Shown here piece after piece: positions 1-64,000 of a stretch of 64,000 nucleotides of DNA. Made by a program: the position numbers and the translations under genes. This DNA comes from Tetraselmis striata. Taxonomy: Eukaryota > Chlorophyta > Chlorodendrophyceae > Chlorodendrales > Chlorodendraceae. Every line of letters begins with the position of its first letter. Position 1 is the first letter of the stretch. The DNA lies in NCBI GenBank assembly GCA_006384855.1, contig VCJN01002700.1:1-64000 (forward strand). The letters are read 5' to 3'. A model generated the notes under the pieces. The model saw only the letters and a program-made list of their open reading frames with translations, made no database searches and had not been told where the DNA came from.

Positions 1-1834
1 CACAACATTTTTGCCCGAGGCACCAATCGCTAATAAACATGAACCGCGCGGGCTGACTCCACATGTAGCGACTAGAATTATTCGTAAATAAGCACAGGTC
101 GCAATTTCTAAATATGAATAGGCAGCATAGAATCCACTATACCGGATGATACACGCAGTATTTTTGTACGGGGCGATATTATTAGATAGAGTCTAACCAG
201 TAACGAGTCTTCACTAAAACGAAATGTATGAAAAACAACGATTTTTTTGCTCGCACTGCTGCTACTGCTGTGAGTAGTCGCTACCTGCTCTGTTCCCTGA
301 AATAATCCGAATATTCTCAGATGATACTCTTTGATAAATTTGCGGTGATGATCAGGGGTGATATGAGCATCGCCAGAGGATCACCCCAGCAGGCCCTAGA
401 TCATCCGTGAATCTAGCGCCAACACGTTTTCATCTCGCAGCACGTTGTAACTACTAATCGTACTTTGAACGCGGGTGTAGTAGTCGCTTTGGCGGTACGT
501 GAGATCACCTGCGCGATGGATGAGCCGGGCAGGGATATCGATGAGTCACGTGCAGGAACCGGTAGCAGTCGCAGCGTATCGTCATCGTCCACACATAGGC
601 TACTAATGTACCCCTACGGGTAGTGACTGTCGGCATTTTTACAGCAGTACGGTACCTGTAGTTTGGTTTATTAGCTCGTATAAGTACGAAATAGTCTTGG
701 CTTCCACCGCGCAGCGATAACGAAATCTGGGCGAGTAGAGGACGATACTGATCACTACCGTACTCTTACATTATCGTACTCGTACCAGAATATTATAATA
801 TTGTTATTTTTAATAATAAAAAAACCAATGAACGCGATGTACATGCCGCCTCGTTGTACTTGTATTTGCCCCTGGCCTGGCCTGCTACTGTTTGCGGCCG
901 GGGTGGCGAGCTGCTTAATTATTTAAGATTATGACAACGATATCGCGGCAGCTGTCGTCACGGGTGGCGTCGTACCGCCCGTGGCGTGGTAGGCGGCCAG
1001 CCCCAGGGCGTGTGGCGGCGGCGACGACGTAGTGCGCGCTTTAATCCGGGCATGAGTTTCCAGGGGCGCTGCACTCGTACGGGAATCCGAAAGGTGCAGG
1101 CACAGTCGCTGTGTGATGCGTGCACATACGACGGCTAGCCAAAGTAGTGGGACTTCTGCTGCTGCTATCAAGGTTCATATCCTGGGGGTGCATCCACCAA
1201 TATAGCGCGCCCCACGTCGTCGCTAGCAGTAACGAAAGGTGAGTAGGTTCTGCTTGATGCGAACCACCCCATCAGCCCGAGTCGTGCCGGCCGCCAGTAT
1301 TGCTACGACGTCACGCCCTACGCGCCGAGTCGCGCACGTTGTATACGGCCAGCGACATATCCAATAATTAAGCTGGGCGAGATAACAGAGTGCGTCTACC
1401 AACACACGATGCCGATCAACAGTTGGACACCACTGCTCGTCTATCGGTTGTCAATTGTGCCTTTCAGTACGCTTGCACTCTTAGTTCAGTATGCGGTAGT
1501 TGTGCGTTACAGTCGGGGGTGCGGTGCACGGGCGCGTCGCCGCCATGCTGGATCAGGCCTTTGTTCAATGCAACTACTAACATACTTCGCTTGCTGACAC
1601 GCCCCCGCATATATTCTGCTTGATGCAGGAAGCTCGTTTACTAAGCGCTCATCCGAAGCAGCCCAAGTTGTGCGCTTGCATTCCGTCCGCGCGGACTACG
1701 CCAAGGGCTGTATTATTGGTGTTCGAGCTTGCGCGCTGATTGGGGACGGGGTGGATCAGCGGCGGCTCAGCGGCGTGTGATCTATCCATCAGTAGCCCTC
1801 ACAAAGCCGCCGCCGGCGGACGATAGGTGGCAAG
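1..1834. other. upstream region, no supported gene
   Basis: I see no exon here with convincing coding character on either strand; the open frames are short and rich in stops. It should contain the promoter of the synthetase gene that follows. If that gene has further 5' exons (for the missing half of its condensation domain), they would have to lie here or to the left of the window; I could not find them. Confidence 0.4.
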
Positions 1835-4800
1835 ATGGCGGCACCGTCAGACGTTCTCGGTCTTTCGCGCAGCAAGCCTCCAGTAGCGGAGCTGCCGTAC
1901 CTGAAGCCGGCGCATCAGCAGCTGAAGGCTACGCCACGCTACGAACACGTCCGCATACCGGTGGACGCCGCTCTAGTGACCGAGTTGAAGGTGCGGGCGA
2001 TATCCCTACGGCTGTAGCTCAATTCCACATCGTCACCCGCCTATTTCGCAAATCACACGGGCTCGTCCGGACCCTGCCACAGAGAAATTGCTCAACATTT
2101 TGTTCATTTTTTAATTGATACGCAATAATAGCACTTCGCCGAACTTGCCTGAAATTTGCCTCTGCTCTTCATAATCTCGCTGGCTTCGAAGATCAAATAG
2201 TCGCTGTAACCATAGTATACTGTATTCCTACACAGTCTACGCAGTCTGCTGATTGCATGCTGAGGTGGTCTTCCGATCCATTCCGTTCAACGACGCCAAC
2301 GTCTTTGGAAGCAGATGCGACGAGTGAAGCGACGTCGAAAGCATTTATTTTTAATCACGCCGCTACGGGCTATCTCGCTCGGAATAGACGTTCAGCATTA
2401 CGACCGAGGCTACTCGTGTCCGGCGACGTGTGAATTCCATCACTACAGGACCGCGACGTTTTGCGACGATACACAATGTCCCCGTAACTGAAGTAGCCGC
2501 CCTCCGTCAGACTGCGCTATTCGGATTTGGCATCGCAATCACTTGGCTCGTCCAAGCTTTAATGCACTTTTGCCAGTCGCGTCGTCTCTCAAGTGTCGAG
2601 TCTCTATTGCACGAAGTTTTGTTTTTTTGCCAGTCAGTAGCAGCAAGCAGCACATGAATTGATAGTAAGATGCCACTGCAGTCCATAGCGACGATTGTTT
2701 ATTCATCTGAGCTCTATCTAGCCTGTCGCCGAGTTTAGTCGCAAACGTATGAGGAGTGTGTGCATCGAGTGCCTATTGATACAGTTCGGTCGTCGGTCGA
2801 GTGCCGGCGGCGTACCTCGTCCTCCTGTATGAGCAATCAGGTGTCAGCCGACGGCTGGCCGAGACCATCTATTTGCATGGATACGGGGAACGCGATACGG
2901 CCAGGTCGAACCATTTGATCGACAACCGGCCGACTACCAACTGCACCTTGTTTTTCCCATATCCGCCATCGCAGGGCCGTTGCAAGAAGGCGGGAGCGGG
3001 TTCGGAGGCAGCCTTCCTCGCCGCATTGCAGAGCTATGTCTTCCGCGTCACGGGCGTCGCCGATCTGTTATTCCTTCACGTGTCGGCTACTGCTGAGGCA
3101 GACATCCTGCGCGTGGTGGTGTCCCCTGACGATAGCCTGTCAGGTAAAACGCTGTGGCAACTCCGGCATTGCGTAGTCCGCGGCCTTCCTCGGTTACTTG
3201 CTTGTTCGATTTGATAATTGCCGCTATTAAACTATCGACAGTCTTCTGATACTGTGAAACTGCTAGATCACTTCGAGATAATGCTATATTATCAAACCGT
3301 AATTACTGCGACATTACTACAATCTCAATTCAGATAAAGAAATCTTACCACGTGTCGTTCGTTGGTTTCCGGGCAGTCTTGGCACGTGACACTGTTCCGA
3401 AAATATCAGGTAGTACCCTGAGGGTAGTCGAATGGAGTATCACAGCTTCATTAATTTCTTCAAAGTCATGTACTATTCTCCTGCAACATGGCTTCTGCCT
3501 GTGAATCTCGGTGCTCCGAAATGCGGTGAGGAATTACTCGAGACTGCATGATACTGTTGCTAATCACGCAGTAATTATCATTGACCGTTGCGTTAGTGCG
3601 ACTCGTAGGACCATGTAGTACCACATTTTTTGAAAGAAACGGATGTTACAAAAATGATGTGCTGTCCTACATGCTCTGATGTGAGGGAGTAGGTAAACTT
3701 TCCTTGATGGGGCTGTACCGTAGGTGACGACTGAGTGTAAATAGCTGCAAATAGTGCATGAAGCAAACCTTGCTGGCCCTGGTTTTGCCCGGTTCTGTCC
3801 TGCAGACGACGCTGGCTGCCCAAAGCCACAGCCCCTGTCAGCTCAGGGTACCTGCCGGCTGGACATGCGGGCTGATGAGGCAGCCCAGCCATGACTGTGA
3901 GGTAGCCCTGTAGCGCAGGTAGAGATGACAGTTTCAGTAGTTCTCCCGCCTTCTCTGCCGGCATATTCGACATGCTTCTGAATCTCATTTGTTCGTCGCA
4001 TGTTGCTGGTTTTGGTACCTATTGCGGCACGAAATTATGGTCTTTGGTACGTAGCTCGCTGTGCGGAAACAACACGCGACCCGGTCAATGGATGGATATA
4101 AACTTGGTGCGAAACTATGCCTAATCATAAGAGCAGAGTGCGAAGTAGGATTTAGTGAGGGACTCGCATGCAGACCCCCTCTTACCTCAGCTGCCTGGAT
4201 GGACCGAGCAACTGTGTTAAATGTTGTCTCGAGGTGCCGAAGGGAAGTGATGCAGTATTCACACAATGATGCCGATGTTTCGTAGTACCAAAATGTCGTT
4301 TGCGCGATCTTTTGCGCGGGTGGGGATGTGCGGGTGGCAGTGTGAACTGTTGTGCGAGTCTCACCCGTATCAATTCCAAGTGGCGTGTCTCCCTTCAGCA
4401 CAAGTATCGGTGCCAAGTGTCTGGTGGTCGGACTGATGTAGCCCCCTCCGGAAATGATGCACCGCTGGAATGCAGATGTTCTCGATGCAGCTGCCCAGGC
4501 GCTGTCAACCGTGCGCCAGAAGCGCGACCAGCACAGCCTTGCGGATTCCGTGGCTGCCCTTGAGGCCGCCCAGGTGGAGGCTCCTTCCGCTGTCGTCTCC
4601 TTCTCACCCAACAAGGATGCTGCCATCAAGGCGGCCTCAGCTCTGCCCTCCAAGAGGTGCGCTGGAATGCTGGTGGTATATGGCGCCGACAGGCGTCAAG
4701 GACTACTCCTACATTTCCTCGTGATTAGCCCACACTGAGGCGTCCTCCGCTTGTGCTGTCCCGGCAGGTACGGTTGGTGCTTGAACGTCGACCTGGACGC

Positions 4801-4948
4801 GAAGGAAGTCGGCCTGTCATATGACGCCAATCGCTACTTTCACGAATTCTCCTCCACTCCCGAGGCGGTTGCCAACCATCTGCACCGCATCCTGGACCTC
4901 ATTTGCCACGCGCCGCACGAGACCCTCATGCGTACGGACATCCTGCAG
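1835..4948 (+). other. C-terminal half of an NRPS condensation domain (exons 1-4)
   Basis: Exon 1 starts in the linker between condensation half-domains (ELPYLKP...), exon 2 carries [16 protein letters not shown], the counterpart of the usual LLAAFxxLLxRxTGQ segment, and exons 3-4 give the C-terminal strands up to RTDILQ, which abuts the usual pre-adenylation linker ([13 protein letters not shown]). The N-terminal half, which holds the HHxxxDG active site in this family, is not seen. Either it is encoded in undetected upstream exons or the domain is truncated and inactive. Individual exons are short and diverged, so their boundaries are less certain than those downstream. Confidence 0.6.
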
Positions 4949-7598
4949 GTGCGCGGCTGCACCCCTTTGACATGACACTATGGTTTTCTGGATTCCATGC
5001 CAATCACCCCTTGATTCGCCCATGGCCACCTTCTCGCGCTGACCTCTCCTGATGTCCGTGTCCCTGGCAGGCGAAGGAGCGGCACCAGCTGCTAGAGGAG
5101 TGGAACGAGACGGATGCGGCGTACCCCAATGCCACCATTCACGAGCTGGTGGAGCGCTCCGCGCGCCTGCACCCCGCCAAGACCGCGATCATCTTTGAGG
5201 ACAAACCGCAGAGTTACAGTGAGCTCGACACCGCCGCAAACAAGCTGGCCCACTACCTGGTGCAGGCGGGCGTGGCGCGTGGCGCACGCGTGGGGGTGTA
5301 CCTCCACCGCAGCACAGAGCTGCTGGTCGCGCTTGTGGCGGTGCTCAAGGCCGGCGCCGTATACGTGCCGCTGGACCCGCTGTACCCCAAGGACCGCGTT
5401 GCGGTCATGCTGCAGGACTCCAAGGCCGCGGCAGTGGTGACAGACGCTAACCTGGCTGACGGCCTCACTGGCGTCCTGCCATCCTGCACCAAGGTGCGCC
5501 ACGGAATGTCTCCATTCCCCCCGATGTTTTTCACTGACTTGCCTGCGCTCCTGGCGGTGCTTGTTGCGGCATGTCATTGCAACTGGGTGCTGACGTAACA
5601 TACCTTGACATACCTTGTCACAACATACCTTGTGTTGTAAGCCTGCGATTGGGCTCACTGGTAACCCTCTAGCGTTTGCTATACTTTTGCTGTAGTGTTG
5701 TCAACATTCCACCCAATGTCGCGCTTCTATTTGCCAAAGTTCTTATCGCAGCTTCACCATCCGTCCGGGAATCGTCTCAACACTTAATATCATTCGCAAG
5801 TTCGTAGCCACCACTGATTATTTGTAGTTCCTCAAGTTTGATAAGACAACTCAGCAGTCTATGAGGATGGAAGTTTGGCAAATATAAATAGAATAGGTTT
5901 TTTTAGATCACACTGGAATAGGATTACATTAGTGAATGTATTGTTGGCTTTCTCTCTCTGTATAGTTTGGATGATTTGAAACAATCTGATGGATACATCT
6001 CAGTAATACATGAATGTGTAATGATGCACAATGATAAGACAACATCAATCATACGGGCGCCGTAAAACTTTAAAGCGGATACAATGCGTATATACACTGG
6101 CAAGGCTCATGTAGTGTTAAGGATTTCTTTTTTGCTGAGGATTGCATGCATGAATGAATACATAATCCTTAAAATTTTAAGCAGTCTATTAAAATGGAAC
6201 TTAAGCAGGAATAACAATATGCGGCCATCCTTGTTTGCTAGCTGCCATTCTGTCCCAGCTCATATAGCCCTTTGATCGTGCCCCCCTTTTGGCTTGGCTG
6301 CCGGCAGGTGGTTGCAATGGATGCGTCAGCGTCTGCCATTGCCGCCATGCCCGCCGTAAAGCCGCCCTCCGCAGCAGCCGCCTCCCCGAAGGATCTGGCC
6401 TACACCATCTTCACCTCCGGCTCAACGGGGCGACCGAAGGGCGTGTCCATCACGCACGCCTCTCTGGTCAACCTGCTGCACCACTTTCACCGCCAGCTGA
6501 ACGTCAGCGCCAAGGACGTCCTGGTGGCCATCACCACGGTCTGCTTCGACATCGCGGGGCTGGAGCTGTTCATGCCACTCAAGGCAGGCGCCACGCTGGT
6601 GATGGCCTCACGCGACCAGGCGGCAGATGCCAACTTGCTGGCGGACCTGCTGGATGCCAGCGGCGCCACGCTCATGCAGGCGACGCCTGCCACGTGGCGC
6701 AACCTCATCGCGGCCGGGTGGCCGGGGAAGCCCCACAGCCTGCGCGGCCTCTGCGGCGGAGAGGCGCTCCCGATCGACCTCGTGCGTGGCCTGCTGCCGC
6801 AGCGCCTGAAGGAGCTGTGGAACGTGTACGGGCCCACAGAGACCACAGTGTGGTCCACCGCCGCGTGCCTCAAGCATGGCACGGAGACCGTCCACATCGG
6901 CACGCCCATCGCAAACACGCAGGTGTACGTGCTGGACGCCAACCTCAATCCGCTACCCGTCGGCATCCCCGGGGAGCTGTACATCGCCGGTGACGGCGTG
7001 TCCCCCGGATACCTGGAGCGTCCGGACCTCACCGCCGAGGTGAGCTGCTCTGCCGACACGCCATGCGCACCGGCAATGCCAAAAGTGAAGCTCACCCTCA
7101 GTGGCCTTGCCATTGCTTCTTGGCAGAGGGATGCTAGTTCTCTGCTTACTCCCGCGAGAGAGCAGTACATTTATTTGAATCTTCACCATTATTCTATTAA
7201 CGTGTCGGAGGCAAAAAATTACATGGTGGTGCCTGGTGACTGGTCGTGTTCTGCTTTGGTGGCTTGTTCATGTTTAAACTGCAATTAACTGTAGTTGAAA
7301 GGACCGCAATATTACCATGCAGAATCTGTGACTATGGCACAGATATACCCAGCTATTTTGATGATTCGTGAACCCAATGAAACATTATAGGATGCCTCAA
7401 TGACTGCAGGTCTCCACTGCGAGCTGACCTCCCTCCCTGTCCCACTTTTCCCCTTGGCATGTGACGCAGAGATTTGTGGCCAACCCATTCAAGAACAGCG
7501 GGCGCATGTACCGCACTGGCGACTTGTGCCGCTGGCGCAGCGACGGCATCCTCGAGTGCCTCGGCCGGCTGGACCACCAAGTCAAGGTCCGCGGCTTC

Positions 7599-7631
<33 letters not shown>

Positions 7632-10600
7632 GGCACGCACCCGCGCGTTGCGCACGTGGTTGTGGAGGCGCGGAACGTGGGCGCCTCGACGGAGGGCGAG
7701 AAGCGGCTCGTGGCGTATGTGGTGCCCAATGCGGCAGACTCAGACGACGGCAGTGCGGGCGATATGGACCCTGCGGAGGAGGAGAAGAAGCAGCAGGAGG
7801 AGGAGGAGGAGATCGACAATGAGTCGCCGTTTGCGAAGGTGTGTTTCGCTATTACTCTCCTGGCATGGGAGCCCGAGGTCGCGTCATGCGCTCTGCACGC
7901 GTATGTGCATGTTGGCGTGGCCTCACGCGCTGATTTTGTCGCTGCCACTGCGTGCGCACCCCCTCGGCCGCTCCCCCTCCAGCCGGTGGCCTCCTCGGCG
8001 CAGGACCTGGATGAGGTGGCCAAGTGGGGCGCCATCTATGAGGAGGCATACGCCAGCCAGAACGCCGTGAACGAGGACCCCACGCTCAACTTCAGCGGCT
8101 ACGACAACAGCTACACGCCGCGCGTGCCGCACCGCGCGGAGGTGGTGCGCGAGTGGGTGGAGACCACGTGCGCGCGACTGGCCGCCCTCGCGCCGCGCCG
8201 CGCGCTGGAGATGGGCGCGGGCAACGGCATGATGCTGCTGCGCACCGCGCGGCTGCCGGCCTGCGAGCGCTACATCGGTTGCGACCTCAGCGCCCACAGC
8301 GTGAACTATGTGGAGCAGGTGCGCCCTAAACCATTCGCAGGGCATCCCGCGCCACTTCCAATACTGGGTGACCTGTTATGATGAATATTGGTGAATTAAC
8401 CGGGACGGCTGACCAACATAGCAGCGGTGGTCATGACATGACATGGGACATGTGCCACTGCCGACAATTGTTATCGCCAACAATAGTGATGCGCGCTACC
8501 GGTCTGCTGACGGGTGCTGACTGGCGCTGTGTGTGCCGCCGCTGCTCAGGTGCTCAAGCAACCCAACTTCGCGGACATCGCCCCCAAGGTGGCGCTCTTT
8601 ACGGCGGGTGCGCATGAGAGCGGCCGCTTTGCGGCCGAGCGCCTGGACACCGTCATCTGCAACGGCGTCAGCATGTACTTCCCCTCCGCGGCGTACCTGC
8701 TAGAGGTGGTGTCCAGCGCGCTGGCGGCGCTGCAGCCCGGTGGCACCTTCTTCCTCGGCGACGTGCGCAACGCATGCCTGCTGCAGCACTTCCACGCCAG
8801 CGTCGCGTACTTCCAGGCCAAGTCCGCCGGCGAGCCCGGCCGCCCTGCGGTGGCGCTGTCCTCTGCGGTGGAGAAGGCCATCCGCTTCGAGAAGGAGCTG
8901 CTGGTAGACCCCGCGCTCTTCCTCGCGCTGCCGCAGCTGCTCCCCGGCCTGGACAGCGTGCGCCTTGACATGAAGCGCGGCTGGTTCCATTCCGAGTTCT
9001 CCTGCTTCCGCTACGACGTCACCTTTGTCAAGGCCGGCGGCCGCCCCAGTGGCGCACCGGCCCCCGCAAGCTACGACCTTCAGCCCTTCACTGGGCTCGA
9101 CGCGCTGCGCGCACAGCTGTCCGCCGGGCCGCCGGTCCTCGCGGTTGCCGACATGCTGGATGCGCGTGTGGCGTCGGACGAGGTAGTGGCCGGGCTGCTG
9201 CTCGACCCGCTGGCTCGCCCCGCCACGGTGGGGGAGCTCATCGCGGCGGTGGGTGAGGTGGAGGCCGCCCTGGAGCCCACCGACCCCGAGGCCGTGTACA
9301 GCCTGGGCGAGGAGCTGGGCTACGAGGTGCAGCTGATCTGGCAGCCGGGGAACCCGACGCGCTTCGACGCGCTGTTTGTGGCTGCCGGCGCACCGGCCGG
9401 CGCCTACCTCCCCCTGGCCATGGTCACCTACGCGGCCGCGGGTGCGGTGCCGGCGGCAGCGCCTGCCACACCCGGTTTCTGGGAGGCCTTCACCAACAAG
9501 AGCGGCAACTACGCGCCACAGGGCCGCCGCGACGTTCTGTCGGCGGCCGACGTCGCCAGCGTGCGCACCCTCGCGCGCCGCACGCTGCCAGAGTACATGG
9601 TGCCCTCCGTGTACGTCAGCCTCGCGGCGCTGCCCAAGACGGACAACGGCAAGGTGGACCGCAAGCAGCTGCCGGAGCCGACGCCTGCGGACCTCGAGGC
9701 CAGCGGGCAGCGTGACTCCCCGTTCGAGGCGCCGGCTGGCAGGATGGAGGAGGTGCGCGCTGGAGCGCCCCCCCTTTTCCCCTTCCTCGCCATGTCATGT
9801 GCCCTCACCCTTCAAAACCAGCGTTACCTCTCTGTATCAGGCAGCGATGTGGCGCTGACCTGTGAGGAGATAAATCTCCAACCCTCTCAACCTTACCTGT
9901 ACCCAAGACCTGGTTTATGCCGCCGCTGACCATGTGCTGTGGGCCGCGCACCAGGAGCTGGCGGCGATGTGGTCGGAGCTGCTGATGACGCCGGAGATCT
10001 CAGCCGCAGACTGCTTCTTCCGCCTCGGCGGCCACTCCCTGCTGGCGATGCAGCTGGTGCACCGCGTGAAGGAGCTGACGGGCGGGGTGCAGCTGCGCCT
10101 CGCGGACGTGGTGGAGCACAGCGTGCTGCGCGACCTCGCGGCGCACGTGGAGCGCCACGTCGCCCTCTCGCGCTCGCCGTCTGCGATGAGCGTCGGCCTG
10201 CCCGCCTCCGCCGCCGCCTCGGACCTCCGCATCGTGAGCACCGACGAGATGCCGTTTGACGTGGACGAGGTGAGGCGCGATGATCCTGGAGTAGCTCCGC
10301 TGTGACCTAACAGTCATCTGCTTGCACAGCGATAGTAAGTAACAAGCACTGCGGCCACTCGTCTTAAACCTTTATGATAATGACCGAGTTCCCCCCCCCC
10401 CCCCACACACAACAACCACAGGTGCCCCACACCTGGATCCCCATGAGCGACGGCACCAAGCTGGCGGCGCGGGTGTGGCTGCCCGTCGTGCGCGGCGGCG
10501 GCCGGCAGCACCGGGGCCCCGTGGCGGTGGAGGTGCTGCCGTACCGCAAGGGCGACGGCAGCGCGGAGGTGGACGCGCTCGTGTGGCCCTACCTCGCCGG

Positions 10601-12983
10601 CCACGGCGTCGCGGGCGTGCGCGTGGACTGCCGCGGCTCCGGCGACAGCGGCGGCCTCTTTGACGACGAATACAGCGCCTTGCAGCAGTCCGATGCGCGC
10701 ACGGTGGTGGAGTGGGCGGCTGCGCAGTCGTGGAGCAGCGGCCACGTGCTCGCGATGGGCTGCTCCTGGGGCGGCATCACCGCGCTGCAGGTGCGCCCTA
10801 CCCGGGCCGCTGCCTGCATGGCTCGTCAACTTAAAAGCGGAATTCAGAAATTAGGGTCTGTAGGATTTTCAAACGGCCATCAGAGGGTCGCTGCGGAGGG
10901 CTCTACTGCCTCCTGACTGGTGTTTAGGGTTTAGGGAAGGGTGGGCAATGGAGCTGTGACGCTGGCAATTGTGACGTGGGTCATCCTGCAGGTGGCGGCC
11001 GCGGGGCATCCCTCGCTGGTGGGCGCCGTGGCAGTGTGCGCCACCGATGCGCGGTACGAGGACGACATGCACTACCAGGGCGGCTGCCTGCTGTCCGAGA
11101 ACCTGTCCTGGGGCTCCTGGCTCATGCACGTGCTCAGCCAGCCGCCGGACCCAACCGCGCTGGGATCCGCCGCACAGCCCGGCGCCTGGCGCGAGCAGTG
11201 GCTGGCGCGCCTGTCGGCGCTGGAGCCGCTGGCGGCCAAGTGGATGCGCCACCCCTCGCGTGACGACCCGTACTGGGCGGTCGGCAGCGCGCGCCCGCAC
11301 GCGCGCGACATCCGCGTCCCGCTGCTCCTGCTGGGCGGCACCCACGCGGGCGGCTACATCAATTCGGTCGCCGCGCTGGCGGCGGAGGGCGCCACGTCGG
11401 CGCCGGTCACCGCGCTCGTGGGCCCGTGGAGCCACAACTACCCGCACATCAGCCCAAACGGCCCCCAGGTGCGGCGCCCGCACCTACCCACGGTCGTGTT
11501 TTGGGGAGTTTATGGGCGCCGCAGTCTTCTACGCAATGTTGTTCTATGCAACATAGTTACATAGCTTAAGCAGTTACTACTATTATTATTAACACAGTGT
11601 TAGCAATTTATTATTGTTGTTATGATCCGCCGGGTGATGGTGCCCTCCCCCTGACGTGATGGTGGGCCGTGTGCAACCCGCGCCTTTCCGCAGGTGGGCT
11701 TCCTGCAGCTGCTGCTGCGCTGGCTGTCGGAGCAGCTGCCCTCTCCCGACCTCATCCGGCAGCCGCCCACCGAGTCCGCCCCGCCGCCGGCGCGCTTCAC
11801 CGCCTTCGTGGCGCGCCCGCCTTCGCGGCAGCCGCCCACCGGCGAGCCCAGCGCGGCGGCGGAGGGCGAGTGGCTGGCGGCCGGCAGCCTGGAGGAGCTG
11901 GCGGCGCTGGCGCCAGCGGCGCGCCTGTCGCTGCTGCCGGGCGGCCGCCTCGGCGACCCGGGTACCGACCACGACACAGCCATCCAGGACTCTGGCACGG
12001 TGGCCGTCCCCGGCTCGTGCGCTGAGGCCGCCGCGGCGCTGGCGGCGGGCGAGGACGACCCTGCCACCCTGAACCCCGCGGGGCTGGCCGCCGGCGCATG
12101 GTTCACCTTCGGCGTCGGCCCCGACCTCCCGCTGGAGCAGACCGCCGATGACAGTGCATCCGCGCTGTGGGACAGCGCCCCGCTGCCGGGCGCCGCGCTG
12201 CTGCTGGGCACCCCCGTCGCGCGCCTCGCGCTGGCCAGCGCCCCGCCCGGCGCCCAGCTGGCGGTGCGCCTCTGCGCGGTGTCGCCCTACGGCGTGTCCA
12301 CCCGCCTCGCGTTCGGCCTCGCGAAGGTCGAGGCGGCGGCGGAGGTGGTGGAGGTCAGCCTGGGCTGGACGGCGGCCAAGGTGCCGGCACGCTTCAGCCT
12401 GCGCCTCGCGGTCAGCGCCGGCTGCTGGCCCATGTTGGCGGCGCCGGGGCCCGCCGCCCGCCCCTCCATCCGCCTGGCCGGCTCCAGCCTGGAGCTGCCG
12501 ATGGGCGACGCAGGAGGCGAGCGCCTGGAGGCCGCGCGCGCCGCGGTGGCACTCCCGCCCGCCGTCCACCTGCCCGCGCCGCTCCTCACCACGGCGCTGC
12601 GCCCCGGCGCTGCCAGCCGCACCGTGGCGCTGGACCGCGTCGGCCGCGCCCTCACCGTGCGCCGCCTCGACGACCGCGGGCGCCGCCGCCTAGAGTCGGC
12701 CGGCGGCCTGCAGGTGGAGAGCGGCCAGGAGGAGACCTACGAGCTTGGCGCCAGCCTGGCTGGCGCCCCGCGGTCCCGCCACGCTGTGACGCACCGCACC
12801 AAGCTCAGCCGCCCCGCAGCCGGCGGTGGCGACGACGCCCCCTGGGTGGCCGAGACGCGCCTGGCGGCCAGCCTGACCACCTCAGCCAGCGGCGAAGCCA
12901 AGCTGACGACCACCGTGACAGCGCTCGAGGACGGCGTCCCAATCTTCTCCCGCAGCTGGGCCGATGATCTGCTCCTGCGCTGA
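1835..12983 (+). CDS. NRPS with N-methylating glycine module fused to a CocE/S15-type hydrolase (13 exons)
   Basis: Exons read from GT/AG sites and phase: 1835-1990, 2975-3143, 4476-4656, 4768-4948, 5071-5493, 6308-7039, 7470-7838, 8004-8318, 8550-9752, 9955-10269, 10422-10790, 10992-11468, 11694-12983. They sum to 6,180 nt (2,059 aa plus TGA) in one open frame, and phases match at every join, including phase 1 and phase 2 joins. Most donors are GTGCGC/GTGCGG. Domain order: half condensation domain (about 1-229), adenylation core (230-690), N-methyltransferase (745-1015), end of the adenylation domain with its A10 motif (about 1215), carrier domain (1245-1310), then a serine hydrolase and C-terminal beta domain (1349-2059). 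The start is the first ATG in frame after a TAG at 1793. Predicted role: activate glycine, N-methylate it on the carrier, and release or transfer it by the hydrolase. Domain assignment is strong; product and release mechanism are inference. Confidence 0.88.
5494..6307 (+). other. intron 5 of the NRPS gene, AT-rich
   Basis: An 814-base intron (GTGCGCC ... CCGGCAG). The middle (5.65-6.25 kb) is clearly more AT-rich than the flanking exons and holds no coding signal. Confidence 0.75.
7745..9040 (+). other. N-methyltransferase insert of the NRPS
   Basis: After an acidic linker ([13 protein letters not shown]) the protein shows the usual entry of embedded N-methyltransferases ([27 protein letters not shown]), the SAM-binding motif [13 protein letters not shown], then NGVSMYFPS and [14 protein letters not shown], followed by the long helix with FHASVAYF. 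These match the methyltransferases inserted in adenylation domains of cyclosporin-type modules, which methylate the amino nitrogen of the carrier-bound residue. With a glycine pocket the expected intermediate is N-methylglycine (sarcosine). Exon 8 ends inside the fold and exon 9 resumes it in frame. Confidence 0.82.
9955..10269 (+). other. peptidyl carrier (thiolation) domain
   Basis: Exon 10 encodes [18 protein letters not shown], the canonical carrier motif; the serine in GGHSL is the phosphopantetheine attachment site. The domain lies between the adenylation A10 motif and the hydrolase. About 40 residues of low-complexity linker follow, ending in DEMPFDVDE. Confidence 0.9.
10391..10421 (+). 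other. poly-C tract ending in a 3' splice site
   Basis: About 14 consecutive C followed by ACACACAACAACCACAG and then exon 11. The run is the only pyrimidine tract in front of this acceptor, so it must serve as the polypyrimidine tract. It is the clearest example of a feature found in many introns of this window. Confidence 0.7.
10422..12983 (+). other. C-terminal CocE/X-Pro dipeptidyl-peptidase-like hydrolase domain
   Basis: Exons 11-13 encode an alpha/beta hydrolase of the CocE/NonD (peptidase S15) type: [44 protein letters not shown], the nucleophile elbow [17 protein letters not shown], and [10 protein letters not shown] with the catalytic His. About 430 residues of C-terminal sequence with the look of the family's beta-sandwich domain follow. 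The loop that normally holds the catalytic Asp (GGWxDGY in relatives) reads GGTHAGGY, so the acid residue appears to be missing. The domain replaces the thioesterase or reductase usual at the end of an NRPS. It could release the product, act as a cross-linked amidase/esterase, or be a non-catalytic remnant. Confidence 0.82.
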
Positions 12984-13844
12984 AGCTGCGCCCCGCAGCA
13001 AAGGACCCCCCCCCCTTCCCCCAGCAGCCGCCGCACCCTCTGGCCTGCGCTGCATTGTTTCTCCCTCCTCAAATCTTGCGGCTCGACCAGCGCCAGGCGC
13101 AAGCAGCGACCGACACAGGCAGTGTCCTGCGCTCCCTCAAGCTGTCATCGAGCCAGTAGACCAGGACGACACCAAAGGTCTAGCATCGACATCAAGGCTT
13201 AACCCCCCCCCCCCCCCCCCCTTCGCTCATCCCCCCGTTGTTTCCAATACTCTTTTTGGCCGAGCCGCTGTGTCGCAGCAGGCTCGTCGCTTCTCTGTTG
13301 ACCGCCCCCCTGGGCTGCCTATGGCCGTCAGGCGGAGGGATTTTGCTGCCCGCAGTGCCCCGCGCTGTGGGACCCCCTCCCCTGCCGACTTTTTCTGGTC
13401 ATCAGTTTTCCCATTCCGCGCCGGCCGGGCGCTGTCAAGAAGCCCCCCCCCCCCCCCTCCCCCCCCCCCCCCCCCCCAATCCGTAGTGCTACCTACCTGC
13501 TTCCTGCCCTCACTTCTCTCGCCAAGACCAATGTAAACAGTCTGTTGCTCTCTCCTACTGGTCCCCTGTTGTAACACATCTGCTGGTCCACAGAATTGGG
13601 TTTGCCATCAAGATGAGAGGAATGGTGAACTGTATCTTCCGCAGTGCATTGGTGATGTGTAAGAATTATGCTTTGTCCATTTCACAGATACTTCATCAAA
13701 ACATCCGTGACGAGCATTAACCCAAACAAATTGTGCCTTCGCACACTGACAAGCAAGTGTGTAGGGACTGCCGGAGCGTCTATACCGAGTGTCCTATTTG
13801 TCCACCATGAGAAATACTGCATTGAATGATTTCCTACGTTGGCC
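12984..13844. other. 3' flank of the NRPS gene with two poly-C runs
   Basis: No coding region. Holds C runs at about 13202-13221 and 13442-13478. A TGTAA (the green-algal polyadenylation motif) lies at about 13532, 550 bases after the stop; its use is a guess. Confidence 0.35.
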
Positions 13845-14075
13845 TCGTCTGTTCGCTCGGTGGAGCGGTGGTCTCATACTCAGGAGGTCCCCGGTTCGAT
13901 TCCCGGCTCTGTCATTTTAGTTAGGGCAATATCGTCCCGGCGTGTCCTGGGTTTACGCAGTTGGTGGATTAGTCCTGCGGGGTTTGAGTGAGGCGACAGT
14001 CTAATGGCTATGCCGGGCCTGCGACTGCAGTCGGCGCAAGAGGTCAAGCGTTGGGTCGGCTTCGGCCGATGTCCA
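13845..14075 (+). mobile_element. tRNA-derived SINE, copy 1
   Basis: The head resembles a tRNA: GTTCGCTCGGTGGAGCGG, an A-box-like TGGAGCGGTGG, anticodon-like CTCATAC, and a perfect B box GGTTCGATTCC at 13893-13903 within a CCGG stem. It is followed by a body shared with two other copies in this window: CAATATCGTCCCGGCGTGTC, CCTGGGTTTACGCAG, and near the end GGCTTCGGCCGATGTCC. The tRNA-like part cannot fold into a complete tRNA with an acceptor stem, and the conserved unrelated body identifies a SINE rather than a tRNA gene. It lies 600 bases beyond the 3' end of the minus-strand phosphatase gene. Confidence 0.8.
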
Positions 14076-14674
14076 TGGCGAACTTAGATTTTTCTACATT
14101 GATTTCACCGCCGCGGTTGCAATCCGGCAGCAGCAAGACAGAAACAGACAGGTGTACAAGTGAATTGTAGTCCCTAATATAATGTGCAAATTTTCAGCAC
14201 TTTCGGAATATACCAGCGCGCGTCCATTAGTAGGCAAAATACAGAACACGGCAGGCGGTGAACTCGCAGTCACCCACGGTGAAAGCAGCGTAATATCCGG
14301 ACTGCGGCACTCACCGGCCCACCGCCTTTCGCGGCTCACTGCAGTGCAGTGCAATTAGTGAATGCGTTTCCCGAGGTGCGTATCGCTCCAGGGGCTTGTT
14401 GAAACACCCAAGTAGTGTAGTGATCAGTTCCAGTTACAATAAAAAACGTTGGAATGAACCCGGTTCCTGTGGCACTGCGCCAAAGGGACCTTCCAACAGC
14501 ACCCGATGGACACGATAACTGTTGGAGGATTCGCTGGCCGCCGCCAGAGCTAAATACAGAGACTCAGATGTTGCGATCTGCTCGGCAGCTTCGCCCACAG
14601 CCGCTATCGGACGAGCAGTTGGCGCTCGTGTGTTGCCGCCCTCGTTGCGTGGGCTACATAGCCTTCTCCATGGC
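14076..14674. other. intergenic, no gene seen
   Basis: No supported coding region. On the minus strand a TGTAA occurs at about 14433-14437, roughly 240 bases past the phosphatase stop, a possible polyadenylation signal. Confidence 0.35.
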
Positions 14675-17600
14675 TTAGCAGGTTGGTCCAAAGCCGCTCC
14701 CTGACGAGCAGCTGGCGCTCATGTCCTTGATGATCTTGAAGCTGTCCACTTCGTCGCCGTCCCCATCAATGCAGTTTGCCTGCAGCTCGTTGCCTGTGAT
14801 AATGATTGTTGTAGTGCACTTTTCGTAGATGGAAACATCATGGGCATCATGGTTGAGGCTGGCCGAGCTCCTCTTGGAGGCGCTGCCCGTCACCACGTGC
14901 ACGGTGCCAGACTCGCCGCATCGCTTCTTGCGGTACACAGTCCCCTTGCCGTCGCCCTCCTGAACGATATGACTGTCTCTCAGCTTGTCGCTCTCCTCGT
15001 AGTGGCCGTTGATCAGGTGCGAGCGTTCGTAGCTGTGCGAGTGCCCCGTGAGGTGCACATCCACGCCGTGCTTGTCCATGATGGGCACCACTTTCTCGCG
15101 CACGTCGATGAGAACCCCTTGGCTGTCCGAGTTGTGGCTGCCACGCGAGTACGGCGGGAAGTGGTTGCCAGCCAGAATCCAGTCGGTCTGTCCGCTGGCG
15201 CGTGCAGCGGCCAAGTCCTCGTCGATCCAGTCGAGCAGGTCGTCGTCCTCCTCCCAGTCCTTGAAGCTCAGGTCCATCATGATGATATGCACACGGCCGT
15301 GCTGGTAACTGTACGACCCCTTGTAGGAGCTGCGCGTGGGGTAGCCGGGCTTGAAGAGCTCAAAGTACGGCCCAGTCTCCTTATCGCCCTTCGCGGTGTA
15401 TGCATCGTGATTGCCAAGGATGGGGTAGAGCCCTACTTTGGCGAACTGGCCGCAGTAGTAGTCGAAAAACTTCTCGCGATACTCGTCGAATGTGCCGGAC
15501 TTGTAAGCATTGTCGCCCAACGCGAAAGTGCCGTCCCAGCGGCCGCCGAAAAAGTCCATTGCCGCATCACGATTGTCAGCCTGCGTTGGGCACATAGAGA
15601 TCAGTGTGGCGAGTGCATTCCATGCGCAGAACAACATTCTGGGGCACAGCATACCCATTCGATACACTGTCTCATTTATAGTCTCGCAGGCACTTCTTTT
15701 ATCACGAGCATTAGCAAAACTACTGGTCGAAGTACTACTCGAGACAGCATCCCAACCAATACCCGTTCTCAGGCTACCTGTACCTGTACCCGTAATACAT
15801 TCACAACGAATAATTGGCAGCGCACCTGGTCACTGCTGGCGACACCAGAGTCTCCGAGCCACCAGCTGCGGAACGTGAGGCCGCACTTGCCGGGCACTGG
15901 CGCCGTGGTGAACTCCAGCGAAAGGCCGCTGCAGCCGGTCTCGGCAGCACGCGCAACGCCGGTCGGTGGACGAGTGTATTCGTCGATCCAGCCGGGGTCG
16001 CCGGGGCGGGTGATCGGCGGCAGTGGCACGGGCTCCTCGCCAGGGCATGCCGCGGGGAGGGTGGCGATCGATTCGACCTCGTCTTCCTCGAATATCTCGT
16101 CGTCGCCTCCATTGGCCCTCTCGCGGTTTTCGAGGTACTCCGCGCGGCAGGCGAAGTCCAGAGGAGGGTCGGCCGCCCCGCCAGACCGGCTGCTCCGCGA
16201 GCCACCGCAATACGATAGCGACTGGTGCGAAGCGCAGTCCCAGGCGTCCTCAAGGTCCGTTGTGAGCACCTTGTACTCGTACGCCGTCTCGGGCGACAGG
16301 CCGACCGCCTGGGCGGCGTGCAGCTCCGTCTCGTCGTCGTCCCAGTCGGCGGACCAGGTTGCCGAGGAGCCGGCAGGGCGCCAGCACAGGCGCGTGGTGG
16401 CCTTGTCGTCGGTCTCCCAGCGCACGGTGGCGCTGGACTCTTCCACGCCCATGACGTACGGCGCGATGGTGAGGCAAACCTCACCGCGCTTGGGATTGGG
16501 GTTTGGCGGGTGCGGGGTTGCGCCGCTGGGGGGCGACACTGGTGGCCCGGCAGCGGGAGTGGGGGCAGGCGTGGGCCTTGCGGTGAAGGGGTCCGGTTGG
16601 GGCTGCTGCTGTGTAGGGCTTGGCGTCAGAGGCTGGCCGTCAGCGCCATAGGGGCACCAACGCCCCTGGCAGAGCGCGGAACAATGCGACTCGCGCGTGC
16701 TGCAGACGGGGCTGACCTGCGTGACGGTGGGGCAGGCAGCGGCATGCGTGCAGAAGCCGGTGGTGGGGCACCATGTCCCCGTGCAGCCCAGGACGCAGGC
16801 GCCCTCGTCGGCATTGCAGCCAAGGCCGCCCTGTGGGAAGCCGCTGGAGCAGCTGCTGTCACTGAGCGAGCAGTAACCGGGCCGCCCGGGTGCGGCTGTG
16901 GGCGCCGGAGCACTGACGGGTCCGCTCTGCCACTCCCATTGCCCCGAGTTGAAGTTGAACACCCATCGTCCAGTTTGAACGGGTGCGGGGGTGGGCGCCG
17001 GAGTGTTGGCAGGCCCGCTCTCCCACACCCAACCAATGCTTGGGTAAAACACCCATTGCCCAGCAGCAGCTCGGCTTGACCCTCCGGAGCGTGACATCTC
17101 GGGCCGCCCCCAATCCTCCAGCCAGGCAGGCAATGGCGCCGAGCTGCCCGATCTGCTGGCGACCCCCTCTGCCGCAAACAGGACATCTGGTGCCGGCATG
17201 CCGCTGGGCTTCACTTCGGCCTTGGCCAGCTCAAGAGGGAGCGCAGCACCGGAGGACAGCCAGCGCTCGGCCTCTTGGCCATCGGACGGGCTGCAGAAGA
17301 AGGAGACGGAGGAGGAAGACGCCACAAACATGACGGCGCCGCCAGGTGTGAAGTCGATTGCCCTGGGCGCTTCCGGCGTGGCCAGCTGAAGCTTTCCCAC
17401 CACCTGCCCGGTGCCGCTGATCTCGTACACGGCTCCGTCGCACGACACGCACAGGGCGAAGAGGGAGCCGCTCTCGGGGTCGAAGTAGATGCTGTCGAAG
17501 CGGACGGTGCGGGCGGCCTCGGTGTCCGACTGCAACGCCAGGGAGGAGGTGCCATCTTGCCGCACCTGGTGCAATAAAACACGGCTTTCAGTACGAATGA

Positions 17601-18841
17601 AAACATATCTAATTAATATACGGATATATCTTCATATTAAATGGTATGTACCGCCGGTGAATACAATGTATATTCCGATATTATCTTTAGTTACATGTTG
17701 CTGCAAATGTCTCTCCCAAAAGTCGTCCGGTTGTCAGCAACTAGCAGGCGCTTGTCGACACGGGTCAAAACAACGGTGGAGGACATTGAGCCCTGACATG
17801 CACATGGTTGTGAAGGGAGGGTCGGCTGATGGGCAGGCTGTTGCTAGTGCGACTGAGCAGCACTATTAGCGAGGACTATTTCCTGGTCACAGGGGCATTT
17901 GTACTCACGTGCCACAGCGGAGTCTGCGCCTCGGGGGAGGGGAACAGGTCGTAAGAGGCGAGAACACTGGCGTGGCCGCGGAGAGCGGTGAAGGCGGTGC
18001 CGCCGTCTGCCAGGCTCGGGAAGCTGCCGACGACGCGGAAGGGCTCGCTGGGTGTCGCGTCCGCGAAGTCCAGAACGCTGAACTGGGGGCCGCTCGAGTT
18101 CCCGCTGGTTGAGTGCGTCACGATCAGCGTGTTGCCGCCGGCCCACGCCACGCCAGCCGGACCTGCGACGGTTTACCACGTTTTTCGTCAGATAACCAGG
18201 AGGTACAGCGGGATGGCGCGGGCAACAAAAGTCATAAATGTTCACGGACCCGACACGACCGACGTGATACTGGGCGGAGATGTGGGGTGGAACCGGTGCG
18301 AGAGGGTGATACGAGGGATGGATGCAAGTTTTTCGTCGCGGGGGGAGACCTCCAGGGAGCCCAGCTTCCACGAAGCTGCTGGCTGGGATGGTCGCCAGAA
18401 GCGCGCCCTGCGAGGCAACGCGGTAAAAACTGCAGTAAAAACGGGCCGCGCCGGCGGAAGCACAGGTACTGCACAAGGTACTGCACTGCCCTGTAGCGGT
18501 GTTGTAGCACCACCATGGCTCGCGTTACCCGCCGCGCCCGCTCGTCCAGGCGCAGCAACCAATACACGCAGCGGCAAAGCGGTGGAGGGAGCAGCATCAA
18601 GTATACTCACCTCCAGGCCGTGCTGGCGGAGGTCGCCTCCGGCTGTCGTCACCCATAGCCCATTGGCAGTGGGGTCAAACGAAAAGTCGAGCAGATCCGG
18701 CGCGCCGGTCAGCTGCACTGTCCCGCACGACGCCCTGGCGCCCAAATCGTCCCACTCCGCCAGCGCGCAGCCGCAGCAGACCAGCAGGGCGAGTACGCTC
18801 GCGGCGGCCCGCCGCTGCACCATGGCAAACTCAGGTTTCAT
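14675..18841 (-). CDS. secreted purple-acid-phosphatase-like metallophosphoesterase, intact copy (5 exons)
   Basis: Exons on the minus strand: 18841-18611, 18407-18350 (a 58-nt micro-exon), 18162-17909, 17565-15826, 15580-14675; together 3,189 nt, 1,062 aa plus TAA, phases matching throughout. N-terminus: signal peptide (AAASVLALLVCCGCALA), then a beta-propeller-like region (DLLDFSFDPTANGLWVTT). Middle: two WVF-x-SGQWEW-type short repeats, a Cys-rich stretch, a Pro-rich linker (TQQQPQPDPFTARPTPAP), and a fibronectin-like domain (SSATVRWETDDKATTRLCW). Catalytic domain: GDSG split by the last intron, ALGDNAY, GNHDAY, AGNHFPPYS, GHSHSYER, the five metal-ligand blocks of purple acid phosphatases. 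Likely extracellular or cell-wall phosphate release. Paralogue at 39,959-44,818 in opposite orientation. Confidence 0.88.
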
Positions 18842-19719
18842 CCGTGCGTCCTTGTTGGTCTGCTCGCGTGTTGCTGGAGGGCCTTCTCACCGCTCTGCTG
18901 CTACTCCTTATTATATTCGCTCTTGGCTGGCTTGGCTACCGGGCGGAAGCAGCGCGGATGCTCATCGACCTACGAAACGGTAGTACGCGGTAGGCGCGCT
19001 AGCTGTTAAGGATTAGTCGCTACTTCCGGTACCCTGTACCTGTACCGTAGAGGTTTTTTTCCCGTCCCCGTAGTGGTACCGGTACTGTACCAGCCGCGGT
19101 AGCGACTATAGCGCTGGCATTTCAAGTTGAGATGCTGCCGAAAAGGTCGGTGGTACCTGTAGGGCTCTTTTTACATCTAAAAGAGCCGAAATATGGGCAG
19201 AGGTATCAAATGGCTTTCTGGGGGAAAATACGAAAATATCCGCGCAGGCCGCCGAGCCGTTTACCCGCGCCTCTAACGATTTTACTAATTGTATAAGTAT
19301 TTGGTCAGTAGCGACTACAGGGTTTTTTTTTATCAGTATTGCTGGGGGCCTTTGGGGGGCGCACGTGACCGCAGTTCTGGAGGACGGTTGCGCAGCCCAG
19401 AATAATATCCCAGTCCAGTAACGTCGCTACCGGTACCGGTAATGAACTTTTTGGTTACAGGGAGAGCGTCCAGAGAATGCACGCAAAGTACTGGGGAAGG
19501 AAAAAGCCTACATTTAAGCAGAACCCTCTTAGCGCCGGGCCGCGGGGCCCGGCGATGCGGCAGGTACCGGTAATCGCCGTGTTGGCACCGCGCCGCCCGC
19601 GCACCAAGGCATTACGACATCCCTCGCGGGATTCGCATCGTCGGAAGCGCACTGACTGCGACGTACGATCAACGACCTACCGAATCTTAACTTTGGAGCT
19701 TCGGGCACGCTAAGAGTGT
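18842..19719. other. intergenic, rich in GTAC/GGTACC words
   Basis: Non-coding. Between about 19025 and 19096 GTAC occurs repeatedly (GGTACC, CTGTACC, CCGGTACTGTACC), and the words TAGTCGCTAC/GTAGCGACTA recur here (19013, 19097, 19308). The same words appear in other intergenic parts of the window. It should hold the promoter of the minus-strand phosphatase. Confidence 0.4.
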
Positions 19720-19722
19720 AGG

Positions 19723-21723
19723 ATGTTCACTACAGGCGCAATGGTGGGCCAGCAGGGTGCAGGGAAGCACAGCCGGCGTATTGCGGTTTGCGGCGTCGCG
19801 AGCTGCACGTACACTCTCAGACCCGACAAGAAAACATCTTCGCGATCTCATTACTGTACGAGAGCAAACACCCAAACGAGGCAATCCCTGCGATTAAAGA
19901 ATCTGCCGACGGCACCTGCAGCCGACCCTAACCCCGCTGCGACGTGGGCTCGCTCTGGAGCAGCGGCAGCCACCACGGGAGTCGCGACCGCAACCGCAGC
20001 CTCAACCGCAGCGGTTCAGAAATACGCAACCCGACAGGCGCAGCACAGCCTAATTCCGGCGACACAGGTCTTGAGGGGCTGGCGACCGCTGACGACCATC
20101 TAATTACACGCGTTGCTAACGTTGTGCGTGACAAATTGAAGCCAGAGTTGCAGACGCTTGCCCGTCAGCGAAACGAGCAGAGGCAGCAGATCCGGCGTCT
20201 TATTGATATGATGATGAACGACGGTGGATAGGGCCAAGGCCTACAGGAAGATGTAGTGACTGACCCGGACAAATACCACCGTGCTGCTCGAGCAAAGAAC
20301 ATTGAGGAGCTTGCCGACCAGTGTGGCTTCATAATGACCAAGGACGTTGACAGGCGGCCATTTGTTTTATGCCCTGTTTGCACTGCCCTTACCTTTAATA
20401 AGAAAGATAAAGAGCTGAAAATCCCAGGGGCAACCGCCCTTGGCCCCTAAATCTCCTTGGGGCAGAATCGAAACGGAATCGTGCAGAATTGGAGGCAGCA
20501 CCTGCACAGCAACGTCCACCAAAGAGCCATGGACGCACACGGGAAGCTTGAGGAGAAAAGCAGAGAACCCGAACCCGGCTGGTTTGGACTGAGATAGTAG
20601 GGCCGATCGAGAGCCCGGCAGAGACTGTTCAGGTCAATCGAGGGAAGTTGCTGGAGGAGTGTTCGAGCAACGACCCGGCCCAGTGGCCGGAGGGCGCAAA
20701 TGGCTGCCAGAGAGGCACTTTGTCAGGCGGCAATGCAGGGCGGCGGGTTTTTTCGTTCCGGTATTGCAGAGCAGGGCTTTTCAGGCAACGCCCCCCCCCC
20801 CCCCCCCCCTCCCCCCCTTCCCCCACGGCAGGCTACTCGAAACGACCAACCCCTGCCACTCTGCGATTCCCTGCGCTATATTTGCTTTGCCCAAATCTTA
20901 CACCCGGGTATACCATACGGCCAGGCGTTGGCAAATTGAAGGGCAAGGAGCACAGGCTGTACCGCGCCGGTATCTTCTCATTGTGCGAGGCGCTGATCGA
21001 AGGCGTCAACTGCGACACGCCGACATACCCCCACCTCTCCGACCTGTCCGCCCACCACCGCATGAAGCTGCTCCCGGACATCAGCATCGGTCTCCTGTGC
21101 AAACACACCCCACTGCCGCCCGACACCCCGGAGCACCATAGCGCATTCTTTGCAGTGACTGATTATGTCGTCGAGCAATAAATCGAAATCGAGGTTGATA
21201 TGTCCATCAGCTGGTTTCCAAATCTCCCCGTGATCGATGGCGAGTCGGAGGATACTGGCAGCATGGACGGCACGGCGGGAGGTGGCGAAGCTAAGGGGCA
21301 CACGGATGCAGCACAGAGAAATGTCGACCTTATAAAAGCCAAGCACTCGCTTTCGCGGGAGCTGCAGCAAAAGCGCCGGTTGCGCAAAGAGGCGTTGCAG
21401 GTTGCTGGCACACGCGGGCGGGTGCGGGAGGCGGGGCGGGATGCGCAGACGGGTGGCTGCTACATGGCTCACGGATGGGCGTCAAGCTTTGCAACTCATG
21501 TGCTCATGCGGGCGCATGTGTGCGTGCAAGGGAGAGAGGGGGAGAGAGAGCGAGGTGCCGGGTGGTGGTTGGGGGGATTTAGGGAGGGACAGCAATAACA
21601 GACAGGCGGAGAGTTGGGTTGGGGGCGAACACGCAGAGAGATTGGTGGCGATGGGGAGTGATCATGTATGGGATAGACAGTGAGAGGCAGAGTGTTTGAG
21701 GGAGAGATAGAGGTTTGCTTGGT

Positions 21724-21794
<71 letters not shown>

Positions 21795-22315
21795 TTCGAT
21801 GGATGGTGTATTCCCTTATTTGCAAGCTGTGTATTGAGCCTGTCCGGATGTGATGCTGTCGAAGGGGGGCGGCCTCAACTCTAGAGGCGAGGAAAAGTCA
21901 CCGAAAGAACAGACCATGTCCGACGAGGAGGTGGCCCGCCTTGCGCAATCGTTTTCAAGGACGTGCGGGTTTGCTGCAAAGTCGAGCCATCATGATGTCG
22001 GCGCAACGGGCGGCAATGGACTAGAGGATGGGGGTGCCGAGTGCTTATGGCGCTCGGCTTACTTGGACGCCCTGACCGAGCGATTCAGGTAACATGGGGC
22101 TGTCAATGTAACCTGATGCCAAAGAGCACCGACCTGGAGGCGTGGAGCACGTACACCCGGCTCTTCTTGACCGGGTCCATTAACCTGCCCGAGGACGAGG
22201 TCCGCCTCATTGCCGGAGGGCTGGACCTGGATATGGCGGCGGACCCCTCCACACGAGAGAGCAAGCGCTACAAGGCCATCATACATATGCCGAAACAGGT
22301 GCGCGATATATGTTC
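19723..22315 (+). CDS. unrecognised multi-exon coding region, possibly from a mobile element
   Basis: Several segments have good coding character but I do not recognise the protein. Segment 19,944-20,231 is polar and ends in a coiled-coil-like helix (RDKLKPELQTLARQRNEQ). Segment 20,256-20,450 holds a CxxC pair (FVLCPVCTALTFNKKDKE). About 20,838-21,181 follows a poly-C tract plus CACGGCAG acceptor and includes LYRAGIFSLCEALIEGVNC. Segment 21,200-21,400 contains DLIKAKHSLSRELQQKRRLR, and 21,850-22,300 contains LEAWSTYTRLFLTGSI and ends at a GTGCGC donor. Exon joins are not resolved, so gene limits are approximate. The mix of low-complexity and Cys-pair segments resembles ORFs of algal transposons, but no catalytic motif is visible. 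Confidence 0.35.
20790..20838 (+). other. poly-C tract before a candidate acceptor
   Basis: About 20 C, a T, further C/T-rich sequence, then CACGGCAG and a coding-like segment. Same arrangement as the proven acceptor at 10,421. Confidence 0.5.
21722..21793. repeat. (GT)n microsatellite followed by a long G run
   Basis: About 15 GT units, then GTTTT, then more than 30 consecutive G. Pure simple repeat; open frames reading through it (Thr/His- and Pro-rich on the minus strand) are artefacts. Confidence 0.85.
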
Positions 22316-22337
22316 ATAGATATATGTGTATATATAA

Positions 22338-22368
<31 letters not shown>

Positions 22369-24529
22369 CGTCCTGCTGCTGCCTGGTATATGGTCGCTTG
22401 ATGTAATCCTTCTTTCAAACTGCATGTACAGTGAGCCTGGTACTATTGGCCCTTGCTGGCGCTGGTACTCGAAATGAATGTGAAAACCAGGCAAGACTTT
22501 CTCAGTATCCGAATGTCATCATGAGTTCCATTTAGAGTCTAATCCTGGTGGCCAGGGCGCTACGGGCTGGGTGAACCCTGAAACTCCGATTTGCCCGAAC
22601 GTCGCCCGCCCGCCCAACATGAGGCGCGCGCGTGCTGCCATCTCCGCGAACAACCAAAGAATTCGAGCCAGCTGTGGCCTGTGCACATCTGCCTCCAGGG
22701 ACAGCCTGACATGTCCAGTAGGTATTGAGAATCCATATCAGACCCAGCAAGGCCCGCTGATCGACTACCCATTAAAGTTGGCACTCGGAGACAATCATGA
22801 AGGACTAGGTTCCAGTGGGCAGGGTACGGTTAACTTGACGAAAACTCTCAACACAGTATTATCCCTGGCCGTTATTCGACACCAGTTTACACTCCATTCT
22901 ACCTCGCTAGCGGCGCTATGCGGGCAAGCAGCACTGTGACACGTTCTCCAAGCAACCCCTCCTCTGGGCCGGGCCTGAGGATGCACATGCAAGTGGTCCA
23001 CAAACTCCGCCAGTCGCAATGGCAAGATGTTGACTAAGCATACTGGGGATGGCGTCGAGTAGCGGTGAGCAGCCGCAGGTGCTGCCCCAGGGGAGTCACG
23101 CCACCGATACTGTACGCAACTCCGCTCATGTGCGTATTGAGACCGCCCCCGCAGCGCTTCTGGTGTGCTTCCAACTCGCCGTAGGGTGTGGCTCCTAGTC
23201 TGCGCACAGCACCTCTCCGCTACAACAGCACCAACAGCTCAGCGCTTTGAAGGTGTGTAGACACAGCGTAAAACAATCACCGGGTACCCAGCCTACACGC
23301 GGCTGCTGCGCCCCCTGCCAGCAGCGTTCATCAAGCCCCCCCCCCCCCCCCCCCCCCCCGCTGCCCTCCATTCAGACGATTCACAACTACAGCCGCTTGG
23401 TCTGACCATGAGCGGCAAAACATCCCCCCCTCCCCTCCCGCCCCGCCACGCCGCTCCCCCACTCTACCCCCCTGCAACCTTTGCCACTGAAACAAATTTC
23501 AATTCCACCGCCGAAACGATGAACATAGGTTTTGTGTTTGATATTCACTCGAGCAGTATCTCACCGTCTTACCTCTTGGCAACATTTATAACGCTAGGGC
23601 GGATCATCACTACAAACACCATAGATAGAGGCCTTGTCCGGGTCGGGCAAGTACACCAGTAGCCGTATGCTTGAGAGCGCATGTCAGTATGTGGCGTCGG
23701 GACCGTCGGGACGACTGAGTAGCAGCTACCAGCTGGCCCGCCACAGGCTGTATCCAGCTGTCGCCCCGTTGGACACGTTCCGGGCGAGGCGCGCTCGGTG
23801 AAGCAGCCTCACTGCGTACACTCGCCACGAGCAGCTCCACAACCCGCATCGACCAATTTTGTCTATCAACCCCTCTAGACTGAGGGAAAAGTGCACTGCG
23901 GAGACCTGCGGGGCGTCGAACCAAGTCCAGGCAGGCGGAGAATGGCGCGCCTCAATCATCAGGCTGGTCGCGATGCTCTCGGGAAACCTGCATAGTGGCG
24001 ACGATGCGTTGCCACGGAGGATGCCACGCTGGAAATATATGGAGCTTTCAAGATGCCACGTTTTCCCAGCTTCCGCCGATCGCCACTATGTGCCTCGTGG
24101 ACCGCCACGAGCGCCCACAAATCTGCATATATTGAGCAGGGCAAGGCCTTGTCTCCCGGGCGACAAGCCCTGCCAATGACACGTGAACTCGAAATTGCGC
24201 TATCATATCGTAGATATAGCAAAATACAGCCGTGATATAATCTGATGCCGTTCATCTTATTGCCCTGCTGCGAGCATCAGCAGGCAGCATTGTACACTGT
24301 GCAAAGTACTGCATACCACAGATGGCGTCGATCCGCGCCCTACGGTGCTGCCCTCCCGACCACTTTTAGTCTTTTACTACGAGGACCGGCGGGACGGTGA
24401 TATATGGCCATAAAACCGCAGTACATAGCTCGCCCATCAACCGCCGCCCCTCAACACATTGTAGCTGCAGTTACCACTCGTTCACCTTCTTCTGATAGTC
24501 CACAGTAACCATCCCACGTCTTATTCGCC
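22316..24529. other. no supported gene; microsatellite and poly-C
   Basis: Holds a (TA)n stretch at about 22,345-22,370 and a C run at about 23,337-23,359. Short open frames are scattered on both strands with no recognisable product. Promoter sequences of the plastid-protein gene should lie at the right end. Confidence 0.4.
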
Positions 24530-25258
24530 ATGGCACCCCTTGCTATCACTGCCTCCGCCGTCGCCCCCGCCGCGCTGGCGGCTCGCGCCAGCAGCAGCCG
24601 CCGCCTAACGGGGCGCGTCAACGGGCTGTGCCTCGGCTTACGCCGCGCTTCCGCTCCCATGGTCGGCCGCCGCTCGCTGCCGGTCGCCGCGCTGCCAGAG
24701 AAGGAGAAGACGCTCACGAGAGAGGATGAGCCAGAGGATTTCTGGGTGAGCGAGGCGGAGGCGGAGGGCAAGAACCCGTTTAAGGTGCCTCCTCGCAGCC
24801 TGTCGTTGCCGTCTATCCGTCTCGAATCGCTTTGCTCCCCCACCCCACCCACCCCCGCCCCCCACGCTCCCCTACCCCCTTCTCGCAGCTACCTGCCTTA
24901 ATCGAAGTACGAGTAATGGGAAGGGCTCAGATATTGCTACATCGTGAACGTGAATGACGCCTTCATCAAGCAAACGTGTGCACAGGCTGTTGATATGTTT
25001 ATACCCCCACCCGATGTCAACCCCCCCCCCCCCCCCCCCTTCTGTCTTCTTCTTCATTCCCTCGCATCAAGCATATATATTAGAGCCACCGGCCTGCCCT
25101 AAATCGCCCTGCAATTGGCCAGTGACTCATACTTACCCTCTCCCTCGGTGCCCACATCACAGGACCCCGCTGCCTGGATCGGCTTGACCGCCATCTTCTT
25201 CCCCTTCATTTTCCTGCTCATTGCAGCTGCGTTTGGCATTGTAGACCTCAACCCCTAG
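24530..25258 (+). CDS. small chloroplast-targeted single-span membrane protein (2 exons)
   Basis: Exons 24530-24784 and 25163-25258 join in phase 0 to 116 aa plus TAG. Residues 1-55 look like a chloroplast transit peptide: MAPLAITASAVAPAALAARA, rich in Ala/Ser/Arg with no acidic residue. The predicted mature part is about 60 residues: a charged segment (EKEKTLTREDEPEDFWVSEA) and a C-terminal hydrophobic helix (IGLTAIFFPFIFLLIAAAFG) ending in IVDLNP. This is the pattern of small nuclear-encoded thylakoid proteins, with the N-terminus probably in the stroma, but I cannot match it to a named photosystem subunit. The 378-base intron has a 19-C run about 120 bases before the acceptor. Confidence 0.75.
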
Positions 25259-26660
25259 GCAGCAATCCTACCACACTCGAGCGAGACGTCTTCGTACATC
25301 AGGGCGGGATAGGGAAGCCCTGACACGAATCGCTAACACGTCGATGGGAAGTTTTGTGAGCGTCTGTCCTGGCATTGAGCCCAGCACCGGCCATTGGCTG
25401 TGACACCGTGCTGCCGGCGCTGCCAACAAACACAGCGGCATGGAGTTGATGACCATGGCAGCCATCTAGGAAATCCAACCACTGAGACCCAACTATAATA
25501 CAGCTGCATGTACACCTTACTAACCCTCTTACTGTAATGCGACTTACGAGGCTACTGGCCTTACCAATTGCAAAACCCCGCACCCCAGCGCTTGCACTTG
25601 CAAATTATCTCCCCACAATTGCATGTATGGCCGCAGGCGCGTTGAAGTGTTCTGCACAGGACATGCCCCGCAACATGCTGCGGTGGCAGTTGCCATCAAC
25701 CCTTCTACTCACTTGCCATGTGCCAGCCCAGGAGAGATGGTCGATGTGCAGCTTTGGCGCATGGTCCAATGCACTTGTGCACTGCCATGCCCACGCCCTC
25801 CTCTTTCCGCCCGACGTTGCCCATCACGAGACCGTGCAAGGCAATACTGCAGGCTCATCGTAGGCAGACAGATGGTAAACCTCGTGGTAACATTGGGACA
25901 TTGCAAGCAATCAGCTGTTACGACAATGCTCATACAAGTTGTCACCAATGAGGACAGGTGGTTACCAACAAAGGGGGGGGGGGGGGGGGGGAGGGAGTAT
26001 TCATGGGTACCTTGATTGTTTCCCAGGAATCACTAACCCAGGACAACACGCCAGATAACGCGCCGGCTACATGGCCTTCGCTGGCTCTGGCGTGGGTTGT
26101 TCTGTCGCAGTCTGATCGGGCTGTGGGACATGACCTTGCTGCGAAAGAACTCAGGTGAACCAATCGGCAGTCACCCATATCCCCTTCACAGCCCAGGTAG
26201 CCAGGCATCGTTAAGCACCTGGTTGCCCTACCTCAACCCACCCTCCCCCGGGGTTGTGCAAGCTCCTGCTGAGTGATATGGAAGAGTGGGATGCCGACAA
26301 CGGAGGGCGTCATAAACACATTAATCTGATGGAGGTTGCGCGAATGATCATCCCGGTAGATAAAAACCTGTTGTTTTAGTAATCTCACAGAATTTCCCAG
26401 GGGATCTTACTAGTTGCTGGCATGTCACTGATTCTTGACTTTTAAAATGTGGCCACTTGTGCTTGCAACACTTCCATACATCACATTCCTTTTTGCAAAG
26501 AGGCACGGAGAAAGGACCGAGGGGGTGGCACATTGGTACAGAACAATTGTCAGGCTGTGCACTTTTGAATGTAGTTTGTAGGTTGATCAGATTATTTGTA
26601 AGAAACTCTTAAAACAGATGTTACAGAGTGAAAATTGCACTCATTCCCATTGCATGTTTT
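25259..26660. other. no supported gene
   Basis: No coding region I would defend. A G run at about 25,972-25,991 suggests an intron of an unseen minus-strand transcript or a plain simple repeat. Confidence 0.4.
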
Positions 26661-26667
26661 GTCCTAC

Positions 26668-28950
26668 TCAAAACGTGCAAACTTGGGGTTGCGCTGCACG
26701 TTGCAGATGCACACAGTGACCGTTGTTCGAACACGCGTCTCCCAATAATTTCATAGTTTTTGACAGTGTATGATTGTGGGGCAGAGTGGAGGTGTTGATG
26801 GTGATGGGGTTGTACGTCAAGATCCGAAGCTCCTGCTGAAGGTCAGCGTACTTGCGCACCATGTCTTGGCATGTCTCGTTCGGCTCGGACCGCATACATG
26901 CCGACATCAGATCGTCGGCGTAATGAACTCTGCGAGGTATCAAGGCAACAAGCCAGCTGTTTAGCTCCGTGGTAAACTCGGACCACCTCTCCTCCGAAGA
27001 GAATCGCCACCTGTCTGCAGCCTTACAAATCTTCAAAGCCTTGGCCGGGCCGGCCTTGGAGTGGTAGAGGGAGCGAGACACAAGGTACGCTGGGGTACCC
27101 TCGGGGACGCCGCGAGGGATGAATTCGGGCCCATGTTCTGCGGTATAAAACCAACGATTGCAAAACAGAGAGTTGCGCACACCTCCGACCACAACCTCGG
27201 ACGTCATGATGACGAACCGGTCTGAAGGTACCCTGTTGACCTTGTCTTGGAAGACTGATGCCAAGCCAAGTCTTGATGTCGAGCACTCCCTCAAGCTCCA
27301 TGAAGTTGCATGTCGGTGTGAAGGCTTGATGAAGCTCGTGCAAAAGCTAAGCCATGGTGAATGCTGCGTGGTTGTCAAGCCACACGGAACATTTCGAGAG
27401 GACTGCTTGGTCCACCCGCTCGTGGGCGTGTCCGGAAATTATGTCGTGCAATATACTAAGTAAGCACGCATTAACGACTCATGGACACGTCGTTTTGGAC
27501 TGTCTTAATTGAAAACATAATGTTTTATTTGGGGGGGCCGGGGGGGGGGGGGGGGGGGGGGGGGACCATACTAGGAGGAATGAGAGACGGACTTCTTTGC
27601 AAAACCCCATGCATGTGCACTAGCCATTGGTAAAACTAAGCACATTATTTCCTTGTTCTTGTTCTCCCGGCCGGTGTTGTCGAGCTGGAACCACACAGTG
27701 TCCAATGCCTCGCCACGCCTCTCAATCTCCTTTTTGACAGCATGACATGATGGTGATGGTGTTGCTACTCTCATGGGAGTAGCAGCTGAAAAGCACTACA
27801 CATAATCCAATTGCCTCTTGTTGTACTTGACCCATGTCATATGACGTTGCAGGAGGTGCCTCTTCTCCAAATCCTTGTCCCATGGCACAAGGTGAGGAAG
27901 ACGGGTCTTGTCTTGATCCATGCCATCGATCTCGCAAACATAGAGGTCTCTGTTTTGGGGGGAGCACTGCATCTAACTTGGAGGAAATGCCTCTCATGCA
28001 TGCCCCTCTCCATATGTTGCTATTGCACGCGCGCTGCGACGGCTCTGTCGACAGGGTCCTTGTCGTACGTAGCGTGTTTGCGACCTCAATCCCATAGGTT
28101 ATTAGTTATTGCATTCAATGACAGTAATTCCCTGGAAGCTTTGCTTAGAATGCGGGACACACAGTAGAAAACGCATGATTGCAAGCCATCTCGTCGCCGT
28201 ACCCTACCGCAAAATCTTGGTGGAAGTGGCACAGACGTTGCAGTTGGTGAAACGCTTGGTCTTCGGAACCTTCACGTGCGGAAAATTTGGCCACGCTCAG
28301 CGGAAGGAAGAAATTGATTCGGACTTCCCTAAATCAAATTCGTGATACCGACATACCGTGCAATGTTAGTGTCTGTAGCCGATTGAAGCCAAAAACCGAC
28401 TGCAGCGGGCCCAAGGAAAGGAAGCACTCATTGTTATGATCCTTACAGCCGACAACATACACCTAACCTTGTAGACTCGGGACTTTCCTCATCCCGCATG
28501 GTAGATGGAATTGCGCTAGTACGCCATACAGGTCAGAAATATGCTCAAGCATGCCGCTATCGTCGGACAAGTAGTAAGGGTTGTCTTGAATCCATCCCCT
28601 GACATGGCTGCGAGGGGGAAAATCTTGGGAGCCTTGGCCCGCTTGAATGGAAGACCGTCATCCAAAACATCGCGCTGAATCTCTGAGAGCCTACGCTCGG
28701 AAACGTGATGGATGGACCTCCTCGCCTCGCGGCAAGTCTGGAAAACGATACACATCAATGGATATATGTTGTGAACATCTAAAAACGATTTTTGATGATG
28801 ATATCGTATGGCAGATGGTGTGGTGCGCAACAACACGACATGAGTCCCTTCTCCATGATGGGCGTTTCTTCATTATTGTGCGCGCAAATATTATGCGTGA
28901 AATGAAGCTGGCAAATTATATCCACATGGCCCGAAACAAAATACTCTATT
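26668..28950 (-). pseudogene. degraded DUF7869-type transposase-like gene
   Basis: Reading right to left on the minus strand the translation shows a conserved series: a Cys pair in FTNCNVCATSTK (about 28,240), EIDGMDQDKTRLPHL (about 27,915), SNTITIM, WFQLDNTGRENKNKE (about 27,670), GHAHERVDQAVLS (about 27,420), then FMELEGVLDIKTWLG and a trailing domain to 26,668. The blocks DGMDQxK, QxDNTxRENKN and GHxHExxDQ are the signature I associate with DUF7869 proteins, which are widespread, transposon-derived and thought to have an RNase-H-like fold. Blocks lie in different frames: some changes fit introns (one holds the C run seen as G at 27,541-27,564), but between SNTITIM and the QLDNT block the frame shifts with no splice site, so I call it broken. 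Confidence 0.65.
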
Positions 28951-29615
28951 CATTACTGTGGTGAGACATTTGAGTTCCTTACACAAAGTATCAAAGCATA
29001 GGTTGGATGCAGCATATATCACGTGTCGCTAACGCAAGTTCGCGAATACGGTATTTGTATATGATAATTTTACGCAACACTCGATGATTATTTAAATATA
29101 TTGGTATACCATATGGACGGGTTGAATAATCAAGCCGGATACTCCATTGATACAAACGGTTACGGACCTACAGCAATGGACCCGGCTTTGGCACTGTGTC
29201 TCGATACATTTATCCAACGCATTCCAAACGACACGCCATGCGTCAATCCCCAGGATGGATGCACCGTGACTAGAGAAGAGTCACCGTGCGCCCGTCCATC
29301 CAAAGAAACAACAATATATTCCGTATGTATGTGCTAGGTGGCAAAAGAAGCTCAGAACATCACTTATGAAGTAACTTGACAGTTGAATCAGCGATGCGTC
29401 GATTTTTCAGAAAATTTTAAAAGAACGGATTCTATATCACTGGCCGACAGTTCCATGAATCGCATTGCCAGCGCTTTGAAGTACCAGAGTTTTTTTTCCA
29501 TTACCAGCAGCGAGTAGCGAGTACCAGTACCAGTACCTCCCAACCGTGAGATCGTAATCGGACGGCTGTGTAATTAAGGACCGTGGGCGTGCGGGTGCCG
29601 CTGGGCGGGGAAAAA
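28951..29615. other. AT-rich intergenic; left flank of the composite element
   Basis: Non-coding. Sequence at about 29,255-29,390 (TGGCAAAAGAAGCTCAGAAC and surroundings) recurs in diverged form at about 37,345-37,430, just outside the other end of the 7.5 kb element. GTACCAGTACCAGTACC at about 29,520 is another example of GTAC-rich spacer. Confidence 0.45.
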
Positions 29616-29670
29616 GGGCAAATATCGAGTCAAAATGGGCACATTTACGGACTCGAAAATGTACCCCCCT
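29616..29670 (+). repeat. left terminal inverted repeat
   Basis: About 55 bp, matching the reverse complement of 37,095-37,150 over nearly its whole length. A direct copy occurs at 30,869-30,921 and a partial inverted copy at 31,471-31,499. Confidence 0.75.
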
Positions 29671-29672
29671 TA

Positions 29673-29713
29673 ACTCGGTTTTGCACCCCCCAAGGGGGGT
29701 GCAAAAACTGAGT
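29673..29713. repeat. perfectly spaced hairpin inside the left end
   Basis: Arms ACTCGGTTTTGCACCCCCC and GGGGGGTGCAAAAACTGAGT separated by two bases (AA). The arms pair over about 19 bases with one mismatch and one bulge. Such near-palindromes next to terminal repeats are typical of transposon ends. Confidence 0.75.
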
Positions 29714-29979
29714 CCCGCCCAATACCGTACGAATGTACGGCAAAACTGGCCTTTCACACATTCTTGCCAGCACTGTACGAGGTACCCTTCATCTGTACTG
29801 CACTATGTACTACACAACAGTCCACCGCCCCTTGACGAGATGCGTCGCTACCAGTCCATGCTAACCGTTTTTGCCTCGAATGCTACTCCGCCGCTGTGCT
29901 TTTCACTCTTCTATCACTCGCAAGCACCCTCGCGCTTTTGTTCAGGGAGGCATCTTCACGCATCTTGGTTCACAAAAGC

Positions 29980-30648
29980 ATGGCAGACCGTCCTCGCAAA
30001 GGAAAATGCACCTCTGCCCGTTTGAAGACTCCGGCGGCGGGGGCATCTGCAGCTGCGCTTGGTTTCGACCCAACAACGGCTCCCGACGCACTGCTAGTGA
30101 CTCCCATGGCGCAAGATTCTCCGCAGGTGCACTTGCGTTCGGGCAGGAGGGCGTCTCAGGCTCCAATACCCACGACTCAGCCCATAAGGCCCCTGCAACC
30201 GGGCAGTGGGCAACATCAAAGCGGACCGCCACGGGCTTGGTACGGAGATTCGCAGCCTTTGGCCGACCCGGGGCCTCAGCCTAACCCCCAGCCGCCTCAA
30301 GGTGTGCCACCTTTGGACCCACTCCCCGGAGCGACTCCAACGGTACGCGGACTCGCATCTTCGTTAGCATCACTCATCTCGGCGCCGTGGGCTGCGTTAA
30401 GCGCACCTCGCCATCGCGCATCTCAGGGATCTCAACTCACCCAGACCGCTGACGAACAGTCTGGAGCCGGTCAAGGTGAACCTTTGGCCACGATTCATGA
30501 GGATGAGCACGGACAGGAAGAGGAGGAGGAGGAGGGGCCCAATACTGTCGGAAGGTGTCCGCCTGGACAAACGAGCCCCGCCACAAGCGCCACAAGTGGG
30601 AGCAAAATGGTAACCCCTCGCCCCTTGTCAACACAACCTCAAACGTGA
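29980..30648 (+). CDS. element-encoded Pro/Ala-rich protein, longer copy
   Basis: An open frame of about 220 residues from MADRPRKGKCTSARLKTP. It contains VTPMAQDSPQVHLRSGRRAS, a Pro-rich middle, SLASLISAPWAALSAPRHRA and an acidic end (HEDEHGQEEEEEEGP). No family recognised. It begins 0.36 kb inside the left inverted repeat, and a second, shorter, diverged copy begins at 31,040, so the unit has duplicated with the repeat. Composition (basic N-terminus, then Pro-rich, then acidic) suggests a nuclear, possibly DNA-binding accessory protein of the element, which is inference only. Confidence 0.4.
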   Translation: MADRPRKGKCTSARLKTPAAGASAAALGFDPTTAPDALLVTPMAQDSPQVHLRSGRRASQAPIPTTQPIRPLQPGSGQHQSGPPRAWYGDSQPLADPGPQPNPQPPQGVPPLDPLPGATPTVRGLASSLASLISAPWAALSAPRHRASQGSQLTQTADEQSGAGQGEPLATIHEDEHGQEEEEEEGPNTVGRCPPGQTSPATSATSGSKMVTPRPLSTQPQT

Positions 30649-30868
30649 GGGCATCTTCGCGTGTGAGGGAAAAGATTCTCACACGCCCCCCCCCCCTTTC
30701 CCTACATAGACCATCTCCACGACCCTTCTTCAACAACAAGCGCCACTTGTCGACCCAATGCTCGGCGAGTGGAACTGCTACGAGCGGGACTTCCCTGCGT
30801 GCTTCGCCACCTGGCCCGAACCACAGGACGGGCATCCCGACGACTACAAGAAGCATCACAAGGAAGAA

Positions 30869-31499
30869 GGGCAAATATCGAGTCAAAATGGGCACATTTC
30901 CGGACTCGAAATTACCCCCCCTTGGCGTTTTCGTCTCGAATGCTACTCCGCCGCTGTGCTTTTCACTCATCTACCACTCACAAGCACCCTCGCGCTTGTA
31001 TTTTGTGAGGCATCTTCACGCATCTTGGTTCACAAAAGCATGGCAGACCGTCCTCGCAAAGGAACACGCACCTCAGCCCGCTCGAAGAGTCCGGTGGCGG
31101 GGGCATCTGCAGCTGCGCTTGGTTTTGAGCCAACGAGGGCTCTCGACGAAATGCTAGTGACCCCCATGGCGCAAGATTCCCCGCAGATGCACTTGCGTTC
31201 GGGCAGGAGGGCATCCCATGCGCCAATACCCACGACTCAGCCCATGAGGCCCCTGCAACCGAGCGGTGGGCAACATCGAAGCGGACCGCCATCGCAGGGG
31301 GCCGGAGATTCGCAGGCTTTGCCCGAGCCGGAGCCTCAGAACCTCGGAACCTCAAGTGTGTGCGCATCTTCGCGCGTGAGGGCAAAGATTCTCACACGCT
31401 TCCTCCCCTTGCCTACATAGACCATCTCCACGACCCCCCTTCAACAAGAAGCGCCACTTGTCGACCCAAACCTCGGAAATGTGCCCATTTTGACTCGAA
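30869..31499. repeat. nested, truncated copy of the left end
   Basis: Opens with a direct copy of the terminal repeat (30,869-30,921), continues with about 400 bp homologous to 29,868-30,300 including a second start MADRPRKGTRTSARSKSP at 31,040, and closes at 31,471-31,499 with an inverted partial terminal repeat. The coding copy shares most residues with the first but loses frame similarity after residue 105. Confidence 0.6.
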
Positions 31500-31514
31500 C
31501 ATGCCACTTGTACC

Positions 31515-33450
31515 CAGAACCCCTTATACCTCATATTGGCGGCACGGCGCCGCAGATTAACACGGAATCTCTAGCGCCGAACCGCACATCTCCCGACTTC
31601 GAGCGTGCCGTCACAGCCCAGACGGCTGCAGACCTTTTACCATTCGGCTTTATGTGACATACAAGGATCATGAAAGCGCATAGCCTCGGCGACACTATAC
31701 AGATTGCTAGGCAGAACCCCTTATACCTCATATTCGCGGCACTGCTCCGCAGATTGACACGGAATCTGCAGCGCCGCACCGCACATCTCCCGACTTCGAG
31801 CGTGCCGTCACAGCCCAGACGGCTGCAGCCCTTTTACCATTCGGCGTTTAGTGACATACAAGGATCATGAAAGCGCATAGCCTCGGCGACACTATACAGG
31901 TTGCTAGGCAGAACCCCTTATACCTCAAATTCGCGGCACGGCGCCGCAGATTAACACGGAATCTCTAGCGCCGAACCGCACATCTCTCGACTTCGAGCGT
32001 GCCGTCACAGCCCAGACGGCTGCAGCCCTTTTACCATTCGGCTTTATGTGACATACAAGGATCATGAAAGCGCATAGCCTCGGCGACAGTATACAGATTG
32101 CTAGGCAGAACCCCTTATACCTCATATTGGCGGCACGGCGCCGCAGATTAACACGGAATCTCTAGCGCCGAACCGCACATCTCCCGACTTCGAGCGTGCC
32201 GTAACAGCCTAGACGGCTGCAGACCTTTTACCATTCGGCTTTATGTGACATACAAGGATCATGAAAGCGCATAGCCTCGGCGGCAGTATACAGATTGCTA
32301 GGCAGAACCCCTTATACCTCATATTTGCGGCACTGCTCCGCAGATTGACACGGAATCTGCAGCGCCGCACCGCACATCTCCCGACTTCGAGCGTGCCGTC
32401 ACAGCCCAGACGGCTGCAGCCCTTTTACCATTCGGCTTTTAGTGACATACAAGGATCATGAAAGCGCATAGCCTCGGCAACACTATACAGGTTGCTAGGC
32501 AGAACCCCTTATACCTCAAATTCGCGGCACGGCGCCGCAGATTAACACGGAATCTCTAGCGCCGAACCGCACATCTCCCGACTTCGAGCGTGCCGTAACA
32601 GCCTAGACGGCTGCAGACCTTTTACCATTCGGCTTTATGTGACATACAAGGATCATGAAAGCGCATAGCCTCGGCAACACTATACAGGTTGCTAGGCAGA
32701 ACCCCTTATACCTCAAATTCGCGGCACGGCGCCGCAGATTAACACGGAATCTCTAGCGCCGAACCGCACATCTCCCGACTTCGAGCGTGCCGTAACAGCC
32801 TAGACGGCTGCAGCCCTTTTACCATTCGGCTTTTAGTGACATACAAGGATCATGAAAGCGCATAGCCTCGGCGACAGTATACAGATTGCTAGGCAGAACC
32901 CCTTATACCTCATATTCGCGGCACTGCTCCGCAGATTAACACGGAATCTGCAGCGCCGCACCGCACATCTCATCCCGACTTCACGCGTGCCGTAACAGCC
33001 TGGCATAGACGGCTGCAGCCCTTTTACCATTCGGCTTTATGTGAAATACAAAGATCATGAAAGCGCATAGCCTCGGCGACACTATACAGATTGCTAGGCA
33101 GAACCCCTTATACCTCATATTCGCGGCACAGCGCCGCAGATTGACACGGAACCTCCAGTGCCGCACCGCACATCTCCCGACTTCACGCGCGCCGTAACAG
33201 CCTAGACGGTTGCAGACCTTTTACCATTCGGCTTTATATGACATACAATGATTATGACAGCGCATAGCCTCGGCGACAGTATACAGATTGCTAGGTAGAA
33301 CCCCTTATACCTCATATTTGCGGCACTGCGCCGCAGATCGACGCGGAATCTGCAGCGCCGCACCGCAGATTTGCCAACTTCACGCGTGCCGTAACAGCCT
33401 AGATGGCTGCAGACCTTTTATCATTTGGCTTTATGTGACATACAAGGACG
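31515..33450. repeat. 197-bp tandem satellite, ten units
   Basis: Units are recognised by AACCCCTTATACCTCA at 31,518, 31,715, 31,912, 32,109, 32,306, 32,503, 32,700, 32,897, 33,102 and 33,299. Spacing is 197 bp except one of 205 bp. Other landmarks in each unit are GCAGCGCCGCACCGCACATC, GACGGCTGCAG, CCATTCGGCTTT and GGATCATGAAAGCGCATAGC. Two sequence subtypes alternate (GCGCCGCAGATTAACACGG against CTGCTCCGCAGATTGACACG), and the last two units are the most diverged. Open frames in it repeat with the period and are not genes. Confidence 0.92.
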
Positions 33451-33637
33451 TCTGTTAGCATTCGGACGGACAAAGTTTGAAATGATTACAAATGCGGACG
33501 GGCTCGGCGATGCGATACATTTTGCAAGGCCGTTCCGCAACAAGGCTAAATCGTCACGGTTCTAATTCAGACCATACATTACAAACGTATTGAATCCTGA
33601 CCATTGATCTCAACAACCGCATTACCTTTGCTAACGT

Positions 33638-34050
33638 GGCCGGGGCAGCGGGGCGCCCACGCGCCGCGGCCGGGGCAGCGGGGCGCCCACGCGCCGCGGC
33701 CGGGGCAGCGGGGCGCCCACGCGCCGCGGCCGGGGCAGCGGGGCGCCCACGCGCCGCGGCCGGGGCAGCGGGGCGCCCACGCGCCGCGGCCGGGGCAGCG
33801 GGGCGCCCACGCGCCGCGGCCGGGGCAGCGGGGCGCCCACGCGCCGCGGCCGGGGCAGCGGGGCGCCCACGCGCCGCGGCCGGGGCAGCGGGCCGCCCAC
33901 GCGCCGCGGCCGGGGCAGCGGGGCGCCCACGCGCCGCGGCCGGGGCAGCGGGGCGCCCACGCGCCGCGGCCGGGGCAGCGGGGCGCCCACGCGCCGCGGC
34001 CGGGGCAGCGGGCCGCCCACGCGCCGCGGCCGGGGCAGCGGGCCGCCACT
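33638..34050. repeat. 30-bp GC-rich minisatellite, about 14 units
   Basis: Exactly 30 bp per unit (GGGGCAGCGGGGCGCCCACG + CGCCGCGGCC), nearly identical; the only recurrent change is GGGGCGCC to GGGCCGCC in three units. It contains SfoI/NarI-like GGCGCC and SacII CCGCGG palindromes in every unit. All six frames stay open (Ala/Gly/Arg/Pro-rich), a consequence of a period divisible by three, so the long frames here are not genes. Confidence 0.95.
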
Positions 34051-35065
34051 ATGCGGGGATACATGGCAGCACCTGCACGATAAGCGCACCCTACCTACAT
34101 CACTGGACAGCACTATTCGGGGATACATGGCAGCACCTGCACGATAAGCGCACCCTACCTACATCATTGGATAGCACTGTTCGGGGATACATGGCAGCAC
34201 CTGCACGATAAGCGCACCCTACCTACATCACTGGACAGCACTATTTGGGGATACATGGCAGCACCTGCACGATAAGCGCACCCTACCTACGTCATTGGAT
34301 AGCACTATTCGGGGATACATGGCAGCACCTGCGCGATAAGCCCACCCTACCTACATCACTGGACAGCACTATGCGGGGCTGTATGGCAGCACCGGCACAA
34401 TAAGCGCACCCTGCCTACATCATTGGACAGCACTATTCGGGGATACATGGCAGCACCTGCACGATAAGCGCACCCTACCTACGTCATTGGATAGCACTAT
34501 TCGGGGATACATGGCAGCACCTGCACGATAAGCGCACCCTACCTACGTCATTGGATAGCACTATTCGGGGATACATGGCAGCACCTGCACGATAAGCGCA
34601 CCCTACCTACGTCATTGGATAGCACTATTCGGGGATACATGGCAGCACCTGCACAATAAGCGCACCCTACCTACATGATTGGATAGCACTATGCGGGGCT
34701 ATATGGCAGCACCGTCACAATGAAGCGCACCCTACCTACATCACTGCATAGCACTATGCGGGGATACATGGCAGCACCTGCACAATAAGCGCACCCTACC
34801 CACATCATTGGATAGGACTATGCGGGGATATATGGCAGCACCTGCACAATAAGCGCACCCTACCTACATCATTGGATAGCACTATGCGGGGCTGTATGGC
34901 AGCACCTGCACAAAAAGTGCACCCAACCAACATCACTGGACAGCACTTTTTGGGGATACATGGAAGCACCTGCACAATACGCGCACCTTACCTACATCAC
35001 TGGATAGCACTTTGCGGGGGTATATGGCAGCATCTCTACGATGAGCGCACCCTATACCTTCATCA
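34045..35065. repeat. about 62-bp tandem repeat, about 16 units
   Basis: Core GGGGATACATGGCAGCACCT, GCACGATAAGCGCACCCTAC, CTACATCACTGGACAGCACT. It follows directly on the 30-bp array; units diverge towards the right end (last units have AAAAGTGCACCCAACC and TATACCTTCATCACTGGCTG). There is no spacer variation, so it is not a CRISPR-like array. Confidence 0.9.
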
Positions 35066-36490
35066 CTGGCTGAGGCCACTGCTAGCAAGACTGACGAGCA
35101 AGAGATGCAAAGGGTGGAGAGAATTTACAATGAGGGCTGGCATTGCCCGCATCTCGGCAGCGGGGGCAGATGAACGCCCGCATCTCTCGCGTAAAAACCC
35201 CGTGTACTGTCGCTCCTAGCCCTTGTAACGACAAGGCTCTTTTTCATACCCGACTCCCGTGCGTCGTGGAATCATGTCTTACAGGCGGTTGCGCCGAGAG
35301 AGATGCGGTAATGAAACCCGGAGGCCCACATTGAGGACGACAAGTACATCCTCGCGTCAGTCTTGCCAGCGGTGGCTGAGGCCACCGCTGACAACATTGA
35401 CGAGCAAGACATGCAGAGGGTGAAGATAGTTAAGTGTGAGGGGTGGGATTACCCACATCTCGGCAGCGGGGGCAGGTGAACGCCCGCATCTCTCGCGTAA
35501 AAACCCGTGTACTGTCGCTCCTAGCTCTTGTAACGACGAGGCGCTTTTCCAAACCCGACTTCTGTGCGTCGTGGAACCATGTCTTACAGAGAGAGAGAGA
35601 TGCGGCACTGGAACCCGGAGGCCAACATTGGGGACGACAGGTAGATCCTCGCGTCAGTCTTGCCAGCTGTGGCTGAGGCCACCGCTGGCAAGACTGACGA
35701 GCAAGAGCAGATGCATAGGGGGGAGAAATTCAACCGTGACGGTGGGGGTACCGCATCTCGGCAGCGGGGGCAGGTGAACGCCCGCATCTCGCGTAAAAAC
35801 CCGTGTACTGTCGCTCCTAGCTCTTGTAACGACGATACGTTTTTCCAAACCCGACTGCTGTGCGTCGTGGAACCATGTCTTACAGGCGGTTGCGCCGAGA
35901 GAGATGCGGCACTGGAACCCGGCGGCCCACATTGGGAACGACAAGTATATCCTCGCGTCAGTCTTGCCAGCGGTGGCTGAGGCCACCGCTGGCATGACTG
36001 ACGAGCAAGAGATGCATAGGGTGGAAAAGACTTTACCGTGAGGGTGGGATTACCCGCATCTCGGCAGCGGGGGCAGGTGAACGCCCGCATCTCTCGCGTA
36101 AAAACCCGTGTACTATCGCTCCTAGCTCTTGTAACGACGAGGCGCTTTTCCAAACCCGACTTCTGTGCGTCGTGGAACCATGTCTTACAGACGGTTGCGC
36201 CGAGAGAGATGCGGCACTGGAACCCGGAGGCCCACATTGGGGACGACAAGTATATCCTCGCGCCAGTCTTGCCAGCTGTGGCTGAGGCCACCGCTGGCAA
36301 GACTGACGAGCAAGAGATGCATAGGGTGGAGAGAGTCAACCGTGACGGTGGGGGTACCGCATCTCGGCAGCGGGGGCAGGTGAACGCCCGCATCTCGCGT
36401 AAAAACCCGTGTACTGTCGCTCCCAACGACGAGACGCTGTTCCACACCCGACTCCCGTGCGTCGTGGAACCATGTCTTGCAGGCTGTTGC
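35066..36490 (+). repeat. 302-bp tandem repeat with exon-like content, five units
   Basis: CATCTCGGCAGCGGGGGCAG recurs at about 35,150, 35,454, 35,753, 36,055 and 36,360. Each unit holds a candidate acceptor (CATGTCTTACAG) followed by sequence that reads AVAPREMRHWNPEAHIGDDK then YILASVLPAVAEATAGKTDE in one frame. This looks like tandem amplification of an exon with part of its introns. Small indels differ between units, so not all keep the frame. Confidence 0.75.
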
Positions 36491-36942
36491 GCCGGACTTT
36501 TCCGTAGATTGGTGGTACGCTGCCGTGGATTCTGCCCTCTTCGGGGAGTGCCAGAGCAAGACTGTAAAACACTGTGGCTACTCGATTCGCATCGTGCGCG
36601 ACTGGCGCAACGACAACGAGATGCGGCGCGGCATTCAACACATCAAGAAGCAACGCTTACTAGAGTCCACCAACACCTGCTTGCCCTGCCGAGCCGGGTC
36701 TCTAACCCCCCCCCCCCCCCCCCCCGGCGTCTTAGTCGATGACCGCTACTACAGGGTCGTAGCGGCGCCGCGTCAGGCTGGCGGGTCCTCCAAGCCCGCA
36801 TCTCAACCACTGCCAGCGGGGTCCGGCGGAGATGGCTCCCAAAACGGCGGCGCTGCAGCAGGTCTCTTGGAGCTTCGATCAGCGAGGAGTGAAATCCTTC
36901 ACAGTGTGGGCCACCGTGGCTCGCAAAATGGCGCGAAGTAGC
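36480..36942 (+). CDS. unrecognised exons at the right end of the element
   Basis: After the last 302-bp unit the same acceptor leads into VAPDFSVDWWYAAVDSALFG, then KTVKHCGYSIRIVRDWRNDN and MRRGIQHIKKQR. A run of about 19 C ending in GGCGTCTTAG at about 36,731 then precedes VDDRYYRVVAAPRQAGG and a Gly/Ser-rich end with a stop at 36,942. The C run at an acceptor matches other introns in the window. The upstream part is not identifiable because the 302-bp repeats interrupt it. No family recognised. Confidence 0.4.
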
Positions 36943-37094
36943 CCCACCACCTAGGTGAGGCGGGTAGTACTTTACGCAGCAGAGGGCGCGAAGAGGACAC
37001 GGCGAATTGTCATTGTTAGTACTCTCGTATAGTATTACATTGCAGCTGAAATGCACCCAAAAAGTGGGTACATATCCGAGTCTAAGCGATCACG

Positions 37095-37150
37095 TGGGGG
37101 GCACATTTTCGAGTCCGTAAATGTGCCCATTTTGACTCGATATTGCACCC
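37095..37150 (-). repeat. right terminal inverted repeat
   Basis: Reverse complement of the left end: GGCACATTTTCGAGTCCGTA then AATGTGCCCATTTTGACTCG. Immediately outside lies a (GGGCGGGT)n-like run. Confidence 0.75.
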
Positions 37151-39206
37151 TGTACCGGGTGGGCGGGTGGGCGGGTGGGTGGATTATAGTACTTAGTAGT
37201 ACATTCCAGTAGATAAGCGCTTTAGTCATGCACCTATAGGCCCGATCCGCTGCACTATACGGGTACCCGTACGGCAATAAAGCTCACCGCCGACAAATTG
37301 ACGCTTCGCTGGATAAGTGAACGTACTCAACTGTTGTTTAATGTACCATGTGTCCATCGAGAGGGAAAACGACAATATGTTCCGGGTACATATGTTAGGT
37401 GACAAAAGAAGTTCAGAACATCACTGCTTTTAATACAATCGTTGAAGTACTCAATTATTGTTTTATGTACCATGCGTCCATCAGGAAGATGCACGTATAT
37501 GTATTCGAGTTACATACTTCTATAGTGGTTTAACAACCAAGGAATTCATTGCATTATTCCCCATGCAACATGCCCAAAGGAGAATGGTAATATTACTCAC
37601 GCTCAATATGTAAACTACGCAATCATGGATGGCTGTGATGGATACATGCCTCCATAGCATGGACAAAATCGATTGAAATTATTTAACTCCGTATTAGAGG
37701 GAAGTAAGACACTTGCTATCCAAACAAAGTTAAATTCTGCCGGGCCTCTTCCACCACCATTAGTCCACCACTGCTGCTTCGACTCCCCATCGTCCGGGGA
37801 TGCATCCATGCAAGTATAATCTTGAGCGAAGGAAGACGAAGAGTTCTCTGATTGGAAAGCGAGCTTGAGCCAAGTAGTGCGGATGTCGCAAGAGCGAGTT
37901 TGCCCTTATTCCGAGTGCACCTCATTACGGGTCTCGCGAACATCGAGCAAGAATTCATCACCATGGTGGGTTCCGACGGGTCAACAAGCGAGCCCAGAAT
38001 TCGGAAGAGGCACTTGTTGCCTTATTTGCAACACGGGTGAACAACGGCCTTACGGCCGTGCGAGTCAAAAAACAAACGCGCGCACGAGAGGATGCCCTCT
38101 TGGGTGTCACGACGAAAGCTCAAACCGATGATGTTAGGGTTACCACCGTAACCCTACCTGCATACCTATACCCGCACACCTACACAGTCATACTCGTACC
38201 ACTCACTTCCTTATACTAACGCAACTACTACATGCAACTAAGCTGCTCATCCGCCCACACACATGTATATGCCGCGTGCTTGCCACACGTCATGCCCTCG
38301 TCAGCCATTACGCCCCGATGACTCCCTGATGACTCCAAGCCTAGATTGCATATCCAAGCCCAATGCATGCATGCGAACGGCTGCCAAGCCGATAGTTGTA
38401 TAAAGCCGTGTACACCTCGGTACACTGTAACAATATCCTTTGCTGCAAACCTTTTCGTTGTCTATGCTAATAAAAGTCTCTCACCTAAAGCTTACATATG
38501 GGTTTTCCGGCGCTTGTCGCGCTGTAATCGTCGGGTTGAATAAAGCAATACTTGCCTTGGCCAAGCTTCATGGCTGGAATCGCAGGTACGCCACAAGTGC
38601 CGTGAACCGTCTTGGAAAATGAAGTGAATGCCACATCGGATAGGTGCAAGGATGGGCGACGGCGAGGGTGTGGAATGCGAAGCGGCATGGTGGTGGAGTG
38701 CGGTACGATCGCCCTCAATCAAATCCAGGTGATATTAATTTCATATTGCATGTTGACTTGTTGGTCAAATAATTTGCGATATATTTGTGGTATAGCGCAC
38801 ACCCAGTCAACGCAATTCATATACCTAACATTCGCATATCAGTACCTTGTACAATAATTAAATATAAAATTATCTATCGAACAAGTATTATTGAATGAAT
38901 ATAGCAATAGAAATTGTACAACACATTCCGTAATTCATTGTACGAGAATATTCGGGAGAATATTTATCATATTTGTGATATTTATCGCATATGCGCTTGC
39001 CCAAATACTTTGTGATGTACACCAATAATGACGGCGGTGGCTGCCGCCGCCATCGTTGGGACCAAGACGGCATACCAAGGGTTGGTGACGAGCGTTCATG
39101 ACCCACTTCTTCACCATCCGGGGCATATCACTTGCAATGCTATTGCTTGTCAGTAGCATCAACCATATATTGTAAGTTGAGCCCAACATGATATGTTGAC
39201 TATGTT
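37151..39206. other. non-coding or unassigned; short direct repeats
   Basis: Two direct repeats about 124 bp apart (GTACTCAA.TGTTGTTT around 37,322 and 37,446), related to sequence at 29,26x on the other side of the element. A minus-strand segment at 37,616-38,035 (GESKQQWWTNGGGRGPAEFN) has some coding look, but I cannot extend it. Nothing else recognised. Confidence 0.35.
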
Positions 39207-39455
39207 TCATGAAGATGAGCGTGCCGGCTTGGATGAGTTGAAACCGCAAAGATGAATCATCAGAGCGAGAAATCAAAGCAAGCAGCGACCATGTTATGTC
39301 CGGCAATGTGTGATAGGGGTAGCTTTTTATTCGGGTATGTTTTCTGAAGATGAGGCCGGCTTGGATGAGTTGAAACGGCGGAGGTGACTCTGAGCGAAAA
39401 ATCAAAGCAAGCAACGATCACGTCATGTCTGGCAATGTGTGATGAGGGTCCGTAG
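39207..39455. repeat. two-unit tandem repeat, about 126 bp
   Basis: GCCGGCTTGGATGAGTTGAAA appears at about 39,221 and 39,355, and AATCAAAGCAAGCA at 39,272 and 39,402, each followed by a similar ATGT.GGCAATGTGTGAT block. The copies are about 80% alike. Confidence 0.75.
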
Positions 39456-39566
39456 CATGCACCTACTCCCAGGACGACTGAGCGGCATGGATACTAGCGA
39501 CTACTGTTGAAGATGCTCGCCCTACTCGTCATCCATAATGGTAAGAATTGTTCGCAAGGTACATCC

Positions 39567-39690
39567 CTTGTCCGCTCCGTTGAGCGGTCGTCTCGTAGGC
39601 GAGAGGTACCGGGTTCGATTCCTGGCCGATGTATTTTCGGCAATATCGTCCCGGCGTTTCCTGGGTTTCCCCAATGCAGTAGCACGCCGG
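39567..39690 (+). mobile_element. tRNA-derived SINE, copy 2 (3' truncated)
   Basis: GTCCGCTCCGTTGAGCGGTC, TCTCGTAGGCGAGAGGT, B box GGTTCGATTCC at 39,612-39,622, then the shared body CAATATCGTCCCGGCGTTTC and CTGGGTTTCCCCAATGCAG. The 3' part with GGCTTCGGCCGATG is absent. It lies 270 bases upstream of the right-hand phosphatase gene. Confidence 0.78.
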
Positions 39691-39958
39691 GTATGGTGAA
39701 GGCAGAACAGGTACATGGTACTGGTGTAGCGGTGCGGGAATCCGCGCAGCAGCACGCAGCAGCAGCCGTTCGTACGAGTATTGCTTAATCCTTGTAGCGA
39801 CTATCCGCCACGACCACGGGTACCAGAATTGCCTTCCCCAACATGTGTACAGGGCGCCACGATTCCTGGCTCCCTGCAGAAAACGCGAGCAGAAGGAAGA
39901 ATTGGCCACGGCATAACGCGAGACCCCAGGAAGTATCACCTGACCGGCAGTGCCGAGC

Positions 39959-42900
39959 ATGTCCCGACTAAGAATGGAGAAGCGATATGTCAGCACCCTC
40001 AGCGCACTTGCCCTCGTGGCATGCTGCGGTTGCGCACTGGCGGAGTGGGACGACTTGGCCGCCCGCAAGTCGTGCGGGGCAGTGCGGCTCGCCACTGGAC
40101 CGACGGACCTGCTTGACTTCTCCTTCGATCCGACCGCCAGCACGTTGTGGATCACCTCGACTGGAGGCGAGCTCCGTCAGTACGACCTGAACGTACGCAG
40201 ACCTGCCTGGACGCTCTCCCCGGGGCCGCCTTGCCATGCTCGTATCTTGTCGCAGCGGCCGCGCGTATGGGACGCGGCCGTAAGAAAAAGTCGGATGCTG
40301 ACTTGGGGTTGTTCGGCGATACGCTCCCCACTTCACAGGGTGAGCTTGTGACAACCATCATGGTCGACCGCTTTGTTGAGGCTGGTTTACCCGGAGGTAC
40401 CAGTCCCTTCCAATGACCCCTGTCTTCGGCCAATGCAGTTTCAGTGCGGCAGGAACGAGAGGTGTTGGAGACTCCTCCGCACAGCACTTCACTACACAAT
40501 CCGTACACTACGGCATGTTTTACCGTACTCAGCAGTATTAACTGTTAAGCTCGTCGCCGTTACTTCCTCGTTTCCTCGTTTTCGACGAATTCTCCCCGAG
40601 TAAGATGGCAAGTACTCATACTTCCTTGCGACGATGTATCGACCAAGAGTCTACAAGGCGTTTCATATCCTGCTTGTGTGCCTTTGCAGTTTGCACTGAC
40701 TTGCTTTGAATCGTAAAACGTCGCAGGCCCGGCGGGCGTGGCGTGGGCCGGCGCCAACACGCTGATCGTGACGCACTCAACCAGCGGCGCCTGGGCCGCC
40801 CCCCAGTTCAGCGTTCTCGACGTCACGGACGCGACACCCAGCGAGCCCTTTCGCGTCATCGGCACCTTCCCGAGCCTGGTCGACGGCAGCACCGCCTTTA
40901 CCCCTCTGCGCGACCACGCCAGTGTTTTCGCCTCATACAGCCTGTTCCCCTCCCCCGGGGCGCAGACTCCGCTGTGGCACGTGAGTACCCTTACAGTTCC
41001 CCCCAACCTTGTTGGATCGCGATCAAGGGCATGTGACATATCGGAGTCCGTCCATCTCTTCTTCCCCCATGTATCGGCCAAGTAGGCTTATTGGCCAATC
41101 TTGGATTCTTGGAAGGTGAAATAATTGCAGCACCGCAAGCTCCGCGCAAATATTTGAAACTAAAACTCTTATCCTTAGTTGGTGTAATGAAGCGCAACTA
41201 AAATTTTTTATGCAGCAATTATAGTCTTTTGCTTTGATATGGTTGAGAGGTCGTATTTTGCTACAATTACGTATGAATACATCCAGAATGATAAGTCTGT
41301 GTAAGCGCTATGCGCTGAGAGGTGATGAGATGCGTTCTTACAAGAAATGTCTAATGATATTAACAATTACTGCTAAGAGGTTTTGGTACGTATGTTTTCA
41401 TGCCCGCTGCAACTTACCCACGTAATGAGGCCTCCGAGCACAGCGCGTTAAACCGTTTCTTGCCTTACTACCTTTCTCATAACAATGCTGCCCTCCAGAT
41501 GCGGCAAGATGGCACCTCCTCCCTGGCGTTGCAGTCGGACACCGAGGCCGCCCGCACCGTCCGCTTCGACAGCATCTACTTCGCCCCCGAGAGCGGCTCC
41601 CTCTTCGCCCTGTGCGTGTCGTGCGACGGAGCCGTGTACGAGATCAGCGGCACCGGGCAGGTGGTGGGAAAGCTCCAGCTGGCCACGCCGGAAGCGCCCA
41701 GGGCGATCGACTTCACGCCTGGCGGCGCCGTCATGTTTGTGGCGTCTTCCTCCTCCGTCTCCTTCTTCTGCAGCCCGTCCGATGGCCAAGAGGCCGAGCG
41801 CTGGCTGTCCTCCGGTGCTGCGCTCCCTCCTGAGCTGGCCAAGGCCGAAGTGAAGCCCAGCGGCATGCCGGCACCAGATGTCCTGTTTGCGGCAGATGGG
41901 GTCGTCAGCAGATCGGGCGGCTCGGCGCCATTGCCTGCCTGGCTGGAGGATTGGGGGCGGCCCGAGATGTCACGCTCCGGAGGGGCAAGCCGAGCTGCTG
42001 CTGGGCAATGGGTGTTTTACCCAAGCATTGGTTGGGTGTGGGAGAGCAGGCCTGCCAACACTCCGGCGCCCACCCCTGCACCCGTTCAAACCGGACGATG
42101 GGTGTTCAACTTCAACTCAGGGCAATGGGAGTGGCAGAGCGGACCGGTCAGTGCTCCGGCGCCCACAGCCGCACCCGGACGGCCTGGCTACTGCTCGCTC
42201 AGTGACAGCAGCTGCTCCAGCGGCTTCCCACAGGGCGGCCTTGGCTGCAATGCCGACGAGGGCGCCTGTGTCCTGGGCTGCACGGGCACCTGGTGCCCCA
42301 CCACCGGCTTCTGCACGCATGCCGCGGCCTGCCCCACCGTCACGCAGATCAGCCCCGTCTGCAGCACGCGCGAGTCGCATTGCTCCGCGCTCTGCCAGGG
42401 GCGTTGGTGCCCTATGGCGCTGACGGCCAGCCACTGACGCCAAGCCCTACACAGCAGCAGCCCCAACCGGACCCCTTCACCGCAAGGCCCACGCCTGCCC
42501 CCACCCCCGCTGCCGGGCCCCCAGTGTCGCCCCCCAGCGGCGCCACCCCGCACCCGCCAAACCCCAACCCCAAGCGCGGCGAGGTGTGCCTCACCATCGC
42601 GCCGTACGTCATGGGCGTGGAAGAGTCCAGCGCCACCGTGCGCTGGGAGACCGACGACAAGGCCACCACGCGCCTGTGCTGGCGCCCTGCCGGCTCCTCG
42701 GCAACCTGGTCCGCCGACTGGGACGACGACGAGACGGAGCTGCACGCCGCCCAGGCGGTCGGCCTGTCGCCCGAGACGGCGTACGAGTACAAGGTGCTCA
42801 CAACGGACCTTGAGGATGCCTGGGACTGCGCTTCGCACCAGTCGCTATCGTATTGCGGTGGCTCGCGGAGCAGCCGGTCTGGCGGGGCGGCCGACCCTCC

Positions 42901-44818
42901 TCTGGACTTTGCCTGCCGCGCGGAGTACCTCGAAAATCGCGAGCAAGCCAACGGAGGCGACGATGAGATATTCGAGGAAGACGAGGTCGAATCGATCGCC
43001 ACCCTCCCCGCGGCATGCCCTGGCGAGGAGCCCGTGCCACTGCCGCCGATCACCCGCCCCGGCGACCCCGGCTGGATCGACGAGTTCGAGCCGCCGTCTA
43101 CAAGCCCATCCCGCCGTGCTGCCGAGACCGGCTGCAGCGACCTTTCGCTGGAGTTCACCACGGCGCCAGTGCCTGGCAAGTGCGGCCTCACGTTCCGCAG
43201 CTGGTGGCTCGGAGACTCTGGTGTCGCCAGCAGTGACCAGGTGCGCTCCCAGCCTGCTGTATCATGCATGCACGAATCCAGCGCATGAGGTTCGAGTTTT
43301 CGGGGACCTCTCTCGAGGGTCACTTCTACGGATTTGTCCAGCACAGTTGGTGATGCGTGTGTTAAGGGTTTTAGTCGCTAGATGCGCGGTGATGCTGTAT
43401 CGTAGTCAGCGGATACTCGTTTATTAATTAACAACAGCGATGAAAGTAGTGCCAGGATAGAACTAAAAGTAAGGTTTGCCCAGGGACATCGGCCGAAGCC
43501 GCCCCAGCATGACCTCTTGCGGCGCCAACTGCAATCGTAGGTCTGGCATGACCCTTATTAATAGTCCATTGCCTCATTCGAACCCCGAAGGGCTAATGCA
43601 TCAACCGGGTACACCCAGGACACGCCGGGCCGATATTCCCGAAATACCTATATCGAACCCGGTACTTCTCGCATACGAGACAACCGCTCAATAATCGAGC
43701 GGACAAGGAATGTACCTTAGTTCGAGGATATCAACACAATATGCGGCAATCCACTCATCAACACCGGCCTGCTTGTAGGCTACAGGTACTCGTACCGGGA
43801 CAGGCGGTATGGCAAAAGGGAACAACGTGCCCCATGATTGTATTATGCGCATCAATTTCACTCGTTACCATGTAAATAAGCGAATCCTGCGTGTTTTTGC
43901 TCACCACTGCAGGCTGGCAATCGTGATGCGGCAATGGACTTTTTCGGCGGCCGCTGGGACGGGACTTTCTTATTGGGCGACAACGCGTACAAGTCCGGCA
44001 CGTTCGGGGAGTATCGGGAGAAGCTGTTCGACTACTATTGCGGGCCATTCGCAAAAGTCGGGCTTAATCCCATCATGGGCAACCATGACGCGTACACTGC
44101 GAAGGGCGATAAGGAGACCGGGCCATACTTTGAGCTCTTCCAGCCCGGCTACCCCACGCGCAGCTCCTACAAGGGGTCGTACAGTTACCAGCACGGCCGT
44201 GTGCATATCATCATGATGGACCTGAGCTTCAAGGACTGGGAGGACGACGACGACCTGCTCGACTGGATTGACGAGGACTTGGCCGCTGCGCGCACCAGCG
44301 GACAGACAGACTGGATTCTGGCTGGCAACCACTTCCCGCCGTACTCGCGCGGCAGCCACAACTCGGACAGCTCTAGCAGGCTTGTGAGGGTGCGCGAAAA
44401 TGTGGTGCCCATCATGGACAAGCACGGCGTGGATGTGCACCTCACGGGGCACTCGCACAGCTACGAACGCTCGCACCTCATCAACGGCCACTACGACGAG
44501 AGCGACAGGCTGAGAGGCAGTCAGATCGTGCAGGAGGGCGACGGCAAGGGGACTGTGTACCGCAAGAAGCGATGCGGCGAGTCTGGCACCGTGCACGTGG
44601 TGACGGGCAGCGCCTCCAAGAGGAGCGGTGGCAGGCATAACCACCCTGCCCATGATGTTTCCATCAACGAAAAGTGCACTACAACCATCATCATCACAGG
44701 CAACGAGCTGCAGGCGAGCTGCATCGACGAGGACGGCGATGCAGTGGACAGCTTCAAGATCATCAAGGACATGAGCGCCAGCTGCTCGTCTGGGAGCGGC
44801 TTTGGACCAACCTGCTAA
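39959..44818 (+). pseudogene. purple-acid-phosphatase-like gene, right copy, with a 1-base frameshift
   Basis: Same five-exon structure as the minus-strand copy: 39959-40192, 40339-40396 (58-nt micro-exon), 40727-40980, 41499-43240, 43913-44818. The start gives MSRLRMEKRYVSTLSALALV and a signal peptide ending CGCALA. Exon 5 is 906 nt in both copies and keeps all catalytic blocks (LGDNAY, GNHDAY, AGNHFPPYS, GHSHSYER). In exon 4 the sequence at 42,408-42,416 reads TGCCCTATG where the other copy has TGCCCCTATG. Loss of one C shifts the frame, giving a stop eight codons later (at about 42,437) before the catalytic domain. The downstream frame stays open to the end of the gene, so the deletion is recent or a sequencing error. 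Confidence 0.82.
43483..43710 (-). mobile_element. tRNA-derived SINE, copy 3, antisense inside a phosphatase intron
   Basis: On the minus strand: GTCCGCTCGATTATTGAGCG, a degraded B box (GGTTCGATATA), the shared body AATATCGGCCCGGCGTGTCC, and the 3' part GGCTTCGGCCGATGTCCCTG. It sits in the last intron (43,241-43,912) of the right phosphatase copy in reverse orientation. The equivalent intron of the left copy (15,581-15,825) is 245 bases and lacks it. Confidence 0.75.
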
Positions 44819-46784
44819 GCCATGGAAAAGGCTATGAAACCAATGCACACGGTGGCCAGCTTCCATAGGCTTGGATTCCCCCGCCTGTGCAATGTGTGAT
44901 ACTTTGTCATTTGGTACTCCCAATTTTGGCACATAGCTGTCGGTGTTTGACTGGTACGGCTTTTTGTGCTGTAATTATGCACTTTGTTGGCATTGGTACA
45001 AAACCGGTTAGATTCCCAGGCAGTCGTATCTAAACTAGATGCCGGTATCTCCAATTTATTTTACATCACTGTACCTGCCGTACATTTCATACACATCTGC
45101 CTGCTGCGCAATCTATTAATCCAAGGCATACGCTGCACATGCTGATCCGCATACATTATATCCAGGCTACAGCCGCCAAGAGATTCTCGACATGTTTAGC
45201 GTAGTCACTATTAGTAATACACTACTGCAGAGCTCGAGTGAAATACGCTACATCACGCCCTTCGAATCTATCAGGGCGGGGGGGGGGGGGGGAGAGGGGA
45301 AGAGCCCACATGATAGACTGAGGGAAGAGAGTCACCTGACATGGAGCTGCAGGTGCTGGTTATAGACGAGCATCACTGTTTCCCAAATGGGTACGTCGTT
45401 GCTAAGCGCTGCATGGCCTGTCGTGGGAATTATGACATTTCTGTCTTCATAAGTGTTATAATCACATTATGTATTGATAGTCACAGGTATACAGTACATT
45501 AAATGTCCGCGGCCAGCAGAGGCGCCATCTCATTCTAATCTATTGAAGGCGAAACATAGTCACGTGACTCGGCAACTGGTGATGACTACACTGTTTTTAA
45601 CTGACGAGTACAAGTCACAACACCCCCTAAATTGACACCATCTTTATAACGACGACACCAATGAGGGGTCCCGACCTCCCCAAGTGTTAAGTGCATGTGA
45701 TACACCTGTATAGTGACAGTGGGGCTATAGTGACACCGACTGCCCCTATAATGTCACCTAGGGGGTAAGTGTGGTCACTGCAGAGCGGGGACCTACTATT
45801 GTGACACCCCCGGGCCACCCAAGGCCACGCCAGTGTGTTTCACGTAGCGGCATGGCGTCTTGCAGCGCCGCCGGGCGCCGGTCAAGGGACGACTTGGAAT
45901 GTATCCATAGATACTATCCACACATCCCCCTGGAGGATGTTGCGGCGCTACTAACAAACTGTGCTTGGGTGACATATGCGGAAACCCGCCCCGCCCGTAG
46001 GATGTGCTTATCACCTGGTTGGCATGGACACTACCTTGCTTGCATTGCAATGTGTTTGCATAGTGCCAATAACACGCCAATAATAGCGACTCGCAGTGTC
46101 GCCGTACATGTGGCCCAGTGCTACCCAACGCATCGACAAACCCTGTTATCTGCTGACAATACCCTTAAAATGGCACCTGTGGGGGGGGGGGGGGGGGGGG
46201 GGGGGGTATATCACTGTAGTACGGAAGGTTGTCACTGTAGTGTCAGCTCATTTCATCCGGCTGATGCCATCATGGTGGTGTGCCATCAGGTGATGCTGCT
46301 TGAGATAGCGACACGTTTACTATTATATATTTTGGACCACTAGTAGAGTAAGAGTGTGCAAGCAGTAGCAACACCGACTCGCCGCGGCAACTTACTAGCA
46401 GCTAGAAGTAGTCTGCTGCTAGTAATATAGCAGTAAGAACATATGGATCCAAGCATGCTCACTGCTGCTTATTCGGATAGACAGTATATAGTAGTTGTCG
46501 CCCCATCAGTATGTACTCATCGCCAAGCACCAGCGCGCGCTGTGTAGTTGCTCCGATACCGCAGTGCTACTTACCCGCAGTCGCGTAACAAATATACTAC
46601 AAGTACGAGCAGCGCGGCGAGTATTCATTCTTGGAAAAGTGTATACACAGCAAACGCCTAGATATTAATATGCAAATATATTTTACATGTATATATTATA
46701 TATAAATATAATGACACCGCCAGAAGACGTGCATACATATGTAGGGGATGTATTAGTACTCCGTCTGCTACTACTACACGTGTA

Positions 46785-46824
<40 letters not shown>

Positions 46825-46942
46825 TGCAAATCGCTGAACCCGCAGCCGAGCTGATGACCGCCTGGGGTGCGCAGTCGCCACAGCCGGGACCCCCGGATCT
46901 CCCGGCTTCTTCAAGTTTCAACGAACGCGACACCTGTGGGGC
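44819..46942. other. intergenic, G runs and microsatellite, no supported gene
   Basis: G runs at about 45,278-45,292 and 46,182-46,206, and (GTAT)n at about 46,793-46,820. TGTAA at about 44,971 could be the phosphatase polyadenylation signal. A 190-codon frame at 45,771-46,343 runs through the second G run and has no coding character. At 45.6-45.8 kb there is a cluster of TGACA/TGTCAC words. The part just before 46,943 continues the ligase frame upstream (KFQRTRHLWG), so the ligase probably has an earlier 5' exon. Confidence 0.4.
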
Positions 46943-47894
46943 ATGGACGGCACCAGCTTGACGCGCGGCGATTCATTGATTGGGCCACCCGAGGCGCCCT
47001 TCTGGGCGCCCGGCGCAGCGGTGGTGGCGGGCGAGAAGCTGGACGGCGCTAATCTCGGCCTCTCCCTCAGCTCGTCCTACCAGCCGCGTGCGCAGTGCCG
47101 CGGCCGAAGTGTCGACGCCACCTCTGCGCCACAGTTCCGCGGTCCACCTGCCTGGCAGGACGAGAACTTGCCAGCGCTGGCCTCGTTGCTGGCACCAGGC
47201 GGCCGCGAGGTGAGCGCCTGCCGAGTCATTCCGATGCTGATGGCATACATAAATACCCATCTATTGCTGACTTGCTAAGGATGTCAGTTCGTGCGATGCT
47301 TATTAATAGCTGCTCGCGCCTTACTACTTGAACAGTATTCGACATCGTACAGTACGAGGAAAATAAGTCGTCACATTGACGCACTCGTAACGTCACCTCT
47401 CTCGCCTCGCTTGTGCATCGATCATAGTTGGAAGCCTGACACCGCCGCCGCCGCCTTATGTCGCGCCCCATCAGGTGCTGTTCGGCGAGTGGCTTTACGC
47501 GACAAATTGTGTGCCGTACGATGCGCTGCCCGGGTACTTTGTGGCGTTGGAGCTGTACAACCTGACGACTCGTAGCTTCGCCAGCGTGGCGGAGCGCGAC
47601 GCGCGGCTGGCAGGTTCCGGCATCCCTGTCGCGCCGTGCCTCTTCCAGGGTTAACCCGCCTCTGCGGATAAGATGCTGGCCCTGCTGGACCGCCCTTCTG
47701 CATTCCGAACTCGTGCCACACCGCTCGAGGGTCTCGTTATCCGTCTGGACAATTTGCTGACGAAAGAGAACGCGCTGAGAACCAAGCTGGTGCGTCTGGA
47801 TTTCTCGCGAGGGATCCAGCAGCACGGGGCGGCGCGGACGATGGCACGCAACCGACTGTCGGTCGACGCCTATGCGGGCGTCGACCCGCTGTAG
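46943..47894 (+). pseudogene. Rnl2-type RNA ligase (2 exons) with an internal in-frame stop
   Basis: Exon 1 (46,943 or earlier to 47,209) and exon 2 (47,475-47,894), phase 0. Nucleotidyltransferase motifs in order: motif I EKLDGANLGLS (Lys is the AMP-accepting residue), then QCRGRSVD and APQFRG, motif III GEWLYA, IIIa YFVALELYN, IV EGLVIRLD, V KLVRLDF, as in the RNA_ligase (T4 Rnl2-like) family that seals RNA nicks. A TAA at 47,652-47,654 follows CLFQG in the same frame as the downstream 80 codons that carry motifs IV and V. No intron can remove it (the only GT/AG pair would be 23 bases). Either the gene is freshly inactivated or the TAA is an error. Residues KFQRTRHLWG just upstream match the usual N-terminus, suggesting a missed 5' exon. 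Confidence 0.78.
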
Positions 47895-48594
47895 GAATTA
47901 CACCCGAATGTGCAGCCATCGCGGTGATCATCAGGCGCGTGTCTGACATGTGCGTGGACGAGGCGGGTCACGGCAAAAGCGCAGGTCTGGGTTTTTCGGA
48001 CTCGCGGCGACTGTCGAGGAGGGTGCCACAGATTGCGACAAGCCGGGGACGACGACTCCTCATCGACCATCCTCCGCGTAGTGCCTATGGTTTCGGAGCA
48101 TTCAAAAAATGGTTGGAGCATTTAAAAAAGGTCAGGGCCGCAGGGCGTAAATATGCACGCAAATGCTCCAAAACCATCATAACTTCAACTCGATATTCGT
48201 CGTCGGGAGCGGCGCCGTTTTGCTCCGAAACCATGCAGGGAAATCTTGACAAGGCGGAACATCGAGACACCAACGAAGAGTTCCTGTCCACAACAGCTAA
48301 GGACGCACTGCACTACTTACATCATTACTGTTCACCTCTCCCGCCGGCAGAGACCCAAATAGCCACGTGCAAATGCGAGGCAATGAATGTAACAACGCAG
48401 CCTAATACACCAATGTACGCCATCAATCTTCTCGGCATGCACCCTATGATATTGCGACTGTGTTGGCGGCCCTTTCTAGCGCTACATACCCCTGCGTAGC
48501 GCGGCGCTATGTCAGCCGCACAACGGCGGGTCATGTATCGTTACAGGTTGGCGATGTACCCGGGTCAACACAAGGCATGGGCAGCGGCGGCCGG
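47895..48594. other. spacer between convergent genes
   Basis: Lies between the 3' ends of the ligase (+) and the Ala-rich gene (-). A 190-codon open frame on + has no recognisable content. TGTAA occurs at about 48,386. Confidence 0.4.
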
Positions 48595-51500
48595 TCAGCC
48601 CCGCCAGATGGCGGCCTTGATGGCGGCGGCCACCGCCACCAGCGCCGACCAGAGCTTGGCCGCCACCGCCACCACCGCGTCGCGCGCCGGCTCCAGCGCC
48701 GCCACCGTCTTCTGCCACAGCGGCGACATCTCCCACCAGGCCAGCTTGGCGCGCAGCCACGACTCGGCGCGCGTCGGCTCCGGTTCCGGCTCCGGATCCA
48801 GGCGCGCGGCGCGCTGCGCGAGGTCCTGCAGTCGGCCGCCACACGGCACCGCTCAGCGGCGGCGTCGCCTCGGAGTGGCACGCGACTGGTTCCCGACACC
48901 CAGGGAACCACATCCCACGCCACGCCATACCACCATGGCATGGCGCATGGCACTGTACACAACCCACACATCAAAAACAGAATGCGGGATTGGCATGCAA
49001 ATGCACGTCGTGACACCTTCATGACACTGCCGCCCTCCTCCCCGTCCTCCGTCCCAATCTGACGGTGCGAGGTGTATCAAAACATCATTTGCAAGCGCAT
49101 TCCACCGGCCGCGTCCGAGCTCCGAATTTGCTGCACCTTTCTGCCTCTGAACCCTCGCCAAGTGAGACGACCCGTAGGGTATGGTATCAACGCGCCCAGG
49201 GTTAATACAGGGCTTCACCCCGCCCTGATTGGGGACTCGTGCTCTTGTTGACATCTGTCCGAACACACCACAAACTCCGAAAGGATTTTCGACTCGATGC
49301 GCCAATTCCACTCATTACCCACTTGGCCCTTGCGAGGGCTGCGTGTGACGTTGGTGAGGGCACGCCATTCGATCAATCAGCAAGACGGGGCCGGGCGGGG
49401 GGGGGGGGGGGGGGGGGGGGGATGAGGGCGCTGGCGCCGCCGCCGCCCTGCGGTCCAACCTTCTGGTTGGACGCCACGTCCTCGTACGCACTGGCCATGC
49501 CCGCGGACGCGGCCGCGCGGCCCTCCGCCTCCTGGGCCGACTTGGCGGCCGCCGCCACGCGCGCCTCCGCCGCCTCCATCGCCTCCTCCGTCGCGCTCTC
49601 CATACCCTGGTGCGCAAAGCGGGCCGCAACTGACGCCGCAGTGGCGGACTCCGCGGCCTGCGGGGGGGCAGCGGCGGAGGTCGTCGGCTTATTACCCATG
49701 CAATCGTCAGGCTGGATGGAGCTGCTATTCCGCTCAACGCCGATCCGATCGTTCAGGGCGGGGCCGCCGAAGACTGTACAACGCGCGTGCCCGCATCCTT
49801 ACTGAATGATTTCTGTTATTCATAAGCCATAAACCAAACGAGGCGTAAAGTGTCCGTAGCGAGTACACGGGTGCCGACACGGTGATAGAAACACCGCGGA
49901 CAAAGGCCCGCCCTGCCCGCCAGAGGTCAAATCTAGACGAGACTATAGCGGAACTACGGCGAATGGCCTTATAGGGTGCATGCAAGCCCAAATCTCAGAC
50001 TTGTTATAAGGGTTCTTGTAGATAGGTGCGTCGGCGCGCGTAGTATGGTATGGGTGCGGGTACCGCGGCCTGTTGGGGAATTGCCATGATACGGCCGTAG
50101 TTCTTCGGAACACTGGCGGAATCGCCGGCGCTCCTCCAAGCCTGTAAACGCAACTCTCTGGACGCTTGACGGCACTTCAGGCTGCAACCCCAGCCATTGC
50201 GAATTCAAGCGTTTGGGGGCCGGGTCAGGAATTGTTATCCTTTGGGACATATTTTGGACAGTCGGCACTGTTCAAAAACTGTCCAAATGGAAATAACTTA
50301 GAGAGGGGGGGTAAGGGGGGGGGGGGGGGGGGGGGAGTATCGGGTGGGGGGGGGATAGTGGCACGCGGCATCCGTCTTGATCGGATTGATGGTGCATTTA
50401 CAGTTCCCAAGAGTGCGAAGAACGATCCGCGAGCGTGCTACACCCATCCATTTAACATTACGAACCCCCTTATTTCGAGCAGACCGTATATCTAAACATG
50501 GTCCGCGGGGCCAAAAAATAATGAATTGTGTTGCACCTTCGCGTCGGAATATTTGTGCTGCATTCGCGCTGTATCCTGAATTATTTCTCGATTTTAATTA
50601 TTTTATCTGTGCAGGGGGGGTTGGGCGTCAAAAATGTTATTTATCCACGGAGCGTTTGTGTTTGTACTGTATGAGAGCCCATAACAACACTACACGCCTT
50701 AAGTTGGGGGGTCGCGTGCCAGCAATAGGATGGCTTGCTTCCGCTCCGCGCTACTTCCGTCAGTACCTGACTTCTGACAGGGGAGGTGGGATGGGGGGCG
50801 TGCCTTTGACGCCGCTGCCGATGCGGCGGCAGCGTACGCCGATGCCCGGTTGGAGGCCTCGCTGGCCGCGGTGGCGGCGGAGAGCGCCACCGAGGAGCGC
50901 TTGGAGAAACTCTGAATGGTCGGGCCGGGGGGGGGGGGGGGGGGGGTGTCTCAGCGGGCGCGTCCCAGCTCAGGGCGGGACCAGGCAGGCACTCGCATGT
51001 TGGTTTCGATTGCCCTGTTGATACTAATGATACAAACTCGTACATATATATTGCTGTTTACGCTCTCTCTATATACATATTTTATATACACATGACACCG
51101 CTGATGATGTGCGTATGCTGTCATGGAGCCGCTCTGGTGTGTGCATGAGGCGCGAATCGTGGCGCGGACCCACCCACCCACAAGCCATCGCACGCACAAC
51201 GAGGGCCACGCGACCACGCGCCGTCGCTTCCCCGCTACGTTCCAGACACGCGGGGCGGGGCGTTGACGCAGCGGTGCGCCTGGAGGCGCACACCATTGGG
51301 GTGTGGCGGTGCCACTAATGCGCGCCCCGCGACCTCCCTGCCTCTGTCTCAACACACGTAAACGGACAAACGCGCGGCGCACCCGCAGCGTCTTGTCCTT
51401 GGGCAGCTCGTCCACAGTGAGCGGGTCCACAGCCGTCGCCGGCAGCTCCACTGCCGACACCATCCCGCCGCTGACCGACGCTGGCAGCGCCTCGATCGGC

Positions 51501-54500
51501 AGCTCCGTCTCGTACTCGTACTCCCGCGGCTCGCTGGGCGGCGGCGGTGCGGGCTCGGCGGACGCCGCGGCGCCGGCGCCGCCCGCTGCCTTCATTTCCG
51601 GCTGCCCCTTCCCGCCCTCCCGCACCTCCTCTTCATCCTTCTCTTCCGCGTTGCTCGCGGCCGACGAAGCCTCCACAGCCGCAGCCCCATCTGCTGCCTT
51701 ATCCTCAGCCTCCGGCCCCGCTTCCTCGCCGGACCGCTCCGCCTCGCGCCCATCAACCACCTCCCACTCAACGTCCACCACCGCCGCCCCCGCCTCCGCG
51801 TCGTCGTCCGCGTCGCCGTCCGCCTTTGCCGCCGCCGCCGCCTCCGTGGCCGGCGCGGTCGCCGCCTCGCCCGCGGCCGCCTCCTCCGCGCCCCCCTCGC
51901 CGCCCGCGTCAGCCGCCACCTCGCCCTGTGCCTCGTAGTCCGACGCCTCCGCCGGCGTCCACTCCCCTGCGTCCAGCCCTGCCGTCGCTAACGCGGGCAT
52001 AGGCAGCCCTGAGCGGTGCCGCCCATGCAAGTCACTGAGGGTCGGCACGGAAGGGGGGGGGGGGGGGGGGGGCACCGTCGTCCTGCAGCCAGCCGCTGTC
52101 CTCCTGGAATGCCGACGGCTCCCAGCCGTTCTGCCCGCGCCCCAGCCGCCCCTCCGCCTCCGCCTGCAGCCGCAGCGCGCCCGCACCCCCCGCGGCCGCG
52201 GCGGCGGAGCCGGGCCCGCCGTCCGCCTCCTCTGGCCACTGACTGCTCCGCCCGAACAGGTCCTGCAGCCACACCACGAGGCGCATTAGACTGGCCGCCT
52301 CAAGCATCAAAGGCCACGCCCCCCCCCTCCCCCCCAGCGGGGGCCACCGCTCTGATCTGGGTTAGAGAGCAAGCAGAGCATACGGGTCCCGGTGCGGCAA
52401 TCAGAACACTGCGAGAAAGAACCCGCGCTACCTGCTAGACGGCAGATCTAGACGGCACCATGGCGCAACCACTGCGAAAGGTCCTTTAAGTCGCACGCAG
52501 GCTCAGTCTGAGGGTTATATCCAGTAGCTACAAACCGTACACCCCTCCACATAAGTCCCAGGCCCCTTTCTCGCCGAATCCGAGCTTACTAATAGCAGGG
52601 CAGCTGAATCTAGGGTTTATGACCTGAAATCCTGGAATATTGAGGGCCTCAATAAATACTGAGGGTCCCTGTGGGCGCATTGGGTACCCGCATGGCACTG
52701 AGCTCCGCGCAACACGTGGCAGTCTGCGAGCCGCTTTCCAACCTTTGCCGCCCAATCAGCCAATGCTGGGCCATAGGAAGGCATGCCAGCCCGGCTGGGG
52801 GTGGACTCGGACACACCCTGCGTAGGCTGCCTGTCCGGTCCGCTGCCCACCGCATGCTCACCTCCCGCCAGAACTACAACCCTCCACAATGGTACGGGAT
52901 TCGCGCAGTGGATCGGTGCGCCCATGGTTAGTGGCATCGAGGCCGGCGGCGTGTGCATGCATGTCGCGGTAGCCCCCCCCCCCCCCCCCCCTCTCCCCTT
53001 CCTTTGCCCCCAACAGGTCACCCAGGACAACGGCAGCGCAGGCCGGGCAGGGGCTCCACATTCGCTCGCGCTGCAGTGATGCGGTGTGGCCTGTCGTCAG
53101 GTGCCGGCGCACCCATAAACACAAACAACCCGCAACATAACCCGAACACAGGGGGTCCATGCACCCTGTGGCAGCCATTCGCTATACTTTCGGGATAGGC
53201 TCGTCTCAATCCGGCGTCGACGGGCCGGGCAGGTCCTTATTCGCAGCGCTCGGTTCATCTTGCCGGCGCCCGTGTCAGAGTGGCGTACCGTTTAATCGGG
53301 TCCCCCCTTGTCGGAGAAATCAGGCATAGTCATGCAGCAGCGGGTCAGAAGATCCCGTTCGGCGTTTGGCATTCGAGTCGCATGCTGGAACATCTCGATA
53401 TGAATACGGGTTCTCCGTCACACACGGTAACGCACCGGATCCAAAGCGTGGTTGCGGTACACTACGCGACAAATAGCGCGGAATCTCCGGACCAACGACG
53501 GAAAACAAACCACTGCTGTTGCGAGCTCAATTGAGTGTATACGTGTGTCTTCTCGCCACCGCACCACCTGCCATGATTGCTCTACCGCCAGTGGGGTTCA
53601 CTACGCAGGGGGATAGCAAGCAGATCATACGGGTCCCGGTACGGCAATCAGAACACGGCGAGAAAGAACCCGCGCTACCTGCCAGACGGCAGATCTAGAC
53701 GGCGCAACCACAGCAGAGGGTCCTCTAGGTCGCACGCAGGCCCAGTCTGAGGATAATATACCAGCAGCTACACATCGTACACCCCTCCACATAAGTCCCA
53801 GGCCCCTTTCTCGCTGAATCCGAGCTTACTAATAGCAGGGCAGCTGAATCTAGGGTTTATGACTTGAGATCCTGGAATATTGAGGGCCTCAATAAATACT
53901 GAGGGTCCCCATAGGTGCATTAGTACCCGCACGGCACTGAGCTCCCCGCGACACGTGGTACTATGCGAACCGCTTTCCAACCTTTGCCGCCCAATCAGCC
54001 AATGCTGGACCATAGGAAGGTATGCCAGCCCACCCCAGCCGGTGTGTGTGTGGGGGGGGGGGGGGGGGGGACTTGGACACACCCTGCGCAAGCTGCCTGT
54101 TCGATCAGCTGCCCACCGGATGCTCACCTCCCGCCAGAACTACAGCCCTCCACAATGGTACGGGATTCGCGCAGTGGATCGGTGCGCCCATGGCTAGTGG
54201 CACCGAGGCCGAGGGCGTGTGCATGCATGTCGCGGTACCCCCCCCCCTTCCCTTCCTTTGCCCCCAACCGGTCACCCAGGACAACAGCACCGCAGGCAGG
54301 GCGGGGGCTCGCCTCCGGCTCCAGCGCCACGCCGCGCTCCTCCTCCGCCTCCGCCTTTGCCGCCGCCGGCTCCGCCGTCGCGGCCGTAGCGGCGCTTGGG
54401 GCCCGGCTGGGCGCGGGCTCCTTGGCTGGCAGCGCCCCTGCGGCCGAGCACGCAGCACGCGAGCGGACGGGGGGGGGGGGGGGGGGGGGGGTGGGGGGCG

Positions 54501-55759
54501 GGGGGGCGGGGGGGGAGATCACACATTCGCTCGCGTTGCAGTGATGCGGTGTGGCCTTTCGTCAGGCGCGAGCGCACCCATAAACACAAACAACCCGCAA
54601 CATAAGCCCGCAAGCAGGGGGTCCATGCACCCTGTGGCAGCCATTCGCTATACTTTCGCGATAGGCTCGTCTCAATCCGGCGTCTGACGGGCCGGGTAGG
54701 TGCTAATTCGCAGCGCTTGGTTCATCTTGCCGGCGCCCGTGTCAGAGTGGCGTACCGTTTAATCGGGTCCCCTTGTCGGAGAAATCAGGCATAGTCATGC
54801 AGCAGCGGGTCAGAAGATCCCGTTTGGCATTCGGGTCGCATGCTGGAACATCTCGATATGAATATGGGTTCTCCGTCACACAGGTAACGCACCGGATCCA
54901 AAGCGTGGTTGCGGTACACCACGCGACAAATAGCGCGGAATCTCCGGACCAACGACGGAAAACAAACCACTGCTGTTGCGAGCTCAATTGAGTGTATACG
55001 TGTGTCTTCTCGCCACCGCACCACCTGCCATGATTGCTCTACCGCCAGTGGGGTTCACTACGCAGGCGGAGAGGGGCGCGCGGGCGGGTGCGGCCTACCC
55101 AGGATGGCGCCAAACAGCAAGCGCGCTCCCCAGGCGCACGTCAGCCCCAGCGCCACCAGCATGGCGATGCCCTTCCAGTCGCGCCGGTTGTCGTAGTCCC
55201 AGTTCTCCGCCCGCGCAGAGTCGCCCCAGTCGGCGGAGCCGCTGGCGGAGGCCGGCGCCGGCGCCGCGGGCTCCTCGTCCGCGTCGGACTCGTTGCGGGG
55301 CGTCACGCGGCAGCGGTGGCCGCCGGGGCGCAACGCCCAGCGGGCCGGCCGGGCGACGAGGCGGGTCGCACTGCGCGGAGGCGCCGCGCCCGCCTGCTGA
55401 GGCAAATGAGTCCGATGGTGGACGGCTCAGCGGGCCAGTGGAAGGGCAGGCGGGGGGGGGGGGGGGGGGGGGGGCAGCCGCTTGGATGATGTGCGCCTCA
55501 TAGTTTGACGCGATACAGGTTTGTCATTGAAAGGCGGAAATAGTCGCGCAACGATTCCAGGTGTTGCACTCTCAGCCACCAGCAGCCCCCTTCGTCTGAA
55601 TCGCGCTCTCTGAGCTGGGCGATCGCAGGCGTGTGATGTGATATCAGGCCTAATACCCCCCCCCCCCCCCCCCCTCCCCCCGGGTGCACCCACCTTCATC
55701 AGGAGGTTTCCTGCTGCGCAGCCACGCGCACAGGGACACAAGAGCGCCACGCCTGACAT
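48595..55759 (-). CDS. Ala/Glu-rich single-span membrane protein, probably plastid-targeted (8 exons seen)
   Basis: Exons: 55759-55694, 55393-55099, 54437-54276, 52262-52076, 52008-51383, 50911-50804, 49657-49460, 48825-48595. Joins agree in phase except exon 3 to 4 (phase 1 against 0), so an exon in the 52.3-54.2 kb interval is missed or one boundary is wrong. N-terminus MSGVALLCPCARGCAAGNLL then SATRLVARPARWALRPG is basic and transit-peptide-like. A membrane span (GIAMLVALGLTCAWGARLLF) follows WDYDNRRDWK. The rest is Ala/Glu-rich: EVAADAGGEGG, an acidic stretch, coiled-coil-like ATEEAMEAAEARVAAAAKSA, and a C-terminal Trp/Ala segment (LAWWEMSPLWQKTVAAL). Exon 6 ends at a GC donor. No family recognised; likely a plastid membrane protein with a long soluble tail. 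Confidence 0.65.
52368..53612. repeat. segmental duplication, copy A
   Basis: Direct repeat of 53,613-55,066 at roughly 90% identity, starting CATACGGGTCCCGG and ending near GGGGTTCACTACGCAGG. It lies in an intron of the Ala-rich minus-strand gene. Lacks the 0.22 kb block at 54,310-54,525 of copy B. Contains a C run at about 52,976-52,990. Confidence 0.85.
53613..55066. repeat. segmental duplication, copy B (carries an extra exon)
   Basis: Matches copy A throughout, but between GCGGGGGCTC and ACATTCGCTCGCG it has about 215 extra bases holding most of exon 3 of the Ala-rich gene and its poly-C acceptor tract (seen as G at 54,470-54,520). The flanking exon edge (GTTGTCCTGGGTGACC) is present in both copies. 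Confidence 0.85.
55394..55693 (-). other. intron 1 of the Ala-rich gene with opposing homopolymers
   Basis: On the sense (minus) strand it starts GTGGGTGCACCC, followed within 20 bases by a long G run (C at 55,657-55,680), and ends with a C run (G at 55,451-55,474) before CCTCAGCAG. The two runs are complementary and could pair to loop out the intron. Confidence 0.6.
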
Positions 55760-57397
55760 GCTGACGCCACGGTGCGCTGCCTGTGTGCGTCGGGAGGACG
55801 AGGGAGCAGGGCCGGGGCGGGGGCGCGCGCGGGGGCGAGGAAGGGGGGAGGGTGTCAGCACGTGGAGAGGTGAAGAAGGTGAAGGCGCGCGCCGGGAGGG
55901 GGGGGGGGGGGGGGGGGGGGCAATGCGCGTTCCGCCAGCCACCAGGTGGGCGTGGCGTGCCCGCTGGGCTGCTAAGCCTACGTCAGCAAAGTGGAATTTC
56001 GAGAGAGGGAGGCGAGGGGGCGCTCACAGATACGAGTAGGGTCTCAGTAGGGCGTGGGCGCGCTGACGTGTCGGATCGTCCGCCGAGTGAGTGCGAACGA
56101 GTGGGACTGCGCCTGCTGATGCGGGGGCGCTGCCTCGGGCAGGTGCCGCACGCTGCCTGGTGGGCTGCTAGTGGAGAAGATCGTCCGCTGCGTTGAGTTA
56201 GCGGTGTGGCCTGCTATAAACAGTAGTCAGCAGGGTCTGTCGTTGGGGTGCGTGCTATAGCTATAGGTCGCTACCAGCCAAAGGTAGCGAGTATGCAAGC
56301 TAAAATCCTTACCAGCAGCTCTCCTTACCAGCAGCATCTGGTCGCTATGTCTGGCTCTTGCTATACCAGCACTACGTGTGAATTACAAAAGGGCAGTATA
56401 AAATCCACCTACTGCGAAAAGTAGTACTAAAAATCAACATATCAAGCCGCCTAAAAGCGGCCCGCATCCCGAATGAGGCGGGATGGATGAGTCATGCGCA
56501 CACGGTTCAGAGTGAGTCCGGGCCACGCGTGCACGTGTGCGTATGGGTGATGATCCTCGGACGTGCTGAGCAGCTTCGGCAACGTGATGGCAGACGAATA
56601 TGCGCCGTCTGATGAGGCAGCGAGCGCGATCGAGCCGCCACCAAGCTCAGGACCCCGAGGAAATCTCTTGCGAGTAAGACCACCTCGTGAGCCCGGGTGG
56701 TGCACCGAGTGCCCCGCGATGAGAGGGCACCCCGATCCGCAGCCAAGCATGCGACACCGCGCACTGTGCGGCGCACCCCCTTGCTCACCTCACCCATTGT
56801 ACCGAAGACCATGCCCGTGTACTCAGACATATCCAGGTTGTCTCGAAGAGGGCCCTTCTGTCCGGGCTCCGTGTTGTGCCACGCCGCATCCCGCGCTGCC
56901 AACCCCCGGTGTATGTCGCCCAACAGCGAGCGCTCAAACCGATCCACAGCCGTGGCCCGGGGCACTGCAGTGTACTTGACCCCGTACCGCATAGTCTTGA
57001 ACTCTAGCAACGTGGACTTCAAGTAAGCTCCGGGGATCATAGCTCCCGGTCACGACGTTGAACGCCGGAAGGGAGAGCTCTGCGTCCGGCACTAGGTCCT
57101 TGAGTTCATCCCGGGTACGGTGTTGCCGAGAGGCACTGCCTGCTGGAACAAGTCATCCACCAACAGTAAGTCAATTAACTTTATAGGTCGGTCATTTTTT
57201 CGCAGATTACTGTGTTAAGGAACCAAGGTGGCAAAAGATGGCGAAATGTGCTCTCGAAGTGCCAAATCAAGATACCAGCCACCTTATCTACTGAGACTCT
57301 AGTGGGGCTCTGCTAAGTTGGATTTCGCACGACGAACTGGTGTCATTTACAACTACGGGGCGGGATGGGAGGGGCGGTAGTTTAGGTAATTTTCAGT
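55760..57397. other. intergenic with a possible retroelement remnant
   Basis: Holds a G run at about 55,900-55,920 and the promoter side of the Ala-rich gene. On the minus strand 56,690-57,040 reads MRYGVKYTAVPRATAVDRFE, then HRGLAARDAAWHNTEPGQKG and MVFGTMGEVSKGVRRTV, which has coding character and the feel of a multicopy retroelement polyprotein C-terminus. I cannot name it. The rest has nothing recognisable. Confidence 0.3.
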
Positions 57398-60300
57398 CTA
57401 CTCCAACGTGTCCATTGCCGTGCCGTCTTCGGCCTCCTTGGCGGCGGCCTCCTTCTCCAATCTCTTTTGATAGTCTCGGACACCACGGGGTGGGGGGGGG
57501 GGGGGGGGGGGGGGGGGCTTGCGTTGACCGCCGCCCTTGGGTGGCTCGGGGGTCACCTTGGACTTGGCCCTTGGACGTGGACTTGGACTTGGGTGCGGCG
57601 GCCTTGCGGTCGGTCTTGGGCTTGGGCTTGGCCTTGGCCGCGGGTGCAGCGGGTTTGGGGTCGGGCTTGACATTGGGTCTGGGGTTGGCCTAAGCTTGGG
57701 TGAGGTTTTGAAGGGGCCGCTCATCGTCCGATGATTCACACCTTTGCGTAGGCGGTACCTATGGGTCTTCCTCTCCGCCTTCGTCAAGCATACCCGTCCC
57801 CTCGACTGGTAGGTCGTCTTCACATGAATTTGTGGTACATCGGTGAAAAATGTCTTAGCAGAAGTTAATCAGTCACCGAAACGTGCGCATGCTATGGAAA
57901 GCAAGGCATGTACCTTCGTCTCGAGGGGCCTGAGCCTTTTTCATATGGGCCGGCAGCTTGAGCAAAGGGGGGTCGACCCAGGTCTCGTCTATGCCCGGCT
58001 GTGCCTTCAAGTAGCGGTGCTCGATCTCTTCTTGGAAAGTCTTCAATCGCGTGCCGCAAAACTCGTCCTCAATGTGCAGGTTGTGCTCCCACACGTCCAC
58101 GCGTTTGGTCGCGCCTTCGAGTTGGGTCTTGTTGCTGTCGACCAACACCACATGAATAGCGTTTCCGGGGGAATCCTTCGCCCTAGCGGCAGCTGCGACC
58201 TGCCAGGGCCGCAGCGGTACACGCAACATGAGTAATTTGGTAATCTCGCAAGCGATTATGTGATGCATGGGTCAGGCAACTAGAGATGATAATTGGGCGT
58301 ACCAATGGTGTTCCTGTCCCGCACGTAACATCCACAATTGTGCCGCGCGCGGGAGCCTAGTCCAGAATTCTTCTCATGACAGCCACTGGTTTCTTGTACT
58401 TGTTCAGAGTCCCCCCCTTATTGTGGAGAAACTGCAGCCTTCCCGGCACATGCGCATGGATGAAATTGGTGAAATAACGTTGCGGGTCTTTGCTTTCGGG
58501 CTTGATGAATCTCGTGGGTGTCGAATTACCGGGCTTCTCGCGCCAGCAAAACCAAATGTGCTCTCCATGGTGGATCCACCTCTTGCCAATTCCTTGCCGA
58601 GAGGGGCCCTTGCTCCAGTATATCGCCTTGAAGCTCCAATGCGCGTGATGCAACACAGAGCTGGCGGTTCCAAACTGTTGGTCTGATAAAAATCATACCA
58701 CCAGTGTCGAGAATCCGTCCCCGCTCGACTCTGCCAACTCCAGTGTGGCGGCAAACTCACTTTTCCCCCACGGATCTCTGTCGAATTCGAGGGCTCGTGC
58801 TTCCGCAACAGTCGTTGGCTTTCCCGAAGGCAGTTGTGCCGCTCCGTAGTTTGTGTATGCGACCACGAGTGAAATGTCACCGGGAGCATTCCTTGTGATC
58901 TCGTCCATCGCATCTCGGAAGTCTCATGGGGGTCATCACGCAAACCTACATTCCACCGAAAGCAATCGCACTGGCGAAAAGACACAATAGCAATGGAACT
59001 TACCGCTGATGAACTTGTACATGATATCGTCGCAATTGGCCAGCCGCTTGTAGCCTTTGGGAATAACCGCCGTGCTCTTGCGCACTGTTTGGGCCAAGAA
59101 CTCATGCCACGCTTCAACCGCAGCGATATGCAGAGGGTCGCTGAATTCGTGGGTCTTAGTTTTCGAACCCTTCACTTCTAGACCGGATAGGTGCTTCAGC
59201 ATGGCTTTGTCCTTCGGGAGCCTGCATTCGGGAACAATTCGATGAGAACGGTATCATACGAGTTGATATGCATGTCACGAGGGTGTATTGGTTTGGCACG
59301 TACTTGATTGATCTCAGTAGTTCTTGAAAGCCGAGCACGGATGATCGGATTGCTTTCGCGAGATGGGGGTCGGATGTGAAGGTTGACAGCTTTTTTTTCA
59401 TGATGGGCGTCGAGTTTACCTACTCCTCCTTTGTTAGCCCTGCCTCTATCATTACCCACAGAAGGAGTCGTAGGTTTTTCTTCTCGATCAGGTTGCAGAT
59501 GGCACCACCACTGCCCCGACCAAGGACCTTGGTGCCCATGGGGAAGAACTTGAGGTCGCCGTTGATGATGTGTGACACGTAATCTTGGACCTGCGACAAC
59601 AGCCGGAACGGAGGTGACCTTGGGTTCGAACCGCGACAGGTTAATGCAATGAAATCATGTTACTTACGCTGTCGGGGCGCCAGAACTTTTCCCCGCCGGG
59701 GCAGCGAGGTAGAGATGCCAGCTCTGCCAAAAAACCATGGTCGACATCTGTGGTATCCACCTCCATGTCCCATGCGATGCCCGCGCCCCGTGGACTGAGC
59801 TTGGCTTCCAAACACCAATGGATCTTGTAGTGCTTGGGCACGGGGGCGTCAGCCAAAGCGAAAGCGTTCCTGATGCCTACTGGCCTGGATATTTTTGATT
59901 CATTCACCTCCGCGAGGGCCGCTCTGACATCCTTTTCATTTGGGTGCGGGATTATGCAGTCGCGGTATGCTTCCATCAGCTCCTTCATGGCGTTCCACGT
60001 GGTCTCGGACTTTAACATGGCTGCTTTAAGAAGATTCCACGATGATGGCAGTGCCGGTCCGTCGAGGTCCATCTCGGAGGTTTTCAGCAGCTTCCAGCAC
60101 GCGGGGCTGACTTTCTGTGATGTTCTCTCGTTACCAACAAGCACCGAAATCACTGTTATTGTTGCGCTGCCGCTTGTGAAGGCGTCGACGGCCGCGTCTT
60201 GGAGCTCGTTTGGTTCCAGGTGGGGTGCCTTTTTCGCCAGCCCATCAACCCATTTGTCGTAGGTCCTCCTCAACGCGACAGCAGTGTCGTATAGAGTATT

Positions 60301-62630
60301 CTTCGCTCTGGTGCTGCTGATATTGTTGTGTTGCGCACCTAGCCACCTGTGGATCAAAAAGCCGGCGGTAAGTTATCATCAATATGGTATTACATGCTGA
60401 CTCCACCCCCTACTAACAGGACCTTCACATACCTCGCGAAGGTGTCGGATAGGTTGGCGTAACATAGAGCTCGAGTCCACCAAACATTCAGCTGGTTGTC
60501 ATCTGGTCCCTCGACCTGATCCTCATCGATGATTCGTTGACATACTTCCCTCCTGTGGTCTCCGGCGTTCACGAATGGCATGTATTTCAAGTCATCCGGG
60601 TCTTTGCTCTCCGCGTTATCGTCCATATGCTCTTTGACCGCATCGCGTGACTTGGATGTGTAACTGGAGCTCTTCGGGAGGACCTCCGAAGGGCCTAGGC
60701 TTGGTCGATAACCAGACAACTGCGACAAGAATAACGAGATAATATCCGGCCCACAGGAACCGAGGTCACCTTCAGTCACATGCGTATTTAGGGTGTTCTT
60801 GATATTTAGGTTATTGGGTGGCAGGAGTCACACCGGACGTGCGGGGAGTGACTCACCCGAATTTTGTGTATGATCGCTGCGACGTTCTTGTCGTTGAGCG
60901 CTCTAGCACGGAAAGCGTCGGAAGGGGGCAGCATCTCTGTGGTTTGAATGAAGTACTCGCCGATCTGTTACGTAACAATCGTCGTGTTTTTGGTGCCATG
61001 TACTGGCAATGCCAAATCAATCATGCAGCTACATGCAATATTCGGTGGTCACCTCGCAAGTTTTCGCAATGGCGTCGAGAGCCAGTGAGCTTTTGCCGTA
61101 CACCTTGATGGAGCCCGCGTCAGATTGTAGCTCGTATGCTCCGAGCCATCCTTCATCGAAGAGTCTCTGCATGGGTCTGGAGGACCTCGACGTAGCTTTT
61201 GTAGATTTGTGGGTGGGCATCCATCGCCAGCTCCGTCCGGGGCATCGTCCTCGTACTTCTTGCTAATTAGCCTGGCAACCGGCAAACACAGGCAGGACGG
61301 GTCGGCAACAACGCCCGGCACGTATCCCCAGATACCGACGTCGGGATGCGGCATCATCATGCCATGGATGAGCTTCTTTGGGTCGAGAAGCATGGCCGAA
61401 GCTTGTTTGGCCCCTGGCCGTTTGACGTGCAGTCTTACGTGGACCATGTCGTCAAGCTTGAACTCGTCGTACTCCCCAATGTATGTTTCGACGACCCCAA
61501 TCCTTGTGACCTCGCCCTTGGAGTCGTGACACTTTATCATTGTGCCGGCAGGAACACCCGATCCCTTCGTTCCCTCCAGCTCCAGAACGCGAAGTACAGC
61601 TCCACCGCTCCACGGTTGTGGACAAGGCACCACTCGAGGTGGTCTTCCAACTTGTCCTTCACCTTTTTCTTGATTTTAGGGCTCTTCGATTTCGATGTAT
61701 TCTGTCTTGGCTTCTTTGGAGCGGGCTCGGGGCTGGATGATTGATGCGGGGAGCAAGGAGGCTCAGCGGCGGGTTTCCGTGGCTCGGCCGGTTCGGGGTT
61801 CTATCTTTTCGATTGTCCCAGCGCTTTGTCCAGCTGGCTTTGTCTCGGGCTCTGCATGGTCACTTGGAGAGTTGGCTGCTGGTGTTTAAGCAATAACGGG
61901 GCTGCTACGGTGCACGGCTGGCTGCGGCTCCTGAACCGGTACGGAGGTGGTCCCGGGACAACCAGTCGGGCTCTCTCCAATTGGCGACCTGACGACATCA
62001 TGCATTTGTATATCGGGCGATCTTCTCACTGCTTCCCTCTGCTCTATCTCCGGTTTGGCCTCATCTGCATCGGTACAGTCATAGAAGAGCTCCGAGGGGA
62101 CATTGCTGGCTACCAGAGTATGCCCCAACTCCCGCAGTTCTTTCGTGCAAGGCGTCTCGACATCATCAAAAGGGCCCATCTGTTTGCAGCACAAATAAAG
62201 TTACTCGCGACTACTTAACGGGACTCAAGGTCACCTGCATTCGGAATGGGGAACGCTCCTTGGGCATTTTCTCCTCTCTTGATACACCCAATTCATCGGT
62301 TGGGGAGGAGAATTGTCTCTGCAACCATCGCAATACCGTGTCATGGTCGTACTCCACCTTATTTTCAGGAACATCACTTAACAATTTGGTGCGATATTAG
62401 GTGTAGGAACGCACCTTTTTATTCTTTGGGCGCCGCTCGACCGTAATCGCGGCCTCTTTTCCCTGAATAGGCATTGTTTGTATGTTGATTTAGGAACCGA
62501 GGTGACCTCGAGTCTCGTTGCATGTTGTCAGCGTCGAAAATACAAAGGCTCGATTCACGTTTTGGTAACTTACTTAATGAATACCCGACAAGGCGATAGG
62601 CATTTGACAGTGGAACCGGGGTCACCTCCG
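57398..62630 (-). CDS. unrecognised multi-exon protein with very short introns
   Basis: A chain of minus-strand exons joins in phase: 60719-60433, 60346-59668, 59590-59456, 59419-59304, 59221-59004, 58922-58699, 58674 to about 58357. Introns are 36-86 bp in the best-defined part. Further exon-like pieces lie upstream (62,17x-61,886 starting MGPFDDVETPCTKELRELG; 61.63-61.1 kb with CHDSKGEVTRIGVVETYIGE) and downstream (about 58,199-57,915, and a Pro-rich tail ending at 57,398). Readable segments include LSDTFARWLGAQHNNISSTR, TYDKWVDGLAKKAPHLEPNE, KFFPMGTKVLGRGSGGAICN and EAWHEFLAQTVRKSTAVIPK. The upstream part is Lys-rich (KSKSPKIKKKVKDK), suggesting nuclear location. No domain recognised. Splicing is coherent over seven exons, so it does not look decayed; it could be an element-borne gene. 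The exon at 58,357 may end with a stop, making the 57.4-58.3 kb pieces a separate gene. Confidence 0.5.
60720..60770 (-). other. 51-bp intron with the shared 5' sequence
   Basis: Sense strand: GTGACCTCGGTTCCTGTGGG ... TTCTTGTCGCAG, followed by exon TTGTCTGGTTATCG. The first 14 bases recur at other intron starts of this region. Confidence 0.6.
62180..62234 (-). other. 55-bp intron starting GTGACC
   Basis: Sense strand: GTGACCTTGAGTCCCG ... GTGCTGCAAACAG, between exons ending CCATTCCGAATGCAG and beginning ATGGGCCC. Confidence 0.55.
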
Positions 62631-62870
62631 TTCTCACCTTATAGTACTTTACGCAGTAGTCATGCAACCCTGAATGCAGAACCGCAGATCGAACCGATAT
62701 CGAAGAACGTTTTGTATCGTTCGGGTCGCGAGGCGGAGGATACTTTCGCTCTCCGTAGAGCAAACAATACTACTAGTACATGACGCTGCACGTGTTATGG
62801 GTCGGAGTTCCCGTCCTCCGCCTCTAGCGCTGGTTCCTCTGAGTGCTCATCGGAGCCGACTTCCTGCGAT
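62490..62870. repeat. diverged tandem module, copy 1
   Basis: Related in order and sequence to 63,263-63,610: an AACCGAGGTGACCTCGAGTC-like word, then GGGGTCACCTCCGTTCT, then an exon-like piece ending KYYKVRTE on the minus strand. Identity is patchy. Confidence 0.5.
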
Positions 62871-64000
62871 TATCAATTCGGATAAATCGTGTCATGTGTC
62901 ATCCGTCTCCCCTGCGGGGATAGATAGATATAGGGTCATTGCAGTCCTACTTCGCAACCGGCGACCTTGAAGTTATTGCCGAACGAAATCTCGAGGTTCT
63001 GCTTCATGTATGCACGCACGTTTATTTTCACGAGCATGCGAGTGATGCTTACTTCTTGTGCTTCACCGCGCTCCGAGGGGATGATTTCCGTCGCACTGTC
63101 ACAAGCCGGCTCGTGTCGATGTCGATGTCGATATCGTATCAATCATCATTATCGTCTATCCCTTTCAACATGTCTAATAATGGATTTATGTTAACCCAGG
63201 GTCACCTTGTTCATGTCCGATTCTTGTCATGTACTACGAGTTGCAACATTCCGGCTGAGCCACTGGAACCGAGTTGACCTCGACTCGCGTTGACGTATAT
63301 CGCTAAATGACATTCCGATATTGGGGACACAACTCAGCAGTAGAATTGGGGTCACCTCCGTTCTTATCTCGGAGTAGTATTTTACACTTTAAAGCACATC
63401 CAAAACCGCAGAGTTCGATCCGATATCACATCTACTACAACACAGCCGGCGCGGCGGGCGATCGTTTCCCTCTCAAAAAAGACCGAACAATAATAATAGT
63501 ACTTGGCCCTTTACCTTTCCTGCGTCGGCGCGCTCGCCCACTGCCTTGGCTGCAGGAGCATCCACCTCCGGCGCTGGTTCATCGGGGTTGCCCTCTGCCT
63601 CATGTCCCTGGCAAAGTGCGGGCGTGCAAATCGGCGAGGTGAATTAGTTGCGACGGGATGTGTGGCGAAGGCCGCGGCCCGCAGCGCGAGGTGCCGCGAG
63701 GAGAGGAACATGGCGGCGCCGGCCCGACGCGCGATTGTACAATGGGCCCCGAGACTCACGTCATACATATCCGACGCGCGGGCGGCCAGCGTGACAGGCG
63801 GGCAAGCAGAACGAGCCGTGGAGGCCGCGGACGTGCCCTAGCGTCATCAAGGCGGTGGTGCGGCGCGTGGTTTTAGGGTTGGCGCGCGGGTGGGGGGGGG
63901 GGGGGGGGGGGGAGGGGGCGCACCTCAACAACAGATGCCGCTAGAGCCGTGAGGTTTGCGGTCTTGCCCGCCATGCCTTTCGCACTCCTGCAGTCCCACG
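62871..64000. other. right end: second module and unassigned sequence
   Basis: 63,263-63,610 is the second copy of the module; its counterpart of KYYKVRTE reads KYYSEIRTE. Beyond that, 63,650-63,850 is GC-rich with Ala/Arg-rich frames on both strands. A G run lies at 63,892-63,913. The final bases (TTTCGCACTCCTGCAG) look like an acceptor of a gene continuing to the right. Nothing is identified with confidence. Confidence 0.35.

Follow-up and report, generated by a model that had tools for sequence, protein, structure and literature searches.

A single-module NRPS-like gene of Tetraselmis striata in which the carrier domain is fused to a terminal CocE/S15-type domain

Introduction

Single-module NRPS-like enzymes that dispense with a condensation domain make up the A-T-X class. 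Also bearing on the protein described here are the alpha-amino-acid ester hydrolases of the S15 family, which can pass aminoacyl groups to amines, and the acyltransferase domains of PKSs, which work with a Ser-His pair and no Asp.

In algae, a survey of 32 species, conducted via KS and condensation domains, reports NRPSs in seven of them and calls them rare, and describes what algal PKSs and NRPSs make as mysterious in almost all cases (PMC4661987); its condensation-domain filter is one by which a condensation-less family would be missed. A second source lists NRPS candidates from Mesostigma, and neither "S15" nor "hydrolase" appears as a term in its main text (PMC10794256); the Mesostigma gene of the family described below may be among these candidates. 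A survey of alpha/beta-hydrolases mentions PF00975 thioesterases that are fused to carriers, and its account of S15 concerns bacteria (PMC11878206). In the literature searched, neither the queries for an NRPS with CocE, S15 or X-Pro dipeptidyl peptidase nor those for NRPSs in these algae returned a description of the architecture reported here.

Here, we analysed a window comprising positions 1 to 64,000 of T. striata contig VCJN01002700.1 (64,000 nucleotides in all) and identified a gene encoding, in order, a probable remnant condensation lobe, an adenylation domain, an inserted methyltransferase, a carrier domain and a CocE/S15 domain.

Results

Gene model and second copy

The gene was rebuilt from splice signals and reading frame as 13 exons at 1835-12983 on the forward strand, encoding 2,066 aa followed by a stop codon; all 12 introns are GT-AG and every exon join is in frame. 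An earlier note on this DNA had described 13 exons in a single frame with phase agreement, which our model reproduces, and a length of 2,059 codons, which it does not: this figure is obtained when exon 8 starts at the in-frame alternative acceptor 8004 (7 aa fewer) in place of 7983.

The same assembly contains a colinear second copy (C1722:92035-104077) that encodes 2,064 aa, with GT and AG kept at 12 of 12 introns (24 splice-site dinucleotides) and zero internal stops. Colinearity starts at window position 210 and holds as far as the stretch compared extends, to about 16.9 kb. The two copies differ at 36 of 2064 aligned residues; their introns bear many indels that are not divisible by three, and the sole exonic length change is one of 6 nt in exon 7. 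Exonic changes comprise 147 synonymous and 37 non-synonymous ones (dN/dS 0.085), with a dN/dS of 0.086 in exons 1-10, before the carrier/S15 junction, and 0.062 in exons 11-13, after it; both sides of the carrier/S15 fusion are under purifying selection. The spliced translation of the second copy is 100% identical to the annotated T. striata protein jgi/Tetstr1 TSEL_024655.t1 (2064 aa), so an independent annotation picked the same exons. The gene is confirmed as real, and the observation lies far beyond chance.

In the simplest reading, the two copies represent two haplotypes. Between them, synonymous divergence amounts to 0.128 for exons 1-10 against 0.042 for exons 11-13, and less than 1% of intron 12 differs; this drop toward the 3' exons possibly reflects gene conversion or recombination between the haplotypes.

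At the 5' end, exon 1 (1835..1990), which carries the start codon, shows 8 differences to the second copy over 156 nt, one of them non-synonymous, and exon 2 (2975..3143) measures 169 nt in both copies. A longer exon 2 at 2785-3143 was rejected, being out of phase with exon 1 and facing two 2-nt gaps of the second copy in 2785-2975; the two indels between the copies within 2785-3143 both lie upstream of 2975. Inside intron 1, about 52 bases at window positions of about 2785-2836 are identical in both copies, with strongly diverged flanks.

Domain architecture

Pfam models matched the window protein, each over its curated cut-off, at aa 257-606 (AMP-binding, E-value 5.5e-88), 812-917 (methyltransferase), 1251-1315 (PP-binding, 42.2 bits versus a cut-off of 20.8), 1365-1628 (Peptidase_S15, 149.2 bits, cut-off 23) and 1765-1885 (PepX_C, 27.4 bits, cut-off 22.5). 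The Pfam scan found no thioesterase, reductase or terminal condensation release domain, and S15/PepX_C stands in that place.

The first 230 aa resemble, by eye, the C-terminal lobe of a condensation domain and are probably a remnant of it; they are encoded by exon 1 (aa 1-52), exon 2, exon 3 (4476..4656) and exon 4 (4768..4948), in which the condensation-like region ends at aa 229. PF00668 gave no match in the window protein at E 0.01; relatives P0017, P0023 and P0024 bear a precomputed PF00668 label. The HHxxxD motif is present in 0 of 29 N-termini (the 28 family members described below and P0036), and since P0011, P0012, P0013, P0036 and P0038 have fewer than 70 residues in this region, its absence carries little weight in those five. 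Of the "one-module NRPS" proposed in the earlier note, the single module therefore stands, and "NRPS-like" is the more exact label for a protein without a recognisable working condensation domain.

As the window starts at contig base 1, the second copy was used to look for a hidden upstream module, and this candidate was rejected, the six-frame search described next having found no further module beside the gene. The module search of the assembly, which was six-frame and intron-blind so that domains split across exons could escape it, scored 82 of 82 carrier candidates and 14 of 86 adenylation candidates; among three of three scored condensation candidates, obtained by the same kind of search, a single match was found, on contig C1539.

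Adenylation domain and predicted substrate

The adenylation domain begins in exon 5 (5071..5493, aa 230-370), its core is encoded by exon 6 (6308..7039), and exon 7 (7470..7838) contains the end of the core (motif A8) and a linker. The core motifs and a readable specificity code are present, with the residues D-I-L-Q-L-G-V-V-W located between aa 451 and 552 in exon 6. The ten code positions, for which we assumed GrsA numbering, were placed by alignment and read DILQLGVVWK in the window protein, in agreement with P0001. This code or DILQLGVIWK, both glycine-type, is found in 26 of 28 family members; the deviating codes are DVLQLCEVYK in P0022 and DILQMGVVWK in P0038, which possibly indicate a changed substrate. 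The closest solved sequences are LgrA chains, with the best match over the second LgrA adenylation domain, which we take to be the glycine module of linear gramicidin. Two sources agree with this assignment: one predicts glycine for DILQLGVI, which matches the product there (PMC5466765), and the other gives DILQLGMIWK for glycine domains (PMC12283262).

Codes vary widely among 92 other modules found via the methyltransferase (six of them unreadable), so the constancy of the family code is no by-product of a common methyltransferase. Some of the modules nearest the family branch are also glycine-type, namely P0055 (DILQLGLIWK), P0014 (DILQVGMIWK) and P0061 (DILQIGLIWK). Judged by its code, the domain is predicted with good confidence to select glycine. 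The earlier note had one amino-acid unit loaded and methylated by the enzyme, without naming a substrate; the code adds glycine as the predicted unit, and N-methylation of it is probable. Homarine was considered as a product because it is named beside betaine in the title of a cited Platymonas paper, and was dropped, as the Asp at the first code position favours an alpha-amino acid.

Inserted methyltransferase and carrier domain

The methyltransferase (aa 812-917) sits between motifs A8 and A10. Exon 8 (7983..8318, or from 8004 with the alternative acceptor) encodes its first part with the SAM-binding motif EMGAGNG from aa 813, and exon 9 (8550..9752) the remainder, together with the C-terminal piece of the adenylation domain and motif A10 (NGKVDRK, aa 1215-1221). 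Over its whole length the methyltransferase aligns with chain 5wmm_A, which is named "NRPS" (1.1e-39) and which we take to be the interrupted adenylation domain of TioS, a backbone N-methylating enzyme. This alignment makes N-methylation the likeliest chemistry, and methylation is probably directed to nitrogen.

The carrier domain occupies exon 10 (9955..10269), with the phosphopantetheine-accepting Ser1278 (codon 10036-10038) in the motif GGHSL, and is followed directly by the S15/CocE domain, which starts in exon 11 (10422..10790). The single fused gene described in the earlier note is thus borne out by an in-frame GT-AG join in both copies and by the recurrence of the fusion in at least 28 proteins.

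S15/CocE domain

The putative nucleophile, Ser1470 (GCSWGG, codon 10764-10766), lies in exon 11; exon 12 (10992..11468) continues the S15 domain with His1626 (11433-11435) and with Ala1597-Gly1598 (11346-11351) at the site of the catalytic Asp in relatives; and exon 13 (11694..12983) encodes PepX_C, a C-terminal region with homology to the stand-alone CocE/NonD proteins of bacteria, and the stop codon. These bacterial S15 proteins, 665-692 aa long, show 31-35% identity to the algal S15 region, and in five of the six compared the bacterial protein is aligned almost from end to end (residues 1-656 of 665 in one example). For a bacterial S15 relative, matches include both cocaine esterase and alpha-amino-acid ester hydrolases. 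Where annotated, bacterial plasmid loci place ABC-transporter genes next to the hydrolase in 4 of 4 cases; seven loci were examined (three of them bearing no annotation) out of 30 listed among 453 matching records.

The algal domains retain the GxSxxG Ser and the His of a GPWxH motif or an equivalent of it. At the canonical Asp position (after strand 7), however, an acid is absent from all 27 members that show this region, which have Ala or Gly there in either register: in a gapless alignment the catalytic Asp of cocaine esterase, presumably Asp259, falls on Ala1597, and in the MAFFT alignment the position falls on the Gly one residue on, with a one-residue insertion before it. In the bacterial relatives, the Asp of GWxD is present in nine of nine read (6 + 3; L024 reads in two frames), and that of the bacterial L019 aligns with the cocaine esterase Asp. 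P0056 has a Glu just before the canonical site, and in P0011, P0056 and P0069 an Asp replaces a nearby Asn; the other 24 members have neither. An acid elsewhere in the domain may substitute for the missing Asp.

The region is an S15/CocE member by descent, for which an S15 hydrolase mechanism is at most putative. The terminal CocE/S15-type domain of the earlier note is upheld, and its designation as a hydrolase cannot be assumed, since the canonical Asp position is without an acid across the family. The persistence of Ser, His and purifying selection gives the domain the look of altered chemistry rather than decay.

Family and distribution

Matches to S15, adenylation and methyltransferase domains occur together in at least 28 distinct proteins, the named ones algal; three protein searches contributed 12, 1 and 15 of them, and the size of 28 is a lower bound, the third search having given an S15 label on 27 of the best 120 of 1148 matches. 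The earlier note held the architecture to be unfamiliar among characterised NRPSs: no NRPS with such an ending was found in the literature searched, and yet this gene is not alone in having the architecture. Precomputed Pfam labels are incomplete, lacking for instance PP-binding in P0012 and P0013 and the methyltransferase in P0056, whose motifs are present in the alignment.

Named members come from green algae and Aureococcus: T. striata, Tetraselmis sp. GSL018, Pyramimonas (MMETSP1081; taxid 36882), Mesostigma viride (Mesvir1), Pycnococcus provasolii and Aureococcus anophagefferens. A further member is a eukprot TRINITY entry, and the remaining ones are environmental sequences. The Pycnococcus provasolii member, P0056, is annotated as "chondramide synthase", a name that its architecture does not support. 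The SAM motif, the carrier Ser and the S15 Ser are each kept in 28 of 28 members; for the S15 His the count is 27 of 27, as P0024 stops short of this residue. Two fused members, P0017 (MMETSP) and P0022 (TRINITY), have entry names that we take to mark transcriptome origin, so that in those two a single transcript covers carrier and S15.

In a quick IQ-TREE analysis of the adenylation-methyltransferase modules, 23 family rows fell on one side of a single branch (SH-aLRT 100) against 35 others; many rows were unlike in composition, and the branching order inside the family is partly unsettled. The 23 rows were drawn from 29 (the 28 members and P0036, with six near-copies left out), and the outgroup comprised the first 35 by id, with length >850, of the 92 other modules, bacterial where named. 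A contig scan for bacterial fused forms, using two short patterns, yielded two relatives, both stand-alone; fused forms in bacteria may have escaped such patterns.

Genomic surroundings

No pathway gene was recognised beside the gene among 20 open frames scanned, of which two scored over cut-off, both as phosphoesterases. These lie in opposite orientation at 14678-17631 (-) and 42206-44815 (+), each with Metallophos over cut-off and a purple acid phosphatase N-domain below it, and 14700-15584 is 91% identical to 43909-44793, forming an inverted duplication.

The alga's own phosphopantetheinyl transferase was not found in the assembly, whose one match lies on the bacterial-looking contig C2280 (L030). 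By eye, this contig and C2392 (L029) look bacterial, with intron-less frames resembling peroxiredoxin, cysteine desulfurase and response regulators; the assembly thus seems to contain contaminants. Contig C1549 (L004-L008, L031) holds a giant PKS-like frame, of either algal or contaminant origin, that runs without interruption for more than 16,000 aa and includes tandem carrier domains by the dozen.

Discussion

Taken together, the domain content makes it fairly probable that the gene encodes a free-standing NRPS-like synthetase of one module, in which glycine is loaded, N-methylated while on the carrier, and released or transferred by the S15 domain. In such an enzyme, the adenylation domain would activate glycine as glycyl-AMP, the glycyl group would be loaded onto the phosphopantetheine of the adjoining carrier, and the inserted methyltransferase would N-methylate the tethered glycine with SAM. 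The S15 Ser could then take over the methylated glycyl group, and a Ser-His machine without the canonical Asp would pass it to an acceptor, either water or a small nucleophile. The precedents of the PKS acyltransferase pair and of aminoacyl transfer by ester hydrolases put hydrolysis and transfer to an acceptor on an equal footing, and we moderately favour release or transfer as the role of the S15 domain. Against the proposed synthetase speak the predictive nature of the specificity code, with its deviations in P0022 and P0038; the missing Asp, which argues against a normal S15 hydrolase and would suit a structural domain; and the surroundings, with the single phosphopantetheinyl transferase match on a bacterial-looking contig and no pathway gene recognised beside the gene.

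With plain hydrolysis by the S15 domain, the enzyme would instead produce free N-methylglycines (sarcosine, dimethylglycine or glycine betaine) in the manner of an assembly line, for use as osmolytes or methyl-group stores. The glycine-type code and the N-methyltransferase type suit this reading, as do the zwitterionic metabolites contained in T. striata according to one report (PMC9695272), but the missing Asp weakens it, and the title of another paper (PMC12650439) names a route by TpGSDMT, a soluble methyltransferase. Also counting against this reading, Mesostigma, which carries the enzyme too, is a freshwater alga, and many NRPS N-methyltransferases methylate once. We regard this route as rather unlikely, and the formation of glycine betaine from glycine, for which the basis is metabolite reports, as speculative.

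The S15 domain might also be inactive or purely structural, with the carrier-bound methylglycine handed to another protein in trans. The loss of the acid at the canonical Asp position, together with the one-residue insertion, in 27 of 27 members would fit such a role, but the conserved Ser and His, the low dN/dS of exons 11-13 and the lone condensation match, on another contig in a search that exon-split domains could escape, speak against it; we judge this explanation unlikely. That two neighbouring genes were misjoined at exons 10-11 is exceedingly improbable given the in-frame GT-AG join in both copies and the recurrence of the fusion in at least 28 proteins, including the two named as transcriptome entries, even though P0036 (1316 aa), which has the adenylation, methyltransferase and carrier domains and is possibly incomplete, does end after the carrier.

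Returning to the synthetase with a releasing or transferring S15 domain, we put forward, tentatively and with more doubt than conviction, that it represents an old algae-wide family in which N-methylated glycine, possibly up to betaine or a sarcosyl conjugate, would be formed on the carrier and released by an Asp-less, S15-derived Ser-His acyltransferase. If true, both the release mechanism and the methylated-glycine route are undescribed in the literature searched. In this single protein the predicted substrate is concrete and the odd release domain is open to testing, and the family adds the conservation of that predicted substrate among members whose named hosts are green algae and Aureococcus.

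Comparison with known systems

Cocaine esterase and the alpha-amino-acid ester hydrolases belong to the same family as the terminal domain, and the Ser and His align with those of cocaine esterase; the algal domain differs in having Ala1597 at the Asp position, and its activity is putative. The bacterial CocE/NonD proteins are homologous in sequence, but they keep the GWxD acid, stand alone and lie beside ABC-transporter genes where annotated, whereas the algal S15 domain has no such acid and is joined to a carrier in one protein. With the interrupted adenylation N-methyltransferase represented by 5wmm_A, the algal protein shares a methyltransferase inserted between A8 and A10 and an alignment across it; in contrast to that system, it has a glycine-type code, is stand-alone and continues with a carrier and S15. 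The A-T-X enzymes, finally, share with it one adenylation domain, one carrier and one terminal domain in the absence of a recognisable working condensation domain; compared with them, the algal protein has an inserted methyltransferase and a probable condensation remnant, and it ends in CocE/S15 rather than in a thioesterase, reductase or amine-selecting domain.
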